Part shown: positions 1-64,000 of the stretch, piece after piece | Numbering within the stretch: position 1 is the first letter of the stretch | How the letters are laid out: each line of letters begins with the position of its first letter | Origin: Mixta hanseatica | GTDB lineage: Bacteria > Pseudomonadota > Gammaproteobacteria > Enterobacterales > Enterobacteriaceae | Direction of reading: 5' to 3' | Length of the DNA: 64,000 nucleotides | Assembly: GCF_023517775.1 (NCBI RefSeq) | Contig: NZ_CP082904.1 | Location: 3,658,001 to 3,722,000 of the forward strand | The notes under the pieces: model-generated | The model's database searches: none | Told to the model about the DNA's origin: nothing | The model's input: the letters and a program-made list of their open reading frames with translations, nothing else | Made by a program: the position numbers and the translations under genes

Positions 1-26
1 CCGTGCAGATAGAGCAGCGTCGCCAT
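1..26 (-). CDS. yqiA: YqiA esterase, N-terminal fragment (runs off the window)
   Basis: Only the first eight codons and part of the ninth are present, reading MATLLYLHG on the minus strand from an ATG at 24-26. This is the conserved start of the alpha/beta-hydrolase esterase YqiA (E. coli MSTLLYLHG). It begins two bases after the cpdA stop codon, which fits the known enterobacterial order nudF-yqiB-cpdA-yqiA-parE. The rest of the gene lies outside the window, so nothing can be said about its catalytic residues. Confidence 0.75.
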
Positions 27-28
27 GC

Positions 29-856
29 TTAGTAACCTTCGGAATCAAGATCGGGCGTAAAGGCGCGGGTCGACAGGCGCTGGACCTGCGTTTGCACCGC
101 GCCGCTGTCGTCGAGTTCCAGCCAGCGCCAGCCCGGCGCGACGGCATCAATGGTAAAGTTGGTGCAGTGCGGCTTGAACTGAACGCAGGTTGACGGCGTG
201 GCTAATAACCGCCGTCCGTGCCAGTCCACATCCATCTCCTGATGAATATGGCCGCAAATGAGCGTCTTCGCCAGCGGCCATGACTGCAGCACCGCGTCCA
301 GGGCGTGCGCATTGCGTAGGCTATGCTGATCCAGCCAGGTACAACCCGACGGCAGCGGATGATGATGCAGCAGCACCAGCGTATGGCGGTGCGCATGTTG
401 CGCCAGCGTTTTGTCCAGCCAGTCGAGCTGATAATCGCTAAGCATGCCGTGCGGCACGCCCGCCACCTGGCTGTCGAGCAGCACCAGCTGCCACTGCTCG
501 CCCAGCAGCACCTGCTTGGCTTCCGCAATGCCTGAATGCGCCAGCGTATCGTACATGGTGGGCTGGAAATCGTGATTGCCCGGCAGCCAGACGCAGGGCG
601 CCGGCAGACGCGCAATACCCTCAGCAAAGTGCTGATAGGCTTCAGGCGAGTGGTCCTGCGCCAGATCGCCGGTGGCGATGATCAGATCGATCGGCCGCTG
701 CTCCACCTCAATGGCTTCCAGCACCGCATTGAAACTGGCCCAGGTATTCACGCCCAGCAGCGTTTCATGCTTGCCTGAAAAAAGGTGGGTATCCGTGATT
801 TGTAATATCCTGATATTGGCCCCACTCACCACAGGAAGTTTTAGCAGGCTATCCAA
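29..856 (-). CDS. cpdA: 3',5'-cyclic-AMP phosphodiesterase CpdA
   Basis: 275 residues, the usual family length. CpdA hydrolyses cAMP to 5'-AMP in the cytoplasm and so lowers CRP signalling. The five blocks of a binuclear class III phosphodiesterase/calcineurin-type metallophosphatase are all visible: DTH (22-24), GDLAQD (63-68), GNHD (93-96), the HHH stretch (164-166) and GHIH (202-205). It is followed at two bases by yqiA and preceded by yqiB on the same strand, so it is probably cotranscribed with nudF-yqiB. Identification is firm from motif content plus gene order. Confidence 0.95.
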   Translation of the reverse strand: MDSLLKLPVVSGANIRILQITDTHLFSGKHETLLGVNTWASFNAVLEAIEVEQRPIDLIIATGDLAQDHSPEAYQHFAEGIARLPAPCVWLPGNHDFQPTMYDTLAHSGIAEAKQVLLGEQWQLVLLDSQVAGVPHGMLSDYQLDWLDKTLAQHAHRHTLVLLHHHPLPSGCTWLDQHSLRNAHALDAVLQSWPLAKTLICGHIHQEMDVDWHGRRLLATPSTCVQFKPHCTNFTIDAVAPGWRWLELDDSGAVQTQVQRLSTRAFTPDLDSEGY

Positions 857-898
857 AAAATGTCCTTAATCTCTACGCCATATCAAGGTTATTGCGGC

Positions 899-1324
899 TT
901 ACCAGGCCGGGACGGCCATGGCTCCGTGCGATAGACAATAACGCAGCCAGTCAGCAAGAAACTGGTTGATTTGATGCTTTTCATCACGCTGGTGCAATTT
1001 TTTATTCGGGTAATCATAACGCGCTTTAAAACGATAGATCTGCTGTGTTGAACACACTTCAGCAACCATCGCATCGTGATATAGCCTGACAGACATTGAA
1101 GGCAGACTCCAGTAGCTGACGGCAGGCGCGGTCTGACGAATCTCAACCAGGGTGGTGTAACGCGTAGATTCAATAATGGTAATGCTATAGCTGGCGCCGT
1201 TTACCTGATAGGTCACCGAGGCCCCCGCTTCATCATTGCGCGGCAGTAGCCGACGCAGCTGGGCGAAGTTCGTTTCGCTCAACCGCATCATTTCGGGAAA
1301 ATCAGGGACGTAGCGCTTGATCAT
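899..1324 (-). CDS. yqiB: YqiB, DUF1249 family protein
   Basis: 141 residues from the start chosen here. The product is very close to E. coli YqiB: it keeps the PDFPEMMRL start, the ESTRYTT segment, and a C-terminal half ending in a [16 protein letters not shown] block and [13 protein letters not shown]. The start is the ATG at 1322-1324, which overlaps the nudF stop as ATGA and gives the E. coli-like N-terminus MIKRY; an upstream in-frame ATG at 1336 would add four residues. The function of the DUF1249 family is not established. The overlap indicates translational coupling to nudF and membership of the nudF-yqiB-cpdA-yqiA transcription unit. Confidence 0.9.
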
Positions 1325-1956
1325 GTTGGATTCCACTCTTTTCGCAATTTCTCATAGTGCAGCATCAGCCATTGCAGCGCGATGACGGAGGCCGCGTTGT
1401 CGATTTTCCCCTCTTCCACCCAGCGGTAAGCCTGTTCGCGGCTCACCACATGAACAAGAATATCCTCATTCTCTTCCTCCAGACCGTGGCATCCCTGCGC
1501 CACGCTGGCATCCACTTCTCCCACCAGCACCGACAGGCGCTCGCTGGTGCCACCTGGGCTGGCCAGGTAGTTAATCACCGGTTCTACACGTTTTACTGTT
1601 AAACCCGCTTCTTCCATCGCCTCGCGACGCACCACCTGCTCAACGTTTTCGCCAGGCTCAATGATCCCGGCCACTAATTCCAGTAGCCAGGGCGTTGGGC
1701 TGGTATCATAAGCGGGAATGCGGATCTGTTCGATCAGCACCACTTCATCGCGCTGGGGATCATAGGGTAGCAGGACTGCGGCATGTCCGCGCTCAAAAAC
1801 TTCGCGCACGACTTCTTTGCTCATTTCACCGTTAAACAGGCGGTGACGGAAACGATAGCGTACTAAAGAAAAAAAACCTTCATACAGTGGCTCGCGTGCA
1901 ATAATTTCTACATCGTTTTTGCTGAAAGTCACAGGGTATTTTGCGTTTTTAACCAT
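1321..1956 (-). CDS. nudF: ADP-ribose pyrophosphatase NudF
   Basis: 211 residues. NudF is a Nudix hydrolase that splits ADP-ribose (and related nucleotide sugars) to AMP and ribose-5-phosphate. The Nudix box G-x5-E-x7-REAMEEAGL is intact in the middle of the protein, following the LLELVAG strand. The start at 1954-1956 is chosen because it has an AAGGA ribosome site upstream and matches the E. coli N-terminus ([12 protein letters not shown]); the open frame continues upstream to 2001 and would add 15 residues with no homology. The 3' end overlaps yqiB. It is transcribed divergently from tolC. Confidence 0.93.
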
Positions 1957-2076
1957 AAAGCCGGTGTCCTTTACAGTGGGGGGCGCGGTGAATGGTTTCA
2001 ACCAGACTCCGCCCGGGAGGGTGGTTCTTTATGAATTATTTACGTAAATTAACGGAAGATGGCACGTTCAGCCAAC

Positions 2077-2104
2077 TTATCACTCTGGCACACTCTGCTA
2101 GAAT
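2077..2104 (+). promoter_or_regulatory. candidate sigma70 promoter upstream of tolC
   Basis: A TAGAAT -10-like hexamer at 2099-2104 lies 16 bases after TTATCA (2077-2082), about 70 bases upstream of the tolC start. This is in the nudF/tolC divergent region. It is a pattern match only; tolC is known to have several promoters, including MarA/Rob/SoxS-controlled ones, and I cannot assign which this would be. Confidence 0.3.
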
Positions 2105-2171
2105 CGGCGCATATTTTTTTAGCTTATGTCAGCGCTACCATAGCAACTTTGCTGCACTACAAGGAATGCAA

Positions 2172-3650
2172 ATGAAGAAACTGCTCCCTTTACTTATTGG
2201 CCTGAGCCTGGGCGGCTTCAGCATGGCGAGTCAGGCGGAGAACCTGCTGCAGATCTATCAACAGGCCCGATTGACTAACCCTGATTTGCGCAGCTCTGCG
2301 GCGGATCGTGACGCGGCATTTGAAAAGATTAACGAAGCGCGTAGTCCGTTGCTGCCTCAGCTGGGCCTTGGCGTCGATTATACCTATAACAGCGGCTACC
2401 GCGATGCGCGTGATACCCATTCGAATACCACCAGCGGCTCGCTGCAGTTAACACAAACTATTTTTGATATGAGCAAATGGCGCTCCCTGACGCTGCAGGA
2501 AAAGAATGCGGGCATTCAGGACGTCACCTGGCAGACGGCTCAGCAGAACCTGATGCTGAACACCGCCACCGCCTATTTCAACGTGCTGCGCGCCATTGAT
2601 GCGCTTTCCTATATTGAAGCGCAGAAACAGTCTATTTACCGTCAGCTTGATCAGACCACCCAGCGTTTTAACGTCGGCCTGGTCGCTATCACCGACGTGC
2701 AAAACGCCCGCGCGCAGTATGATAACGTGCTGGCGAACGAAGTCACGGCGCGTAATGCCCTGGATAACGCGGTAGAGACGCTGCGCCAGGTGACCGGCAA
2801 CTACTACCCGACGCTGGCATCGCTGAATATCGACCGCTTCCGCACCGATAAGCCGCAGCCGGTGAGCGCTTTACTGAAAGAGGCGGAAAGCCGCAACCTG
2901 AGCCTGTTATCCGCTCGCCTGTCGCAGGACCTGGCGCGCGAACAGATCCGCTATTATGAGTCCGGTCATATGCCGACGCTGGATTTGAACGCTTCTACCG
3001 GCCTCTCCAACAATAAATATGGCGGCAGCCGTGCGGTACAAAACGACAGCATTAGCGGAAATAATCAGGTTGGCCTGAGCTTCAACCTGCCGTTGTACAG
3101 CGGCGGCGCGGTCACCTCTCAGGTGAAGCAGGCGCAGTACGCGTTTGTCAGCGCCAGCGAGCAGCTGGAAAGCGCGCATCGCTCAGCCGTACAGACCGTG
3201 CGTTCCTCCTTTAACAACGTTAACGCCTCTATCAGCAGCATTGAAGCCTACGAGCAGGCCGTGGTTTCTGCTCAGAGCTCTCTGGATGCGATGGAAGCGG
3301 GTTATCAGGTGGGTACGCGTACTATCGTTGATGTGCTGGATGCCACCACCACGCTGTACAACGCCAAGCAGCAGCTTTCGGATGCCCGTTACGATTACCT
3401 GATTAATCAGTTGAACATCAAATCTGCGCTCGGCACGCTGAACGAAGAGGATCTGACCGCGCTGAACGCCAGCCTGGGCAAAGAAATCCCGACTTCGCCG
3501 GAAACGGTAGCGCCAGAAAACCCGCAGCAGGATGCGGCAGCCGATCGGGGCACCAACCTGCAGGCTGCCGCCGGCCCAAACGGCGCTTCAGCGCCAGCGG
3601 CGGCACGTCCCGCAGCGGCGCGTCAGAGCGGCAATCCGTTTAGCCACTAA
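2172..3650 (+). CDS. tolC: outer membrane efflux channel TolC
   Basis: 492 residues against 493 in E. coli. TolC is the trimeric outer membrane exit duct used by AcrAB and related pumps and by type I secretion. A signal peptide covers about residues 1-22 with cleavage after SQA. The two structural repeats are visible through the repeated TATAYFNVLRA / TRTIVDVLDATTTLYNAK type helices and NVGLVAITDVQNA. The tail after about residue 440 is low-complexity Ala/Pro, as in other TolC proteins. The start at 2172 matches the family (MKKLLPLLIG) and has AAGGA 5-10 bases upstream; the ATG at 2166 is too close to that site. The same frame is open upstream to 1992, which I regard as leader sequence. Confidence 0.97.
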   Translation: MKKLLPLLIGLSLGGFSMASQAENLLQIYQQARLTNPDLRSSAADRDAAFEKINEARSPLLPQLGLGVDYTYNSGYRDARDTHSNTTSGSLQLTQTIFDMSKWRSLTLQEKNAGIQDVTWQTAQQNLMLNTATAYFNVLRAIDALSYIEAQKQSIYRQLDQTTQRFNVGLVAITDVQNARAQYDNVLANEVTARNALDNAVETLRQVTGNYYPTLASLNIDRFRTDKPQPVSALLKEAESRNLSLLSARLSQDLAREQIRYYESGHMPTLDLNASTGLSNNKYGGSRAVQNDSISGNNQVGLSFNLPLYSGGAVTSQVKQAQYAFVSASEQLESAHRSAVQTVRSSFNNVNASISSIEAYEQAVVSAQSSLDAMEAGYQVGTRTIVDVLDATTTLYNAKQQLSDARYDYLINQLNIKSALGTLNEEDLTALNASLGKEIPTSPETVAPENPQQDAAADRGTNLQAAAGPNGASAPAAARPAAARQSGNPFSH

Positions 3651-3660
3651 GCCTGAATCC

Positions 3661-3690
3661 CGGCCACGAAGTCAGTTAATTTCGTGGCCG
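3661..3690 (+). terminator. hairpin between tolC and ygiB
   Basis: A perfect 10-bp stem (CGGCCACGAA at 3661-3670 paired with 3681-3690) starts ten bases after the tolC stop. The following sequence is only moderately T-rich, so it may act as a leaky terminator or attenuator between tolC and ygiBC, which are cotranscribed in E. coli. Confidence 0.55.
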
Positions 3691-3847
3691 TATTCCTCAC
3701 TTTTGCAGCCGTTTCCTCCCTGTTTTAATCCCTTCTCGCATTTGAACGTATAGCTACGTAAAGATACAGGCACAGCGCTGTCTGTTGCTTCATTTTTAAA
3801 CCGGTTTCACCTATCCTTTGCGCTACCTTTGGGCAGAGGACTATCCC

Positions 3848-4507
3848 ATGAAACGGACAAAAAATATTAATCGCGACGCCTTCCGTAAGAGCTGGCGCGC
3901 TCGTCATCTGACGCCAGTGGCGTTGGCCGTTACTGCCGTTTTTATGCTGGCCGGCTGTGAACAGGCAGATGAAACGGTTTCGCTTTATCAAAACGCCGAT
4001 GACTGTACCAAAGCCAATCCAGGCCAGAGCGAACAGTGCACCACCGCTTACAACAATGCGCTGAAAGAGGCAGAAAAAACCGCGCCGAAATATGCTTCGC
4101 GTGAAGAGTGCGTAGCCGAGTTTGGCGAGGCGCAGTGTCAGCAGGCTCCAGCTCAGGCTGGCACCAATGCGGAAGCACATCAGAGCGGCAGTTTCTGGAT
4201 GCCGTTGATGGCGGGCTATATGATGGGCCGCATGATGGGCGGCGGCGCAGGTTTTGCCGCCCAGCCGCTGTTTAGCTCGAAAAACCCGGCCAGCCCGATG
4301 AACGGTAAGTTCGTCGACGCCAGCGGCCGCAACTACGGCGCCGCGACGCCGGGCCGCACCATGACGGTGCCGAAAACCGCGCTGGCGCCGAAACCAGCCA
4401 CCACCAGCACCGTGACGCGTGGCGGCTTTGGCGAAACCGTGGCGAAACAGTCGAGCATGCAGCGCAGCAGCGCTACCGGCACCAGCAGCCGCTCGCTGGG
4501 GGGCTAA
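3848..4507 (+). CDS. ygiB: YgiB, DUF1190 putative lipoprotein
   Basis: 219 residues, closely matching E. coli YgiB (223). After a basic N-terminus ([10 protein letters not shown]...) there is a hydrophobic segment ending in LAGC (about residues 34-37), a lipobox with an unusually long n-region. The mature part has paired cysteines, an MMGRMMGGG Gly/Met stretch and a Ser/Thr-rich tail ending SSRSLGG. The ATG at 3848 is chosen on the match to the E. coli start; an in-frame start at 3818 would add ten residues. It lies between tolC and ygiC and probably shares their transcription. Function unknown. Confidence 0.9.
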
Positions 4508-4515
4508 CCGGCCTT

Positions 4516-5676
4516 ATGAAACGTATTGCTATTGCAGAACGTCCTGACTGGCGCGCCCGCGCGACCGAGTACGGTTTTGGTTTTCATACCATGTATGACG
4601 AGCCGTACTGGTGCGAGGAAGCTTATTATCAGTTTACCCTGGCGCAAATTGATTACCTTGAAGAGACCACCGCCGAACTGCACCAGATGTGCTTACAGGT
4701 GGTGGATAAGGTGGTCAACAGCGAAGAGCTGCTGGCGAAATTCCGTATCCCTAAACATACGTGGGACTTTGTTCGCACCTCGTGGAAAACCTCGCAGCCC
4801 TCGCTCTATTCACGTCTCGATTTAGCCTGGGGCGGCAGCGGCGACGCAAAGCTGCTGGAAAACAATGCCGATACGCCCACCTCATTGTATGAGGCCGCGT
4901 TTTTTCAGTGGCTGTGGCTGGAGGATCAGCTTAAAGCGGGCAAACTGCCGGCGGGCAGCGATCAGTTCAACAGTTTGCAGGAAAAATTGATTGAGCGTTT
5001 CGCGGTACTGCATCAGCAGCATGGCTTTGGTCTGCTGCACTTTACCTGCTATCGCGATAGCGAAGAAGATCGCGGCACGGTGCAGTATCTGCAGGATTGC
5101 GCCAGCGAGGCGGGGCTGCCGAGCGAATTCCTGTTTATTGATGAGATTGGGCTGGGCGAGAAAGGTCAGTTTACCGATCTCAACGATCAGGTAATCGGTA
5201 ATCTGTTTAAGCTCTATCCGTGGGAATTTATGCTGCGCGAGGTCTTCTCAACCAAGCTCAACGATGCCGGCGTGCGCTGGCTGGAGCCAGCCTGGAAGAG
5301 CATTCTCTCTAATAAAGCGCTGCTACCCATGCTCTGGCAGATGTTCCCTAATCACCCGAATCTCCTGCCAGCTTACTTTGCTGAAGATAATGTGCCCGCC
5401 ATGGATAAATACGTGGTGAAGCCGTTATTTTCCCGCGAAGGCGCCAATATCCGCATCGTGGACAATGGGCAGGAAATCGCCCGCGTTGATGGCCCGTATG
5501 GCGAAGAAGGCATGATTGTGCAGCAGTTTCATCCACTGGCGCAGTTCGGCGACAGCTACACGCTGATCGGCAGCTGGCTGGTGAACGATCAGCCTGCCGG
5601 TATCGGTCTGCGTGAAGATCGGGCGTTAATCACCCAGGATCTGTCGCGCTTCTACCCGCACGCTTTTATTGAATAA
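4516..5676 (+). CDS. ygiC: YgiC, glutathionylspermidine synthase-like ATP-grasp protein
   Basis: 386 residues, the full family length. The protein matches the C-terminal synthetase half of glutathionylspermidine synthase/amidase (ATP-grasp fold), including the segment [19 protein letters not shown] (about 111-129), the [11 protein letters not shown] loop (about 305-315) and a C-terminal GSWLV-x5-GIGLRED motif. It lacks an amidase domain. It starts eight bases after ygiB, so the two are almost certainly cotranscribed. YgiC is predicted to make a peptide bond with an amine substrate, but its natural substrate is not known. Confidence 0.92.
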
Positions 5677-5679
5677 CGG

Positions 5680-5707
5680 AAACGGGCGGCTCGCGGCTGC
5701 CCGTTTT
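5680..5707. terminator. bidirectional terminator between ygiC and ygiD
   Basis: AAACGGGC (5680-5687) pairs with GCCCGTTT (5699-5706), with A and T runs on the two sides. It sits between the convergent 3' ends of ygiC and ygiD and can serve both. Confidence 0.75.
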
Positions 5708-5719
5708 ATCGTTCCAGCT

Positions 5720-6505
5720 TTATCCTACCCGCACTGATAACATGCTCAGCGCCGACATCACGACGCCGTCTACCGGCACGGTGACCGCCTCGTCTGGCTG
5801 ACGCGCGCCTAATATATACAGCAGCGGCAGATAATGTTCCGGCGTTGGATTAGCCAGCGCAGCGCCCGGATGCTGCATAAAATTCACCAGCGGATGTTCT
5901 GTCGCCGGGCCCTGCCAGTTTAGATTATCGCGTACATACTGATTAAAAGCGCTGGCCCACGGATACGCTTCACTATCATCCTGCCAGCGTGCCATACGCA
6001 GGTTATGCACCACGTTGCCGCTGGCGACCAGCATCACGCCCTGCTCGCGCAGCGCCGCCAGCTTTTGCCCCAGCTGAAAATGCCACGCCGTCGGCTGTGT
6101 CCCATCAATACTCAGCTGCACCACCGGAATATCTGCATGGGGGTACATTTTGATTAAAACGCCCCATGCGCCATGATCCAGCCCCCAGCTCTGGTCCAGA
6201 TGTACCGCTAACGGCGCCAACGCCTCGGCCACCTTCTGCGCCAGCGCAGGTGAGCCGGGCGCGTCATAACGGGTATCAAACAGTGCCTGCGGAAAACCGC
6301 CGAAATCATGGATGGTGCGTGGATTGTTCATGGCGGTCACTGCGGTTCCCCGTGTATACCAGTGGGCAGAGATAGCCACGATAGCCTGCGGTTTTGGCAG
6401 CGTTGCGCCCAGCTCGCGCCAGGTTCGGGTATAGTTATTTTCTTCCAGCACGTTCATTGGGCTACCGTGTCCCAAAAACAGCGCGGGCATGCGTAAGAGG
6501 GTCAT
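5720..6505 (-). CDS. ygiD: 4,5-DOPA extradiol dioxygenase YgiD
   Basis: 261 residues. Member of the class III extradiol ring-cleaving dioxygenase family (LigB-like); the E. coli enzyme opens the ring of L-DOPA to a betalamic-acid precursor in vitro. Candidate metal-ligand histidines are visible in FLGHGSP (near residue 13), ISAHWY (near 47), WGLDHGAWG (near 117) and SGNVVHNL (near 165). The start at 6505 has GAGG eight to eleven bases upstream. It is transcribed convergently with ygiC. The physiological substrate in enterobacteria is not settled. Confidence 0.9.
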   Translation of the reverse strand: MTLLRMPALFLGHGSPMNVLEENNYTRTWRELGATLPKPQAIVAISAHWYTRGTAVTAMNNPRTIHDFGGFPQALFDTRYDAPGSPALAQKVAEALAPLAVHLDQSWGLDHGAWGVLIKMYPHADIPVVQLSIDGTQPTAWHFQLGQKLAALREQGVMLVASGNVVHNLRMARWQDDSEAYPWASAFNQYVRDNLNWQGPATEHPLVNFMQHPGAALANPTPEHYLPLLYILGARQPDEAVTVPVDGVVMSALSMLSVRVG

Positions 6506-6668
6506 CGCATCCTCAACAGGCGGTGATTCGGTTGAAAAATACCTTACGCGTTTTAGCAGCCTAATGCTGGCGGATAAGCATGACGATCATTTTCAAAATT
6601 TTTGACGGTTACTCAGACAAAACTTTACCTAATACCCTCTCGCTTTTTGTCAGAATTTAAATAGTCTT

Positions 6669-6687
6669 GATAAGAATTATTATCATT
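6669..6687. promoter_or_regulatory. candidate Fur box upstream of zupT
   Basis: The 19 bases from 6669 match the Fur consensus GATAATGATAATCATTATC at 13 of 19 positions by hand count, including the GATAA start and an internal ATTAT/ATCAT core. It ends 12 bases before the zupT ATG and would overlap promoter or ribosome-binding sequence. Pattern match only. Confidence 0.45.
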
Positions 6688-6699
6688 CGGGAGATTGTA

Positions 6700-7467
6700 A
6701 TGTCAGTTCCTTTACTGCTGACGATTTTGGCTGGCGCGGCAACGTTCGTTGGCGCGTTTTTAGGCGTGATAGGCCAGAAACCTTCCAACCGTATGCTGGC
6801 GTTTGCGCTGGGATTTGCGGCGGGCATTATGCTGCTCATTTCGCTGATGGAGATGCTGCCTGCTGCGTTACATACGCCGGGTATGTCGCCGTTGTTAGGC
6901 TACGGCATGTTTCTGCTGGGTCTGCTCGGTTATTTCGCGCTTGATCGTTTGCTGCCGCATCAGCATCCACAAGATTTGATGGCGCCCAACCAGCCGCCGC
7001 GCAGCCTACGGCGTACGGCGATTTTACTGACGCTGGGGATTAGTCTGCATAACTTCCCGGAAGGCATTGCGACTTTTGTTACCGCCAGCAGCGATCTGGA
7101 GCTGGGGCTGGGCATCGCCTTAGCGGTTGCGATTCATAATATCCCGGAAGGCCTGGCGGTTGCCGGTCCGATGTATGCCGCAACCGGGTCAAAAGCACGC
7201 GCGCTTTTCTGGGCCTGTATTTCCGGTATGGCGGAGATTTTGGGCGGCGTGTTGGCGTTCTGGTTGCTCGGCCCGGCGATTTCACCGGTGCTGATTGCAG
7301 CGATTATGGCAGCGGTAGCCGGTATTATGGTGGCGTTGTCCGTTGATGAGCTGATGCCGCTGGCGCGTGATATCGATCCACACAGTAATCCAAGCTATGG
7401 CGTTTTATGTGGCATGACGGTGATGGGTTTTAGTCTGACACTGCTACAAACCAGCGGGATAGGCTAA
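6700..7467 (+). CDS. zupT: divalent metal (Zn/Fe/Mn) uptake permease ZupT
   Basis: 255 residues, eight predicted membrane segments, ZIP family. ZupT imports Zn2+, Fe2+, Mn2+ and Co2+ across the inner membrane. The two signature helices carry the metal-site residues: [11 protein letters not shown] (helix IV) and [10 protein letters not shown] (helix V). The ATG at 6700 is chosen because it follows a GGGAG ribosome site and reproduces the E. coli start MSVPL; the upstream in-frame ATG at 6667 would overlap the candidate Fur box. The box suggests iron control, whereas E. coli zupT is described as weakly constitutive. Confidence 0.95.
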
Positions 7468-7609
7468 TGATCTTAATCTGAAAATAATCACACGGGCAAT
7501 GATATATCAATAACATAGTTCCTCGGAGGAATTTTCAAGACCTGTCTGCTATGTTTGCTCTCTGCCGCTTCGTAAACTCCCGTCACCTCTGATTAATGAC
7601 GGAATTACT

Positions 7610-7993
7610 ATGCTGGTTCAAGGTGCCATTCTTTGCCTGGCTATGAATATATATCATGAAGCGCGTGGGGAACCGCTAAAAGGACAGATAGCCGTAGCAT
7701 CGGTAACAATGAATCGTGCTAACTGGGATGTGACACAAATTTGTCCGGTCGTTTACGCACCAAAACAGTTTTCATGGACTCACTTAAAGAAAAACGCATT
7801 CAGCTATCCAGCAAAAAATGATAAAAGCTGGCAGCGGGCACAACAGATAGCTCACCAGATTGTTAACGGCGAGCTTTCTGATGTGACTAATGGCGCAACC
7901 TACTATCACAATCAAACGGTCACGCCCGCCTGGCGCAGCGCATTTTCGCAAACCGCAACCATTGGCAACCATATCTTCTATGCAAAGCGATAA
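7610..7993 (+). CDS. SleB/CwlJ-type cell wall hydrolase
   Basis: 127 residues, little more than one Hydrolase_2 (SleB-like) domain. The motif NIYHEARGEP near the N-terminus carries the glutamate (EARGE) expected to be catalytic in this lytic-transglycosylase-like family, followed by AVASVTMNRA, a PKQFSW segment and GATYYHN. No cleavable signal peptide is evident; the first 12 residues are mildly hydrophobic. Prophages and spore formers use such domains to cut peptidoglycan, and small chromosomal copies occur in Gram-negative bacteria. It stands alone between zupT and ribB, is AT-richer than its neighbours, and is not part of the E. coli core layout, so transfer is possible. Confidence 0.75.
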   Translation: MLVQGAILCLAMNIYHEARGEPLKGQIAVASVTMNRANWDVTQICPVVYAPKQFSWTHLKKNAFSYPAKNDKSWQRAQQIAHQIVNGELSDVTNGATYYHNQTVTPAWRSAFSQTATIGNHIFYAKR

Positions 7994-8024
7994 AAAAAGC
8001 CGGGATAATTATCCCGGCTTTTTT
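7994..8024. terminator. bidirectional terminator, SleB-like gene / ribB
   Basis: A long near-perfect inverted repeat centred on GCCGGGATAATTATCCCGGC with A-run on the left and T-run on the right lies directly after the hydrolase stop codon. It can terminate both that gene and the convergent ribB. Confidence 0.9.
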
Positions 8025-8047
8025 ATTGCTGATAGCGGCAGCGCGTT

Positions 8048-8704
8048 TTAGCTAGCCTGGCGCGTCTCATGGCTGCGACGGTAAGCGATCAGATCTTCAA
8101 TCGTTACCAGCGGCATATTATGCTGTTTAGCGAAGACGATCGCTTCTGGCGCGTGGGCCATGGTGCCGTCGTCATTGGTCAGCTCACACAGCACGCCAGC
8201 CGGTTTAAAACCTGCCAGCGAAACCAGATCAATGGTCGCTTCGGTATGACCGCCACGTGTTAATACGCCGCCGTCACGCGCACGCAGAGGGAAAACGTGG
8301 CCCGGGCGATTGAGATCGCTGGGGCGGGCGTTGTCTGCGATGGCGGTACGAATAGTGGTCAGACGATCCTGCGCGGAAACGCCGGTGGTTACGCCCTGCG
8401 CAGCCTCAATGGTCACGGTAAAACCGGTGCCGAAAGAGCTGGTATTGTTCTCTACCATCATCGGCAGATCCAGCAGCTGGCGCTGCTGCTCAGTCAGACA
8501 CAGACAGACGATGCCGCTGCCATGACGAATGGTTAAAGCCATTTGTTCAACGGTCATGGTTTCCGCCGCGAAAATCATATCTGCTTCGTTTTCACGATTT
8601 TCGTCATCGAGGACCATTACACCACGACCTTCGCGTAAAGCGGCGATGGCGCGTTCTACACGCTGTTCCGGCGTGCCAAATTCAGAAAGTAGCGTCTGAT
8701 TCAT
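8048..8704 (-). CDS. ribB: 3,4-dihydroxy-2-butanone-4-phosphate synthase RibB
   Basis: 218 residues, the usual length of the stand-alone enzyme. It converts ribulose 5-phosphate to formate and the four-carbon unit used to build lumazine and riboflavin. The acidic metal-binding loop [10 protein letters not shown] (about 33-42), RHGSGIVC (about 80-87), RPGHVFPL and the GHTEA segment are intact. The gene is solitary and preceded by a long leader that contains an FMN riboswitch, so FMN feedback control is expected. Confidence 0.97.
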
Positions 8705-8802
8705 GGTAAATTAACCTTATCAATATTGTGGTTACCAGAATCAGGGCGTGCTTGAGGAGTGCATAAAAATAACGCGAGGCGAGCCAGGGCTCGACAGAAC
8801 CG

Positions 8803-8952
8803 TTATCCTCTCCCATCCGGACTTTAACCGTCGGCCCCGGAATTGCACCGGATCTGCTGACCTTCCAGTTATGAAACCGGAAGCGCTCGCGGGCTTTCAG
8901 CTGATGCTGATTTACCGCCGGTGGGGAATTTCGCCCCGCCCTGAGAATAAGC
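8803..8952 (-). promoter_or_regulatory. FMN riboswitch (RFN element) in the ribB leader
   Basis: Read on the minus strand from about 8952, the sequence carries the RFN core: CTCAGGGCGGGGCGAAATTC, CCCACCGGCGGTAAATC, an AGCCCGCGAGCGC stretch, GATCCGGTGCAATTCCGG, GCCGACGGTTAAAGTCCGG and a closing ATGGGAGAGGATAAC. All conserved boxes of the six-stem aptamer are present. About 100 bases separate it from the ribB ATG and would hold the expression platform. Edges are approximate. Confidence 0.95.
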
Positions 8953-9098
8953 GAATTTACTATAGCGCCAAACATCCTTTGCGGCAACGTGCAATAGCAG
9001 CATATGCTTATGCAACACAGGCAACTGCCATTTTAGGTTTATCCTTTTTCAGACAGGCATTACACTTAAGTTAACTTTGTTGCGACCAGGAAACGGCC

Positions 9099-9527
9099 AT
9101 GATTGACCCGAAAAAAATTGAACAACTTGCTCGTCAGGTACATGAAGCAATGCCGAAAGGCATTCGCGAATTTGGCGATGATGTTGAGAAGAAAATTCGC
9201 CAGGTCCTGCAGGCGCAGCTGACGCGTATGGACCTGGTAAACCGCGAAGAGTTTGATGTGCAGACGCAGGTACTGCTGCGCACCCGTGAAAAGCTCGCGG
9301 TGCTGGAACAGCGCCTGGCGGCCCTGGAAAGCCAAAGCGGAAATACGGCGTCCGCCACCGCGTCCAGCACGCCGGTAACCTCTACCATGCAGAGCTCGCA
9401 GACTAATACGGTCACCGCACCGCCGACATCGCCTGCTGCCACTCCGGCATCAGCGGCAGCGACTCCGGCCACCCCGGCATCGCCTGCTTCAGATGATGCG
9501 GTGAAAACAGAAGACCCTAACCGCTAA
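9099..9527 (+). CDS. ubiK: ubiquinone biosynthesis accessory factor UbiK (YqiC)
   Basis: 142 residues against about 96 in E. coli. Residues 1-80 match UbiK closely: [21 protein letters not shown]..., the amphipathic first helix and then a coiled-coil ([21 protein letters not shown]-type heptads). UbiK assists the cytosolic UbiJ-containing complex in late ubiquinone synthesis. Residues from about 81 are an extra tail of almost only Thr, Ala, Ser and Pro ending in EDPNR, with no homology I recognise. Transcribed alone, divergent from ribB. Confidence 0.92.
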
Positions 9528-9533
9528 TGCTAT

Positions 9534-9562
9534 CGGCAGGCTAAAATTACTTTAGCCTGCCG
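9534..9562. terminator. hairpin between ubiK and hldE
   Basis: A perfect 12-bp stem (CGGCAGGCTAAA with 9551-9562) lies between the convergent ubiK and hldE 3' ends. No proper T-run follows on either strand, so it may be a weak terminator or an RNA-stabilising hairpin. Confidence 0.55.
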
Positions 9563-9579
9563 TTGTGGGTTACTCGTGC

Positions 9580-11001
9580 TTATGAACGAATCCGCTTGAT
9601 GATATTGGTGGTAGAAATACCGTCCTCAAAATTCAGCACGCGCACTTCTCCGCCGTTAGCCCAGACCTCTTCACTACCGGCAATCTCTTCCGGTTTATAG
9701 TCGCCGCCTTTTACCAGCAGATCGGGCAGAACGCCCGCGATCAGTCGTTGCGGGGTATCCTCTTCAAAAGAGACCACCCAGTCGACCGATTCCAGCGCAC
9801 CCAGCACAATCATACGGTTTTCCAGCGGATTGACCGGACGGCTGTCGCCCTTCAGGCGTCGGGTTGACGCATCGCTGTTAACCGCCACAATCAGGCGATC
9901 GCCCAGCTTACGGGCATTTGATAAATAAGAGACATGACCGGCGTGCAGAATGTCAAAAACGCCATTGGTCATCACCACTTTTTCGCCACGCTGACGCGCC
10001 AGCGCCACCGCATCCTTCAGCTGCGCTTCATCCATAATGCCGAAGCCGCTTTCCGGACGGGCATGGATAGCGTTTTCCAGTTCAACCGGCGATACGGTTG
10101 AGGTGCCCAGTTTGCCGACCACCACGCCTGCCGCCGCATTAGCGAGGAAACAGGCCGCTTCCAGATCGTCGCCAGACGCCAGCGAGGCGGCCAGCACGCC
10201 AATTACGGTATCGCCTGCGCCGGTCACGTCATAAACTTCCTGCGCCTGCGTAGGTAAATGCAGCGGAGCCTTGCCCGGTTGCAGCAGCGTCATGCCGTTT
10301 TCAGAGCGGGTTACCAGCAGCGCCGAGAGTTCATAGTCCGCCACCAGTTGCATGCCACGCTCAACAATCTGCGCTTCATCCTGACATTTACCTACCACGG
10401 CCTCAAACTCAGAGAGATTCGGGGTCAGCAACGTTGCGCCACGGTAGCGTTCAAAATCAGTACCTTTCGGATCCACCAGCACCGGCACGTTCGCCACGCG
10501 CGCCAGCTGGATCATCTGCTGTACGCTGGCCAGCGCCCCTTTCGCGTAATCAGAGAGCACCAGCGCGCCGGAGCGCGGCAGCGCGGCGGCGATACGCTGA
10601 TGAAGCGGCTCAGGATCGATACCGGCAAATCCCTCTTCAAAATCGAGACGGATCAGCTGTTGGTTACGGGAAAGCACGCGCAGTTTGGTGATCGTCGGGT
10701 GCGTTGGCAACGCCACAAAATCGCATTTTACATTAACGTTTTGCAGGCTGACGCCCAGCGCGCGGGCGGCGTCATCAATGCCCGTCAGGCCGATAAGACG
10801 CGACGATGCGCCCAGCGCAGCGATGTTCATCGCCACGTTAGCCGCGCCGCCAGGACGCTCTTCGACATTGTCCACTTTCACTACCGGCACCGGCGCTTCC
10901 GGCGAAATACGGCTGGTAGGGCCATACCAGTAGCGATCCAGCATCACATCGCCGACGACCAGCACTTCTGCACGGTTAAATTCGGGCAGTGTCACTTTCA
11001 T
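9580..11001 (-). CDS. hldE: bifunctional heptose 7-phosphate kinase / heptose 1-phosphate adenylyltransferase HldE
   Basis: 473 residues (E. coli 477). The N-terminal ribokinase/PfkB-type domain (about 1-315) phosphorylates D-glycero-D-manno-heptose 7-phosphate at C1; its anion-hole motif DVTGAGDT is present. The C-terminal nucleotidyltransferase domain (about 340-473) starts with [14 protein letters not shown], containing the HxGH ATP-binding motif, and makes ADP-heptose for LPS inner core. The ATG at 10999-11001 (MKVTLPEF) is the conserved start; the open frame upstream to 11049 lacks similarity. It follows glnE on the same strand, as in E. coli. Confidence 0.97.
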
Positions 11002-11087
11002 TACAGAGACTCCAGACTGCAGTAAAAATATTGCGCGCGATAATAACACAGCTGCGTTAAAACGCTGATTCGCCCATTGCGGTTCTT

Positions 11088-13946
11088 TTAGCGCTCCGCT
11101 GGCATAGTTTGCAGCCAGCGCTGCCAGCTCGCCTGCACCTCCTGCCGCTCACGCATAAACAACGCCATCGCCACGTGCCCGGCCTGCTCCTGCAGCGCCA
11201 GATGATGCAACTCGTCGCGCAGCGTAACGTAGGCCTGCGTCAAGGCATCCGCTTCCTGTTGGGATATTTTGCGGTGCCGGGCCAGCAGTTCGAGGATGCG
11301 TACGTTATCTGACCATGCCGTTAGCTTAGGCTCCTGCGCCGCATAACACAGCAGCAGATATTGAGTAATAAATTCAATATCGGTAATGCCGCCCTCATCC
11401 GCTTTAATATCCCAGCGGCCTTTGTGTTTATGGCTCAGATGAGCATACATTTTTTCGCGCATTTCGCGCACTTCGGTTTGCAGCGTTGCGGCATCGCGCG
11501 GTAAGCAGAGGATGTGGCGGCGGATCGCGTCAAAGCGCTGGCTGAGCGCCGGCTCGCCATAAACGATTCGCGCCCTGACCAGTGCCTGATGCTCCCAGGT
11601 CCAGGCATCGTTACGCTGATACTCCTCAAACGCGTCCAGCGTGCTGACCAGCATTCCGGCCGAGCCGGAAGGCCGCAAGCGCGCATCCACTTCATACAGA
11701 ATCCCGGATGAGGTACGGGTGCTGAACAGGTGCATCACCCGCTGCGCCAGGCGTAAATAAAACTGGCGGCCGTCGATAGCGCGTTCGCCATCGGTCACCG
11801 CATCAGGCGGACAGTTATGCAAAAAAACCAGATCGAGATCGGAGCTGTAACCCAGTTCCCAGCCGCCCAGCTTGCCATAGCCGACTACGGCAAAGCCGCG
11901 ATCGCCCTGCTGCAGATGCGATGGTCTGCCGTAGCGCTGCGTCATCATATTCCAGGCCTGCTGCACAACAGCCTGAATAATTGCTTCGGCCAGCCAGGTG
12001 AGGTGATCGCTTACTTTCATCACCGGCAGCGTGCCCGCGATATCCGCCGCGGCGATACGCAACTGCTGTACCTGCTTAAACTGGCGCAGCGCTTCCAGCT
12101 GTTGCTCTTCATCATCTTCAGGGATACGCAGCAGATACTGGCGCAGCTCATCACGGTAGGCATCCGTTGCGGTGGGCTGATACAGCGTGGCGGGATCGAG
12201 CAGCTCATCCAGCAACAGCGGATAGCGCGCCAGCTGGCTGGCGATCATCGGCGAGGCGGCGCACAACCGAATAAGCTGCTTCAGCGCGCCGGGGGATTCC
12301 GTTAACAGTTCAAGATAGGTGGTGCGCGTTACCACGCCCAGCAGTAAGGGAATCAAACGCTGTAGCGTGATATCCGCATCGGCGCGAATGCAGACTTCAT
12401 GCAACAAACGCGGCATCAGCTGATCGAGCGCCAGCCGACCGCGCGGACCAATAGTGCGTTTATCCACATCCTGACGAAACGCCTGCAGCGTACGCGCAAG
12501 ATGCTGACGGGCCGACTCCTCAAGATGCGCCAGCAGAGCCTGCAGATCGCTTTGCTCAAGCTTATCAAGCCACAGCTCGGTCATGCCCTGGTTTTCGTGT
12601 TCTTCCGCACTATCCGGCGTATCCTCGCCGATCAGCTCGTTAAAAATCAGCCGCACCTGCGCCATCTGGTTTTCCAGCGCCTGATGTAGCGTCGCCCAGT
12701 CGGCAAACCCCATCGCCCAGGCGAGGCGCGCCTGATTTAACGCATCCGTCGGCAGCGTTTGCGTTTGTTCATCGGCGATGCTCTGTAACAGGTTCTCTAA
12801 ACGGCGCAAAAACAGGTAGGCTTCGCGCAGCGCATTAGCCTGCGGCTGCGTCAATAGATGTAGCTCTTCAATGGCGGAGAGCGTTGGCAATAGCGCGCGC
12901 TGTTGAAGCGTGCGCTCGCGCCCGCCGCGAATAAGCTGGAACACCTGCACAATAAACTCGCTTTCACGAATCCCGCCAGCACCCAGTTTGATATTATCTT
13001 TCAGGCCGCGTCGTCGAACTTCACGCGCAATCATGCCTTTCATATTGCGCAGCGACTGAATAACGCTGAAATCAATGTAGCGGCGATAAATAAAGGGCCG
13101 CAGCATCTGCTGCAGCTCCTGGCTCCAGCGATCGTCGCTGTTGCCCATCAGACGCGCCTTCACCATCGCATAACGCTCCCAGTCGCGTCCCTGCTCCTGA
13201 TAATAATCTTCCAGCGCCGCAAAGCTCATCACCAGCGGCCCGCTGTCGCCGAAAGGACGCAGCCGCATATCGACGCGATAAACAAAGCCATCCGCCGTCG
13301 GCTGGTCGAGCACTTTGATCAACCGTTGCCCCAGCCGGGTGAAAAATTGCGCATTATCCAGCTCGCGTCGTCCGCCGCGGGTCGAGCCGTTTTCCGGCCA
13401 AACAAAAATTAGATCGATATCAGAAGAGAAATTCAGCTCGCCGCCGCCTAACTTGCCCATACCGAGAATCAGCAGCGGCTGCGGCTCACCTGCGGCGTTG
13501 CACGGGGTACCGAAATCGTTACAACAGGCCTGCCACAGCCAGTCTCGCGCGGCGACAATCAAGGTTTCGGCCAGCACGCTTAGCTGCTGGAGAGTATCCT
13601 GGGTAGCGCTTTCCCCCGTGGTCTGCATCCAGGCGATACGTACCATCATCTGCCGCCGGAACAGACGCAGCTGACGCATTAACGCCGTTTCATCCGTTAC
13701 CGTTTGCAGCTGTTGGTTGAGCCAGTCGGCATAGCATTGCCATTCATCCGGTTGCGGGGTCTGTTCCGTTAGCTGCTGCCACCACTCCGGATGCTGTTGC
13801 AGGCTATCGGCAACAAAATCACTGAAGGCCAGCAGGGCCTGCTGCTGCAGGCTTAGTGACGCAAGCGTACAATCCAGCCGCTCCGCCGTTTTCTCTGCCT
13901 GTTGCTGCAACAGTTCGGGCAGCGGTGCGGTTAAGGTTGGCAGCAT
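11088..13946 (-). CDS. glnE: bifunctional glutamine synthetase adenylyltransferase/deadenylase GlnE
   Basis: 952 residues, close to the E. coli 946. GlnE adenylylates glutamine synthetase when nitrogen is ample and removes AMP when it is limiting, under control of PII (GlnB) and glutamine. Both nucleotidyltransferase domains are intact, each with a GxGKLGG...SSDxDLxF signature: [20 protein letters not shown] in the N-half and [20 protein letters not shown] in the C-half. It lies 20 bases after ygiF and is followed by hldE, forming the conserved ygiF-glnE-hldE unit. Confidence 0.97.
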
Positions 13947-13966
13947 AGCTTCTCCCTGAAATATGA

Positions 13967-15271
13967 TCAGATATTGCCGTTAAGCCAAAATGCCGGCTGC
14001 TTAAGCGCCTGGCGGCACAGCATATCCAGCTGGTGATAATGGCCCGCGTGAATGGCCTGCGCCAGTTGCTGCCAGGACAACAGCCAGCTTTCTACATCCT
14101 GCTGCGGATAAGCCCCAGCCAGCAGGCGAACGGCCAACAGCTGACGTGACAGACGCGTCAGTTTATCCAGATACTCGTTATGCTGGCGTATCGTCATGAA
14201 GGTTTCCTTCAGATCGGCGGCCACGCGCCCCAGCATAATATCAGCGAAGCGCTTAAAAGAACCCTGGAGCCGGTCGGCATTCTTCTGATCGATAAAAGGA
14301 CGCCAGCCCGCGTTAATCAACCAGCCGGAAAAGGTAAGCTGAGCATCCAGCCAGCGCGGGCTGTAACATAATGCTTGCGCTGTCGGCGACTCATTTTCCA
14401 GCGTTTCAATCAGGTCGGTTAACTTTTGCCGTAGCGCGCTGCTGGCTTTACGCGGCACCAGCGCGCCGAACAGGGAAAAGGTCTGGCGTACCGCTTCCAG
14501 CGCTTCCAGAATCGCGTCGCGCGCCGCGGGCTCACCGCGCAACCAAAGCTCTTCGTGGTATTGCCATTGCTTAAGCGCCAGGGTTAATGCCGCCTGCATC
14601 CCCTCTTCCACGGTGGATTTGGGTTTGAATTGCAGGATCGGCAGCGGGCGCACCGACTGTTGCGGTTTCCCCTGTGCCAGCCAATAACCGCGCGCCGCTT
14701 TGCTCAGGCTGCCGAGACGTAACCCTTCTGCTTTGCCTAATTCAGCGGCAAGCGCCAGCACATCAGCCAGCTCGCCCTGCTTCAGCTCCAGTTCGATCTC
14801 CTGAAGCGGCTCGCTGAATTCGCCAGCGCTTACCTCCCCGCGATCCAGAGCCACTTCTATCTGACTGTTGCCCCAGGTAACCAGCCAGCGCTCACGATTG
14901 AAATGGGTAGTAAACAGCGGCTTAAGCTGTTGCTGTAAGGCGTTCAGATCGCAACCTTCAGGCCAAATCTCGGCAGGAAGACGCGCGATGTCCAGCTCGG
15001 GTTGGGTTAACTCAACGTTATATTCCGGGCGCTGATGCAGGCCGCCCATGCTCTGCCCGGCAGCTTTCAGCGTCATTTCCCAGGATGCGCCGATGCCGCG
15101 GATGCGCAGGCCCATATCCCAGCGGCGCAGCTGGTTATCCGGCGTCTCATAATAGATGTTAGTCAACGCCAGCGGCGCGCTGTATTGATGGGGAAAGGCC
15201 GCCAGTTGGCTACCCAGTCTTTCTGCCGCCTGCGGCGTGGCAATGAACTTTAACTCGATTTCAATGGTCAT
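13967..15271 (-). CDS. ygiF: inorganic triphosphatase YgiF (CYTH-CHAD)
   Basis: 434 residues (E. coli 433). The N-terminal CYTH domain begins with EIELKF and hydrolyses inorganic triphosphate to phosphate and pyrophosphate in a tunnel lined by Glu and Arg/Lys residues. The C-terminal part, from about residue 220, is a helical CHAD domain that is thought to bind polyphosphate. It opens the ygiF-glnE-hldE operon and is divergent from ygiM. Confidence 0.95.
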
Positions 15272-15461
15272 AATTTTTCATTCAATCTTTCACTGGCACA
15301 GATATCAGGAATAAACCGAAGAGTAATGCAGATAACCTGCTGCTGTCTCTGCTTTATTATGCTTTCGCGAGCCTGGCTGCATCAGTCTGAGACCAGGATA
15401 GTTCTCATTCAGATTTTTGCGTAGCCTATCCAGACTGTGCCCTAAAATTTTTCCGGAACAG

Positions 15462-16100
15462 ATGAAAAAACAATATCGAATGAAAAAATCACACTTTATT
15501 GGCCTGACTTTGCTGGCTTTCAGCGTTACTGTCCCCGCCCACGCCGAAGAGAAACGGTATATCTCCGATGAATTATCCACCTGGGTTCGTAGCGGCCCGG
15601 GCGATCAGTATCGCCTGGTCGGCAAACTGAACGCGGGCGAGCAGGTCACGCTGCTGCAAACCAATAATGCTACCCAGTATGGCCAGATCCGCGATGCGGA
15701 AGGTAAAACCAACTGGATCCCGCTGGCGCAGCTGAGTATCGAACCCAGCCTGCGTACGCGCGTACCGCAGCTTGAACAGCAGGTGAAAGATCTGACCGAT
15801 AAGCTGGCTAATATCGACGGTAGCTGGAACCAGCGCACGGCGGATATGCAGAAAAAAGTGGCGGCCAGCGATACCGTGATTAACGGTCTGAAGGATGAAA
15901 ATCAGCAGCTACGCAACCAGCTGATCGTGGCGCAGAAAAAGGTCAATGCCGCCAATGTGCAGCTTGATGACAAACAGCGCACCATTATTATGCAGTGGTT
16001 TATGTATGGCGGCGGCGTCGCGGGCGTGGGCTTACTGTTGGGCCTGTTGCTGCCGCATATGATCCCACGGCGCAAGCAGAATAATCGCTGGATGAACTAA
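15462..16100 (+). CDS. ygiM: YgiM, SH3-domain protein with C-terminal membrane anchor
   Basis: 212 residues. It has a signal peptide (cleavage after AHA), a bacterial SH3 domain with the WVRSGPGDQYRLVG signature, a coiled coil (about 100-165, ending in VQLDDKQR) and a C-terminal transmembrane helix followed by a basic tail PRRKQNNRWMN. The family (TIGR04211) is periplasmic and of uncertain role. The start at 15462 is favoured by CCGGAACAG just upstream; the E. coli-like start at 15480 (MKKSHF) has a weaker site and would shorten the signal peptide by six residues. Divergent from ygiF. Confidence 0.88.
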   Translation: MKKQYRMKKSHFIGLTLLAFSVTVPAHAEEKRYISDELSTWVRSGPGDQYRLVGKLNAGEQVTLLQTNNATQYGQIRDAEGKTNWIPLAQLSIEPSLRTRVPQLEQQVKDLTDKLANIDGSWNQRTADMQKKVAASDTVINGLKDENQQLRNQLIVAQKKVNAANVQLDDKQRTIIMQWFMYGGGVAGVGLLLGLLLPHMIPRRKQNNRWMN

Positions 16101-16127
16101 CAAGCCGTCACGCTTTTTTGGCTAACG

Positions 16128-16168
16128 ACGACAGCAGCAGGGCTAATAACGCGCCCTGCTGCTGTCGT
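16128..16168. other. strong hairpin between ygiM and cca
   Basis: A perfect 16-bp inverted repeat (ACGACAGCAGCAGGGC at 16128-16143, partner 16153-16168) with a nine-base loop lies 27 bases after ygiM. It has no T-run on either side. It may be a Rho-type or processing-related 3' hairpin for ygiM; its role is not shown by the sequence. Confidence 0.6.
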
Positions 16169-16289
16169 GCCCGTAATTCTGCTATTGTTGTGTCAGAATA
16201 TTCCTTCTGGATATCTCTTTTTGCCGGTCTGGAAGGTTGGCGCCGGCACGCCTGATGATTAATTTGCTGAACTCTGGAGAAACCCCGTA

Positions 16290-17525
16290 GTGAAAACATA
16301 CCTTGTCGGTGGCGCGGTTCGCGATGGTTTGCTGAAGCTGCCGGTCAAAGACAAAGATTGGGTCGTGGTGGGCGCTACGCCTGAAATGATGCTGGAGCAG
16401 GGATATCAGCAGGTAGGGCGCGATTTTCCGGTCTTTCTGCATCCTGACAGCCGGGAAGAATATGCCCTGGCGCGCACCGAACGTAAATCAGGCAGCGGCT
16501 ATACCGGCTTTGTCACCTGGTTCGCGCCAGATGTTACGTTGGAGCAGGATCTGCAACGGCGCGATCTGACCATTAACGCCATCGCGCAGGATGAAAACGG
16601 CCAGTATATCGATCCTTATCAGGGCCGCGCAGACCTGGAAAAACGCCTGCTGCGCCATGTCTCCGCCGCCTTTATTGAAGATCCGCTGCGGGTGTTGCGC
16701 GTTGCGCGCTTTGCCGCCCGCTATGCGCACTTAAGCTTTCGTATCGCCGATGAAACCCTGGCCTTGATGCGTGAGATGACCGCCGACGGCGAGCTGACCC
16801 ATTTAACCGCCGAGCGCGTCTGGAAAGAGACGGAAAATGCCTTATGCACGCCGAATCCGCATGTCTATTTCCAGGTATTACGCGACTGCGGCGCGCTGGC
16901 CGTTCTGTTTCCGGAAATCGATCGGCTGTTTGGCGTACCGGCGCCGGCCAAATGGCATCCGGAAATTGATACCGGCATTCATACGCTGATGACCGTCGCT
17001 ATCGCCGCTCAGCTGACGCCGGAAGTAGATGTGCGCTTCGCTACGCTTTGTCATGATGTTGGCAAAGGACTTACGCCGCCGGAAAAATGGCCCAGCCATC
17101 CAGGCCACGGCCTCGCCGGCGTGCCGCTGGTGGAAGATATCTGCCGTCGTCTGCGCGTGCCGAACGCTATCCGCGATCTGTCGATGCTGGTGGCGGAGTT
17201 TCACGATGTGGTGCATACCATTGAAAAACAGACCGCAGAGCGGCTGGTGGCTCTGTTCGATCGTATGGATGCCTGGCGTAAGCCGCAGCGCGTTAACCAG
17301 CTGGCGCAAACCAGCGAGGCGGATGCGCGTGGACGTGCCGGATGGGAAAACAATGATTATCCACAGGGACGCTATCTGAACGAGGCATTTCGCATTGTTC
17401 AGGCGGTTTCGACCAAAGAGGTCGTGGAGGCCGGGTTCCAGGGGCTGCAGGTGCGTGAGGAGTTGACCCGTCGCCGCATCGTGGCGCTGGAGCAGTGGCA
17501 AAAAAATCAGCAACGCCCGCTTTAA
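16290..17525 (+). CDS. cca: multifunctional CCA tRNA nucleotidyltransferase
   Basis: 411 residues from a GTG start with GGAG upstream at a suitable distance. Cca adds the 3'-terminal CCA to tRNAs and, in this class, also has 2',3'-cyclic phosphodiesterase, 2'-nucleotidase and phosphatase activities. The class II nucleotidyltransferase signatures GGAVRD (near 8-13) and the acidic pair DKD (near 21-23) are present, as are RRDLTINAI and the neck segment [16 protein letters not shown]. The C-terminal HD domain has LCHDVGKG and a downstream EFHDVVH. Gene order ygiM-cca-bacA matches E. coli. Confidence 0.97.
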
Positions 17526-17530
17526 GCCAT

Positions 17531-17560
17531 AAAAAAGGAGGCGCATACGCCTCCTTTTTT
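17531..17560. terminator. bidirectional terminator between cca and uppP
   Basis: A perfect 13-bp stem with A-run and T-run flanks (core GGAGGCG-CATA-CGCCTCC) begins five bases after the cca stop and lies 17 bases beyond the convergent uppP stop. Confidence 0.95.
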
Positions 17561-17576
17561 CGTGCTGGCAAGGGCG

Positions 17577-18398
17577 TTATACAAACACCATATAAACCGC
17601 CGCCGCGACGATAAAACGGTAGATGGCGAAAGGCACGAAAGAGATACGTTTGATGATATGCAGGAACAGCTTAATAGCCAGCAGCGCCACGATAAAGGCG
17701 GTGACAAAGCCTACTGCGAACATTGGCAGATCGTCCAGCGTCAGGAAACCCATACTTTTATACAGATCCAGCGCGGTAGCGCCCATCATCATCGGAACGG
17801 CAAGAATAAAAGAGAACTCAGAAGCCGCATAGCGACTCACGCCCATTAGCATCCCGCCGGAAATAGTCGCGCCCGAACGGGAAAAGCCCGGCCACAGAGC
17901 AAGACACTGAAAGCAACCGATCATAAACGCCTGCAGATAAGTAATATCATCGATACCTGCCGCTTTTGGCTGTTTCGGCTTAAAGAACTCCGCCGCCAGC
18001 AGCAGCACGCCGCCGACAATTAACGCATACATCACGTTGATCGGGTTAAACAGCGTTTTGATTTGATCGTGAAAGATCAGGCCGATCGCCACTGCCGGCA
18101 CCATGCCCAGCAGGATATGGATCAGTGTGAGATGCCCGGTTCCCACGCCTTCATGCTTAACTTCGCCGAAATGGATGCCGATTAAGCCGAACAGCCGCCG
18201 CCAGAACATAAAGACTACGGCAAGAATGGAGCCAAGCTGAATAACAACCTCAAAGGTTTCTGCTTTATCTCCTTCAAAACCCAGCAGATGTCCAACAATG
18301 ATCATATGCCCGGTGGATGAAACTGGGAGAAACTCCGTCAATCCTTCAACAATGCCAAGGATTGCAGCCACCCAAAGCTGATGAATATCTGCCATCAA
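17577..18398 (-). CDS. uppP: undecaprenyl-diphosphatase UppP (BacA)
   Basis: 273 residues, identical in length to E. coli BacA. This inner membrane enzyme removes a phosphate from undecaprenyl pyrophosphate so the carrier lipid can be reused for peptidoglycan; overproduction gives bacitracin resistance. The catalytic segments [15 protein letters not shown] (about 17-31) and the [13 protein letters not shown] motif (about 171-183) are intact. Multiple membrane helices are evident. Solitary gene, convergent with cca. Confidence 0.96.
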
Positions 18399-18568
18399 AT
18401 GTCCTCTACCCTAATGTTTGAACCATTAAAAAAGCGGACGTCAGGAACGTAGCCGCCAGAAAATGCGCCAACTCAGCGTAACGCCGCGTTTTTGACAGCC
18501 ATAATGTGGTTCGGTTTCATTGTGATAGCAATCACATTGGATCTATTTCAGAATTGTCCCCGCTAACG

Positions 18569-18928
18569 CTAACGCTGACGCGTTCCGCGTTCGATGATCA
18601 CGCCAACCTGCGCCGCTTGCGCGACGGCGCCTGGCTTGCTGAGCTTAATGCGCACCCATGGAGAGGCAAAGCGGCTCATCAGCAGCGTAGCCACCTCCTC
18701 TGCGACCCGTTCCACCAGGGCAAAACGCCCCTGCCCGACATGCTCGATGATGGCAGAAGCGACATCCGCGTAGCTAAGGCAATCGTTAACATCATCGCTG
18801 GCTGCCGCTTTGCGGTTATCCCATGCCAGTTCGACATCGAAAACCAGCTTCTGCTGGATGGTCTGTTCCCAGTCGTAAACGCCAATCGTAGTGATCACCG
18901 ACAGCTGTTCAATAAATACGATATCCAT
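18569..18928 (-). CDS. folB: dihydroneopterin aldolase FolB
   Basis: 119 residues. FolB cleaves 7,8-dihydroneopterin to glycolaldehyde and 6-hydroxymethyl-7,8-dihydropterin in folate synthesis, and can epimerise the substrate. The start MDIVFIEQLSVITTIGVYDWE and the catalytic-region residues in the YADV and FALVERVAEEVA segments match the family; the conserved KPGAVAQA near the C-terminus is present. Divergent from plsY, with a 107-base shared control region, as in E. coli. Confidence 0.95.
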   Translation of the reverse strand: MDIVFIEQLSVITTIGVYDWEQTIQQKLVFDVELAWDNRKAAASDDVNDCLSYADVASAIIEHVGQGRFALVERVAEEVATLLMSRFASPWVRIKLSKPGAVAQAAQVGVIIERGTRQR

Positions 18929-19035
18929 GATGGCACTCTCTGTTTTTGCGTTAACCGGATACCACTTCCGGCGAATTATGCGTATTATCCACAGATGATG
19001 AGAATAAAACGACCCTTACGAAACGGAACGGTGTT

Positions 19036-19635
19036 ATGAGTGCAATCGCGCTTGGTATGATTATTTTCGCGTATCTGTGCGGCTCCATTTCCAGCGCTAT
19101 TTTAGTTTGCCGGCTCGCAGGCCTTCCCGATCCACGTCATAACGGCTCCGGTAATCCCGGCGCGACCAATGTGCTGAGGATCGGCGGCAAAGGTGCCGCA
19201 GCTGCCGTACTGGTGTTTGACGTTCTTAAAGGCATGTTGCCCGTCTGGCTTGCCTGGACGCTGGGCATTTCGCCAATCTATTTGGGCCTGACCGCCATTG
19301 CCGCCTGCCTGGGACATATCTATCCGGTGTTCTTCCGCTTTCGCGGCGGTAAAGGCGTGGCGACCGCCTTTGGCGCCATCGCGCCTATCGGCTGGGATTT
19401 AACCGGCTTGATGACCGGCACCTGGCTGCTTACCGTGCTGCTCAGCGGTTACTCTTCTTTAGGCGCTATTGTTAGCGCACTTATTGCGCCTTTCTACGTC
19501 TGGTGGTTTAAACCCCAGTTCACCTTCCCGGTAGCGATGCTTTCCTGTCTGATCCTGTTACGCCATCACGATAATATTCAGCGTTTATGGCGTGGGCAGG
19601 AGACGAAAATCTGGAAAAAAAGAAATAAAAAATAA
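19036..19635 (+). CDS. plsY: acyl-phosphate:glycerol-3-phosphate acyltransferase PlsY
   Basis: 199 residues. PlsY is a polytopic inner membrane enzyme that transfers an acyl group from acyl-phosphate to glycerol 3-phosphate, the first step of phospholipid synthesis. The three family motifs are visible: [12 protein letters not shown] (about 36-47), [18 protein letters not shown] (about 93-110) and GYSSLGAI (about 140-147). The C-terminus is basic. Gene order with folB is conserved. Confidence 0.96.
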
Positions 19636-20037
19636 CACAGGGCGTAGCCACGCTCTGTGTCAGCGCTTTCCGCAGGCAAAATCTTATTAACTTCGCGGCC
19701 TATTTTTCTGCGGCCTGGGTAAAGGAAAAGAGTCCTGTCTGAGATATTTCTTCGCGCAAACGCATTACTATTACAATTACGCTGCCTGTAACTTTTCCAG
19801 GGCAGAACGGCGCGTGAAATAGAATTAATCGTTACTGTCGCGCTTGTAAAAATAATATGCCTTTTCTGGAATAACCCTTATTGCAAACCCATGTTAATAG
19901 CGGTTCTCCATGCTTGGTTATATCCGCATCTGTCTGCTGAGCAACGACACGGCTACTATCTCCCTGATTTTATAAAGCATAACAGGTCACCTCATCATGC
20001 GATGAGTATTCAACGGAAGAAAAAAGAGGACACAACA
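19636..20037. other. 402-base AT-richer gap between plsY and the microcin-like gene
   Basis: A stem at 19635-19660 (ACACAGGGCGT with one G-U pair) follows plsY without a clear T-run. After it I see no gene of convincing quality on either strand. The last 147 bases happen to be open in frame with the downstream gene, but no ribosome site or homology supports translation there. An AT-rich stretch near 19840-19860 (TAATAT) could be promoter sequence for the downstream gene. No candidate immunity gene is seen. Confidence 0.5.
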
Positions 20038-20325
20038 ATGAGAGAATTAATTCAACCTGAGATTTTAGCCGTCAGCGGCAGCGGTTTTATCAGCCAGATC
20101 GGCGGGCTGGTAGGCGATTTTGTGGGCGACACGGTTTATTCCTTTGTGCCCGCCCTGACAATAAAAATCCCGTTTCTGGGCGATTTTGATATCAGAAAAA
20201 GCTTTCCAAAACTTGGCTCGGATATTGGTAAAGGCATCGGGGAGCAGATAGGCAATGGAATCGAATTTATTGGCAGTATGATCCCGATATTTGGCGGCCT
20301 CATTAATAAAATCATGGGCAACTAA
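20038..20325 (+). CDS. putative class II microcin-like precursor peptide (orphan)
   Basis: 95 residues. The start has an AGAGGA ribosome site at correct distance. Residues 1-14, MRELIQPEILAVSG, resemble the double-glycine-type leaders of class II microcins (microcin V: MRTLTLNELDSVSGG), with SGSG at 13-16 where GG would be expected. The remainder is Gly-rich, hydrophobic, free of Cys and Trp, and shows GxxxG chains at 22-26-30 and 60-64-68-72, as seen in membrane-active bacteriocins. No immunity gene, peptidase-ABC transporter or HlyD-type exporter lies in the window, so secretion and activity are inferred only. Located between plsY and tsaD, where E. coli has unrelated genes. It could instead be a leader-bearing peptide of another role. 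Confidence 0.6.
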   Translation: MRELIQPEILAVSGSGFISQIGGLVGDFVGDTVYSFVPALTIKIPFLGDFDIRKSFPKLGSDIGKGIGEQIGNGIEFIGSMIPIFGGLINKIMGN

Positions 20326-20338
20326 AACGGTAAATTAA

Positions 20339-20365
20339 AGATGCTGTTGTTAAACAACAGCATCT
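20339..20365 (-). terminator. terminator after tsaD
   Basis: A perfect 12-bp stem (AGATGCTGTTGT with 20354-20365). On the minus strand it is followed by CTTTAATTTA, a T-rich tract, so it fits as the tsaD terminator; it may also stop the upstream plus-strand peptide gene. Confidence 0.75.
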
Positions 20366-20375
20366 GTCAGCATGA

Positions 20376-21392
20376 TTATGCGATGGCCGGCAGCTCAGCC
20401 AGCGGCCAACGTGGACGGACGCTAACGCCAAGCTCGCCGCGCGTACCGCCTTTCAAACGCACCATGCCGGCATAGGCGATCATCGCGCCATTGTCGGTGC
20501 AAAATTCAGGCCGCGCATAAAACACTTCGCCGCCTCGCGCCTGCATCACTTCAGCCAGTTTCGCGCGCAGCGTACGGTTAGCGCTGACGCCGCCAGCCAT
20601 AACCAGACGTTTAAAGCCGGTTTGATCCAGCGCCCGCTTGCATTTAATCGCCAGCGTATCCACCACCGCATCTTCAAAAGCGCGCGCGATATCCGCCTGC
20701 GTTTGCGCATCATTGCTGTTCTCGCGAATGGTATTCGCCGCAAAAGTTTTGAGGCCGGAAAAGCTAAAGTCCAGGCCTGGGCGATCGGTCATTGGGCGTG
20801 GGAAGGTAAAGCGCCCCGGCGTGCCCTGCTGCGCCATGCGTGACAGCATCGGTCCGCCTGGGTAATCCAGCCCAAGCAGTTTGGCCGTTTTGTCGAACGC
20901 CTCGCCGGCGGCATCATCAATCGACTCACCCAACAGCGTATATTCGCCAATGCCGGTTACGCCGATCAGCTGCGTGTGCCCGCCCGAGACCAGCAGCGCA
21001 ACAAATGGAAATTCAGGCGGATTATCTTCCAGCATCGGCGCCAGCAGATGCCCTTCCATATGGTGTACCGGCACGGCGGGAACCTGCCAGGCAAACGCCA
21101 GCGACCGACCTATGGTCGCGCCGACTAACAGGGCGCCAACCAGCCCAGGACCGGCGGTATAGGCCACCGCATCAATATCTTTGCCCTGCAGACCCGCCTC
21201 TTTCAGCGCGGCCTGGATGAGCGGAACCGTTTTACGCACGTGATCGCGCGAAGCCAGTTCCGGCACCACCCCGCCATAATCGGCATGGACTTTCACCTGA
21301 CTATAGAGTTGATTAGCGAGCAAACCGGCTTCATCGTCATAAATAGCAATACCGGTTTCATCACAGGATGTTTCAATACCCAGAACGCGCAT
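20376..21392 (-). CDS. tsaD: tRNA N6-threonylcarbamoyladenosine transferase subunit TsaD
   Basis: 338 residues (E. coli 337). TsaD, with TsaB and TsaE, transfers the threonylcarbamoyl group to A37 of ANN-decoding tRNAs. The ASKHA-fold signature starts with [10 protein letters not shown]; the metal-binding HHMEGH (about 110-115), SGGHTQL and [10 protein letters not shown] segments are intact. The ATG at 21390-21392 (MRVLGIETS) has AGAGG upstream and matches the family; an upstream in-frame start at 21431 is unsupported. Divergent from rpsU, as in E. coli. Confidence 0.97.
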
Positions 21393-21595
21393 GGTTGCTT
21401 TACCTCTCTGTTGCGGCGCGCAGTGTACCACAGCCAGCCAGCACTCCGAGGCGATTTTCTGGAACGTTCGCCTGTTTTGTGAGCGGAAAATGAAAAAATA
21501 GTGAACGCAGCTTTGCGCTATACGCTATACTCCTTCGCCTGCAAAAAACCGGCAGCCGCCTGGGGCTCTGTTGGTTTGAAAAGCGCAATGTTGCT

Positions 21596-21624
21596 TTACA
21601 ACGCAGCCGCGATTGTTGTAAAAT
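21596..21624 (+). promoter_or_regulatory. candidate sigma70 promoter of rpsU-dnaG-rpoD
   Basis: TTACAA (21596-21601), a 17-base spacer and TAAAAT (21619-21624), about 70 bases upstream of rpsU. A further TATACT at 21526-21531 could be a second -10. The operon is known to have tandem promoters upstream of rpsU in E. coli. Confidence 0.6.
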
Positions 21625-21639
21625 TCCGCACCATTTTGA

Positions 21640-21909
<270 letters not shown>

Positions 21910-21969
21910 TTTCCTTCGGAGGCTTCGCGCTTCCACCGCGTGTTAAACGCAGACAGAGTCAAGTTAGAG

Positions 21970-22002
21970 GCCGTGCTTTCCGGAAGGAAGCGCGGCTTAT
22001 TT
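21970..22002 (+). terminator. internal terminator between rpsU and dnaG
   Basis: GCCGTGCTTTCC (21970-21981) pairs with GGAAGCGCGGC (21986-21996) with one bulge and one G-U pair, followed by TTATTTTCGTTT. It sits where E. coli has the partial terminator T1, which keeps dnaG expression far below rpsU. Confidence 0.75.
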
Positions 22003-22030
22003 TCGTTTATGAGCGAAGAAAACGGGGCTT

Positions 22031-23776
22031 ATGGCCGGACGAATTCCACGCGTTTTTATTAATGACTTACTTGCCCGCACGGACATTGTGGATCTGATTG
22101 ATGCCCGCGTTAAGTTGAAAAAACAGGGTAAGAATTTCCACGCGTGCTGTCCTTTCCATAACGAGAAAACCCCTTCCTTCACCGTTAACGGTGAGAAACA
22201 GTTCTATCACTGCTTTGGCTGTGGCGCTCACGGCAATGCCATCGATTTCCTGATGAATTACGATCGTCTGGAGTTTGTCGAAAGCATTGAAGAGTTGGCG
22301 ACGCAACACGGACTGGAAGTGCCCTATGAAGCGGGCAGCGGTCCCAGCCAGCTGGAACGCCATCAGCGCCAAAGTTTATATCAGCTGATGACGGGTCTGG
22401 CCGAGTTCTATCAACAGGCGCTGACTCAGCCGCAGGCCGCCGCCGCACGCACCTATCTTAACCAACGCGGATTAAGCGATGAGGTTATCGCGCATTTTGC
22501 TATCGGCTTCGCGCCGCCCGGTTGGGATAACGCGCTGAAGCGCTTTGGTCGCAATCCTGACGATCGGCAATCGTTAACGGATGCGGGCATGCTGGTCACC
22601 AACGATCAGGGCCGCAGTTACGATCGCTTCCGCGACCGCGTGATGTTTCCTATCCGCGATAAGCGTGGCCGCGTTATCGGCTTCGGCGGGCGCGTATTGG
22701 GTGACGGCACGCCGAAGTATTTGAACTCGCCGGAAACCGATATTTTCCATAAGGGCCGCCAGCTGTATGGCCTGTATGAAGCGCAAAAGCAGCATCCTGA
22801 ACCGGCAAAGCTGTTGGTTGTCGAAGGCTATATGGATGTGGTGGCGCTGGCGCAGTTTGGCATTGATTACGCCGTCGCGTCGTTAGGCACCTCAACGACC
22901 GCCGACCATATTCAGCTGCTGTTTCGCAGCACCGATACCGTGGTGTGCTGTTATGACGGCGATCGTGCCGGTCGTGAAGCCGCCTGGCGCGCATTAGAAA
23001 CCGCGCTGCCTTACATGAACGACGGACGTCAGCTACGCTTTATGTTCTTGCCTGACGGGGAAGACCCGGACACGCTGATCCGTAAAGAGGGTAAAGCGGC
23101 CTTCGAGGCGCGGATGGAGCAGGCGATGCCGCTCTCCAGCTTTCTGTTTGACACGCTGCTGCCGCAGGTGGATTTGAGTACCCGCGACGGGCGGACGCGT
23201 TTAAGCACCCTGGCGCTGCCGTTGATTAGTCAGATCCCAGGCGAAACGTTGCGCATTTATATGCGCCAGGAGTTGGGCAATATGCTCGGCATTCTGGATG
23301 ATAGCCAGCTGGAAAAGCTGATGCCAAAACAGGCGGAAAGCGGCGTCCAGCCTGCGGCTCCTCAGCTAAAACGCACAACAATGCGTATACTTGTAGGACT
23401 GCTGGTGCAGAATCCGCAGCTGGCGACGATGGTGCCTTCGTTGCAGGGGCTGGAACAGTTAAACATGCCGGGATTGCCGCTTTTTATGGAGTTAGTGAAG
23501 AGTTGCATCGCAAATCCTGGCCTGACCACTGGCCAGCTACTAGAGTTATATCGCGGCACAAATTTTAGCCAGCACCTTGAAACTCTGGCGACATGGAACC
23601 ACATGATCGTTGATGAAGAAGTAGAGGCCATGTTCCAGGACTCCCTGGCAAAAATGTATGACTCCGCTTTGGAGCAGCGGCTGGAAGCCCTGATCGCCCG
23701 CTCCAGAACGCATGGACTGAGCCCTGAAGAGCGCGAAGAAGTCCGCTCATTAAGTCAGGCGCTGGCAAAAAAATAG
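22031..23776 (+). CDS. dnaG: DNA primase DnaG
   Basis: 581 residues, the E. coli length. DnaG makes RNA primers at the replication fork. The N-terminal CHC2 zinc ribbon (C-P-F-H ... C-F-G-C, about residues 40-64) is intact. The TOPRIM core has VVEGYMDVVAL with its glutamate and the YDGDRAG segment. The C-terminal helicase-binding domain covers about residues 434-581. Second gene of the macromolecular synthesis operon; 121 bases separate it from rpsU, including the internal terminator. Confidence 0.98.
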   Translation: MAGRIPRVFINDLLARTDIVDLIDARVKLKKQGKNFHACCPFHNEKTPSFTVNGEKQFYHCFGCGAHGNAIDFLMNYDRLEFVESIEELATQHGLEVPYEAGSGPSQLERHQRQSLYQLMTGLAEFYQQALTQPQAAAARTYLNQRGLSDEVIAHFAIGFAPPGWDNALKRFGRNPDDRQSLTDAGMLVTNDQGRSYDRFRDRVMFPIRDKRGRVIGFGGRVLGDGTPKYLNSPETDIFHKGRQLYGLYEAQKQHPEPAKLLVVEGYMDVVALAQFGIDYAVASLGTSTTADHIQLLFRSTDTVVCCYDGDRAGREAAWRALETALPYMNDGRQLRFMFLPDGEDPDTLIRKEGKAAFEARMEQAMPLSSFLFDTLLPQVDLSTRDGRTRLSTLALPLISQIPGETLRIYMRQELGNMLGILDDSQLEKLMPKQAESGVQPAAPQLKRTTMRILVGLLVQNPQLATMVPSLQGLEQLNMPGLPLFMELVKSCIANPGLTTGQLLELYRGTNFSQHLETLATWNHMIVDEEVEAMFQDSLAKMYDSALEQRLEALIARSRTHGLSPEEREEVRSLSQALAKK

Positions 23777-23786
23777 TTACGCGATC

Positions 23787-23814
23787 GCGCCAGTATTAAG
23801 AGACGTACTGGCGC
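23787..23814 (+). other. hairpin in the dnaG-rpoD intergenic region
   Basis: GCGCCAGTA (23787-23795) pairs with TACTGGCGC (23806-23814), eleven bases after the dnaG stop, with no T-run. In E. coli this 280-base interval contains an RNA processing site that separates dnaG from rpoD message; the hairpin is a candidate for that function. The rest of the interval, to 24056, shows no gene. Confidence 0.5.
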
Positions 23815-24056
23815 CGCCGATGCATTTCATTCTGCCCGCCACGGTGAGAATGTGTTTTCGGGTCGGCGTGCAAAAGGATAAGCATTACAGTCTCAACAGC
23901 AAATTTCAGCGGCTTAAGTGCCGATTTATACTCAGGCAGACCCTGACAGCCGCTACGAGGGCAGCGGCAATAATCCAAACGCCCTCACTGTTATTGTTGG
24001 CTTCTTACTAGCCGACCCGACACCAATCAAATTAACAGAAGTGTGGATACCGTCTT

Positions 24057-25901
24057 ATGGAGCAAAACCCGCAGTCACAGCTTAAGCTACTTGTCACCCG
24101 TGGTAAGGAGCAAGGCTATCTGACCTATGCCGAGGTCAATGACCATCTGCCGGAAGATATCGTCGACTCCGATCAGATCGAAGACATCATCCAGATGATC
24201 AACGACATGGGCATTCAGGTGGTAGAAGAAGCGCCTGATGCCGATGATCTGATGCTGAACGAAAACAGCGCCGACACGGACGAAGATGCGGCTGAAGCGG
24301 CAGCTCAAGTGTTATCCAGCGTAGAATCTGAAATCGGACGCACCACCGATCCTGTCCGCATGTATATGCGTGAAATGGGTACCGTAGAACTTCTGACGCG
24401 CGAAGGCGAAATTGACATCGCCAAACGTATTGAAGACGGTATCAACCAGGTGCAGTGTTCCGTAGCCGAATATCCGGAAGCGATTACCTATCTGCTGGAA
24501 CAGTACGATCGCGTTGAGGCGGGCGAATCACGCCTTTCCGATCTGATCACCGGCTTTGTCGATCCTAACGCAGAAGAAGATCTGGCGCCGACCGCGACGC
24601 ATGTCGGCTCTGAGCTGTCTGAAGAAGAGCGTGCCGATGAAGATGACGAAGATGAAGATGATGACAGCGACAGCAGTGACGATGACAACAGCATCGACCC
24701 TGAACTGGCGCGTGAAAAATTCATCGAGCTGCGCGATCAGTATGAAGCGACGCGTCTGACGATCAAAGCGAAAGGTCGTAGCCACGCGGATGCGATTGAA
24801 GAGATCCAGAAGCTGTCTGAAGTGTTTAAACAGTTCCGTCTGGTGCCGAAGCAGTTTGACTATCTGGTCAACAACATGCGTGAAATGATGGAGCGCGTGC
24901 GTACGCAAGAACGCATCATCATGAAGCTGTGTATTGAACTGTGCAAAATGCCGAAGAAAAACTTCATTACCCTGTTTACCGGTAATGAGACCAGCCCAAC
25001 CTGGTTCCAGGCGGCGCTGGCGATGAACAAGCCCTGGTCTGAAAAACTGCGCGACGTTGAAGAAGATGTGCAGCGCAGCATGCAAAAGCTGATGCAGATT
25101 GAGGAAGAGACCGGCCTGACGATTGAACAGGTAAAAGATATCAACCGTCGCATGTCAATCGGTGAAGCGAAAGCGCGCCGTGCGAAGAAAGAGATGGTTG
25201 AGGCTAACCTGCGTCTGGTTATCTCCATCGCTAAAAAATATACCAACCGCGGCCTGCAGTTCCTGGATCTGATTCAGGAAGGCAACATCGGCCTGATGAA
25301 AGCGGTAGATAAGTTTGAATATCGCCGTGGCTATAAGTTCTCAACTTACGCCACCTGGTGGATCCGTCAGGCGATTACCCGCTCTATCGCGGATCAGGCG
25401 CGCACCATCCGTATTCCGGTGCATATGATTGAGACCATTAACAAGCTCAACCGTATTTCACGCCAGATGCTGCAGGAGATGGGACGCGAACCGACGCCGG
25501 AAGAACTGGCTGAGCGTATGCTGATGCCGGAAGATAAAATCCGTAAGGTGCTGAAAATCGCTAAAGAGCCGATCTCTATGGAGACGCCGATTGGTGATGA
25601 TGAAGATTCGCATCTGGGTGATTTTATCGAAGACACCACTCTGGAGCTGCCGCTGGACTCTGCTACGTCAGAGAGCCTGCGTTCAGCAACGCATGACGTT
25701 CTGGCTGGCCTGACCGCACGTGAAGCGAAGGTGCTGCGTATGCGTTTTGGTATCGATATGAACACTGACCATACGCTGGAAGAAGTGGGTAAACAGTTTG
25801 ACGTTACCCGTGAGCGTATTCGTCAGATCGAGGCGAAAGCGCTGCGTAAGCTGCGCCATCCAAGCCGTTCTGAAGTGCTGCGCAGCTTCCTGGACGACTA
25901 A
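24057..25901 (+). CDS. rpoD: RNA polymerase primary sigma factor RpoD (sigma 70)
   Basis: 614 residues (E. coli 613). The housekeeping sigma factor. Region 1.1 is at the N-terminus; region 1.2 at about 95-130 ([11 protein letters not shown]); the acidic non-conserved region around 190-220 is unusually rich in Asp/Glu; region 2 has the [15 protein letters not shown] motif that reads the -10 element; region 4.2 has the helix-turn-helix [20 protein letters not shown] that reads the -35 element. Last gene of the macromolecular synthesis operon, closed by a strong terminator. Confidence 0.99.
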
Positions 25902-25914
25902 GCAAGCTGACGGC

Positions 25915-25945
25915 AAAAAAGGCCTCCCATCGGGAGGCCTTTTTT
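25915..25945 (+). terminator. rpoD terminator
   Basis: GGCCTCCC-ATC-GGGAGGCC stem with A-run before and six T after, 14 bases downstream of the rpoD stop. Strong intrinsic terminator. Confidence 0.95.
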
Positions 25946-26031
25946 ATTGGTTACGCGTCAGGCAGCATTTATCTTCAGGCATTAAAAGGAGTCGATGGCG
26001 CGTTTACGTTACCTGTTGCACACGGCGACGA

Positions 26032-26550
26032 TTACCGTCCACGCATCGCCAGCGCCTGCTCCAGTTCCTGATACGCTTCCGTCAATTTTTCCTGCGTAGC
26101 GCGATTAAGCCCGCTGGGATTCGGCAATACCCATATTTCCGTATCGCCTACGGTTATATTCTGCCTGCCCCACTCTACTTTGCTCTGACGAAACGCTTTT
26201 TTAAACGCGTCCTTACCCAGTACCGCCAGCGCCGCAGGCTGGTAGCGCTGGATTTTTTCAATCAACGTCTTGCCGCCTTCGCGCAGCTCACCGGTAGAAA
26301 GCTCGCTGGCCTCTTTCGTTGGCCTTTCTACCAGCATGGTGATACCGCAGCCGGTATCCAATAGCTGAAGCTCTTCTTCCGGCTTTAGCTGCTGTCGGGT
26401 AAAACCGGCCAGCCAGAGCGTTTTCCAGAAACGGTTGCCGGGGTAAGCAAAGTGATAGCCGGTGTGAGCCGAAGATTTACCTGGATTGATGCCGCAGAAC
26501 ACCACCCGCAGACCGGGCGCGATAATATCGGTAATGGTATGTTCACTCAT
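26032..26550 (-). CDS. mug: G/U mismatch-specific DNA glycosylase Mug
   Basis: 172 residues (E. coli 168). Mug excises uracil and ethenocytosine opposite guanine. The active-site motif GINPG (with its asparagine) follows APGLRVVFC, and the second motif [13 protein letters not shown] near residue 140 forms the intercalating loop. The ATG at 26548-26550 is chosen because AGGAG lies about nine bases upstream; longer starts at 26583 and 26604 lack this and homology. Convergent with rpoD, conserved order. Confidence 0.93.
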
Positions 26551-26746
26551 CCCTGCTCTCCTGTTATTCATTGGTACCCATTTATTGTGGCTTATTATTA
26601 TCAACCAGGTCGGGAAGAGATGCTTTTTTGCGACCAGGCTTGTTGCCTAACCAACAGAAAAAGAAATGAAGATTTTTCAATCAATTAAATTGCTGCAAAA
26701 AGCACCAACCGGTTAGCGATTGCTGGATTGCCCCGCCAAGTTCCTT

Positions 26747-26752
26747 TATAAT
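26747..26752 (+). promoter_or_regulatory. -10 element of the tRNA-Ile2 promoter
   Basis: A consensus TATAAT with a GC-rich discriminator (CCCGCC) after it, ending 11 bases before the mature tRNA 5' end. The GC-rich discriminator is typical of stringently controlled stable RNA promoters. No good -35 is obvious at 17 bases. Confidence 0.6.
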
Positions 26753-26763
26753 CCCGCCTCACA

Positions 26764-26839
26764 GGCCCCTTAGCTCAGTGGTTAGAGCAGGCGACTCATA
26801 ATCGCTTGGTCGCTGGTTCAAGTCCAGCAGGGGCCACCA
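26764..26839 (+). tRNA. ileX: tRNA-Ile2 (CAU anticodon, lysidine type)
   Basis: 76 bases with encoded 3' CCA. The acceptor stem GGCCCCT pairs with AGGGGCC; D loop AGCTCAGTGGTTAGAGC; anticodon arm GCGACTCATAATCGC gives CAT; T arm GCTGGTTCAAGTCCAGC. It matches the E. coli ileX/ileY type, whose C34 is changed to lysidine by TilS so it reads AUA. Its position after mug is conserved. tRNA genes are common integration targets and accessory DNA follows directly. Confidence 0.95.
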
Positions 26840-26867
26840 GATTTTAGCTGTTAAATCAGCAGCTTAG

Positions 26868-26892
26868 AGCCACCCTTAGGAGTGGCTTTTTT
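26868..26892 (+). terminator. terminator after tRNA-Ile2
   Basis: AGCCAC (26868-26873) pairs with GTGGCT (26882-26887), followed by a T-run to 26892. Confidence 0.8.
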
Positions 26893-26908
26893 GTTGGGCT
26901 TTTATACG

Positions 26909-26929
26909 TGGCGCCAGATTGGCGCCAGA
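26909..26929. repeat. tandem 10-base repeat TGGCGCCAGA near the tRNA
   Basis: TGGCGCCAGA occurs at 26909-26918 and again at 26920-26929, 70 bases after the tRNA 3' end. A related pair, TTGGCAGCA/TGGCAGCA, occurs at 30759-30778. Such short repeats could be integrase arm sites at the ends of the island; this is inference. No copy of the tRNA 3' end was found by eye to mark the other att site. Confidence 0.4.
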
Positions 26930-27052
26930 AGCAAAACCACGCCACTCAGGCCAGCAGCATCAGACCAAGGATAGGGAACGCATGCAAGAATATGCATTCT
27001 ATGCATGTATAGCTTTATGAGAGTTGACCAACACGATTAAAAAGCTTCAATT

Positions 27053-27304
27053 TCACTTAGGTCGTGATAGCGCTCGATAAATTTTGCCTGTAACAGAAAC
27101 GGTAATAACGGCCAGAATGATGGAGAAAAGGCCCAGAAAAATAAGCAACGAAAGTAGAGGATTCAATAAACCTCCTAAACTGGTGAAATCGCTAACCCTG
27201 GCGAGCTGCCCGGAGGTTAATACTCGGAGAATAATTTCCGGTATAATTAGAAAGAAAATAATCACTGCAGTAACATAAATCAGCGTTTTTTTAGTTTTCC
27301 CCAT
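27053..27304 (-). CDS. hypothetical two-helix membrane protein
   Basis: 83 residues, not recognised. Two hydrophobic segments at about 8-28 and 46-72 are separated by a short polar stretch (RVLTSGQLARVSDF); the ends are basic (MGKTKK, RALSRPK), predicting an inner membrane hairpin. The start is the ATG at 27302-27304 with a purine-rich AAGAAAGAAG just upstream. It is transcribed divergently from the 27373-28255 small-gene operon with a 68-base shared region, so the two may be functionally paired. Base composition is AT-richer than the core genes. Confidence 0.55.
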   Translation of the reverse strand: MGKTKKTLIYVTAVIIFFLIIPEIILRVLTSGQLARVSDFTSLGGLLNPLLSLLIFLGLFSIILAVITVSVTGKIYRALSRPK

Positions 27305-27372
27305 CTTCTTTCTTGCCCTCGTTGGCGAACATGATCAAAAATTGAGTAAATGATACAGCAAGGAGCTGAGGT

Positions 27373-27861
27373 ATGTCACAGACCTATTTGCAATTGAAGA
27401 TGCAGGCTAATAAGCAATTAGCTATCGCATTAACTCATTCATTGAAAGATATTCATGCAGATCATATATCTACCATTGAAAAGATAAAGTTGGGTGGACA
27501 GCGTCTTATCAATTATGGTTCATGTCTTGTCCCAAATGAATATTATCGCAGCTCTTGTCGTGACACATGGAGAGAGGATAAAAGGTTAGTTCTTGCTTTG
27601 GGTGAAATTTATAAAAGAAATGATGTAGCCCTGGATATGGTCGAAATTTATTTTCGTAAAACGCTAACAAAGCTTGGCGATCAAAAAAGCAAAAATCTTG
27701 TATCTCACATCCAAAAAGTGTTAGGTAAAGCAGCAGAGCACGCTTCGACCAAAGCCAGCAAATTAGCTTTATCAATGACAATTGCTAACTTAGTGCTTAG
27801 CAGCGCAGAATTTAAAAAAATCATATTAGACTTGTCAATTCTTTCTCAACATGGTTTGTGA
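27373..27861 (+). CDS. hypothetical protein, first gene of an overlapping small-gene operon
   Basis: 162 residues, not recognised. Predicted soluble and mostly helical with many Lys residues; two Cys at about 51 and 62; the C-terminal third (KLALSMTIANLVLSS...IILDLSIL) is hydrophobic enough to contact membrane. The ATG follows a clear AAGGAG ribosome site (27360-27365). The stop overlaps the GTG start of the next gene (GTGA at 27858-27861), indicating coupled translation. AT-rich codon use unlike the flanking core genome suggests horizontal transfer. It could be a toxin, an immunity factor or a defence protein; the sequence alone does not decide. Confidence 0.65.
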   Translation: MSQTYLQLKMQANKQLAIALTHSLKDIHADHISTIEKIKLGGQRLINYGSCLVPNEYYRSSCRDTWREDKRLVLALGEIYKRNDVALDMVEIYFRKTLTKLGDQKSKNLVSHIQKVLGKAAEHASTKASKLALSMTIANLVLSSAEFKKIILDLSILSQHGL

Positions 27862-28082
27862 ACGGAACTACGCTTTATGCTAAGGCACAAGTAGCCGCAT
27901 CAGCCGCTAACACACTAAAATTTCTGGATCATTCATATTATCAAGCTTTGTGCAAAGAAAACATCGAAATGCTTTACTTTCTCATTGAGCCTCAAATGTC
28001 TGAAATAATTTACCAGGTAAATTCAGGAGATAACAACGAAGAAAAAATTGCAGATGCTTTATATGAGCTTTTACGCAAATGA
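27858..28082 (+). CDS. hypothetical small helical protein, second gene of the operon
   Basis: 74 residues from a GTG start that overlaps the upstream stop by four bases; its own stop overlaps the next ATG as ATGA at 28079-28082. The product is not recognised. It is predicted soluble, helical and acidic toward the C-terminus (SGDNNEEKIADALYELLRK). Tight overlaps on both sides argue that the three proteins are made in fixed ratio and may form a complex. Confidence 0.6.
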   Translation: MNGTTLYAKAQVAASAANTLKFLDHSYYQALCKENIEMLYFLIEPQMSEIIYQVNSGDNNEEKIADALYELLRK

Positions 28083-28255
28083 AGCGCGCAATCTTATGGA
28101 TTATTCAGTCATTTTTTTATTTAATACCTGCTGTTATTATTTTGGCCGGCGTTTATGTTTTTGTGCATTTTATCCCTGGTTATGCGGCACCTCTTAGTTT
28201 TATTTGGATTATTTTGGTTTCTTTTATATATATAAAATACAATAAATGGTATTGA
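28079..28255 (+). CDS. hypothetical 58-residue two-helix membrane protein, third gene of the operon
   Basis: Reads MKRAILWIIQSFFYLI... to ...IYIKYNKWY. ATG overlaps the upstream stop (ATGA). Two hydrophobic helices (about 5-32 and 36-53) with a His-Phe-Ile-Pro-Gly turn between them and a basic tail predict an inner membrane hairpin with both ends inside. Not recognised. The overlap gives stronger support than its length alone. Together with the upstream genes it makes a soluble-soluble-membrane set. Confidence 0.55.
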   Translation: MKRAILWIIQSFFYLIPAVIILAGVYVFVHFIPGYAAPLSFIWIILVSFIYIKYNKWY

Positions 28256-28303
28256 TATCTATTGGGCATTTACTAACACAGCCTGAACGTAAGTCTAATG
28301 TAG

Positions 28304-28325
28304 TTGACGGCCGTATAGCCGTCAA
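28304..28325 (+). terminator. hairpin after the small-gene operon
   Basis: TTGACGGC-CGTATA-GCCGTCAA, an 8-bp perfect stem followed by TTATATGTTTATTA, 48 bases after the third small gene. Weak intrinsic terminator. Confidence 0.55.
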
Positions 28326-28412
28326 TTATATGTTTATTATTTAATATGGATTTTTTCCAAATACACCTGCATCGAACTAATTATCCCTTTACCAGACCAA
28401 AGCGGTAAGTCT

Positions 28413-28520
28413 TTATCCCCCTTTCAACATATCAAACACTACGCGTGCAAAGCCTCTGGCAAGCTCCGGGTTCGACAGGTACTGCATCATCATCTCCTGA
28501 TGCGCATCATTGCTGTCCAT
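28413..28520 (-). pseudogene. 3' gene fragment on the minus strand, cut at its upstream end by the IS remnant
   Basis: A 35-codon frame reads [20 protein letters not shown] and continues to VVFDMLKGG with stop at 28413-28415. The frame runs into the IS3-type sequence at its 5' end, so the apparent ATG lies at the junction and this is probably the C-terminus of a larger lost gene. I do not recognise the family with confidence. Confidence 0.35.
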
Positions 28521-28914
28521 GACGGCACAGCCGGCCTGTGATGCGCTACAGATGGCGTTGTGGCGACGTAAGCGCCCGGAAAATGTCATCGTTCACACAG
28601 ATCGTGGTGGGCAGTACTGCTCAGCGGATTATCAGGCGCTACTGAAGCGGCATAACCTGCGCGGTAGCATGAGTGCAAAGGGTTGTTGTTACGATAATAC
28701 CTGTGCGGAAAGCTTCTTCCACTCACTGAAAGTCGAATGTATCCACGGTGAACGCTTTATCAGCCGGGAAATGATGCGGACGACGGTGTTTAATTATATC
28801 GTGTGTGATTACAATCGGTGGCGCCGCCACAGTGCCTGTGGCGGACTCAGCCCGGAACAATTTGAAAATCTGAATCTCGCTTAGGGCCGTGTCCACATTA
28901 CGTGGGTAGGATCA
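28510..28914 (+). mobile_element. IS3-type insertion sequence, right-end remnant (OrfB C-terminus plus IRR)
   Basis: From about 28517 the frame encodes the last ~120 residues of an IS3-group OrfB transposase: [34 protein letters not shown] (DDE second Asp), [15 protein letters not shown] (catalytic Glu), and the ending [13 protein letters not shown]. The stop at 28882-28884 is followed by the right inverted repeat GTCCACATTACGTGGGTAGG ending ATCA at 28914, matching IS3 termini. The left ~850 bases, OrfA and the left repeat are absent, so it cannot transpose. The transposase fragment itself is open to its natural stop. Confidence 0.9.
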
Positions 28915-29340
28915 GACTGGCTTATTGCATGTCATCTTGATACCAGTGCATCTGTGCTTTGGCTCACTACAGTGCAAGGCACACACTCCACAAAAGTAAT
29001 CAATGACTGCGGATTGCTTTTGCAATTGAAAGAAATCTCAAACGGGATTTACTCATCCTCTAAACAGGCCTGCTATAATTCCTGCCTTATACCCCAGGAT
29101 GCCGCAGCCCCGTTCCTTGTGAAGTTTGAAAAAGCTTTCTATCTAGTGGATGAGTTCAAGGGAGAAACCAACGATGGTATCTGGTTGATTAAAATATAAT
29201 ATTTTCTGAACATCAGGCAAGTTTATCGCCTTCCTGGCGGACGCTTAGGTGTAGAGAATGGCCCAGTATCCTTTGAATGCACCCTATCAGATATTGAGCT
29301 TAACAGTAGCGTAATCAGCAAAACAGCATTTACAGAATGA
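28915..29340 (+). pseudogene. remnant of an unknown gene truncated by the IS3-type element
   Basis: Starting directly at the inverted repeat end, one frame is open without a proper start and reads SDWLIACHLDTSAS ... DEFKGETNDGIWLIKI to a TAA at 29197-29199. The same frame then stays open for 46 more codons (YFLNIRQVYRLPGG ... SKTAFTE) to a TGA at 29338-29340. The simplest reading is a gene whose 5' end was lost to the insertion and which may also carry a nonsense codon. I recognise no domain. Alternative: the GTG at 28954 starts a short intact gene of 81 residues, but no ribosome site supports it. Confidence 0.45.
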
Positions 29341-29381
29341 ACAAATACGACTTTATACAGAAATAAGTTGAGGCTACGAGC

Positions 29382-29564
29382 ATGAAAAAATTAACGGCAA
29401 TAATAACGTTAGTATTAGTCTTTTTGGCAACACAGCCATCATATGCACGCAATTACCCATGTTCTGGGAAAAAAGGTGGCGTCTCACACTGCACATCTGA
29501 TGGCAAATTTGTTTGCAATGACGGCACTATCAGTAAATCAAAACGAATTTGCACAAAAAACTGA
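29382..29564 (+). CDS. small secreted cysteine-containing protein
   Basis: 60 residues. A clear signal peptide (MKKLTAIITLVLVFLATQPSYA, cleavage after SYA) leaves a mature part of 38 residues with four cysteines: C-x9-C-x7-C-x12-C, rich in Gly and Lys. This would form two disulfides in the periplasm. I recall similar short proteins next to integrases in enterobacterial islands, but no function is known to me. It lies three bases before the broken integrase start. The ATG has GAGG upstream. Confidence 0.7.
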   Translation: MKKLTAIITLVLVFLATQPSYARNYPCSGKKGGVSHCTSDGKFVCNDGTISKSKRICTKN

Positions 29565-29566
29565 TT

Positions 29567-30159
29567 ATGGCTTTTTCAGAACTCGCTAATGGCAAGTGGC
29601 AGGCTCAGGACTTTCCCAATGGTAGAGATGGGCGGCGTATCCGTCGCTAATTCGCCACTAAGGGGGAAGCCATGGCTTTTGAGCGCCACATCAAGGATCA
29701 GGCACAGGATAAGCCCTGGTTAGGAGAGAAAGCAGATAAGCAGCGAGTTACTGACCTTGTTGAAACCTGGTTCAATGCCCATGGAGTCACACTCTCTGAC
29801 GGCCTCAAGCGTAAGGGGGCGATGGAATTTGCCTGCTTTGCCCTGGGCAACCCTCTCGCTACTGAATTTAACGCCAAGCTTTTTGCAACCTACCGCGAAC
29901 AACGTTTGAGGGAGAAAATCACACGCTCTGATCGGGTAAAAGCCGTAAACGCGCAGGAATTGCACAGCCTGACGGGCAGTTGTCACACCTACTACGGCAT
30001 ACATTTGCAAGCCACTTTATTATGCGCGGGGGTAACATTCTTGTACTGCAGCGTATCTTTGGACACACTGATATCAAGGTGACGATGCGCTATGCTCATT
30101 TCGCACCGGACCATCTCAATGATGCTATTTTACTTAACCCACTAACAAATATGGATTAA
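29567..30159 (+). pseudogene. phage-type tyrosine integrase, inactivated
   Basis: The gene begins MAFSELANGKWQAQDFPNGR, a typical N-terminal strand domain, then meets TAA at 29648-29650 where family members have Lys (RRIRRKF), a one-base nonsense change. The frame resumes at once (FATKGEAMAFERHI...) and covers the SAM-like core-binding domain. At about 29970 the reading jumps: an internal deletion and a frame change remove the first catalytic Arg region and join to SHLLRHTFASHF, ILVLQRIFGHTDIK and MRYAHF, which hold the HxxR box, GH box and Tyr nucleophile. Stop at 30157-30159. The element therefore cannot move by its own integrase. Confidence 0.88.
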
Positions 30160-30171
30160 TCGGTATTCAAT

Positions 30172-30744
30172 ATGGAAAACCCAGAATACAAATACAGCTT
30201 GCAGGAACTGCTTTGCCTGAAAGTATTCAGCAATACATTGGAAGTAATTCAGTCGGACGCGTTCTGTAGAGCTGTCGTTACATGGGCCGAAAGCGAGATT
30301 ATGTCTGGAACAAACTCTGAAACACTTCTAATACTGGCCTCGCTGGGACTCGACTCTGTACTTGATAATTTTGAGGTGGAGAAATATCTGCTTATTTACC
30401 AACTTGAGCAGAACATTCAAAATCCGCCCCCTCATTTCAGTGCTCTTGTCTGGCTTCGTCTGAAGTTGGGTCAGTTGATAGCATCCTCATCCGCATATGA
30501 AGTCGAAAGCCGGCTTTCTTTTTTTACACATTACTTTTTAGACTACCCACCAAGAACTTTCGCCCGTATAACAAATGTTTTATCAAGTTTTTATTGGGAG
30601 CTCTACGATGAGGCGATTCCGGTGTTTAGTTCTAAAGCTTCGGAAATGAGTGAAGATAAGCTTTTAGAGCAGGTTAAAGATCGCCTGTTTCCCTTCTATC
30701 GCATTCTAAACAACCCCGACTGGATGCAGATATTAGCTCGCTGA
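30172..30744 (+). CDS. hypothetical protein downstream of the integrase remnant
   Basis: 190 residues, not recognised. Predicted soluble and alpha-helical, moderately acidic, no signal peptide or membrane helix. Segments such as SETLLILASLGLDSVLDNFEV and HYFLDYPPRTFARITNVLSS look like an all-helical repeat fold. The frame is intact although its neighbours are broken, which suggests it is recent or still selected. It starts 12 bases after the integrase stop. AT-rich composition fits the island. It could be an immunity or defence protein, but no motif shows this. Confidence 0.6.
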   Translation: MENPEYKYSLQELLCLKVFSNTLEVIQSDAFCRAVVTWAESEIMSGTNSETLLILASLGLDSVLDNFEVEKYLLIYQLEQNIQNPPPHFSALVWLRLKLGQLIASSSAYEVESRLSFFTHYFLDYPPRTFARITNVLSSFYWELYDEAIPVFSSKASEMSEDKLLEQVKDRLFPFYRILNNPDWMQILAR

Positions 30745-30758
30745 ACCTTTGATAGTGA

Positions 30759-30778
30759 TTGGCAGCAAAATGGCAGCA
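30759..30778. repeat. imperfect tandem repeat TTGGCAGCA / TGGCAGCA
   Basis: Two copies at 30759-30767 and 30771-30778, just after the 190-residue gene. They resemble the TGGCGCCA repeats next to the tRNA and may mark the far side of the integrated segment. The following interval to 30981 shows no gene. Confidence 0.3.
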
Positions 30779-30981
30779 GGCCTATTCATACAACACCCAG
30801 CAATCTCAAGTGCATTAATACAGCATTAACAGCAGGTCCAACTCCAGCGCATTCATTTCATCTACACCGGTGATTCTACCCGTTCGCCAGTTCTCTCTGC
30901 GGGTAACCCGTTACCAATTAAATGGCAGGGTAGGCATTCACCTATCTATTCATTTATCTATTCAAAAAGCGATTCAACATT

Positions 30982-31801
30982 ATGCCTACTCGCTCTGATA
31001 CGATACGCCGGTTGCTTAGCCTGGGGCCGATGCATGCTCGGCAACTGATTGAAGTAATAAGTGTTAGCCAGCCAACGGTGTCACGTGCATTGTGAGAGAT
31101 CGGCGATGACATTGTTCGAATCGGGGTTGGCCCATCTATTCAATATGCTCTACGCGATGCCTATCGCGGATTCAGATCTGCGCCCATTTACCGCATTACC
31201 GATGAAGGATGCGTTAAGCCTTTTGGCGAGCTAATTCCGGTTCGTCCAGAAGGATTTGTCATGGTACAGACTGATAACGTGAGTCTCCATAGCGACGGGC
31301 TGCCGTGGTGGCTGTTTGACATGCGACCACAGGGGTATCTCGGGCGAGCCTATGCATCAACGTATGCGGCTGAGCTCGGCCTGTCGGCGAATCCAGAGCA
31401 ATGGGCAGACGCCGATGTAATCAGGGCGTTGCTTGCACAGGGGCACGATGCTATCGGCAACCTGCTGGTAGGGGAACAAGCACGAGATCGTTTCCTGAAG
31501 ATGCCGGACCTACTCCAGTTAAGCGCGCTACTGTGTACCCCGCGCTGGCGCTGAGAGTGCTTGGTGTGGAAACAGAGGTATTGGATTTTGATGGTCAACG
31601 TTTCCTTGAGATCCCCCGATTCGACCGCGTTGGCCCACTGGGTTGTATCGGCGTCTTCTCGCTGCGGGCGCTTGATGCGGAGGTCGCCCGTATCATCTCG
31701 CGCCGGCCTACGATATTCTGCCTATGGGATTCGCTCCATGCCTTGATACATTACGCCGTCACCTTGACGAGGCCAGATCACGTATCGCTCGCCTGGGATA
31801 A
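30982..31801 (+). pseudogene. HipA/YjjJ-like kinase gene with N-terminal HTH, heavily mutated
   Basis: The N-terminal winged HTH (SDTIRRLLSLGP ... SVSQPTVSRAL) is cut by TGA at 31093-31095, in place of an Arg codon. The frame resumes (EIGDDIVRIGVGP...) through the HipA N-terminal domain (GRAYASTYAAELGL, GHDAIGNLLVGE). Near 31515 the frame shifts to the -1/+1 reading with YPALA and directly the later segment VLGVETEVLDFDGQRFLEIPRFDRVGP, so the P-loop-like GGEQPKF block is deleted. Near 31690 a second shift leads to RPYHLAPAYDILPMGFAP and ends at TAA 31799-31801. E. coli YjjJ (HipH) has the same HTH plus HipA layout. No toxin activity is expected. Confidence 0.85.
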
Positions 31802-31903
31802 AAAGCGAGTTCAACCTTACCGATCCCCTCGTTGAACTTTATCTTCCGGGCGGTGCGTTTTGAGCATCTTTGCTATGTAACGGTTGTTTCCTCTCATTAG
31901 CAA

Positions 31904-32719
31904 TTATTTTGTAGGAGCTATAGCCCCCTCACCGCTTTCCGCATGCCATTCTGTTATCGCCTTCAAAAAATGCGCTAAAACCGGATTGGGATTATCTTTG
32001 GCATACACCAGGAAATTAAGCGCCTGAATATTCACATCTTCAAGGGTCATAAAGGTCACGTTGGCAAAGCCAAGCGTTTTTGAAGAGGCGGGAACAATAG
32101 CGCAGCCCAAACCGGCGTTGACCATTCCCAGAATGGTATGGGTTTGCGCCAGCTGATATTTGTAATCCGGCATTATCTGGTGAAAAACAAATAGATCGGT
32201 AATGCGATCGTAAAAATAGCGTGCTTCATCTTTCGCATATAAAAAGAAAGGTTCATGGTTAAAAGCCGCCAGCGGAATTTTACGTTTACGAGCTAAAGGA
32301 TGATCGCTGGGAAAGGCGGCGATCTGCTTATTCGATACCAGTTCATAGAGATCGAACGTCACGCCTGGCAGCCGCACCGCCATCTCTTTAAGCAGGTTGG
32401 GAATAAATGCCCACGAGAACACGGCGGTAAAACCCATCGACAAACTGCCCGTCTCGCCGGCCGCGCTTTGCTGCAAAGAGAGCGCCAGCCGATCGCTTAG
32501 CTTCAATATCAGCCGCGCCTCTTTTAACAGCTGCGCGCCCATGGCGGTCAGCTGAACGTGACGGTTATTACGATCGAAAAGGATCACGCCCAGGCTTTTT
32601 TCCAGCAGTTGGATCTGACGGCTAAGCGGCGGCTGGGTCATATTCAGTCGCGCCGCCGCGCGACTGAAATTAAGCTCTTCGGCAACCGCCAGAAAACAGT
32701 TCAGCTGATGCAGTTCCAT
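31904..32719 (-). CDS. LysR-family transcriptional regulator with a shortened effector domain
   Basis: 271 residues, shorter than the usual 290-305. The N-terminal HTH (residues 1-60: LNFSRAAARLNMTQPPLSRQIQLLE) is intact. In the effector domain, VTFDLYELVSNKQIAAF is joined directly to PSDHPLARKRKIPL; relatives have about 30 residues here (the D-x-G-L-V/I-R hinge strand region) between these blocks, so an in-frame deletion is likely. The C-terminal lobe is complete. It faces the dehydrogenase/transporter operon across 96 bases, the usual arrangement for a LysR regulator and its target. Inducer response may be altered. Confidence 0.85.
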   Translation of the reverse strand: MELHQLNCFLAVAEELNFSRAAARLNMTQPPLSRQIQLLEKSLGVILFDRNNRHVQLTAMGAQLLKEARLILKLSDRLALSLQQSAAGETGSLSMGFTAVFSWAFIPNLLKEMAVRLPGVTFDLYELVSNKQIAAFPSDHPLARKRKIPLAAFNHEPFFLYAKDEARYFYDRITDLFVFHQIMPDYKYQLAQTHTILGMVNAGLGCAIVPASSKTLGFANVTFMTLEDVNIQALNFLVYAKDNPNPVLAHFLKAITEWHAESGEGAIAPTK

Positions 32720-32815
32720 TATTCAATTCTTATATCAATGCATACCGGGTTTATATTAGACAGGTATTATTAGGCCGTCCATGCTGGGTCTAACCTTATT
32801 AAATGGACTACGCCT

Positions 32816-33760
32816 ATGAAAGACTCCTCGCCCGTTCATATCCTGCTAACGCAGCCGCTGCCGGAGGCTATTGATCGGCAGCTGCTGGCCCGCTATCAGC
32901 TTCATCGTCTTTATCAGGCCACCGACGCCAGCGCCCTGCTTGATGACATCGGCCCGCTTATTCAGGGCGTGGTCACCGGCGGAGCGAAAGGCCTGGATAA
33001 CGCCACGATGGATCGGCTGCCCGCGCTTAAAATCATCGCCATCAGCGGTATCGGTACGGATGCGGTGGATTTAAACCATGCCGCGCGTCGCAATATTGCC
33101 GTGACGACCACGCCCGGCGTGCTGACCGATGATGTCGCCGATATGGCGTTTGGTCTGTTGATCGCCACTTTACGTCGGATGAGCGAGGCGGAAATGGTGT
33201 TGCGCGCCGGCCGCTGGCCGGAAACCCCGCTGCCGCTGGCGTGTAAGGTCACCGGCGCCAGGCTGGGGATCGTCGGCATGGGCCAGGTAGGCACGGCGAT
33301 CGCCCGCCGCGCCGAGGCTTTTCGGATGGAAGTGCTTTACCACAGCCGAACGCCGCGCCCGGAGCTGCCGTGGCGTTTTATCGACGATCTGCACGCGCTG
33401 GCGCGCGAAGTGGACGTGTTGGTGCTTGCCGCCTCGGCGGACAGCGGCAAGGTGATGATCACCGCCTCGGTGTTGGATGCGCTGGGAAGCGACGGCTTCT
33501 TTATCAATATTGCCCGCGGGAAGCTGGTGGATGAGGCGGCGCTGCTTGATGCGTTGGTGCATAAGCGCATTGCCGGAGCTGGGCTGGATGTGTTCGCCAA
33601 TGAGCCACATGTCCCGGAAGCTTTTTTTACGCTGCCGCAGGTCACGCTGCAACCGCACCGCGCCAGTGCTACTCAGCAGACCCGCCTGGAAATGGGCAAC
33701 ATCGTCCTGCGCAATCTGGCCGCCTGTTTTAACGGAGAGACGCCGCCTAATAAAGTCTGA
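32816..33760 (+). CDS. D-isomer-specific 2-hydroxyacid dehydrogenase (hydroxypyruvate/glyoxylate reductase type)
   Basis: 314 residues. The NAD(P)-binding Rossmann motif GIVGMGQVGTAIA lies at about 149-161. The catalytic Arg is in NIARGKLVDE (about 227-236), the Glu in VFANEPHVPE, and the His in QPHRASAT (about 279-286). The family reduces hydroxypyruvate, glyoxylate or 2-keto-aldonates to D-2-hydroxyacids. It is divergent from the LysR regulator and 53 bases upstream of the MFS gene, so probably one operon for uptake and conversion of a sugar acid or hydroxyacid. Substrate cannot be read from the sequence. Confidence 0.9.
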   Translation: MKDSSPVHILLTQPLPEAIDRQLLARYQLHRLYQATDASALLDDIGPLIQGVVTGGAKGLDNATMDRLPALKIIAISGIGTDAVDLNHAARRNIAVTTTPGVLTDDVADMAFGLLIATLRRMSEAEMVLRAGRWPETPLPLACKVTGARLGIVGMGQVGTAIARRAEAFRMEVLYHSRTPRPELPWRFIDDLHALAREVDVLVLAASADSGKVMITASVLDALGSDGFFINIARGKLVDEAALLDALVHKRIAGAGLDVFANEPHVPEAFFTLPQVTLQPHRASATQQTRLEMGNIVLRNLAACFNGETPPNKV

Positions 33761-33813
33761 CCTGGCGCGGCGCCCCTTTGACCCTGGCTAAAAAATAAGA
33801 GAGCGAGGTAGCT

Positions 33814-35166
33814 ATGAGCAGCAAAGAGCTTGATGTATCCGCCGACCATGCGATGCGTATAGGCCATCACCGTTACTGGGTATTAGCGTTAATTTTTATT
33901 ATTACGGTTATTAACTACGCCGACCGCGCCACCATGTCGATAGCGGGGACGTCAGTGGTGAAAGAGCTGGGCCTCGATCCGCTGATGCTCGGGATGATCT
34001 TCTCCGCTTTCGCCTGGGCCTATGCGCTGGGGCAAATTCCCGGCGGCTGGCTGCTCGATCGTTTTGGCGCCCGCCGTGTTTATGGTTGTAGCCTGTTGTT
34101 GTGGTCAATCTTCACCGCTCTGCAAGGCACCGTGGGCTGGATAGGCCTCACCGGCTCGCTGGCGGCCATGACGCTATTCCTGATGCGCTTTATGCTGGGG
34201 TTGGTGGAATCGCCTGCCTTCCCGGCCAACTCGCGCATCGTCTCTTGCTGGTTTCCCACGCGCGAACGCGGCGTCGCCTCAGCGCTTTTTAACTCCGGAC
34301 AGTACATGGCTGTCGTGGTATTTACACCGATCATGGCCTGGCTGACGCATTCGCTGGGCTGGGAGCATGTTTTTGTCTGGATGGGGGCGCTGGGTATTGC
34401 GTTGTCGTTGGTCTGGTTCGCTTTTTATCGTGAGCCGCACAGCGATCCGCGTCTGAGCGCGGAAGAGAAAGCGCTGATGAAAGAGGGCGGCGCGCTGGTA
34501 GATTTAGAGGCCGATCGCAAAAAGAACGCAAAGCCGACATCGCTACGTGAAATGAAATGCCTGTTTAATAACCGCAACCTGTGGGCGATTTATCTCGGTC
34601 AATATTGCATTACCGCCCTCACCTATTTCTTTATCACCTGGTTTCCCATCTACCTTATCCAGGGACGCGGCATGACCATTATGCAGGCGGGCTGGGTAGC
34701 GGCGTTGCCGGCCATCTGCGGCTTTAGCGGCGGCATTCTTGGCGGCTACCTGTCGGATGCGCTGATCCGTAGGGGCGTACATCCTTCCCGGGCGCGTAAA
34801 ACGCCTTTTGTGCTTGGGATGGGGTTTTCTACGCTGCTGGTGTTCGCCAACTTTGTGGATAGCAACAGCGCGGTGATCCTGCTGATGGCGATGGCTTTTT
34901 TTGGCAAAGGCTTTGCCGCCGTGGGCTGGGCGGTGTTATCAGACGTGGCGCCCAAAAATATGATCGGCTTGTGCGGCGGCGTTTTTAACGGCATCGGCAA
35001 TATTGCCGGCATCATCACGCCGCTGGTGATTGGCTACGTGGTCTCGGTTACCGGCTCGTTTGCCGATGCGCTGTGGTTTGTCGCCGCGCACGGCGTGCTG
35101 GCGGTCATCGCTTATCTGATGATTGCCCAACGCTTTGAACGGGTGGAGGCGTCCCGCCAGGTTTGA
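33814..35166 (+). CDS. MFS transporter, anion:cation symporter family (sugar-acid type)
   Basis: 450 residues with twelve predicted membrane helices and a central cytoplasmic loop (about 200-240). The start NYADRATMSIAG in helix 1, GWLLDRFGARRVYG between helices 2 and 3, and SPAFPANSRIVSCWFPTRERG in helix 4-5 are typical of the GudP/GarP/ExuT-like group of hexuronate, glucarate or tartrate transporters. A ribosome site (GAGCGAGG) precedes the ATG. Paired with the upstream 2-hydroxyacid dehydrogenase. Convergent with the acetyltransferase gene, with two bases between the stops. Confidence 0.9.
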   Translation: MSSKELDVSADHAMRIGHHRYWVLALIFIITVINYADRATMSIAGTSVVKELGLDPLMLGMIFSAFAWAYALGQIPGGWLLDRFGARRVYGCSLLLWSIFTALQGTVGWIGLTGSLAAMTLFLMRFMLGLVESPAFPANSRIVSCWFPTRERGVASALFNSGQYMAVVVFTPIMAWLTHSLGWEHVFVWMGALGIALSLVWFAFYREPHSDPRLSAEEKALMKEGGALVDLEADRKKNAKPTSLREMKCLFNNRNLWAIYLGQYCITALTYFFITWFPIYLIQGRGMTIMQAGWVAALPAICGFSGGILGGYLSDALIRRGVHPSRARKTPFVLGMGFSTLLVFANFVDSNSAVILLMAMAFFGKGFAAVGWAVLSDVAPKNMIGLCGGVFNGIGNIAGIITPLVIGYVVSVTGSFADALWFVAAHGVLAVIAYLMIAQRFERVEASRQV

Positions 35167-35168
35167 AT

Positions 35169-35708
35169 TTAGCCCTCCGTTGCCGCCGGCCCTGCTGGCG
35201 GCAACAGCGCGAAAATCCAGTCATCCTGCCAGCGGCCATTAAGGTAGTAGCTTTCTCGCAGTATCTCTTCCTGCATAAAACCGACTTTTTCCAGCACCGC
35301 TTTCGATGCCAGATTGCCGGTGGTAACCGTTGCGATAAGTTTACTGAAACCGAACGCAAAAGCGGCCTGGCAGATAGCCCGTAGCGATTCCGTGCCGTAG
35401 CCTTTGCCATGAAAGGCGGCGCTCAACAGATATCCCACCTCGGCACTGTTTTGCCCGCGATCGATAAAGCCGCTTACGCCTACCGGCTCGCCCGAGGTTT
35501 TATCCCTTAATACCAGACAAAGCCAATGCTTGCTGCCAGGCTGCCAGCGCGGTAAACGCACGTTAAATGCGACACGACGGATCTCATCGACGTCACGCGG
35601 ATCGGCCACAAACCGCATGACGTTTCGATCCTGATATAGCGCAAGAAAAAACGGCCAGTCGCTTTCCGTGATGGGATGATAAGTCAGGCGCGGAGAATCG
35701 ATCTGCAT
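35169..35708 (-). CDS. GNAT-family N-acetyltransferase (RimJ/RimL-like)
   Basis: 179 residues. Begins MQIDSPRLTYHPITESDW, typical of RimJ/RimL-type acetyltransferases; the acetyl-CoA-binding region is AEVGYLLSAAFHGKGYGTESLRA (with the HGKGYGTE P-loop), followed by NLASKAVLEKVGFMQEE. The ATG at 35706-35708 is chosen for AGGA about eight bases upstream; an upstream start at 35747 would add 13 residues. The acceptor substrate is unknown. Convergent with the MFS gene. Confidence 0.85.
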   Translation of the reverse strand: MQIDSPRLTYHPITESDWPFFLALYQDRNVMRFVADPRDVDEIRRVAFNVRLPRWQPGSKHWLCLVLRDKTSGEPVGVSGFIDRGQNSAEVGYLLSAAFHGKGYGTESLRAICQAAFAFGFSKLIATVTTGNLASKAVLEKVGFMQEEILRESYYLNGRWQDDWIFALLPPAGPAATEG

Positions 35709-35882
35709 GCTTTGTCCTGTTGGGGAAGCCTGACGAAACCTTAGCAAAAAAACGCTTCAGCAGGAAAATCCACTACCGGGCGGCGCAAAATGCCGCCGCT
35801 TATTATCTCTGTTTAGCCGATTGAAAAATACGCAACGGCGTATGATGTATCACAGAAAAGAAACGTGTCCGCCGGAGTATAT

Positions 35883-36095
35883 ATGTCTGAGAAAGATCCT
35901 GTTGTTGAACGCCTGTCGCTGGAGCTAATGGCTCTGCGTCAAATCGTCCAGATGCTGATTACGTTCGGCAATGTCCCGACCGGCGGCAAACTGAACAAAT
36001 ATCTGGAAAACCTGGCCACTGAAGTGGAACACCGCAACGGTCGGGAAGCCAATAAAGCTATCGCCGATGTGATTCGTACCTATATCCGCTCTTAA
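35883..36095 (+). CDS. small DUF2594/YecF-like protein
   Basis: 70 residues: MSEKDPVVERLSLELMALRQ... ending IADVIRTYIRS. Predicted soluble, two or three helices. The layout (N-terminal helix with leucine spacing, a Gly-containing turn, then a charged helix) resembles E. coli YecF (DUF2594), but the match is by eye and weak. The ATG at 35883 has GGAG upstream. Single gene with its own terminator. Role unknown. Confidence 0.65.
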   Translation: MSEKDPVVERLSLELMALRQIVQMLITFGNVPTGGKLNKYLENLATEVEHRNGREANKAIADVIRTYIRS

Positions 36096-36121
36096 GCCCC
36101 ATCCCTAACTTAATTCTGACC

Positions 36122-36155
36122 CCGTAGCAGTGCTGGTTAGCTGCTGCGGTTTTTT
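36122..36155. terminator. terminator between the 70-residue gene and the diguanylate cyclase gene
   Basis: CCGTAGCAG (36122-36130) pairs with CTGCTGCGG (36141-36149) with one G-U pair, then six T. Serves the plus-strand gene; the convergent GGDEF gene ends 11 bases further. Confidence 0.8.
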
Positions 36156-36165
36156 CGACAGAAAG

Positions 36166-37647
36166 TCATGCCAGCGCGTCCGTTACCGCACTTTCGCCGA
36201 CCAACGACGACGTTGTCTGGTTACGGCCGTTGCGTTTCGAGATAAACAGCTGCTTATCCGCAGCAGAAACCAGCTGGTTAAACGATTCGCTTACGCTATC
36301 GGTTTCAAGATTACCGCTGGCCACGCCAATACTGACGGTCACGGTCACGGCACTCCCACGCAGCACTATTTTCTGCTGCATAACGCGTTGGCGGATAGTT
36401 TCCGCGTGTTCCAGCAGCTGGCCATCGTCTAAATCGAACAGCAGTACTAAAAACTCTTCCCCGCCGAAACGGCACACTAAGCCCGCCTGCCCTACCGCCT
36501 GCTGCATACGCTGCGCAACTTCAAACAATACCGCATCGCCCGCATCATGCCCGTAGTTATCATTAATGGCTTTAAAGTAATCGATATCGATCAGCAAAAC
36601 GCCAGTCAAACGCGCGCGCAGTTCACCGTTTTTTTCCAGCTGATGTAAGCGCTCATACAGGCCTGAACGTGATAGCTGGCGAGTAAGGAAATCATGATTG
36701 GCACGCAGCGCCAGCTGATGATTGAGCTGCCTGATGGCATCCATACTAACGGCAACAATCAGCGGACTAATGGCTATCGTCGCCACACCCAGCCGCGCAG
36801 AGGCCAGATCGCCCAGCGGCAATAGTCTGTCGTCGCCCTGAATATCCATCACGCCATGCACAACCAGGATGATCTCGCTGATGCCGGTTAACAGCGTAAG
36901 TCCGCTGGTCAGCCACAGCGGATAGCCGATGGCGCACCAGATAAGCGCCGGAACGGGAAACGAGAGGCTGCCGCCGCCGCCTATCACCACCGCGGCGCCA
37001 AGCGACAGCATCAGGGCCACGATCGGTAAGCACTGTTGCCAGCGGCGCAGCGTTGAAAGCAGCGATGGCCGACGCGGCAGCGTCAACAGAAAGGGCAACA
37101 GCAGAACGCCGGTAGAGAACTGTTCGCTCAGCCAGTCGCTCCAGGCCTGCAGAAAGCGCTCGCTAATCAGCAGCCCCTGAGCCACAGCGCCCCAGCTGGC
37201 GCACACGGCTGAGGCCAGCAGGCAGGCCGGGAAGATGCTTAGCGCGCTTTTTACCCTGCCCGAGGCGTTAATCAGCCCGGGACGCTGGATCAGCATCGAG
37301 ACGGCCACCAGGATAAACAGAATATTAGCGCCGTTCAGGGTGAAGGCCGGTAGCGCCCAGCCGGAAAAAAGAGTGTCGTTGAATACCATTGCGCCGTAGC
37401 ACACCAGGTAGTAGCGCAGGCGGTGCAGCCAGGAGAAACGAACAAAGATAGCGGTCAGCAAGGCATTGATCGGCCAGAACAGCGACAGCTCCGCAGGCTG
37501 ACGTAAGTGGCTGCCAATAAAACAAAAGAACAGAGTAAAGATAAACAGAATAAGCGCGTTTTTAAGGGGTTTATCTTTATTAAGAAATGTGAATCGCATA
37601 GCCGAGCGTACCTGTTGCGTTGCTCTTGTCGTCGTCAGATCATCCAT
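36166..37647 (-). CDS. membrane diguanylate cyclase (MASE1-like sensor plus GGDEF)
   Basis: 493 residues. Eight or so hydrophobic segments fill residues 25-310, with FWPINALLTAIFVRF as a MASE1-like signature. The GGDEF domain occupies about 325-480; its catalytic loop is RFGGEEF, so cyclic-di-GMP synthesis is expected. The allosteric RxxD site five residues before the loop is absent (the segment reads GQAGLVCRF), so feedback inhibition by product may be lost. An in-frame ATG at 37597-37599 (MRFTFLNKDK) is an equally plausible start. Solitary gene; signal unknown. Confidence 0.88.
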   Translation of the reverse strand: MDDLTTTRATQQVRSAMRFTFLNKDKPLKNALILFIFTLFFCFIGSHLRQPAELSLFWPINALLTAIFVRFSWLHRLRYYLVCYGAMVFNDTLFSGWALPAFTLNGANILFILVAVSMLIQRPGLINASGRVKSALSIFPACLLASAVCASWGAVAQGLLISERFLQAWSDWLSEQFSTGVLLLPFLLTLPRRPSLLSTLRRWQQCLPIVALMLSLGAAVVIGGGGSLSFPVPALIWCAIGYPLWLTSGLTLLTGISEIILVVHGVMDIQGDDRLLPLGDLASARLGVATIAISPLIVAVSMDAIRQLNHQLALRANHDFLTRQLSRSGLYERLHQLEKNGELRARLTGVLLIDIDYFKAINDNYGHDAGDAVLFEVAQRMQQAVGQAGLVCRFGGEEFLVLLFDLDDGQLLEHAETIRQRVMQQKIVLRGSAVTVTVSIGVASGNLETDSVSESFNQLVSAADKQLFISKRNGRNQTTSSLVGESAVTDALA

Positions 37648-37828
37648 CGGCAGATCGATAAAGACGGCAGATTATCCGTAGTGCCAATGTCATTCTGGCG
37701 CAGCGGCGCATCTTATCACGGCGTGTGCCGTCGGCAGGATGAATCTTCTTCAGCCGATAAATAAAACAGGTGCCTGGGGAATGTCTGGCCTCCGCGCTCA
37801 GCAGGGAGGCCAGGCAGAAGAGTAAAGC

Positions 37829-37852
37829 GTCCCGCGCCGAATAGCGCGGGAC
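37829..37852 (-). terminator. hairpin downstream of the SulP gene
   Basis: GTCCCGCGC-N6-GCGCGGGAC, a 9-bp perfect stem about 50 bases beyond the sulP stop on the minus strand, followed there by GCTTTACTCTTCT. A second stem, CTGGCCTCC with GGAGGCCAG, lies at 37785-37813. The interval 37648-37900 shows no gene. Confidence 0.5.
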
Positions 37853-37900
37853 AGCCGTCAGGGATACGGTTTTGGCCTCTTTCTGCGATCGGCAGACGAG

Positions 37901-39376
37901 CTATTTCACCGCCACCGGCCATTGATTAAGCCGAATGCCGCGCCGCGGCGCTTTTTCACCGAAGTCTTTTAGCACCGCCTTCACGTCGGGATCGAGATAG
38001 TCCACGTTATCGTGATCGACAATTACCACGCTATTCTCCGGAATTTCATCCAACAGGTTTTGTAAACGCGGATTGTGCATAAAGGTCAGATTCTGCTGTA
38101 GACGCAGCACGTAGTGGTCATCGTAACGGGTAAGATGCATCGCATTACGATGGCTTTTATAGATGCTGTACAGAATCTGCGTGGCAATCCCTAAACCAAT
38201 ACCGGCCAGCATGCCAAAAGCGATAATGCCGACGATGGTAGTAATAAAGGGCACAAACTGCTGGGCGCCCATGCGGATTTGATCGATAAACAGGCGCGGC
38301 GTAGCCAGCTTGTAGCCGGTATACAGCAGCACCGCCGCCAGGCTCGCCAGCGGGATCACGTTGAGCAGTTCGCTGAACCACAGGCCGCATATCAGCAACA
38401 GTACGCCGTGCAGCAGGATGGATATTTTACTCTGCGCGCCCACACTGACGTTCACCGAACTGCGCACAATAACCGCAGTAATCGGCAAGGCGCCAAGAAA
38501 GCCGGCCAGCGTATTACCGATGCCCTGTGCCACCATCTCTTTGTTCGGCGACGGCGACGGATTTTGCGGACGCAGTTTATTCAGCGCCTGCTGACTTAAC
38601 AACGTTTCCAGGCTGGCGACCAACGCCAGCGTAACGGCGACAACATACACCGAGGGGTTACGCCACGCCTGCCAGTCAGGCCTTTCCAGCTCGGCGGTTA
38701 GCGCGCTGAGGCTGTCAAATTTCGGTAGTGAAATACGCGGCAGGTTGGTAATAAATTCCGGCTGGAGCCGCTCGCCGAATACGGTGGCCAGCCCGCCAAA
38801 CAGCACGGCGATCAGCGGCCCCGGGATCCAGCTTAGCGCCTTCACTTTTTTCACGACGGGGGTCGTCCAAAGCCACAAAATCAGCAGACCGACCGCGGCA
38901 ACCAGGATCGCCGATGACGAGAAACTAAACTCACCGCTAAACAGCGCACTCAGTTCGCTATCGCCGCCGGCCCCCAATGCAACCGGAATTTGCTGCATAA
39001 TCAATAAAATACCAATCGCCGCCAGCATACCTTTGATCACGCTGCCGGGCACCAGCGCAATAAAGCGCCCCGCCCGAAATAGCCCCAGCACTATCTGAAT
39101 CAGGCCCGCCAGCACCAGCGCCAGCAAAAAGGCGGAAAACGATCCTAATGACGCAATGGATGAGACCACGATAGTGACCAGGCCCGCCGCCGGGCCGCTT
39201 ACCGCAAAGCGCGATGGGCTAAAAGAGGTAACCACCAGCCCGCCAACCACACCCGTCAGCAGACCAACAAACGGTGGCAGGCCACTGGCCTGAGCAATAC
39301 CCAGACACAGTGGCAACGCCACCAGAAACACGACAAGGCCGGCAGGCAAATCCTGCCGCAGCGTCTTTAAGTTCAT
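37901..39376 (-). CDS. SulP-family anion transporter, probable bicarbonate/sulfate uptake
   Basis: 491 residues. Ten or more membrane helices to about residue 390, with the SulP signatures GLVVFLVALPLCLGIAQASG at the start and FSPSRFAVSGPAAG near 55-68. A short STAS domain closes the protein (NSVVIVDHDNVDYLDPDV). The start codon overlaps the stop of the carbonic anhydrase gene (39373-39376), so the two are translated together. Pairing with carbonic anhydrase points to bicarbonate as the substrate, as in BicA-like carriers, but sulfate or another anion is not excluded. Not the E. coli DauA orthologue by length. Confidence 0.88.
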   Translation of the reverse strand: MNLKTLRQDLPAGLVVFLVALPLCLGIAQASGLPPFVGLLTGVVGGLVVTSFSPSRFAVSGPAAGLVTIVVSSIASLGSFSAFLLALVLAGLIQIVLGLFRAGRFIALVPGSVIKGMLAAIGILLIMQQIPVALGAGGDSELSALFSGEFSFSSSAILVAAVGLLILWLWTTPVVKKVKALSWIPGPLIAVLFGGLATVFGERLQPEFITNLPRISLPKFDSLSALTAELERPDWQAWRNPSVYVVAVTLALVASLETLLSQQALNKLRPQNPSPSPNKEMVAQGIGNTLAGFLGALPITAVIVRSSVNVSVGAQSKISILLHGVLLLICGLWFSELLNVIPLASLAAVLLYTGYKLATPRLFIDQIRMGAQQFVPFITTIVGIIAFGMLAGIGLGIATQILYSIYKSHRNAMHLTRYDDHYVLRLQQNLTFMHNPRLQNLLDEIPENSVVIVDHDNVDYLDPDVKAVLKDFGEKAPRRGIRLNQWPVAVK

Positions 39377-40017
39377 GACGATGTTTCCTCTGCAGATTGC
39401 TGAATTAACTCGGTTAAGTGTCCTGACTGCAGATCATAAACGCAGCCGAACAGATCCAGTTCTTTACCGCTACGCCAGGCCTGCAGCACCGGAGCGCTGA
39501 CGGCCAGGGTAGCAAACTGCGCCAGCACATTGGCTTCGACCAGCTGGTTGTGGCGCGCGCTGTCTGTCTCTCCAGCGGCATGAAACGCCGTCAATCCTTC
39601 GGCCAGCGCTTTACGCAGGGCGGCAATACGTCGCGACAGCGGGGAATCTTCCTGCGCCAGCGGGCTTTCCGGCAGCGCGACGGCAGCCTGTACGCCGCCA
39701 CAGCCATAATGTCCGCACAGCACAATGCGTTTTACCTCAAGGTACTCCAGCGCATATTGCAGTACGCTCATAAAATTATCGTCATCGGTTAACACCATAT
39801 TGGCGATATTACGATGCACAAATAGTTCGCCTGGATCGGCGCCGGTTAACACCTCCGCCGGTACGCGGCTATCAGAACAGCCAATCCACAGTGAGTGTGG
39901 CTTTTGCTGATGTAAATAGCGTTCAAAATAGCGAGGGTTACGCTGCGTTTTTTGTAATGCCCAACTACGGTTTTTCGCTAACAGGGGTTTCAGGGTCGTC
40001 AAAATCGTCGTCTCCAT
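39373..40017 (-). CDS. beta-class carbonic anhydrase
   Basis: 214 residues from the start chosen. Zinc ligands are visible: CSDSR (Cys and Asp-Arg dyad, about residue 46) and HYGCGGV (His and Cys, about 102-105). The enzyme interconverts CO2 and bicarbonate. It is the upstream gene of a two-gene unit, overlapping the SulP transporter by four bases, so it likely supplies or uses the transported bicarbonate. Start choice is uncertain: the ATG at 40015-40017 (METTILTT) gives the family-like N-terminus, and an in-frame ATG at 40059 adds 14 residues; neither has a good ribosome site. Confidence 0.88.
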   Translation of the reverse strand: METTILTTLKPLLAKNRSWALQKTQRNPRYFERYLHQQKPHSLWIGCSDSRVPAEVLTGADPGELFVHRNIANMVLTDDDNFMSVLQYALEYLEVKRIVLCGHYGCGGVQAAVALPESPLAQEDSPLSRRIAALRKALAEGLTAFHAAGETDSARHNQLVEANVLAQFATLAVSAPVLQAWRSGKELDLFGCVYDLQSGHLTELIQQSAEETSS

Positions 40018-40672
40018 TCGGATAAATACAGGCAAACCTGGGCGACAGTTAAACTTCATCAGGAATTACCGGAAAGCTTAAATTAAAGCGCCGGTAAAAT
40101 AAGCAGTACCACTGTTTATAATAATTAACGGATCGCGAAAAAACAATTACAAGGCCAGAAAGCAAAATGTAATTTTATCTAAAGGCAATGTATAATATGG
40201 GTAAATGAGATTATTACTCATTGCCAGGTAATCATAAAAAAACCAAATAAAAAACAATAGCATACATTTGAAATCAATATCATTATACATCAAACAGCAC
40301 TAATTATCTGCTGTTTGAAAGGTTATAAAAAATAGACGCTCATCTCATTAGTAGTATTGCATCTCAATTTTTAATAGCTTTATCTCATCTTATTTGTCAT
40401 AAGAAAAAACGATGAAAGGATAATAAATGGCGGCCCTGTTGGGCTGCGCAACAGAAAATAATAACGCGCGCAACTACAATGCATTTATTCGCTCAGCTAT
40501 GTAAGGTCATATTCTCCTTTGCCATAACCCTGGTGGTTGCCTTAAACACTTTGCGTTTATTTACCTAAAGCCGCGCTAAAAATTATCAGCAAGCCCAGGT
40601 AGCCATCGCCAGCGGCATCCTGTTTAATGACGGATATCGCTGGTCAGACGCTGTTCCCTGTAAGGATGATCG
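40018..40672. other. AT-rich gap of about 650 bases without a firm gene
   Basis: Markedly AT-rich, especially 40080-40430, with runs of A and T typical of H-NS-bound or promoter DNA. The only coding hint is a 29-codon frame at 40479-40568 encoding MHLFAQLCKVIFSFAITLVV then ALNTLRLFT, a single membrane helix, but it lacks a ribosome site. Promoters for the carbonic anhydrase/SulP unit (leftward) and for the PgeF-like gene (rightward) must lie here. Confidence 0.5.
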
Positions 40673-41401
40673 ATGCAAAATGCCAATAATGTTCGTACCT
40701 CTGCGTTGCTTGCTTCGCTTGGCTGGCTGGAGCATGCTTTTTTGCCGGCGGGAATGGCGCCGCCCGAGGAGGCTGCCTGTGGACATCAACGACACAGCCC
40801 GACAGTAGTGATGTCTGAAGCCGCATTCCCGCGTAAACAGTGCGAAGCGGACGGGGTGATCGCTACGGGTTCGCGCCCGGTCGCCGTTTATACCGCCGAT
40901 TGTCTGCCGGTATTGATTGCCGATACGCGGCATCATCATGTTGCAGCGGTACATGCAGGGTTAAAGGGCGCGCTGGCTGGCGTGCTGTCGCAGGCGGTGA
41001 ATCGGTTATGCGCATTAGGCGCTACCCGTGACAGCCTGTTTGTGGCGATTGGCCCGGCAATTGCGCCCTGCTGCTACGAACTTGGTGAGGATATGTTGCG
41101 TACCATTACCGCTAATCCGCGTGTTACCGCCCCGCAATGGTCATCTACGCAGCCGGTTAACCCGCATGCGGTTCGCCCACAGGCCCGGGCAACTAATCAG
41201 GGGATTTGGTTTGATCTGCCGGCGTTAGGGCAACAAATGCTGTTGGATATGAAAATCCCGGCAGCACAAATAGAAGTGCTGCCGGTGTGTACTTACTGCA
41301 GCGCTGAGTCGCAATCCAGCTATCGGCGGAACGGGCATTTTTCTGACGGCTATGCCCTACGTTATTCCTGGATCCAGCGCCGGGCATCATCGCAGCCTTG
41401 A
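40673..41401 (+). CDS. PgeF/YfiH-family (multicopper polyphenol oxidase-like) paralogue, shortened N-lobe
   Basis: 242 residues. The family core is clear: YTADCLPVL (catalytic Cys), AAVHAGLKGALAGV (catalytic His; relatives have HAGWRG), GPAIAPCCYELG and CTYCSAE-x-SYRRNG near the end. A further His is available in CGHQRHSPTVV, corresponding to the QVHG segment. Compared with PgeF (E. coli YfiH, 243 residues) about 35-40 residues are missing between the first strand and QVHG (the LNL-x-H-x-GD ... NR block), while the total length is kept by longer loops. PgeF hydrolyses mis-made L-Ser peptidoglycan precursors. The normal yfiH next to rluD is not here, so this is likely a second, divergent copy. 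Confidence 0.8.
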   Translation: MQNANNVRTSALLASLGWLEHAFLPAGMAPPEEAACGHQRHSPTVVMSEAAFPRKQCEADGVIATGSRPVAVYTADCLPVLIADTRHHHVAAVHAGLKGALAGVLSQAVNRLCALGATRDSLFVAIGPAIAPCCYELGEDMLRTITANPRVTAPQWSSTQPVNPHAVRPQARATNQGIWFDLPALGQQMLLDMKIPAAQIEVLPVCTYCSAESQSSYRRNGHFSDGYALRYSWIQRRASSQP

Positions 41402-41460
41402 AAGCGTAAACGAATATAGCGCCCGGTTCGCTGGGCGGCGTTAGCCCATGCGAAAAGTGG

Positions 41461-42162
41461 TCAGGATCGTGACAGTAAATCGTTACTGTATTTAAACAGT
41501 TCACTATCGGAACGCAGTCCCAGCTTCCTTAATGCCGACTGCTTTTGTCCGCTTACGGTTTTGCGGCTGCGTTTAAATTTAACGGCAATTTGCGAAACGC
41601 TCATGCCGTTAAGAAAACAACGGATCACTTCCACTTCGCGCGGACTGAGCAGCTTCACCTTTTCATACAGGGTGCCCTTTTGATGATTTCCTGTCAGCGG
41701 GTTTCTCAGTTCTTCATGAATGACATACAAATCTTCAACTTCATAGGCCATATCGCGAGAAAGCCAGTTCCGCCCCTGGCCGACCTGACGAATCGCCTGG
41801 ATCATTTCGTTCATATCCTGGCTCTTGCCAATAAAACCTTTCACCCCGGCATTGAGCACCATTTTTACTACCGCCGGGCTTTCCATCGCCGAGGAGATAA
41901 GGATATTTAAGCGGGGGTAGTGATTACGTAACTGTTTGATTAGTGCCAGGCCGTCCAGCTCTTTTTCGCCTAATAAGAAATCAAGCACTAACACATCAAG
42001 CTGTAAATCCGGCAGCTCGGTAAACAGTTGCTGACTGGAGCCAAAAGCCTTAACCAACATCATATCCGGCTCAGCGTTGATACAAATATCAAACGCCGTG
42101 CGAATCATAGGATGATCGTCCAGTAGCGCTACCCGTAAAGGCCGGGCGATCGTTTTCGTCAT
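41461..42162 (-). CDS. LuxR/NarL-type response regulator, partner of the BvgS-like kinase
   Basis: 233 residues. The receiver domain has the acidic pair D15-D16 (LLDDHP), phosphoacceptor D61 (LVLDFLLGEKELDG), a Ser in ISSAMES and Lys in GFIGKS. The LuxR-type helix-turn-helix is at about 165-225 (LSPREVEVIRCFLNGMSVSQ and SRKTVSGQKQSALRKLG). The ATG at 42160-42162 has AAGGAG upstream. It is divergent from the hybrid kinase gene and probably receives phosphate from its Hpt domain, like EvgA or BvgA. In EvgAS and BvgAS the two genes lie in one operon, so the divergent layout is a variant. Confidence 0.88.
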   Translation of the reverse strand: MTKTIARPLRVALLDDHPMIRTAFDICINAEPDMMLVKAFGSSQQLFTELPDLQLDVLVLDFLLGEKELDGLALIKQLRNHYPRLNILISSAMESPAVVKMVLNAGVKGFIGKSQDMNEMIQAIRQVGQGRNWLSRDMAYEVEDLYVIHEELRNPLTGNHQKGTLYEKVKLLSPREVEVIRCFLNGMSVSQIAVKFKRSRKTVSGQKQSALRKLGLRSDSELFKYSNDLLSRS

Positions 42163-42677
42163 CTCTTCACTCCTTGAATTATTTACCGATGAGTACGCGC
42201 ATAAATTAATATGTTCCGCGCCGTCAGAAGACGGCATAAAGGCTTGGTCAGATTTTATTAACCTCTGTCGTTATCGTTTTCATTATTTAATGCGCTTTCT
42301 ATCCTTCCCTGATTGAGTCGACTCGCATAGCCGTAACGTAATAGATTAATTCTGCTCTCTGGTCTCAACTTACCCTGTGGGCGCAACGTCTTAAACAAGG
42401 TATGGAAACCTGAGACAATTCCTGATACTTTTAGCATAAAAATAAAGGTTCTGATAGCCTGTTTCACCCGCAGCGCCAGAGGATGCCATGAGAAATAAAC
42501 ATTGCTACTTAATACAAGAAATGTCTCAAAATAAATAACAGATGATAAATGTCCTGTTTTTTAGGTGGAAAAAAACCTATCATCCTCAGTAAAGTCGTAA
42601 ATAAAAAACTATCCTGTATAAGAAGTTACTTCCCGCCAATTTTATATTTGTCATGTAAAGCATTCAGGACGACGCTA
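42163..42677. other. 515-base divergent control region between the response regulator and hybrid kinase genes
   Basis: AT-rich toward the kinase gene. A minus-strand frame of 69 codons (42258-42467, GTG start, no ribosome site) and an in-frame extension of the kinase gene to 42549 are present but unsupported. No strong terminator or repeat is visible. It should hold promoters in both directions and probably binding sites of the regulator. Confidence 0.5.
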
Positions 42678-45600
42678 ATGATAAAAAGGAATTTATATTT
42701 TTACCTTGTATTATTTATTATTAATAGCCCGGCCCTTGCCCAATTACCACAATTAGAACTGCAGGTGCATACGGACATTGTGCTACCGCCCAAAGAAGAG
42801 TTAAAACAATTAAACACTATTAATTATCCCCGACGACTGCGCGTCGGCGTGCCGGGCTCTCCACGTCCTCCGGTTTATAACAATATGGACTCCGGGAAGT
42901 TAGCCGGCATTGCCGCTGACTATCTTGCCGCTCTGCAAAAGATGCTGGATGTTGAACTGCAGATTATCCCTTACGCTACGCCAGCAGAGGCGATTCAGGC
43001 GCTCAGGAAGCAGCAGCTGGAGTTGCTGGCCTTTTATAATCCGCATCTGCATGGTACCAAAGGCATTATTAACACGCCTTCCTGGCTGCTGGACCGTCCC
43101 GTTATTGCGCAGAACGACCGCGCGCCGGTAAACATTAACAGCGCCGTACAGCCGATGATCGCCTGGGCCGAAGCGCCAGAATTTGGTCAGCAGCTTCAAC
43201 GCGACTTTCCCCACGCCCGCCTGAAGCATTATCGCGATGCGGAACTGGCGCTGGCCGCCGTCGCCTATGGCCAGGCCGATGCGATGTGGGGCAGCGCCGC
43301 CAGCATTGAGTTTATTCGCCGCTATGGCTACAGCGGACGCATTAACCTGAGCGCCAGCCGTTCCGTGCCTGATATGGACCTCTCTTTTGGCGTCTCCGCG
43401 GCGCAACCGCAGCTGGCTGAAGCGATTGATATTGCGCTGCAGCATATTCCGCTGGCGGGCCGTCTGCGCATCGCCACCAACTGGGGACTCGACTCTACCT
43501 TTGTCCTGAAGGCCAATCCGCTGCTGCTTAATGCAGAAGATGAAATTTGGCTGCGCCAGCATCCGGTGATCCCCGTGGTGCCAAACTGGCATATCGCTCC
43601 GCTTTCAATGATGAATGATGATAATCAGCCAACCGGGATTGAAGCGGAGCTTCTACAGCTAATCAGTGAAAGAACCGGGGTTAAATTCGTTTATCCCGAA
43701 TCTTTCGCCACCAGAGACAGTAATGTTCTTGCGCTTCAGCTGGGCGAACTGCAGCCGGAACGTCCCGATCCTCATATGATTTATTCGCGCCCCTATATCG
43801 TCACGCCGTGGGTGCTGGTGCAGAGAAATAATGATGATCCAGCCTGGACGCTGTCAGCAATGTCGGGTAAAAGCGTGGCCATTGAAAAACGCAGCCCCAT
43901 GCGCGCATGGATAGAACAACGTTATCCCGGCAATAAAATTCGTTTAACAGAAAGCGCGCAGCAGGCGTTTGAGCTGCTGGCGAAGGGCGAAGTGGATGCC
44001 ATTATTCAACCCAAGCTGATCGCTGATTATCAACTCAATAATCATTATGCCGGACATCTTAGGATCAGCCGCACCCTGAGCGATAAGCCTGCGCGCTTTG
44101 TTATGGCTACCCAGGCTGAAAACCTGGAGCTTATGCATATTATTGACAAGGCGCTGTTGGATATATCGCGCGAGACGCGGGAAAAAATAGTGCTGTACTG
44201 GCAAAACGCCCGCCACGTCGACAGCAATAATTACTGGCAATATTACCGCGGCACCATTATTAAAATCACGCTGGGAGCCGGTCTGCTTACGCTATTGGTA
44301 TTACTGTGGAACCGCCACCTGCAACGCGTTATTCGCGAGCGCACCCGCGCAGAACAGACGTTAAAAAATCAGTTAACCTTTACCAATACGCTGTTTGATG
44401 AATCTCCGGTGGTGATGTATGTTCGCGATCGCCAGATGCGTCTGTTGCACTGCAATAAGGCTTACGTCGACTTTCTGGATAGGCCGCGCGAACAGCTGCT
44501 GGGCACCACGCTTGAGGCGCTGCCGGCAGGGTTTGTCATCAATCAGCGCTTTCAGGAAATTTACGCACAGACCTTCGTAGAAGGAAAGCCGCTGGTGCAG
44601 GATCTACAGCTGCACTATCAGGGACGCGACTATTACACGCTGCACTGGGCGCTGCCCTATCGCGATCATGCGGACAATATTGTCGGCGTGATTGGCGGCT
44701 GGCTGGATATTACCGAACGCTATGAGCTGCTTACCGCACTGGAAAAAGCCAAAGAGGAAGCCGATCGCGCTAATGAGTTCAAAAGCCGCTTTCTGGCGCA
44801 TACCAGTCACGATATACGCACTCAGCTACATGCCATTATTGGCCTGCTGGAGCTGGAGATGCGCGATTCATCACGGCCGCTTGGGCAAAATATTTCCGCC
44901 GCCTATGAATCTGCCACCACCCTGCAAAATCTGATCGGCAATGTGCTGGATTTATCGAAAATCGAATCGGGCGTTTTAGAGCCGGAACCGACGCCTACTA
45001 ACCTGGTAACGGTAGTGGAACAGCTCTTTGCCCTGTTTCACAGCAAGGCCGAGGCGTGCGGCCTGACATTTAACAAGGCTATCAGCGTGGCGCATCCCTG
45101 CGTACTGCTTGATGCCACCATGTTTAACCAGATCGTCGCTAATTTACTCAGCAACGCGCTGAAATTTACCCATGCGGGTAAAGTCGAGATCGCCCTCTAT
45201 CAGCTGCCAGATGCCAGCAAGCTGGCGGATAAGCGCGGCAGCTATATTCTGAAGGTGAGCGATACCGGCTGCGGCATTAGCCCTCACGAACTGCATAAAA
45301 TCTTCGATCCTTTCGTTCAGGCCGGCGATCGGAAAAGCCAGCAGGTGGGTACCGGCCTCGGCCTGAGCATTTGCCGCCATCTGGCGCATTTGCTGGGTGG
45401 TGAGATCAGCGTCGAAAGTGAGTCCGATGCCGGCTCCGTTTTTAGCTTTAGCTTTTGCGCGCCGCTATGCGAGGAGACCGCAAAAGAGGGCCTGCCAGGC
45501 GGGCAGCACGGCCACGGCCGCGCTATGTGCATTCTGGTCGTGGAAGATCATGCCCCAAATCGCCTGTTGCTGACGCAGCAGTTGAAATACCTGGGTCACC

Positions 45601-46241
45601 AGGTGATTGAAACGGAGCGGGCAAGCCAGGCGCTGGCGCTGTGGGAACGGCAGAGAAACGCTATTGATTTAATCATTACCGATTGCAATATTCCTGATAT
45701 GGATGGTTTTAGCTTTGTCCGCACCCTGCGTCAGCGTGAAGCGGAACAGGGTTTTCCGCCGGTGGCGATTGTCGGCCTGACCGCTGCCGCGGAAAAAACC
45801 ATCCAGCAGCGCTGCGTCGATGCCGGCATGAATTGCTGTTTGTTTAAACCGGCGAATATCGAAACCCTGAGCAGCGTTATCGCCACCGCCAACCCTGCGA
45901 GCGCGCCGTCAGCGAGCGGCAACGGCCTGCTGGAGCAACTGCTTGATGTCGATCCGCAAGCCTGCGCCAGTCTGATCGGCAGCGCGATTGATAGTCATCG
46001 TCAACTGGTCGCTCAACTGCAGCAATGCCAACAGCATGCTGAAATCATTACCCTGGCGCATACGCTAAAAGGCGGAGCGCGCCTGCTTAATGCCGATCGG
46101 CTGGAAAAGCTATGCCAACAGTTAGAAGACAGCACAAGCGACGATACTCAGCTTGATGAGCTGCGTCAGAATGTGATTAACGAAGTTCAGGTGCTGGAAG
46201 CTACCCTGCTCGCCCGGCTGAAATCGTTAAAGCGGTCCTGA
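42678..46241 (+). CDS. BvgS/EvgS-type hybrid sensor histidine kinase with full phosphorelay
   Basis: 1187 residues. Order: signal peptide (to ALA, about residue 22); two periplasmic Venus-flytrap (SBP_bac_3) domains (about 50-275 and 290-510); transmembrane helix about 530-552 (GAGLLTLLVLLW); PAS domain about 575-690 (FTNTLFDESPVVMYVRD); HisKA with H711 (HTSHDIRTQLHAIIGL); HATPase with NALKFT, DTGCGIS and GTGLGLS; receiver with D1002 (LIITDCNIPDMDG); Hpt with H1128 (LAHTLKGGARL). All phosphotransfer residues are present, so it should be active. AGGA precedes the ATG. Signals of this family include low pH, sulfate or nicotinate; the ligand here is unknown. A strong terminator follows. Confidence 0.93.
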   Translation: MIKRNLYFYLVLFIINSPALAQLPQLELQVHTDIVLPPKEELKQLNTINYPRRLRVGVPGSPRPPVYNNMDSGKLAGIAADYLAALQKMLDVELQIIPYATPAEAIQALRKQQLELLAFYNPHLHGTKGIINTPSWLLDRPVIAQNDRAPVNINSAVQPMIAWAEAPEFGQQLQRDFPHARLKHYRDAELALAAVAYGQADAMWGSAASIEFIRRYGYSGRINLSASRSVPDMDLSFGVSAAQPQLAEAIDIALQHIPLAGRLRIATNWGLDSTFVLKANPLLLNAEDEIWLRQHPVIPVVPNWHIAPLSMMNDDNQPTGIEAELLQLISERTGVKFVYPESFATRDSNVLALQLGELQPERPDPHMIYSRPYIVTPWVLVQRNNDDPAWTLSAMSGKSVAIEKRSPMRAWIEQRYPGNKIRLTESAQQAFELLAKGEVDAIIQPKLIADYQLNNHYAGHLRISRTLSDKPARFVMATQAENLELMHIIDKALLDISRETREKIVLYWQNARHVDSNNYWQYYRGTIIKITLGAGLLTLLVLLWNRHLQRVIRERTRAEQTLKNQLTFTNTLFDESPVVMYVRDRQMRLLHCNKAYVDFLDRPREQLLGTTLEALPAGFVINQRFQEIYAQTFVEGKPLVQDLQLHYQGRDYYTLHWALPYRDHADNIVGVIGGWLDITERYELLTALEKAKEEADRANEFKSRFLAHTSHDIRTQLHAIIGLLELEMRDSSRPLGQNISAAYESATTLQNLIGNVLDLSKIESGVLEPEPTPTNLVTVVEQLFALFHSKAEACGLTFNKAISVAHPCVLLDATMFNQIVANLLSNALKFTHAGKVEIALYQLPDASKLADKRGSYILKVSDTGCGISPHELHKIFDPFVQAGDRKSQQVGTGLGLSICRHLAHLLGGEISVESESDAGSVFSFSFCAPLCEETAKEGLPGGQHGHGRAMCILVVEDHAPNRLLLTQQLKYLGHQVIETERASQALALWERQRNAIDLIITDCNIPDMDGFSFVRTLRQREAEQGFPPVAIVGLTAAAEKTIQQRCVDAGMNCCLFKPANIETLSSVIATANPASAPSASGNGLLEQLLDVDPQACASLIGSAIDSHRQLVAQLQQCQQHAEIITLAHTLKGGARLLNADRLEKLCQQLEDSTSDDTQLDELRQNVINEVQVLEATLLARLKSLKRS

Positions 46242-46257
46242 CGGTATTAGCGCCTGC

Positions 46258-46288
46258 CCCGCCTGCCGGGCAGGCGGGCTGCTTTTTT
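46258..46288 (+). terminator. terminator of the hybrid kinase gene
   Basis: CCCGCCTGC-CGG-GCAGGCGGG stem (46258-46278) followed by CTGCTTTTTTG, 17 bases after the stop codon. Confidence 0.9.
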
Positions 46289-46377
46289 GATATACCTCAC
46301 AGCCTGACCCGCTGCCGCTTTTCTTTCTTCGTCTGAACGCTACAGTCAACTCATCCGACCACACAACAATAATTTAA

Positions 46378-48411
<2,034 letters not shown>

Positions 48412-48448
48412 CGTCCGCCGCAGAGAGAACGGGCAAGTTCAGCCCCGG

Positions 48449-49573
48449 TCAGCGCAGCTTCACTGAACGCAGCACGACAAATTTGTTATTTGACGCGACG
48501 GTGGTGCAGTTGCCAAACAGCTTTTTCATCTTACGATAATAATCCAGATGGCGATTGCCTACGATGCGCAGCTCGCCGCCATACTGCAGGCAACGGCGCG
48601 CGTCGCGAAACATCTGCCAGGCGATGTGATCGGTAATCGCGCTCTGCTGATGGAAAGGCGGATTACAGAGCACCGCATGCAGACGATCCGCCGGGAAGCC
48701 GCTCAGCGCGTTATTGACCTGAAAATGGCTGCGCGCCATATCCTGCGGACGGTTAAGCTCGACGTTCATACGGCTGGAGGCGATCGCCATCCAGGACTCA
48801 TCGATAAAATGCACCTCCGCCTGCGGATTCATCTCCAGCGCCAGCAGACCAATTACGCCGTTGCCGCAGCCAAGATCAACTATCTCGCCGCTGATATTAT
48901 CCGGCAGATGCTGCATAAAGAAGCGCGCGCCGATATCCAGTCCGCTGCGGGAAAAGACGTTGGCATGGTTATGAATCTGATACGCGGTGCCATCCAGCGG
49001 CCAGCTCAGCGTCTCCGCCTGCGACTTCAGTGCCGGTGCGGTAAAGGTGCTGTAAACCAGGCGCGCTTTTTTCCACGCCAGCGAGGTTTTCGTCGGGCCG
49101 AGGATACGTTCAAACAGCTGCAGCGTAGAGGTGTGGATCTCTTTCGCGCGCGCGCCGGCAATAATCACCGTTTCCGGCGTAACCACCGTGCGCAGCTGAC
49201 GCAGCTGATGCTCCAGCAGCGCCAGGGTGCGAGGGATTTTAATCAACACGCAGGCGGGCGCGGCGGGCAGTGGCGCCATACTATCGAGCAGAATAACCTG
49301 ATCCTCATCCAGCTGGTTATCGCGCAGATTTTGCCGCGTCGCCTGCTGGCTAATCCATGAGTCGTTAATACTGTAGAGCGGGCGATCCAGCGCGCAGGCG
49401 AGCGCGCCGAAGCTGTCATTAAACACCAGCAGCGGTCCCTGCTCCGGCGCAGGCAGCGTTTGCTGCAGCAGATACTCATCGGCCGAATCCCACGCCTGCA
49501 GTGGGTTTTCTTCCTGCATGCGCGGGAAGCGATGTAAAGTCAGCGTGCGTTCGCTCAGTTCTAATTGGCTCAT
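48449..49573 (-). CDS. rlmG: 23S rRNA m2G1835 methyltransferase RlmG
   Basis: 374 residues (E. coli 378). RlmG methylates N2 of G1835 in 23S rRNA using S-adenosylmethionine. The C-terminal MTS domain carries the SAM motif [17 protein letters not shown] (about 231-247) and the catalytic NPPF motif in VLCNPPFHQ (about 300-308), the signature of guanine-N2 methyltransferases. The N-terminal half is a degenerate methyltransferase fold. Convergent with fadH and divergent from ygjP. Confidence 0.95.
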
Positions 49574-49657
49574 GGATTCCTCGGCGTGGTACTATTGCGC
49601 ATCTTTTCGCCCCGAAAGCGGGGGCGCAGTATACTGCCTTTTTATTCGAGCCGCGTC

Positions 49658-50161
49658 ATGTCGTCGTTAATTTATCTGCAGGGCTATCCTGAAACGCTGC
49701 TGCGCCAGGTCCAGACTCTTATCGATCAGCAGCGCCTTGGCGAGGTGTTGCAACAACGCTATCCCGCCATGCACAACATCACCAGCGACAAAGCGCTGTA
49801 TGATTACACGCTGGCGTTAAAAAACCGCTATTTACGCAACGCCGCGCCGCTGAATAAAGTGGTCTACGACAGCAAAATCCGCGTCATCAAACATGCGCTT
49901 GGTCTGCATACTGCGGTCTCGCAGGTGCAGGGCGGCAAGCTGAAAGCGCGGGCGGAGATCCGCGTTGCCACGCTGTTCCGCCAGGCGCCGGAAGCCTTCC
50001 TGCGCATGATCGTAGTGCATGAGTTGGCGCATATTAAAGAGAAAGAGCACAACAAGGCTTTTTATCAGCTCTGCTGCCATATGGAGCCTGATTACCATCA
50101 GCTGGAATTCGATACCCGCCTCTGGCTGACCCATCAGGCGCTGCTGGGCAACGCCGATTAA
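49658..50161 (+). CDS. ygjP: YgjP, M48-type metallopeptidase-like protein (UTP pyrophosphatase in E. coli)
   Basis: 167 residues, the E. coli length. The zinc motif is HELAHIKEKEHNKAF (about 122-136; HExxH plus a downstream His), as in the WLM/YgjP (DUF45) group. The start at 49658 gives MSSLIYLQGYPE, matching E. coli MSNLTYLQGYPE; an in-frame start at 49565 would lie inside the rlmG 5' end. A TATACT element at about 49630 is a likely -10. I recall a report of UTP pyrophosphatase activity for the E. coli protein; the fold itself predicts only metal-dependent hydrolysis. The stop overlaps the convergent ClC gene by four bases. Confidence 0.9.
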   Translation: MSSLIYLQGYPETLLRQVQTLIDQQRLGEVLQQRYPAMHNITSDKALYDYTLALKNRYLRNAAPLNKVVYDSKIRVIKHALGLHTAVSQVQGGKLKARAEIRVATLFRQAPEAFLRMIVVHELAHIKEKEHNKAFYQLCCHMEPDYHQLEFDTRLWLTHQALLGNAD

Positions 50162-51843
50162 ATAAATTCTTTTGCCTTTCTAATCAGGCTGGTTTTGGTC
50201 AGCACGCCCAGATATTTACGATCCTGCGGATTATTCAATACCGGCAGGCGTTCCAGCGTCACCTGCGCAAAAGCTTCCCATCCCTCACGGATGGTCTGAT
50301 TGCGGAATACGCAGGGAAACTGCGCGTCCATGACCAGGATCACCGGCGAATCCAGCGTGATTTCATGATCGAGAATTTTGCGCGAGATATCATGAATCGA
50401 AACCACGCCAAGAAAATGGCCCAGGTCGTTAATCACATAGACATAGCGCTCTTTTTTCAGCGAGCTGACCGCCAGCGCGCGCCCGACCGACTCATGCGGC
50501 TGTAACGCGGCGCCAGGCACAATAAGCTGCTCAATGATGCTGTTATCAAACTCAAGCTTGGCGTCGGCGCGATTAAAATGCTGCGTGACCACCGGATAGG
50601 TGCTGGTCGCCTGCAGACGCCAGGCGACCAGCGCCGCCAGTACGGTGGCGATCATCACCGGAAACAGCAGACTGCTATTGAGCGTCATTTCCAGCGCCAT
50701 CAGCATCGCCATCAGTGGCGCCTGGCTGACCGCCGCCAGCACCGCTCCCATACCCACCACCGCAAACAGCAGCGTATTGCTTACCGGCAGCCCGGCCTGT
50801 TGCGCCAGCGTGGCGATAATCACGCCCAGCAGCGCACCGACCAACAGTGAAGGGGTAAACAGTCCGCCCACCGCGTTCGAGCCTACCGATAATGCCGTGG
50901 CGCTCATTTTTAATACCAGCAGCAACAACAGCGCGGGCAGCAGATAGTCTCCTGCCATAATTTTTACAATCACTTCATAGCCGTTGCCCAGGATATCAGT
51001 AGAGACCAGCGCCAGCGTGCCCACCAGCAGGCCGCCTAATCCAAGGCGCAGCGGCAGCGAGGCTATAGCAGAGAAAAGCTGTCTGCTGCGGCCAATCATT
51101 TTAATCAGCAGCCAGCCTAGCAGCCCGGACAACAGGCCGATGGAGACCGTCAGCAGCAGCGCCGTTGGCTCCAGCTGAAACTGGACATCGGCAAAGGGAT
51201 ACAGCGCATTGCGCAGGCCCAGCGACCACATGGTCATCACCGCCGTGGCGGCCGCAATAATTAGCGGGATCAGCCGCTGTAGCGCCGTAATGCCAAAGGC
51301 GATCTCCGCCACGAAAATCGCCGAGGCCAGCGGCGCATGATAAACCGAGGCCAGCCCGGCGGCGGCGGCCATCGCCACGATTTCACTATTATTAATGGCG
51401 ACGGATTTAAAGCAAAAGCGCCCCATCAGGCTGCCACACAGCGCGGAAAGCTGCACCATCGGCCCCTCTTTACCAATTGAGGCGCCGCTGCCGATACTGG
51501 CGATCGATGAAAGCGCGCGAAACAGTGAGGTTCTGGTGGGCACCGCGTCCAGCCGGGCGTTAATCACGTCCAGATAGTCGGTTTTACTGGTTTGCTGACG
51601 CTCCAGGCTAATGGCATAGCGCAGAAAAAAGCCAGCGACCACGCCGCCCAGCCCGACGATCAGCGGCCAGCAATACCAGGGCCAGACGGTCATCGCCACG
51701 GTGATATCGCGATCGGTATGAAACAGTAACTGGTTAATCAGCTCAATCAGATGACGGAAGCCCAGCGTTACCAGCGATGCCGCGCAGCCTACCGGGATCG
51801 CGACCAAAATAGTGGTCCAGTTAAGAACATGTTTAACGCTCAC
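50158..51843 (-). CDS. ClC-family chloride channel/antiporter with C-terminal CBS pair
   Basis: 561 residues from the GTG at 51841-51843, which has AGAAGGA six bases upstream; an in-frame ATG at 51891 lacks a ribosome site. Membrane domain: GSGASIGKEGPMVQLSA (gating Glu in GKEGP) and NAVGGLFTPSLLVGALLG (the GxFxP motif) mark a functional ClC core. Two CBS domains occupy about 440-555 and would sense nucleotides or ionic strength. E. coli ClcA and ClcB lack CBS domains, so this is a different subgroup. It lies between ygjP and ygjR, where E. coli has ygjQ. Whether it is a channel or a H+/Cl- antiporter is not decided here. Confidence 0.88.
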   Translation of the reverse strand: MSVKHVLNWTTILVAIPVGCAASLVTLGFRHLIELINQLLFHTDRDITVAMTVWPWYCWPLIVGLGGVVAGFFLRYAISLERQQTSKTDYLDVINARLDAVPTRTSLFRALSSIASIGSGASIGKEGPMVQLSALCGSLMGRFCFKSVAINNSEIVAMAAAAGLASVYHAPLASAIFVAEIAFGITALQRLIPLIIAAATAVMTMWSLGLRNALYPFADVQFQLEPTALLLTVSIGLLSGLLGWLLIKMIGRSRQLFSAIASLPLRLGLGGLLVGTLALVSTDILGNGYEVIVKIMAGDYLLPALLLLLVLKMSATALSVGSNAVGGLFTPSLLVGALLGVIIATLAQQAGLPVSNTLLFAVVGMGAVLAAVSQAPLMAMLMALEMTLNSSLLFPVMIATVLAALVAWRLQATSTYPVVTQHFNRADAKLEFDNSIIEQLIVPGAALQPHESVGRALAVSSLKKERYVYVINDLGHFLGVVSIHDISRKILDHEITLDSPVILVMDAQFPCVFRNQTIREGWEAFAQVTLERLPVLNNPQDRKYLGVLTKTSLIRKAKEFI

Positions 51844-52001
51844 ATCGCATCCTTCTGTTACGGTTCCTGCCTGCGGGAAAAAGGCCATCATATTGGAAGG
51901 CGGATCGCAGGATCAAATCAGCGACGGCGCTTTGCCGTGGCGCAATCCCGCGCCCATGTTAATCTGCTGTTCCTTATTCAGGCTCAGGAGCAGGCATTTT
52001 T

Positions 52002-52994
52002 ATGATTCGCTTCGCTATTGTAGGCACTAACTGGATTACCCGGCAGTTTGTCGAGGCCGCGCATCAGACCGGCAAAATGCAACTGACCGCTATTTATTCG
52101 CGCACGCTGGAGCAGGCGCTGGCTTTCGCTAAAACCTGCCCGGCCGAGCATCTGTTTATCTCCCTGGAGCAGATGGCGGCCTGCGCTGAGATCGATGCGG
52201 TTTATATCGCCAGCCCTAACGCTCTGCACTGTGAACAGGCGCTGCTGTTTATGCGTCATCACAAGCATGTAATTTGTGAAAAACCGCTGGCCTCTACCCT
52301 GCAGGAAGCGGAACGGATGATCGCCTGCGCCGCTGATCATCAGGTGGTGCTGTTTGAAGCGTTTAAAACCGCCGCCCTGCCGGGTTTCCAGGTAATTCAG
52401 CAATTCCTGCCGCAGTTGGGCCGGCTGCGTAAAGCGCTGTTCAATTATTGTCAATACTCTTCCCGCTATCCGCGCTATCTGAACGGCGAACATCCCAATA
52501 CGTTCGATCCGCGCTGGTCTAACGGCTCGATCATGGATATTGGCTACTACTGCCTGGCCAGCGCGCTGGCGCTGTGGGGAGAGCCGCAGCGGGTGCAGGC
52601 GCAGGCCACGCTGCTGGAGAGCGGCGTTGATGCGCATGGTTCGGTAATCATGCACTACGGCGATTTCGACGTCACGCTGCTGCATTCCAAAGTCAGCGAC
52701 TCGTATATTCCCAGCGAGATCCAGGGCGAAGCGGGATCGCTGGTGATAGAAAAACTGTCTGAAGTGCAACGCGTGACATTGAATCCACGCGGCGGCGCTG
52801 CCCAGGATCTGACGCCTGCGCAGCACAGCAACACCATGCGTTATGAAGCGGAGCAGTTCGCCGGGCTGGTCGCCGGACGGCAGGTTGCCCATCCGGGCCT
52901 GGCATTGACACGCAGCACGGCGCGCCTGCTAACTGAAATCCGGCGGCAAACCGGCGTGGTTTTTCCGGCAGACGCCGAAAACAGATCCAGCTAG
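52002..52994 (+). CDS. ygjR: Gfo/Idh/MocA-family oxidoreductase YgjR
   Basis: 330 residues (E. coli 334). The N-terminal Rossmann fold starts FAIVGTNWITRQFVEAA, a variant of the GxGxxx motif, and continues with the family signature VICEKPLAS (about 90-98, Lys expected in the active site) and a GSIMDIGYYCLASA helix (about 169-182) in the catalytic domain. Substrate unknown; the family acts on sugars and cyclitols with NAD(P). CAGGAG lies upstream of the ATG. Divergent from the ClC gene; followed by alx as in E. coli. Confidence 0.92.
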   Translation: MIRFAIVGTNWITRQFVEAAHQTGKMQLTAIYSRTLEQALAFAKTCPAEHLFISLEQMAACAEIDAVYIASPNALHCEQALLFMRHHKHVICEKPLASTLQEAERMIACAADHQVVLFEAFKTAALPGFQVIQQFLPQLGRLRKALFNYCQYSSRYPRYLNGEHPNTFDPRWSNGSIMDIGYYCLASALALWGEPQRVQAQATLLESGVDAHGSVIMHYGDFDVTLLHSKVSDSYIPSEIQGEAGSLVIEKLSEVQRVTLNPRGGAAQDLTPAQHSNTMRYEAEQFAGLVAGRQVAHPGLALTRSTARLLTEIRRQTGVVFPADAENRSS

Positions 52995-53065
52995 TGTAAA
53001 TATTTCAAAATATGACGCCAGATACGTTGCTTATTGCCCTGCGCCCTTCTATCTTTCTTTGCAGC

Positions 53066-53236
53066 AAAGGGGAGTAACTTGTTAGCCGATCGATCGTCAT
53101 TACGATGCGTTACGCATCCGGTCATCGGGCAATGCGGAATTTTTTCTGTATTGTAAGTGAGACCTTGCCGGAAGGCAGGGCTTTGCTTGCAATAAACAGC
53201 ACGGCTGATGTCTTCCGACGTTGGCCGTTTTTGTTT
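53066..53236 (+). promoter_or_regulatory. yybP-ykoY (Mn2+) riboswitch of alx (PRE element)
   Basis: The leader starts with AAGGGGAGTAACTTGTTAGCC, the conserved GGGGAGTA box of yybP-ykoY aptamers, continues with GCATCCGGTCATCGGGCAAT, GAGACCTTGCCGGAAGGCAG and ends with GGCTGATGTCTTCCGACGTT then GGCCGTTTTTGTTT, a terminator-like hairpin and T-run before the alx start. In E. coli this RNA responds to Mn2+ and alkaline pH. Edges are approximate. Confidence 0.92.
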
Positions 53237-53254
53237 ACTGACAGGATATTATTT

Positions 53255-54232
53255 ATGCAAACCGTTGGCACACCGTTACTCTGGGGCAGCTTCGCCGTTG
53301 TCGTGCTGATCATGCTGGCGATCGATCTCTTTCTACAGGGACGGCGCGGCGCGCAAACCATGACGCTCAAGCAAGCGGCAGTCTGGTCGCTGGTCTGGGT
53401 TTCTGTTTCCCTGCTTTTCGCCACCGCATTCTGGTGGTATCTCGATGGTTCTATGGGCCGTGAAGCGGCGAATACGCAAACCATGGCGTTTTTAACTGGC
53501 TATGTGCTGGAGAAAGCGCTGGCCGTGGATAACGTCTTTGTCTGGCTGATGCTGTTCGGCTATTTCGCCGTACCGGCGGCTTATCAGCGTCGGGTACTGA
53601 TTTACGGCGTGCTGGGCGCGATTGTCCTGCGTACCATTATGATTTTTGCCGGTAGCTGGCTGGTCACCCAGTTTAGCTGGATCCTCTACCTGTTCGGTGC
53701 TTTCCTGCTGCTTACCGGCATCAAGATGGCGTTCAGCAAAGAGGATGATGAACATTCAGTCGGCGATAAGCCGGTGGTGCGCTGGCTGCGTAGCCATCTA
53801 CGCATGACGGATAATCTGGAAGGCGAGAAGTTTTTCGTGCGCCGCAACGGCCTGCTGTACGCTACGCCGCTGCTGCTGGTACTGATTATGGTGGAACTGA
53901 GCGACGTTATTTTTGCCGTCGACAGTATTCCGGCCATTTTTGCCGTGACCACCGATCCCTTTATCGTGCTGACCTCTAACCTGTTTGCCATCCTCGGCCT
54001 GCGCGCCATGTATTTCCTGTTGGCTGGCGTGGCGGAGCGTTTCTCGATGCTGAAATACGGCCTGGCGATTGTGCTGGTGTTTATCGGTATTAAGATGCTG
54101 ATTGTTGATATCTGGCATATCCCGGTAGCGATTTCCCTCGGCGTGGTGGGTAGCATTCTTGGCCTGACGCTGCTGATTAACGCCTGGGTTAATCACCGCA
54201 ACGATCGCAATAAAATCAATAACGCAAAGTAA
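53255..54232 (+). CDS. alx: TerC-family membrane protein Alx
   Basis: 325 residues, eight or nine membrane helices. The start [17 protein letters not shown] matches E. coli Alx. Conserved acidic membrane residues of the TerC family are seen in [12 protein letters not shown] and [20 protein letters not shown], thought to bind Mn2+. Alx is linked to Mn export under alkaline conditions. Expression is expected to depend on the riboswitch directly upstream. The in-frame open region upstream to 53105 is inside the riboswitch and is not coding. Confidence 0.95.
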
Positions 54233-54244
54233 CAAAGCAATATG

Positions 54245-54388
54245 CTACGGGGCGCTTAGCGCCCCGTTGATTATTCTGCTCAAATGAAATGAAGCAATTG
54301 CAATCACTGTCACAATTCCAATAAACAGAAATAAAAAAAGTCGATCCCGTCCTGATAGCCATAATTTCTGCTTTTCCTGCCATCGCAT
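54245..54388 (-). CDS. hypothetical 47-residue single-helix membrane protein
   Basis: Reads MRWQEKQKLWLSGRDRLFLF and continues with a hydrophobic helix to a short tail NGALSAP. The ATG at 54386-54388 follows TATAAGGAA. Basic N-terminus and one helix predict an inner membrane peptide with its N-terminus in the cytoplasm. Not recognised. It overlaps the alx terminator and lies between alx and sstT on the opposite strand. It could be a real small protein or a chance frame. Confidence 0.4.
   Translation of the reverse strand: MRWQEKQKLWLSGRDRLFLFLFIGIVTVIAIASFHLSRIINGALSAP
54247..54267 (+). terminator. alx terminator
   Basis: ACGGGGCG...CGCCCCGT perfect inverted repeat (arms 54247-54256 and 54258-54267 by sequence, with a small loop in practice) followed by TGATTATT, 15 bases after the alx stop. 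Confidence 0.75.
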
Positions 54389-54474
54389 TTCCTTATACTT
54401 CCCCAGGCAAACACTCATGCCGTACGTGGCCTGCCCGGCCCCGACGTCCACAATAACTATTCTTGGTTCTGACG

Positions 54475-55713
54475 ATGGAAAAAAGTTCTTCCACGCTGAT
54501 TGCGCGCCTGTTAGGCGGCAGTCTGGTAAAACAAATTATGATTGGCCTGCTGGCCGGTATCGCGCTCGCCTGGTTCTCAAAAGATACGGCGCTGGCGGTC
54601 GGCCTGCTCGGCTCGCTGTTCGTTAACGCGCTGAAAGCGGTAGCGCCGCTGCTGGTGCTGGTGCTGGTCATTGCTTCAATTGCCAACCACAAGCATGGGC
54701 AAAAAAGTAATATTCGCCCGATTATTCTGCTTTATCTGCTGAGTACCTTTTTTGCAGCGGTGGTTGCCGTGGTTTGCAGTCACCTCTATCCGCAGGTGTT
54801 GACCCTGAGCGCAGCGCAAACGGAGATTACCCCGCCATCCGGCATTGTTGAGGTTTTAAACGGCTTGCTGATGAGCATGGTGGCGAATCCGTTTGATGCG
54901 CTTATTCACGCTAACTATATCGGCATTCTGGTGTGGGCGATTGGTTTGGGTATCGCTTTCCGCCACAGCAGCGAGAGCACCAAACAGTTGCTGAACGACG
55001 CCTCCGACGCCGTGACCTGGATGGTGCGTATCGTGATTCGCTGCGCGCCGCTGGGTATTTTCGGTCTGGTCGCCTCGATTCTGGCCTCTACCGGCTTTTC
55101 TGCGCTGTGGAATTATGCCCACCTGCTGACCCTGCTGATTGGCTGTATGCTGCTGATGGCGTTGGTGTTTAACCCGATGCTGGTGTGGTGGAAAATTCGC
55201 CGCAATCCTTATCCGCTGGTGTTTACCTGCCTGCGTGAAAGCGGCGTGACCGCTTTCTTTACCCGCAGCTCGGCGGCGAATATTCCGGTGAATATGGCGT
55301 TGGCGAAAAGGCTAGGCCTGGATGAAGATACCTGGTCGGTTTCTATCCCGCTGGGCGCCACTATCAGTATGGCGGGCGCATCCATCACCATTACCGTACT
55401 GACGCTGGCGGCGGTGAATACGCTGGGCATTCACGTTGACGTGCCGACCGCCGTGCTGCTTAGCCTGGTCGCTTCGCTGTGCGCCTGCGGCGCATCCGGC
55501 GTGGCGGGCGGTTCGCTGCTGCTGATCCCGGTGGCCTGTAATATGTTTGGTATTCCTAATGATGTCGCCATGCAGGTGGTCGCGGTAGGTTTTATTATCG
55601 GCGTACTGCAGGATTCGGCGGAAACCGCGCTGAACTCCTCTACCGATATTCTGTTTACCGCCGCCGTTTGTCAGGCGGAGGAGCAGCGCGCGGCAGCGAA
55701 GAGTCCCAGCTAA
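54475..55713 (+). CDS. sstT: sodium:serine/threonine symporter SstT
   Basis: 412 residues (E. coli 414), DAACS family. SstT imports serine and threonine with Na+. Signatures include [22 protein letters not shown], the substrate-loop segment [39 protein letters not shown] and the C-terminal [24 protein letters not shown]. The ATG at 54475 is chosen; a TTG at 54463 would add four residues, and neither has a strong ribosome site. Conserved position after alx. Confidence 0.95.
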
Positions 55714-55744
55714 GCGCCTGTGGCTATCACGTAAAAAGCACGGT

Positions 55745-55772
55745 AAAGAGGCGGCCACTGGGCCGCCTCTTT
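55745..55772 (+). terminator. sstT terminator
   Basis: Perfect 12-bp stem AAAGAGGCGGCC-ACTG-GGCCGCCTCTTT, 31 bases after the sstT stop. Confidence 0.85.
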
Positions 55773-55877
55773 CGTTAGACTACGTTTCTTTAAAGATCGC
55801 TGGAGCACTCTGTCGCTGGGCGCCTCTGGTAAGAGTGGCGCCCGCGCCGGAAGGCCATTGCGTCACTTTTCTATGCC

Positions 55878-57368
55878 TTACAGCGTGACGCCGCTTTTAA
55901 AGATCGCCAACTCGCGGAAATCGTTGCGCTCATTGTTGGTTTGCCTGCCGTTCGCGACCTCAACGATATAATCAACAAAGCGATCCAGCAGCGTCTCCAT
56001 CGGCGTGTCCAGCACCAGCGGACCGGCGTTAAAATCGATCCAGTGCGGCTTACGTTCCGCCAGTTCGCTATTGGTAGCGATTTTTATCGTTGGCACAAAC
56101 CCGCCGTAAGGGGTGCCGCGTCCGGTAGTAAACAGCACCATATGGCAGCCCGCTCCCGCCAGCGCGCTGGTCGCCACCGCATCGTTGCCCGGCGCGCTAA
56201 GCAGATTTAGCCCCGGCTGCCGCAGACGCTCGCCATACTTCAGCACATCCACTACCTGGCTCTGCCCGGCTTTTTGCGTACAGCCCAACGATTTCTCTTC
56301 CAGCGTGGTAATGCCGCCCGCCTTGTTTCCCGGCGAGGGATTTTCATAAATCGGCTGCTGATGAGCGATAAAATAGCGTTTGAAATCGTTGATCATTGCT
56401 ACCGTTTTCTCGAAAGTCGCCTCGTCGCGACAGCGGCTCATCAGGATGCGTTCAGCGCCAAACATCTCCGGCACTTCGGTCAGGACGGTGGTCCCGCCGT
56501 TGGCGATCATCCGATCGGAAAAACGTCCCAGCAGCGGATTAGCGGTAATGCCGGAAAAACCATCTGAGCCGCCGCATTCCAGCCCGAATTTTAATTCGCT
56601 CAGCTTTCCTGGCTGGCGCCGATCGTGGCGCATGGTTTGATAGAGCTGATGCAGACGTTCCAGCCCCGCCTCTACCTCATCTTCCTGCTGCTGGCAGATC
56701 ATAAAGCTAACGCGCTCGCTGTCGTAGTCGCCCAGCGTATCGCGGAACACATCAACCTGATTGTTCTCGCAGCCCAGACCAATCACCAGCACCGCGCCGG
56801 CATTGGGATGACGCACCATATTTTGCAGCATAGTGCGGGTGTTCTCATGATCCTGCCCCAGCTGTGAGCAGCCAAACGGATGGCTGAAAAGATGCACGCC
56901 ATCAATGCCGGCGGCATCGTCGGTTTCACGTAAAAAGCGTTGCAGGATCTGACGCGCAATGCCGTTGACGCAGCCGACGGTCGGCAGGATCCACAGTTCA
57001 TTGCGTATTCCCACTTCGCCGTTAGCGCGGCGGTAAACCTGGACTTCACGGTCGGCGGCCTGCGGCGGCAGCGTGATAAAATCGGGCTGATAGTGATACT
57101 CATCCAGATCGCTGAGGTTAGTGCGCGCATTTTGCGCATGAACATGCTCACCCGCCGCGATCGGCTGCGTGGCGTGGCCAATCGGCAAACCATATTTGAT
57201 CACATGCTCATCAACGGCGATGGGCCGCAGCGCAAACTTATGTCCGCGGGCTACCGGCTGACGCAACGTAACGGTAACCTCATCCAGCGTCAGCACGCTA
57301 CCTTCGTCCAGATCGCTGAGCGCGACGGCGACGTTATCGCGCGGCGCTATTTTAATCGCTTGTTGCAT
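55878..57368 (-). CDS. uxaA: altronate dehydratase UxaA
   Basis: 496 residues (E. coli 495). UxaA dehydrates D-altronate to 2-keto-3-deoxy-gluconate in galacturonate breakdown. The small N-terminal SAF domain (about 1-95) is followed by the large catalytic domain with GCVNGIARQ, FSHPFGCSQLGQDHENTRTM, GLGCENNQ and the GLECGGSDGFSGITANP segment (about 267-283) supplying metal-binding residues. Third gene of uxaCBA, 12 bases after uxaB. Confidence 0.95.
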   Translation of the reverse strand: MQQAIKIAPRDNVAVALSDLDEGSVLTLDEVTVTLRQPVARGHKFALRPIAVDEHVIKYGLPIGHATQPIAAGEHVHAQNARTNLSDLDEYHYQPDFITLPPQAADREVQVYRRANGEVGIRNELWILPTVGCVNGIARQILQRFLRETDDAAGIDGVHLFSHPFGCSQLGQDHENTRTMLQNMVRHPNAGAVLVIGLGCENNQVDVFRDTLGDYDSERVSFMICQQQEDEVEAGLERLHQLYQTMRHDRRQPGKLSELKFGLECGGSDGFSGITANPLLGRFSDRMIANGGTTVLTEVPEMFGAERILMSRCRDEATFEKTVAMINDFKRYFIAHQQPIYENPSPGNKAGGITTLEEKSLGCTQKAGQSQVVDVLKYGERLRQPGLNLLSAPGNDAVATSALAGAGCHMVLFTTGRGTPYGGFVPTIKIATNSELAERKPHWIDFNAGPLVLDTPMETLLDRFVDYIVEVANGRQTNNERNDFRELAIFKSGVTL

Positions 57369-57380
57369 AGCCGGTATTCC

Positions 57381-58826
57381 TCATTGTGGTAATGCCGCCC
57401 GCATACCGTGAGCGGTGATATTTTGCAGGTGTTGCGTAACGGCATCGACCAGGCCGGGCTGCTGGCTAAGATCGCACTGCCAGTGCTGCTCATCGCTCAG
57501 TACCGCCTGTACCAGCTGCTGCAGCGAGATCGCGCCCTGCGCCTGCTGCGGCCACAGCGTGGCAAAGCGATCCAGCCACTGCGCATCATCCTGCAGGGGA
57601 TAACGCTCGCCGTTGCGCTCGCCGCAGTAGTAAGCGATCAGCGCCGCCAGCGCGAAAGTTATGCGCGTCGGCCAACGGCCGTTCTGCTGATATCCGGTTA
57701 GCAACTGCGGCAGCAGACGCGTACGGAATTTGGTCATGCTATTTAACGCAATCGCCGACAGCTGATGGTGAATGAAGGGGTTACGGAAACGGCCCAGCAC
57801 CGCATCTGCAAAGCGATGTAGATCCTCAGCCGGCAAATCCAGCGTGGGGATTACCTCTTCGCGCAGCATGGCGTCGATAAAATCCGCGATGCGGCTGTCA
57901 TTCATCGCCTCGCCGACGGTATCCAGCCCGGCGAGCCAGGCTACCGGCACCATCGCCGTATGCGCGCCGTTCAGGATTGCCACCTTTTGCTCTTTCCACG
58001 GCTTGATATCTTCCACCAGCCGGACATTAAGCGGCAGTGCCGTTAGACGCAGCTCATCGGCTACCTGCTGCGGCCCCTGAATAACGAACTGGTAAAAAAC
58101 CTCGCCCGCCACCAGCAACGGATCGCGATAGCCCAGCGAGTTAAACAGCGCTTCGGCCTCCGCCGCCGGATAACCGGGAACAATGCGATCCACCAGCGTG
58201 TTGCAGAAAATATTGTGCTGTTTAACCCAGGCGCTAAACGCTGCGGGCAGCTGCCAGCCTTCGGCATAGCGCAGTACCAGCTCACGCAGCGCGTCGCCGT
58301 TATGATCGATCAGCTCGCAGGGCAGAATGATCCAGCCTTTATCCGCGGCGCCGGAAAAATGCTGCCAGCGCGCCCACAGTAACTGAGTCACCTTGCCGGG
58401 GAACGAGCGGGCCGGCCGATCTTCCAGCCGATCGTCGGCGTTAAAGGCGATGCCCGCCTCGGTGGTGTTGGAAAACATAAAGCGAATCTGCGCGTCCTGC
58501 GCCAGCGCGATAAACGCATCAAACTGCCGATATGGCTGAATTTCCTGATTCACCGAACGGATCAGACGCGGCTCGCTCACCACCTCTCCCTGCGCATTCA
58601 GCCCACGGATCAGCGCGGTATAGAGCCCATCCTGATGGTTAAGCGTGTAGTCGGCAGGACGATTGGTTGGCCGCACCACCGTAACGCCGGCGTCCAGGTC
58701 GCTGTGGGCATTCAGTAAATCGATCTGCCAGTCGATAAACGCGCGTAGAAAATTGCCTTCGCCAAACTGGATGATGCGCGTGGGATACTGCGCGCCGGGA
58801 AAGTTTTTGCGATTCAGTGTTTGCAT
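57381..58826 (-). CDS. uxaB: tagaturonate reductase (altronate oxidoreductase) UxaB
   Basis: 481 residues (E. coli 483), polyol/mannonate dehydrogenase family. UxaB reduces D-tagaturonate to D-altronate with NADH. The N-terminal NAD-binding segment is [17 protein letters not shown] (about 18-34), and the catalytic Lys region is [20 protein letters not shown] (about 273-292). It lies between uxaC and uxaA with gaps of 14 and 12 bases, so all three enzymes are in one operon; in E. coli uxaB is at a separate locus. Confidence 0.95.
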
Positions 58827-58840
58827 GACATCTCCGTGCC

Positions 58841-60250
58841 TTAAAGCTCAATGCCGAAATAGTCGCGGGCATTGTTAAAGCAGATGTTTTTCACCATATT
58901 GCCCAGCAGATCGATATCCGCAGGCGCTTCGCCGTTTTCCACCCAGCGGCCAATCATCTGGCACAGCAGACGACGGAAATATTCGTGACGCGTATAAGAA
59001 AGGAAGCTGCGGCTGTCGGTTAACATGCCGACAAAGCGGCTCAGCAGGCCTATTTGCGCCAGCTGCGTCATCTGCCGTTGCATGCCGTCCAGCTGATCGT
59101 TAAACCACCACGCGGAGCCAAACTGCATCTTGCCCGGCTCGCCTTCACCCTGAAAATTCCCAGCCATGGTCGCCAGCACTTCGTTATCACGCGGGTTGAG
59201 GCAGTAAAGAATGGTTTTCGGCAGCGCATTATTGCGGTTTTGCGCATCGAGCAGACGCGCCAGCGGCTCAGCCAGCGGACGATCGTTAATCGAGTCAAAG
59301 CCGACATCCGGCCCCAGCAGCTGCAGTTGACGACGATTATTATTGCGTAGCGCGCCGATATGATATTGCTGCACCCAGCCGCGGCGGGCGTACTCGGCGC
59401 CCAGCCAGACCAGCACTGCGGTTTTAAACTGCGCCATTTCCTGTTCTGAAGGCAGGCTTCCCTGCAGGCGACGCGCCAGGATCTCATCCAGCGTGGCGTC
59501 GTCCGCTTCGGCAAACAGCACCACATCCAGCGCATGATCGGAAACTTTACAGCCGTGCGCGGCAAAATGGTCGAGGCGCTTGCTAAGCGCGCGCCGTAAA
59601 TCATCGAAGCGGCGGATATCGGTATCCGCTACCGCGCCAAGCTTATGCATGTAGTCGGTAAAGCCTTCTGCTTCAATATTGAACGCTTTATCAGGACGCC
59701 AGCTCGGCAATACTTTAATGGTAAAGCTCGTATCCTGCGCCAGGCGCTGATGATGCTGTAAATCGTCTACCGGGTCATCGGTCGTGCCCACCATACGTAC
59801 GTTCATCTGCTGCATGATGCCGCGCGCGCTAAATTCATCCTGCGCCAACAGCGCGTTGCACTCATCCCAGATGCGATCGGCAGTTTTTTCCGATAGCAGC
59901 ACGTTGGTGATGCCAAACGGGCGACGCAGTTCAAGATGGGTCCAGTGATAAAGCGGATTGCCGATGGTATGCGGAACGGTGCGCGCCCAGGCGTTAAATT
60001 TCTCGCGGTCGCTGGCATCGCCGGTACAGAGCGCTTCCGGCACGCCGTTAGCCCGCATGGCGCGCCATTTATAGTGATCGCCCTTCAGCCAGATATCGTA
60101 CAGATTGTTAAAGCGGTAGTTATCTGCGATCTGCTGCGGCGGCAGGTGGCAATGATAATCAAAGATCGGTTGATCGGCCGCGTAGTCGTGATACAGGCGG
60201 CGGGCGAATTCACTATCCAGCAAAAAATCTTCGGTCATAAAACGGGACAT
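58841..60250 (-). CDS. uxaC: glucuronate/galacturonate isomerase UxaC
   Basis: 469 residues (E. coli 470). UxaC isomerises D-glucuronate to D-fructuronate and D-galacturonate to D-tagaturonate. The amidohydrolase-like metal site is suggested by [14 protein letters not shown] (about 29-42); other conserved parts include [13 protein letters not shown] and [16 protein letters not shown] near the end. First gene of the uxaCBA operon, divergent from exuT, with candidate ExuR and CRP sites upstream. Confidence 0.96.
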
Positions 60251-60303
60251 TCCGATCTCCTTTTACATGAACGTTAGCGATGCGTTCACCTGATGGCAGG
60301 AAA

Positions 60304-60321
60304 AGTTATCATACCAATTAA
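60304..60321. promoter_or_regulatory. candidate ExuR/UxuR operator, uxaC side
   Basis: AGTTATCATACCAATTAA; its reverse strand contains AATTGGTAT, one full half of the ExuR/UxuR consensus AAATTGGTATACCAATTT, and a weaker second half. About 55 bases upstream of uxaC. Confidence 0.55.
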
Positions 60322-60341
60322 AGCGGCCGCAGCGATTATTT

Positions 60342-60357
60342 TGCGATACAGCTCACA
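60342..60357. promoter_or_regulatory. candidate CRP site, uxaC side
   Basis: TGCGA-TACAGC-TCACA, one mismatch from the CRP core TGTGA-N6-TCACA, 92 bases upstream of uxaC in the uxaC/exuT divergent region. Confidence 0.6.
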
Positions 60358-60462
60358 TATTAGACAACTTCACGCCGCAGATTTGACGTTCAACTGCCCT
60401 GCAAACCAGTAATCACCTGACATTTCTTGGATTTAAGTATCCCATATTACAAAAATGGTTTT

Positions 60463-60478
60463 TGTGATGGCATTCAAC
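60463..60478. promoter_or_regulatory. candidate CRP site, exuT side
   Basis: TGTGA-TGGCAT-TCAAC, two mismatches in the second half-site, 195 bases upstream of exuT. Hexuronate genes are known to be cAMP-CRP dependent in E. coli. Confidence 0.4.
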
Positions 60479-60672
60479 TTTTAAATCTGTATGACAAGTT
60501 ATCGTCAGCCCGTCAGATTTTGCTGAGCAGGAATTTTTCTCACAGGTAAGGAAAGGTAAGGGCAAAGATGCGCTTTTGCCCACGAATGCTCTCTGTCCGC
60601 AGTTGGCTGCGGCGGATCCGCCATAAAAAACAACAGCGGCACGGCCGCAAACAGAACTGGAAGAGGTATGAC

Positions 60673-61977
60673 ATGCGTAAAATAAAAGGGCTACGCTGGT
60701 ATATGATCGGTCTGGTGACCATCGGTACCGTGCTGGGTTACCTGACGCGTAACGCCATTGCCGTAGCCGCGCCAACGCTGGAAGCACAGCTTCACATCAC
60801 CACCCAGCAATACTCTTATATCGTGGCCGCCTACTCCGCCTGCTATACCGTGATGCAGCCGGTGGCCGGTTACATCCTGGATATCCTCGGCACCAAAGTC
60901 GGCTATGCAGTGTTCGCGATTATGTGGGCGATATTCTGCGCCGCCACCGCGCTGGCAAACAGCTGGGGCGGGCTGGCGATAGCACGCGCCGCGGTAGGCG
61001 CCGCCGAAGCGGCGATGATCCCCGCTGGCCTGAAAGCCAGCAGCGAATGGTTTCCGGCCAAAGAGCGTTCTATTGCGGTGGGCTATTTCAACGTTGGCTC
61101 CTCTATCGGCGCGATGGTCGCGCCGCCGCTGGTGGTGTGGGCTATCGTCGCCCACAGCTGGGAAATGGCCTTTATCATTACCGGCGTACTGAGCATGATC
61201 TGGGCGCTATGCTGGCTGCTGTTTTATAAACATCCCAAACAGCAGAAAAAGCTCAGCGATAACGAACGCGACTACATTCTTTCCGGCCAGGAAGCGCAGC
61301 ACCAGATCGACAATGGCAAGAAAATGAGCGCCGGTCAGATCCTGCGTAACCGCCAATTTTGGGGCATCGCGCTGCCGCGCTTTCTGGCGGAGCCGGCGTG
61401 GGGTACGTTTAATGCCTGGATCCCGCTGTTTATGTTTAAAGTTTACGGCTTTAATCTAAAAGAGATCGCCATGTTTGCCTGGATGCCGATGCTGTTCGCC
61501 GATTTGGGCTGCATTGTCGGCGGTTACCTGCCGCCGCTGTTTCAACGGCTGTTTGGCGTAAACCTGATCGTTTCACGCAAGCTGGTGGTAACGATGGGCG
61601 CGGTATTAATGATTGCGCCCGGCACCATCGGCCTGTTTACCAGCCCCTACGTGGCGATTGGTCTGCTGTGCGTAGGCGGCTTTGCGCATCAGGCGCTCTC
61701 CGGCGCGCTGATTACGCTCTCTTCGGATGTCTTTGGCCGTAATGAAGTCGCCACCGCTAACGGGCTGACCGGCATGGCCGCCTGGACCGCCAGCACCATG
61801 TTCGCGCTGGTAGTCGGCGCGCTGGCCGATACGCTGGGCTTCAGTCCACTGTTTGCCGCGCTGGCAGTATTCGATCTGCTGGGCGCAGTAGTTATCTGGA
61901 CGGTATTGAAAAACAAACCGGCCGCCGAACTGGAGCCGACGCCAGCCACGCCTGTTGCCGAACCGGTACGCAGCTAA
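60673..61977 (+). CDS. exuT: hexuronate (galacturonate/glucuronate) MFS transporter ExuT
   Basis: 434 residues (E. coli 432). Proton-linked inner membrane uptake of D-galacturonate and D-glucuronate. Twelve membrane helices; begins [20 protein letters not shown], with [20 protein letters not shown] in helix 4-5 and [20 protein letters not shown] in helix 7. The ATG at 60673 has AAGAGG upstream; longer in-frame starts have no support. Divergent from uxaCBA, so uptake and first catabolic steps are controlled together. Confidence 0.96.
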
Positions 61978-62089
61978 CCTGCCGCAGGGCGCGCATCTGC
62001 TGGTGCGCGCCTCGCTCCCCTTCTCTTTTGCTGACGCAGCGCGCATTTCCATCGTCTCACTCTTTGCAGTCATTGGCCTGACGGCCGGT

Positions 62090-62106
62090 AAGTGGTATAA
62101 CAACTT
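62090..62106. promoter_or_regulatory. candidate ExuR operator in front of exuR
   Basis: AAGTGGTATAACAACTT, an imperfect palindrome resembling the ExuR/UxuR consensus AAATTGGTATACCAATTT, ending 28 bases before the exuR ATG. Suggests autoregulation. Confidence 0.5.
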
Positions 62107-62134
62107 ACAGAATATCCCTGCAGGAAACAGACCT

Positions 62135-62905
62135 ATGGAAATCAGCGAACCGCGTCGTCTTTATCAACAGCTGGCCTCAGAACTAAAGAATCGCATTGAA
62201 GGCGGACAGTATCAGCCAGGCGATAAGCTGCCGGCGGAACGTTTAATCGCTGAAGAGATGCAGGTCAGCCGTACCGTGGTACGTGAGGCGATCATCATGT
62301 TGGAGGTGGAAGGCTACGTTGAGGTGCGCAAAGGTTCCGGTATCCATGTGATTTCCAACCAGCAGAACCACCGCGTCATGACTAACAGTCAGCTGGAGTT
62401 TGCTAATTTCGGTCCCTTCGAACTGTTACAGGCGCGTCAGCTGATTGAAAGTAACGTGGCGGAATTTGCCGCAACGCGCGTGACCCGCCAGGACATCGTG
62501 CAGCTGATGGAGATCCAGCAGGAGGCGCGCAAAGAAGATCGCTTCCGCGATTCTGAATGGGATATGCGTTTTCATGTACAAATTGCCATGGCGACGCAAA
62601 ACAGCGCGCTGGCGGCTATTGTTGAGAAAATGTGGCTGCATCGCACCCACAATCCCTACTGGCTGAAACTGCATGAACATATTGACGAACGCTCTATCGG
62701 CAGCTGGTGCAATGACCACGATCTGATCCTGAAGGCTCTGATGCGCAAAGATCCCGCCGCCGCCAAACTGGCGATGTGGCAGCATCTGGAAAACACCCGA
62801 CAGATGTTATTTAATGCCACCACTGACGATTTTGAGTTCAACGTCGACCGCTATATGTTTGCTGAAAACCCGGTTATTCTGCCTGATACCTCCTCTTCCC
62901 GCTAA
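62135..62905 (+). CDS. exuR: hexuronate regulon repressor ExuR
   Basis: 256 residues (E. coli 258). GntR family, FadR subfamily. The winged HTH is at about 10-75 ([41 protein letters not shown]); the FCD effector domain follows with its metal-binding His/Asp residues, including the FHVQIA and NDHDLI segments. It represses uxaCBA, exuT and itself; hexuronates release it. The ATG at 62135 has CAGGAAA upstream and matches E. coli [13 protein letters not shown]. It lies 157 bases after exuT. Confidence 0.96.
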
Positions 62906-62909
62906 AAAA

Positions 62910-62934
62910 AGACGCTTTGCCTAACAAAGCGTCT
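62910..62934 (+). terminator. exuR terminator
   Basis: AGACGCTTTG-CCTAA-CAAAGCGTCT, a perfect 10-bp stem five bases after the exuR stop but without a T-run after it. The rest of the interval to 63240 shows no gene; it should contain the yqjA promoter. Confidence 0.6.
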
Positions 62935-63240
62935 AAAGTCAGCTAAGTTACTTTAGTGTCAGCCAGTGTAAAGCTCCTTTCTGCTAATGATTTTCAACGG
63001 TAAAACTCTCAGACAGTGGTAACTTTCCCTGTCTCGTAAAGGTGGATTTTGTTACAGTTATCCGCCTTTTCTTACCCTTTCGCAGCGGGAAAGAAGAACG
63101 CTTCGTTTTTATCGCCGCTAAAGGCGACAGACGATTACCCGGCCTGAGGTAGCGGCGACTACAATTAACAAAAACTGCCAGCCTGCCCCCGGCCTCTTTA
63201 TTGATGGGCCAGTGTTAACAATGAAGTTCAGGAATAATGA

Positions 63241-63918
63241 ATGGATATTTTAAAAGCGCTGTTGCAAGCCTTATGGCAACAAGATTTTGAGACCCTGTCC
63301 GATCCGACCCTGGTCTGGGCAATTTATGGCGTGCTGTTTATGATTTTGTTTCTGGAGAATGGCCTGCTTCCCGCCGCTTTTCTCCCCGGCGATAGCCTGC
63401 TTATTCTGGTTGGCGTACTGATTGCCAAAGGCACAATGAATTTCCCGCTGACCCTGTTTATCCTCACCACTGCGGCCAGCCTCGGATGCTGGGTTAGCTA
63501 TATTCAGGGCCGCTGGCTGGGCAATACGCCCACCGTGCAAAAATGGCTATCCCATCTGCCCGCGCAGTATCACCAACGCGCCCATCAGATGTTTCATCGC
63601 CATGGCCTCTCCGCCCTGTTAATTGGTCGCTTTATCGCTTTCGTACGTACGCTGCTGCCTACCATTGCCGGCCTTTCCGGCCTGAGCAATACCCGCTTTC
63701 AGTTCTTTAACTGGGTAAGCGCTTTCCTGTGGGTCTTCATCCTGACGGTGTTGGGCTTTGCGCTGGGCAAAACGCCGCTTTTCCGCCGTTATGAAGATGA
63801 GCTGATGTTCTGTCTGATGCTGCTGCCGCTGGTGCTACTGGTGTTCGGTTTGGCGGGGTCGTTGGTGGTGCTGTGGCGTAAACGCAACGGTAACGGCAAG
63901 CAAAAAGGTCAACCCTGA
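63241..63918 (+). CDS. yqjA: DedA-family membrane protein YqjA
   Basis: 225 residues (E. coli 220). Inner membrane protein of the DedA/VTT superfamily, needed with YghB for normal envelope proton homeostasis and linked to lipid-carrier flipping. Key residues of the family are present: Glu in [15 protein letters not shown] (with the Asp of PGDS) and Arg in [19 protein letters not shown]. The stop overlaps the start of mzrA (TGATG), as in the conserved yqjA-mzrA operon. Confidence 0.95.
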
Positions 63919-64000
63919 TGCAATGGTTACAGCCCCTGTTACGTCAGCCGCTGCGCTGGCTGCTGATCGGATTGCTGGCGATTATCGCCTTTGCGCTGGT
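63918..64000 (+). CDS. mzrA: EnvZ/OmpR modulator MzrA, N-terminal fragment (runs off the window)
   Basis: The first 27 codons read [20 protein letters not shown] and continue IIAFALV, a basic start followed by one membrane helix. Position directly after yqjA with a one-base overlap (TGATG) identifies it as mzrA (yqjB), which links CpxAR to EnvZ by binding the EnvZ sensor. The periplasmic part lies outside the window. Confidence 0.75.
   Translation, partial: MQWLQPLLRQPLRWLLIGLLAIIAFAL

Follow-up and report, generated by a model that had tools for sequence, protein, structure and literature searches.

A double-glycine-leader peptide gene in the plsY-tsaD gap of Mixta hanseatica and its likely export in trans by a C39 system beside a fimbrial operon

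Results

A single peptide gene lies between plsY and tsaD

The window analysed here is a stretch of 64,000 nucleotides from the genome of Mixta hanseatica (referred to as G000 in the rest of the paper). A gene coding for a 95-aa peptide lies alone in the gap between two open reading frames that we take to be plsY and tsaD, its nearest genes being these two housekeeping genes (Table 1). The reading frame singled out in a preliminary description of the window is real and preceded by GAGG; homologues at the same site, the constraint on dN/dS and the invariant residues (see below) set it apart from a chance frame. A 144-aa upstream extension of the frame was rejected, since the sequence is conserved only from the MREL codon onwards and in a short block ahead of it. 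The peptide contains glycines at positions 22-26-30 and 60-64-68-72 and neither cysteine nor tryptophan, as first described; G22 is not conserved among its relatives in the 24-sequence alignment. Its C-terminus, GGLINKIMGN, is not a Ser/Gly-rich tail, and a class IIb siderophore microcin was rejected for this reason.

Table 1. Features of the plsY-tsaD slot, in window coordinates
Feature	Position	Strand	Basis
plsY, ordinary left flank of the slot	19036..19635	+	ORF call
Palindrome-like CTCATC-ATGC-GATGAG, just upstream of the peptide gene	19991..20006	+	Conserved block in most Mixta copies
GAGG, probable ribosome-binding site	20026..20029	+	Read from sequence
Double-glycine-leader peptide gene, 95 aa	20038..20325 (including stop codon)	+	ORF call and homologues
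Leader, residues 1-15, MRELIQPEILAVSGS	20038..20082	+	24-homologue alignment; cut after G14-S15 predicted
Mature peptide (predicted), 80 residues	20083..20322	+	AlphaFold2 model and alignment
Hairpin with 12-bp stem between the convergent peptide and tsaD genes	20339..20365	.	Terminator-like on the minus strand, downstream of tsaD
tsaD, ordinary right flank of the slot	20376..21431	-	ORF call

The upstream palindrome reads TTCATC-TCAG-GATGAA in G004 and G007, is imperfect in G001 and G005, and is missing in G006. Its arms differ between G000 and the relatives in a matching manner, and the element could be an operator or a 5′ hairpin. When it was sought in 16 exporter-side and syntenic loci, only L106 and L098 matched, with no clear link. 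The hairpin downstream of the peptide gene has a z-score of −3.93; about one such site is also expected by chance. A sigma-70 scan returned no site.

The peptide family is constrained, fast-evolving and uniformly leader-bearing

A protein search of 99 related genomes gave matches in eight. Full-length homologues occupy the plsY-tsaD site in four Mixta genomes (G000, G001, G004 and G007), the G000 peptide sharing 46-67% identity with the other three; a homologue from Mixta theicola (NZ_NWUO01000004.1) is 67% identical. Two further copies are broken: the alignment shows a stop following codon 8 in G006, and the G005 copy has an early stop, with much of the core missing. A profile of the first seven sequences was then run against 392 family genomes, 44 of which matched at E 0.001. 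Full-length family members were taken to be the 15 matches below 1e-15, found in 14 genomes; the weaker matches, many of which cover only the first third, were excluded from the alignment and are probably other double-glycine peptides sharing the leader. Named carriers include Klebsiella pneumoniae ATCC 13883 (the type strain), K. spallanzanii, K. grimontii, Erwinia oleae and a Pluralibacter metagenome assembly. In both annotated records found, the homologue appears as 'hypothetical protein', and neither carries the non-secreted annotation that would have spoken against the first description.

We aligned 24 non-identical full-length homologues, having excluded from the extraction the broken loci L005 and L008 and the duplicate L007 (of L064). 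M1, E3, L4, G14, G16, G30, P57, G60, G64, G68, G72 and E76 are invariant in 24/24. The leader is kept in all 24 sequences, and the extraction, which demanded a leader, nevertheless gave an entry for every intact locus supplied. A leaderless or non-secreted protein was rejected on the strength of this invariant leader, which, judging from its sequence, is a genuine double-glycine leader of 15 residues with the pattern MxEL...VSG(G/A/S) ahead of G16. The 'SG-SG' motif with a cut after residue 14, as given in the preliminary description, needs correcting: the precursor would be cut after G14-S15, before G16. Residues 14-15 are GA in 18 homologues, GS in four, the window's copy included, and GG in two (counted by eye). 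The GS pair is probably an accepted variant, since it is also found in the double-glycine peptides that directly adjoin the C39 exporters of G002 and G003.

Among the four Mixta copies, dN/dS ranged from 0.11 to 0.25 in five of six pairs, the sixth being saturated, versus 0.006-0.035 for the neighbouring plsY and tsaD; the peptide gene is therefore constrained yet fast-evolving. The Pfam model MccV was weakly matched by 18 of the 24 homologues (E up to 1; best 0.0025), while for the window's own protein neither Pfam nor NCBIfam gave any match, MccV included, with the threshold relaxed to E 10. PADLOC gave a single match, at E 0.049. A phage gene was rejected, with no match among 50,697 phage records.

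An AlphaFold2 model built from the 24-row alignment (mean pLDDT 76.4, pTM 0.56, with low values at the leader and the C-terminus) places helices at residues 17-36, 59-81 and 83-93 and a beta hairpin at 41-51. The predicted helix 59-81 bears the invariant G60/G64/G68/G72 chain and E76. A sequence search of the PDB with the family profile gave no match at E 1, and Foldseek on both models returned nothing with E below 3, hence no similar solved structure.

A C39 exporter beside a fimbrial operon accompanies intact slot peptides in Mixta

A C39 peptidase family search of the 99 genomes, combined with reading of the stretches, revealed a syntenic cluster in six of the eight Mixta genomes. Its order is response regulator, TolC-like channel, HlyD adaptor, C39-ABC exporter, one or two double-glycine peptides and a chaperone-usher fimbrial operon. 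In G000 (L040), the genome in which the Pfam domains of the cluster were tested, the frames are open and the C39 domain has the Cys, His and Asp expected when active (by eye); in G007, channel and adaptor form one 876-aa frame. A C39-ABC exporter, a membrane-fusion protein and a TolC-type channel are thus all present in G000. The first description had proposed searching the genome for an ABC transporter of this type and an HlyD-type adaptor, and both were found on the contig of the peptide gene, 608 kb from it (position 4,286,251 for the exporter, 3,678,038 for the orphan).

G005 and G006 gave no C39 match, and their syntenic stretches lack the cluster. G002 and G003 possess the cluster and lack the 95-aa family; their plsY-tsaD slot holds a 69-aa double-glycine-leader peptide (L060 818-1027 and L061 817-1026, respectively) whose core is unrelated by eye. 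The presence of a different peptide in the same slot indicates that the slot exchanges cargo. Thus, in all six Mixta genomes with the exporter the slot is filled by an intact double-glycine peptide, of the 95-aa family in four and with another core in two, and the copies of both exporter-negative genomes are broken.

A second C39 locus of G000 (L039), which includes a radical-SAM gene, is a less likely exporter because G001 and G007 keep the peptide with only the fimbria-side C39 match. By eye, L039 6890-12531 (G000:C1:2890000-2909000) and L045 of G004 are clusters of radical-SAM-like, HlyD, C39-ABC and protease-like genes. They possibly represent a modified-peptide system. In G000 the frame of the radical-SAM gene seems to be split, and in G004 it is the C39 domain that is broken. 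The exporter-side peptides L040 11566-11880 and L104 5936-6325 matched Pfam DUF5862 weakly (E about 0.005, below the cut-off).

Peptide and exporter co-occur in Klebsiella and in the wider family

In a sample of 20 genomes of the genus of G198, taken to be Klebsiella since the peptides of three members match by eye those of the named strains, the peptide was found in eight, always between hflC and yjeT/purA. We scored as orthologous any exporter with 79-100% identity to the fimbria-side exporter of G198. With this 79% cut, chosen post hoc, the peptide was present in 8/11 genomes with the orthologous exporter and 0/9 without it (one-sided Fisher p = 0.0013; this and the p-values below treat genomes as independent and overstate that independence because the genomes are related). 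Three Klebsiella genomes thus have the orthologous exporter and no peptide. G352, G439 and G445, which lack the peptide, have an exporter of 68-69% identity at 144-185 kb from hflC; counting them as orthologue-bearing gave 8/14 versus 0/6 (p = 0.024). Ten of the 11 genomes have the orthologous exporter at a distance of 31-38 kb from hflC, and the eleventh (G435) has it on another contig; the peptide-exporter distance is 31-39 kb in seven of the eight carriers.

The hflC-yjeT gap measures 525-600 bp where the peptide is present; of the 12 genomes without it, 10 have a gap of 163-221 bp. The Klebsiella unit is thus a single-gene cassette that leaves no space for an immunity gene. The two odd gaps are those of G440 (336 bp, with nothing recognisable) and G437, which holds a decayed copy and lacks the exporter orthologue. 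An annotated K. pneumoniae record likewise has the orphan adjoining hflC and, about 31 kb off, a 'peptidase domain-containing ABC transporter' near fimbrial genes, with the usher listed in two pieces (its gene table is incomplete). The 5.37-Mb record CP125156.1 appears to be a chromosome, although its entry describes it as a K. pneumoniae plasmid.

In the 392-genome sample, a C39 match at 1e-30 or better was found in 13 of the 14 carriers, five of which had themselves supplied the profile, versus 97 of 378 other genomes (p = 4e-7). Accepting any C39 match at 0.001 gave 13/14 versus 166/378 (p = 2e-4). A lack of C39 exporters from all carriers, which would have spoken against the first description, was not observed; the one carrier with no C39 match is G349, whose peptide has an altered C-terminus. 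In genus g125 (G324, G139 and G251), homologues adjoin an HlyD gene followed by a C39-ABC gene, in contrast to the unclustered arrangement of G000. Among the positional data, this adjacency is the strongest sign that C39 exporters carry the family as cargo.

C39 exporters recur beside chaperone-usher fimbrial operons

Strong C39 loci (1e-30 or better) numbered 53 among the 99 genomes, 42 of them in genomes with at least one listed usher. At least 14 of these 42 lie within 15 kb of a listed usher, compared to 1.9 expected under random placement; six of them are Mixta orthologues and eight come from seven further genera. Twelve C39 loci scored between 1e-28 and 1e-21; ten are in usher genomes, and at least four are near a listed usher versus 0.42 expected. 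An exporter stands beside an usher operon in the six Mixta genomes and in G009, G057, G198, G267 and G423. No fimbrial operon was seen in the exporter stretches of the carriers G132, G240 and g125.

L048 (G009:C2:393000-412000) has a more divergent C39-ABC gene beside an usher operon, along with DsbA-like, MacA/MacB-like and outer-membrane genes (by eye). C39 loci of similar score are found near ushers in G018, G023, G047 and G049.

No conserved immunity gene accompanies the orphan

Within the window, the statement that neither an export nor an immunity gene is adjacent was borne out. No frame is common to the Mixta slots, and a conserved immunity gene in the plsY-tsaD gap was rejected on this ground; upstream of the peptide, conservation among Mixta sequences is confined to a short block. 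An upstream frame of 57 aa that contains a hydrophobic segment is peculiar to G004, and a frame of 49-52 aa on the opposite strand of the G002 and G003 slots is absent from the other Mixta slots. Between the exporter and pilin genes of the Mixta clusters, same-strand frames include no shared immunity-like gene by eye; G004 has a 51-aa, partly hydrophobic same-strand frame there. Small membrane-type frames adjoin double-glycine peptides in the carriers G267 (L103) and G423 (L107, two units) (by eye).

Discussion

The co-occurrence of peptide and exporter within genera and across the family, the decay of the peptide gene where the exporter is missing and the g125 adjacency lend good support to the early idea of a leader-bearing peptide that borrows a distant exporter, and make export in trans by the fimbria-side C39 system very likely. 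The gene would produce a precursor whose 15-residue leader is cut off after G14-S15 by the C39 peptidase domain of the ABC exporter, although the latter is encoded 608 kb away, and the 80-residue peptide would leave the cell through the HlyD-type adaptor and the TolC-type channel. The exporter already has a double-glycine peptide encoded next to it, and the plsY-tsaD slot would be a second, unlinked cargo site with a swappable core. Such an exporter-dependent slot offers a direct genetic handle on export in trans.

For what the peptide does once outside, our first choice is a microcin-like antibacterial role, on which we regard the evidence as evenly balanced. The glycine-zipper helices would associate with or insert into the envelope of rival bacteria, as for class II microcins, and the protection of producers would have to come from a source other than a neighbouring immunity gene. 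The whole sequence of events, export in trans followed by microcin-like action, is in our judgement about equally likely to hold or to fail. Like the class II microcins (MccV, L, N, PDI and S; H47, M, E492, I47 and G492), the orphan has a 15-residue leader of the double-glycine type, and its genome encodes the C39-ABC, HlyD and TolC-type export that these peptides use. Its predicted core of 80 residues falls within the range of 60-90 given for class II microcins in excerpts of PMC10233263. Unlike them, it is not located beside its exporter and has no conserved adjacent immunity gene, and its leader, 15 aa long against 15-18 aa for the class, ends in GS where GG or GA would be expected. No conserved immunity gene accompanies the orphan, so it lacks the partner that defines a microcin. 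The 'new microcin' of the preliminary description therefore fared less well than its distant exporter, there being neither a conserved immunity gene at the Mixta and Klebsiella slots nor a Pfam or NCBIfam match for the window's own protein. A Bacteroides class that we take to be the bacteroidetocins likewise comprises double-glycine antibacterial peptides without an immunity protein, and differs in belonging to Bacteroidetes. Passages of PMC10233263 state that this class of Bacteroides has no immunity protein, and part of PMC6671954 relates bacteroidetocins to the Gram-positive class IIa bacteriocins. The cinful pipeline, according to sections of PMC9746304, picks an immunity candidate by size and proximity; applied to this family, such searches would come up with no genuine partner or would settle on a wrong one, for instance PlsY (199 aa). 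A portion of PMC13174018 reports 159 candidates from Pantoea, Erwinia and Xanthomonas.

The main rival to the microcin-like role keeps the same export and has the product act together with the fimbriae at the surface or in biofilm rather than as a toxin, by a logic similar to that of EbfG; our analysis leaves it a serious contender, though on balance somewhat improbable. It would account for the position of the exporter next to usher operons, at a rate well above random placement, for the lack of a conserved immunity gene and for the stable chromosomal slots. It also has a precedent: in Synechococcus, the double-glycine EbfG proteins need a C39 transporter and enable biofilm formation (passages of PMC4997328). 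EbfG1-4, exported by the C39 transporter PteB of Synechococcus elongatus, are likewise small double-glycine proteins, and the word immunity is absent from the main text of that paper (PMC4997328). Unlike the orphan, the ebfG genes are cyanobacterial, lie side by side and, by gene number, adjoin their transporter, and their role in biofilm has been demonstrated. On the other hand, the fast evolution of the core and its swapping in the slot look more like competition, the exporters of G132, G240 and g125 have no fimbrial operon beside them, and adjacency is no proof of joint function.

The recurrence of C39 exporters beside chaperone-usher fimbriae points to a possible joint function. We tentatively suggest, with some doubt, that the C39 system of enterobacterial fimbrial operons might serve both the adjoining double-glycine peptides and remote single-gene slots with exchangeable cores, and that these immunity-free glycine-zipper peptides might act with the fimbriae at the surface, in adhesion, biofilm or contact, rather than as diffusing microcins. 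We found no report of a link between C39 exporters and chaperone-usher fimbriae, mainly in the open literature, and 'fimbri' is absent from the main texts searched, including PMC9746304 and PMC13174018; the link has a weak claim to novelty.

A contact-dependent glycine-zipper toxin comparable to Cdz of Caulobacter, which would aggregate on the producer surface and kill on contact, seems improbable. The extended glycine chain of the core, invariant in all 24 homologues, the small size and type I export would all fit, Cdz also consisting of small glycine-zipper peptides released by type I secretion (see passages of PMC5380434). Cdz differs in that two partner peptides and the adjacent membrane immunity protein CdzI, both needed, share one locus with the exporter, whereas the orphan sites have no conserved membrane immunity gene. 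The core is also less hydrophobic: Gly, Ala, Val and Ile make up 44% of the mature orphan versus 75% glycine and small hydrophobic residues in CdzC/D (same excerpts of PMC5380434). That the gene is a relic, a leader-bearing frame now functionless, is barely credible: its orphan position and the broken copies in G005, G006 and G437 would agree with this, but every one of the four Mixta and eight Klebsiella copies accompanied by an orthologous exporter has an open frame, and the gene is clearly constrained.

Some fimbria-side loci contain several double-glycine peptides of their own. In Klebsiella G198, L104 5936-7231 contains three nearly identical tandem double-glycine peptides between the fimbrial adhesin and HlyD genes, and G009 (L047) also has three double-glycine peptides.
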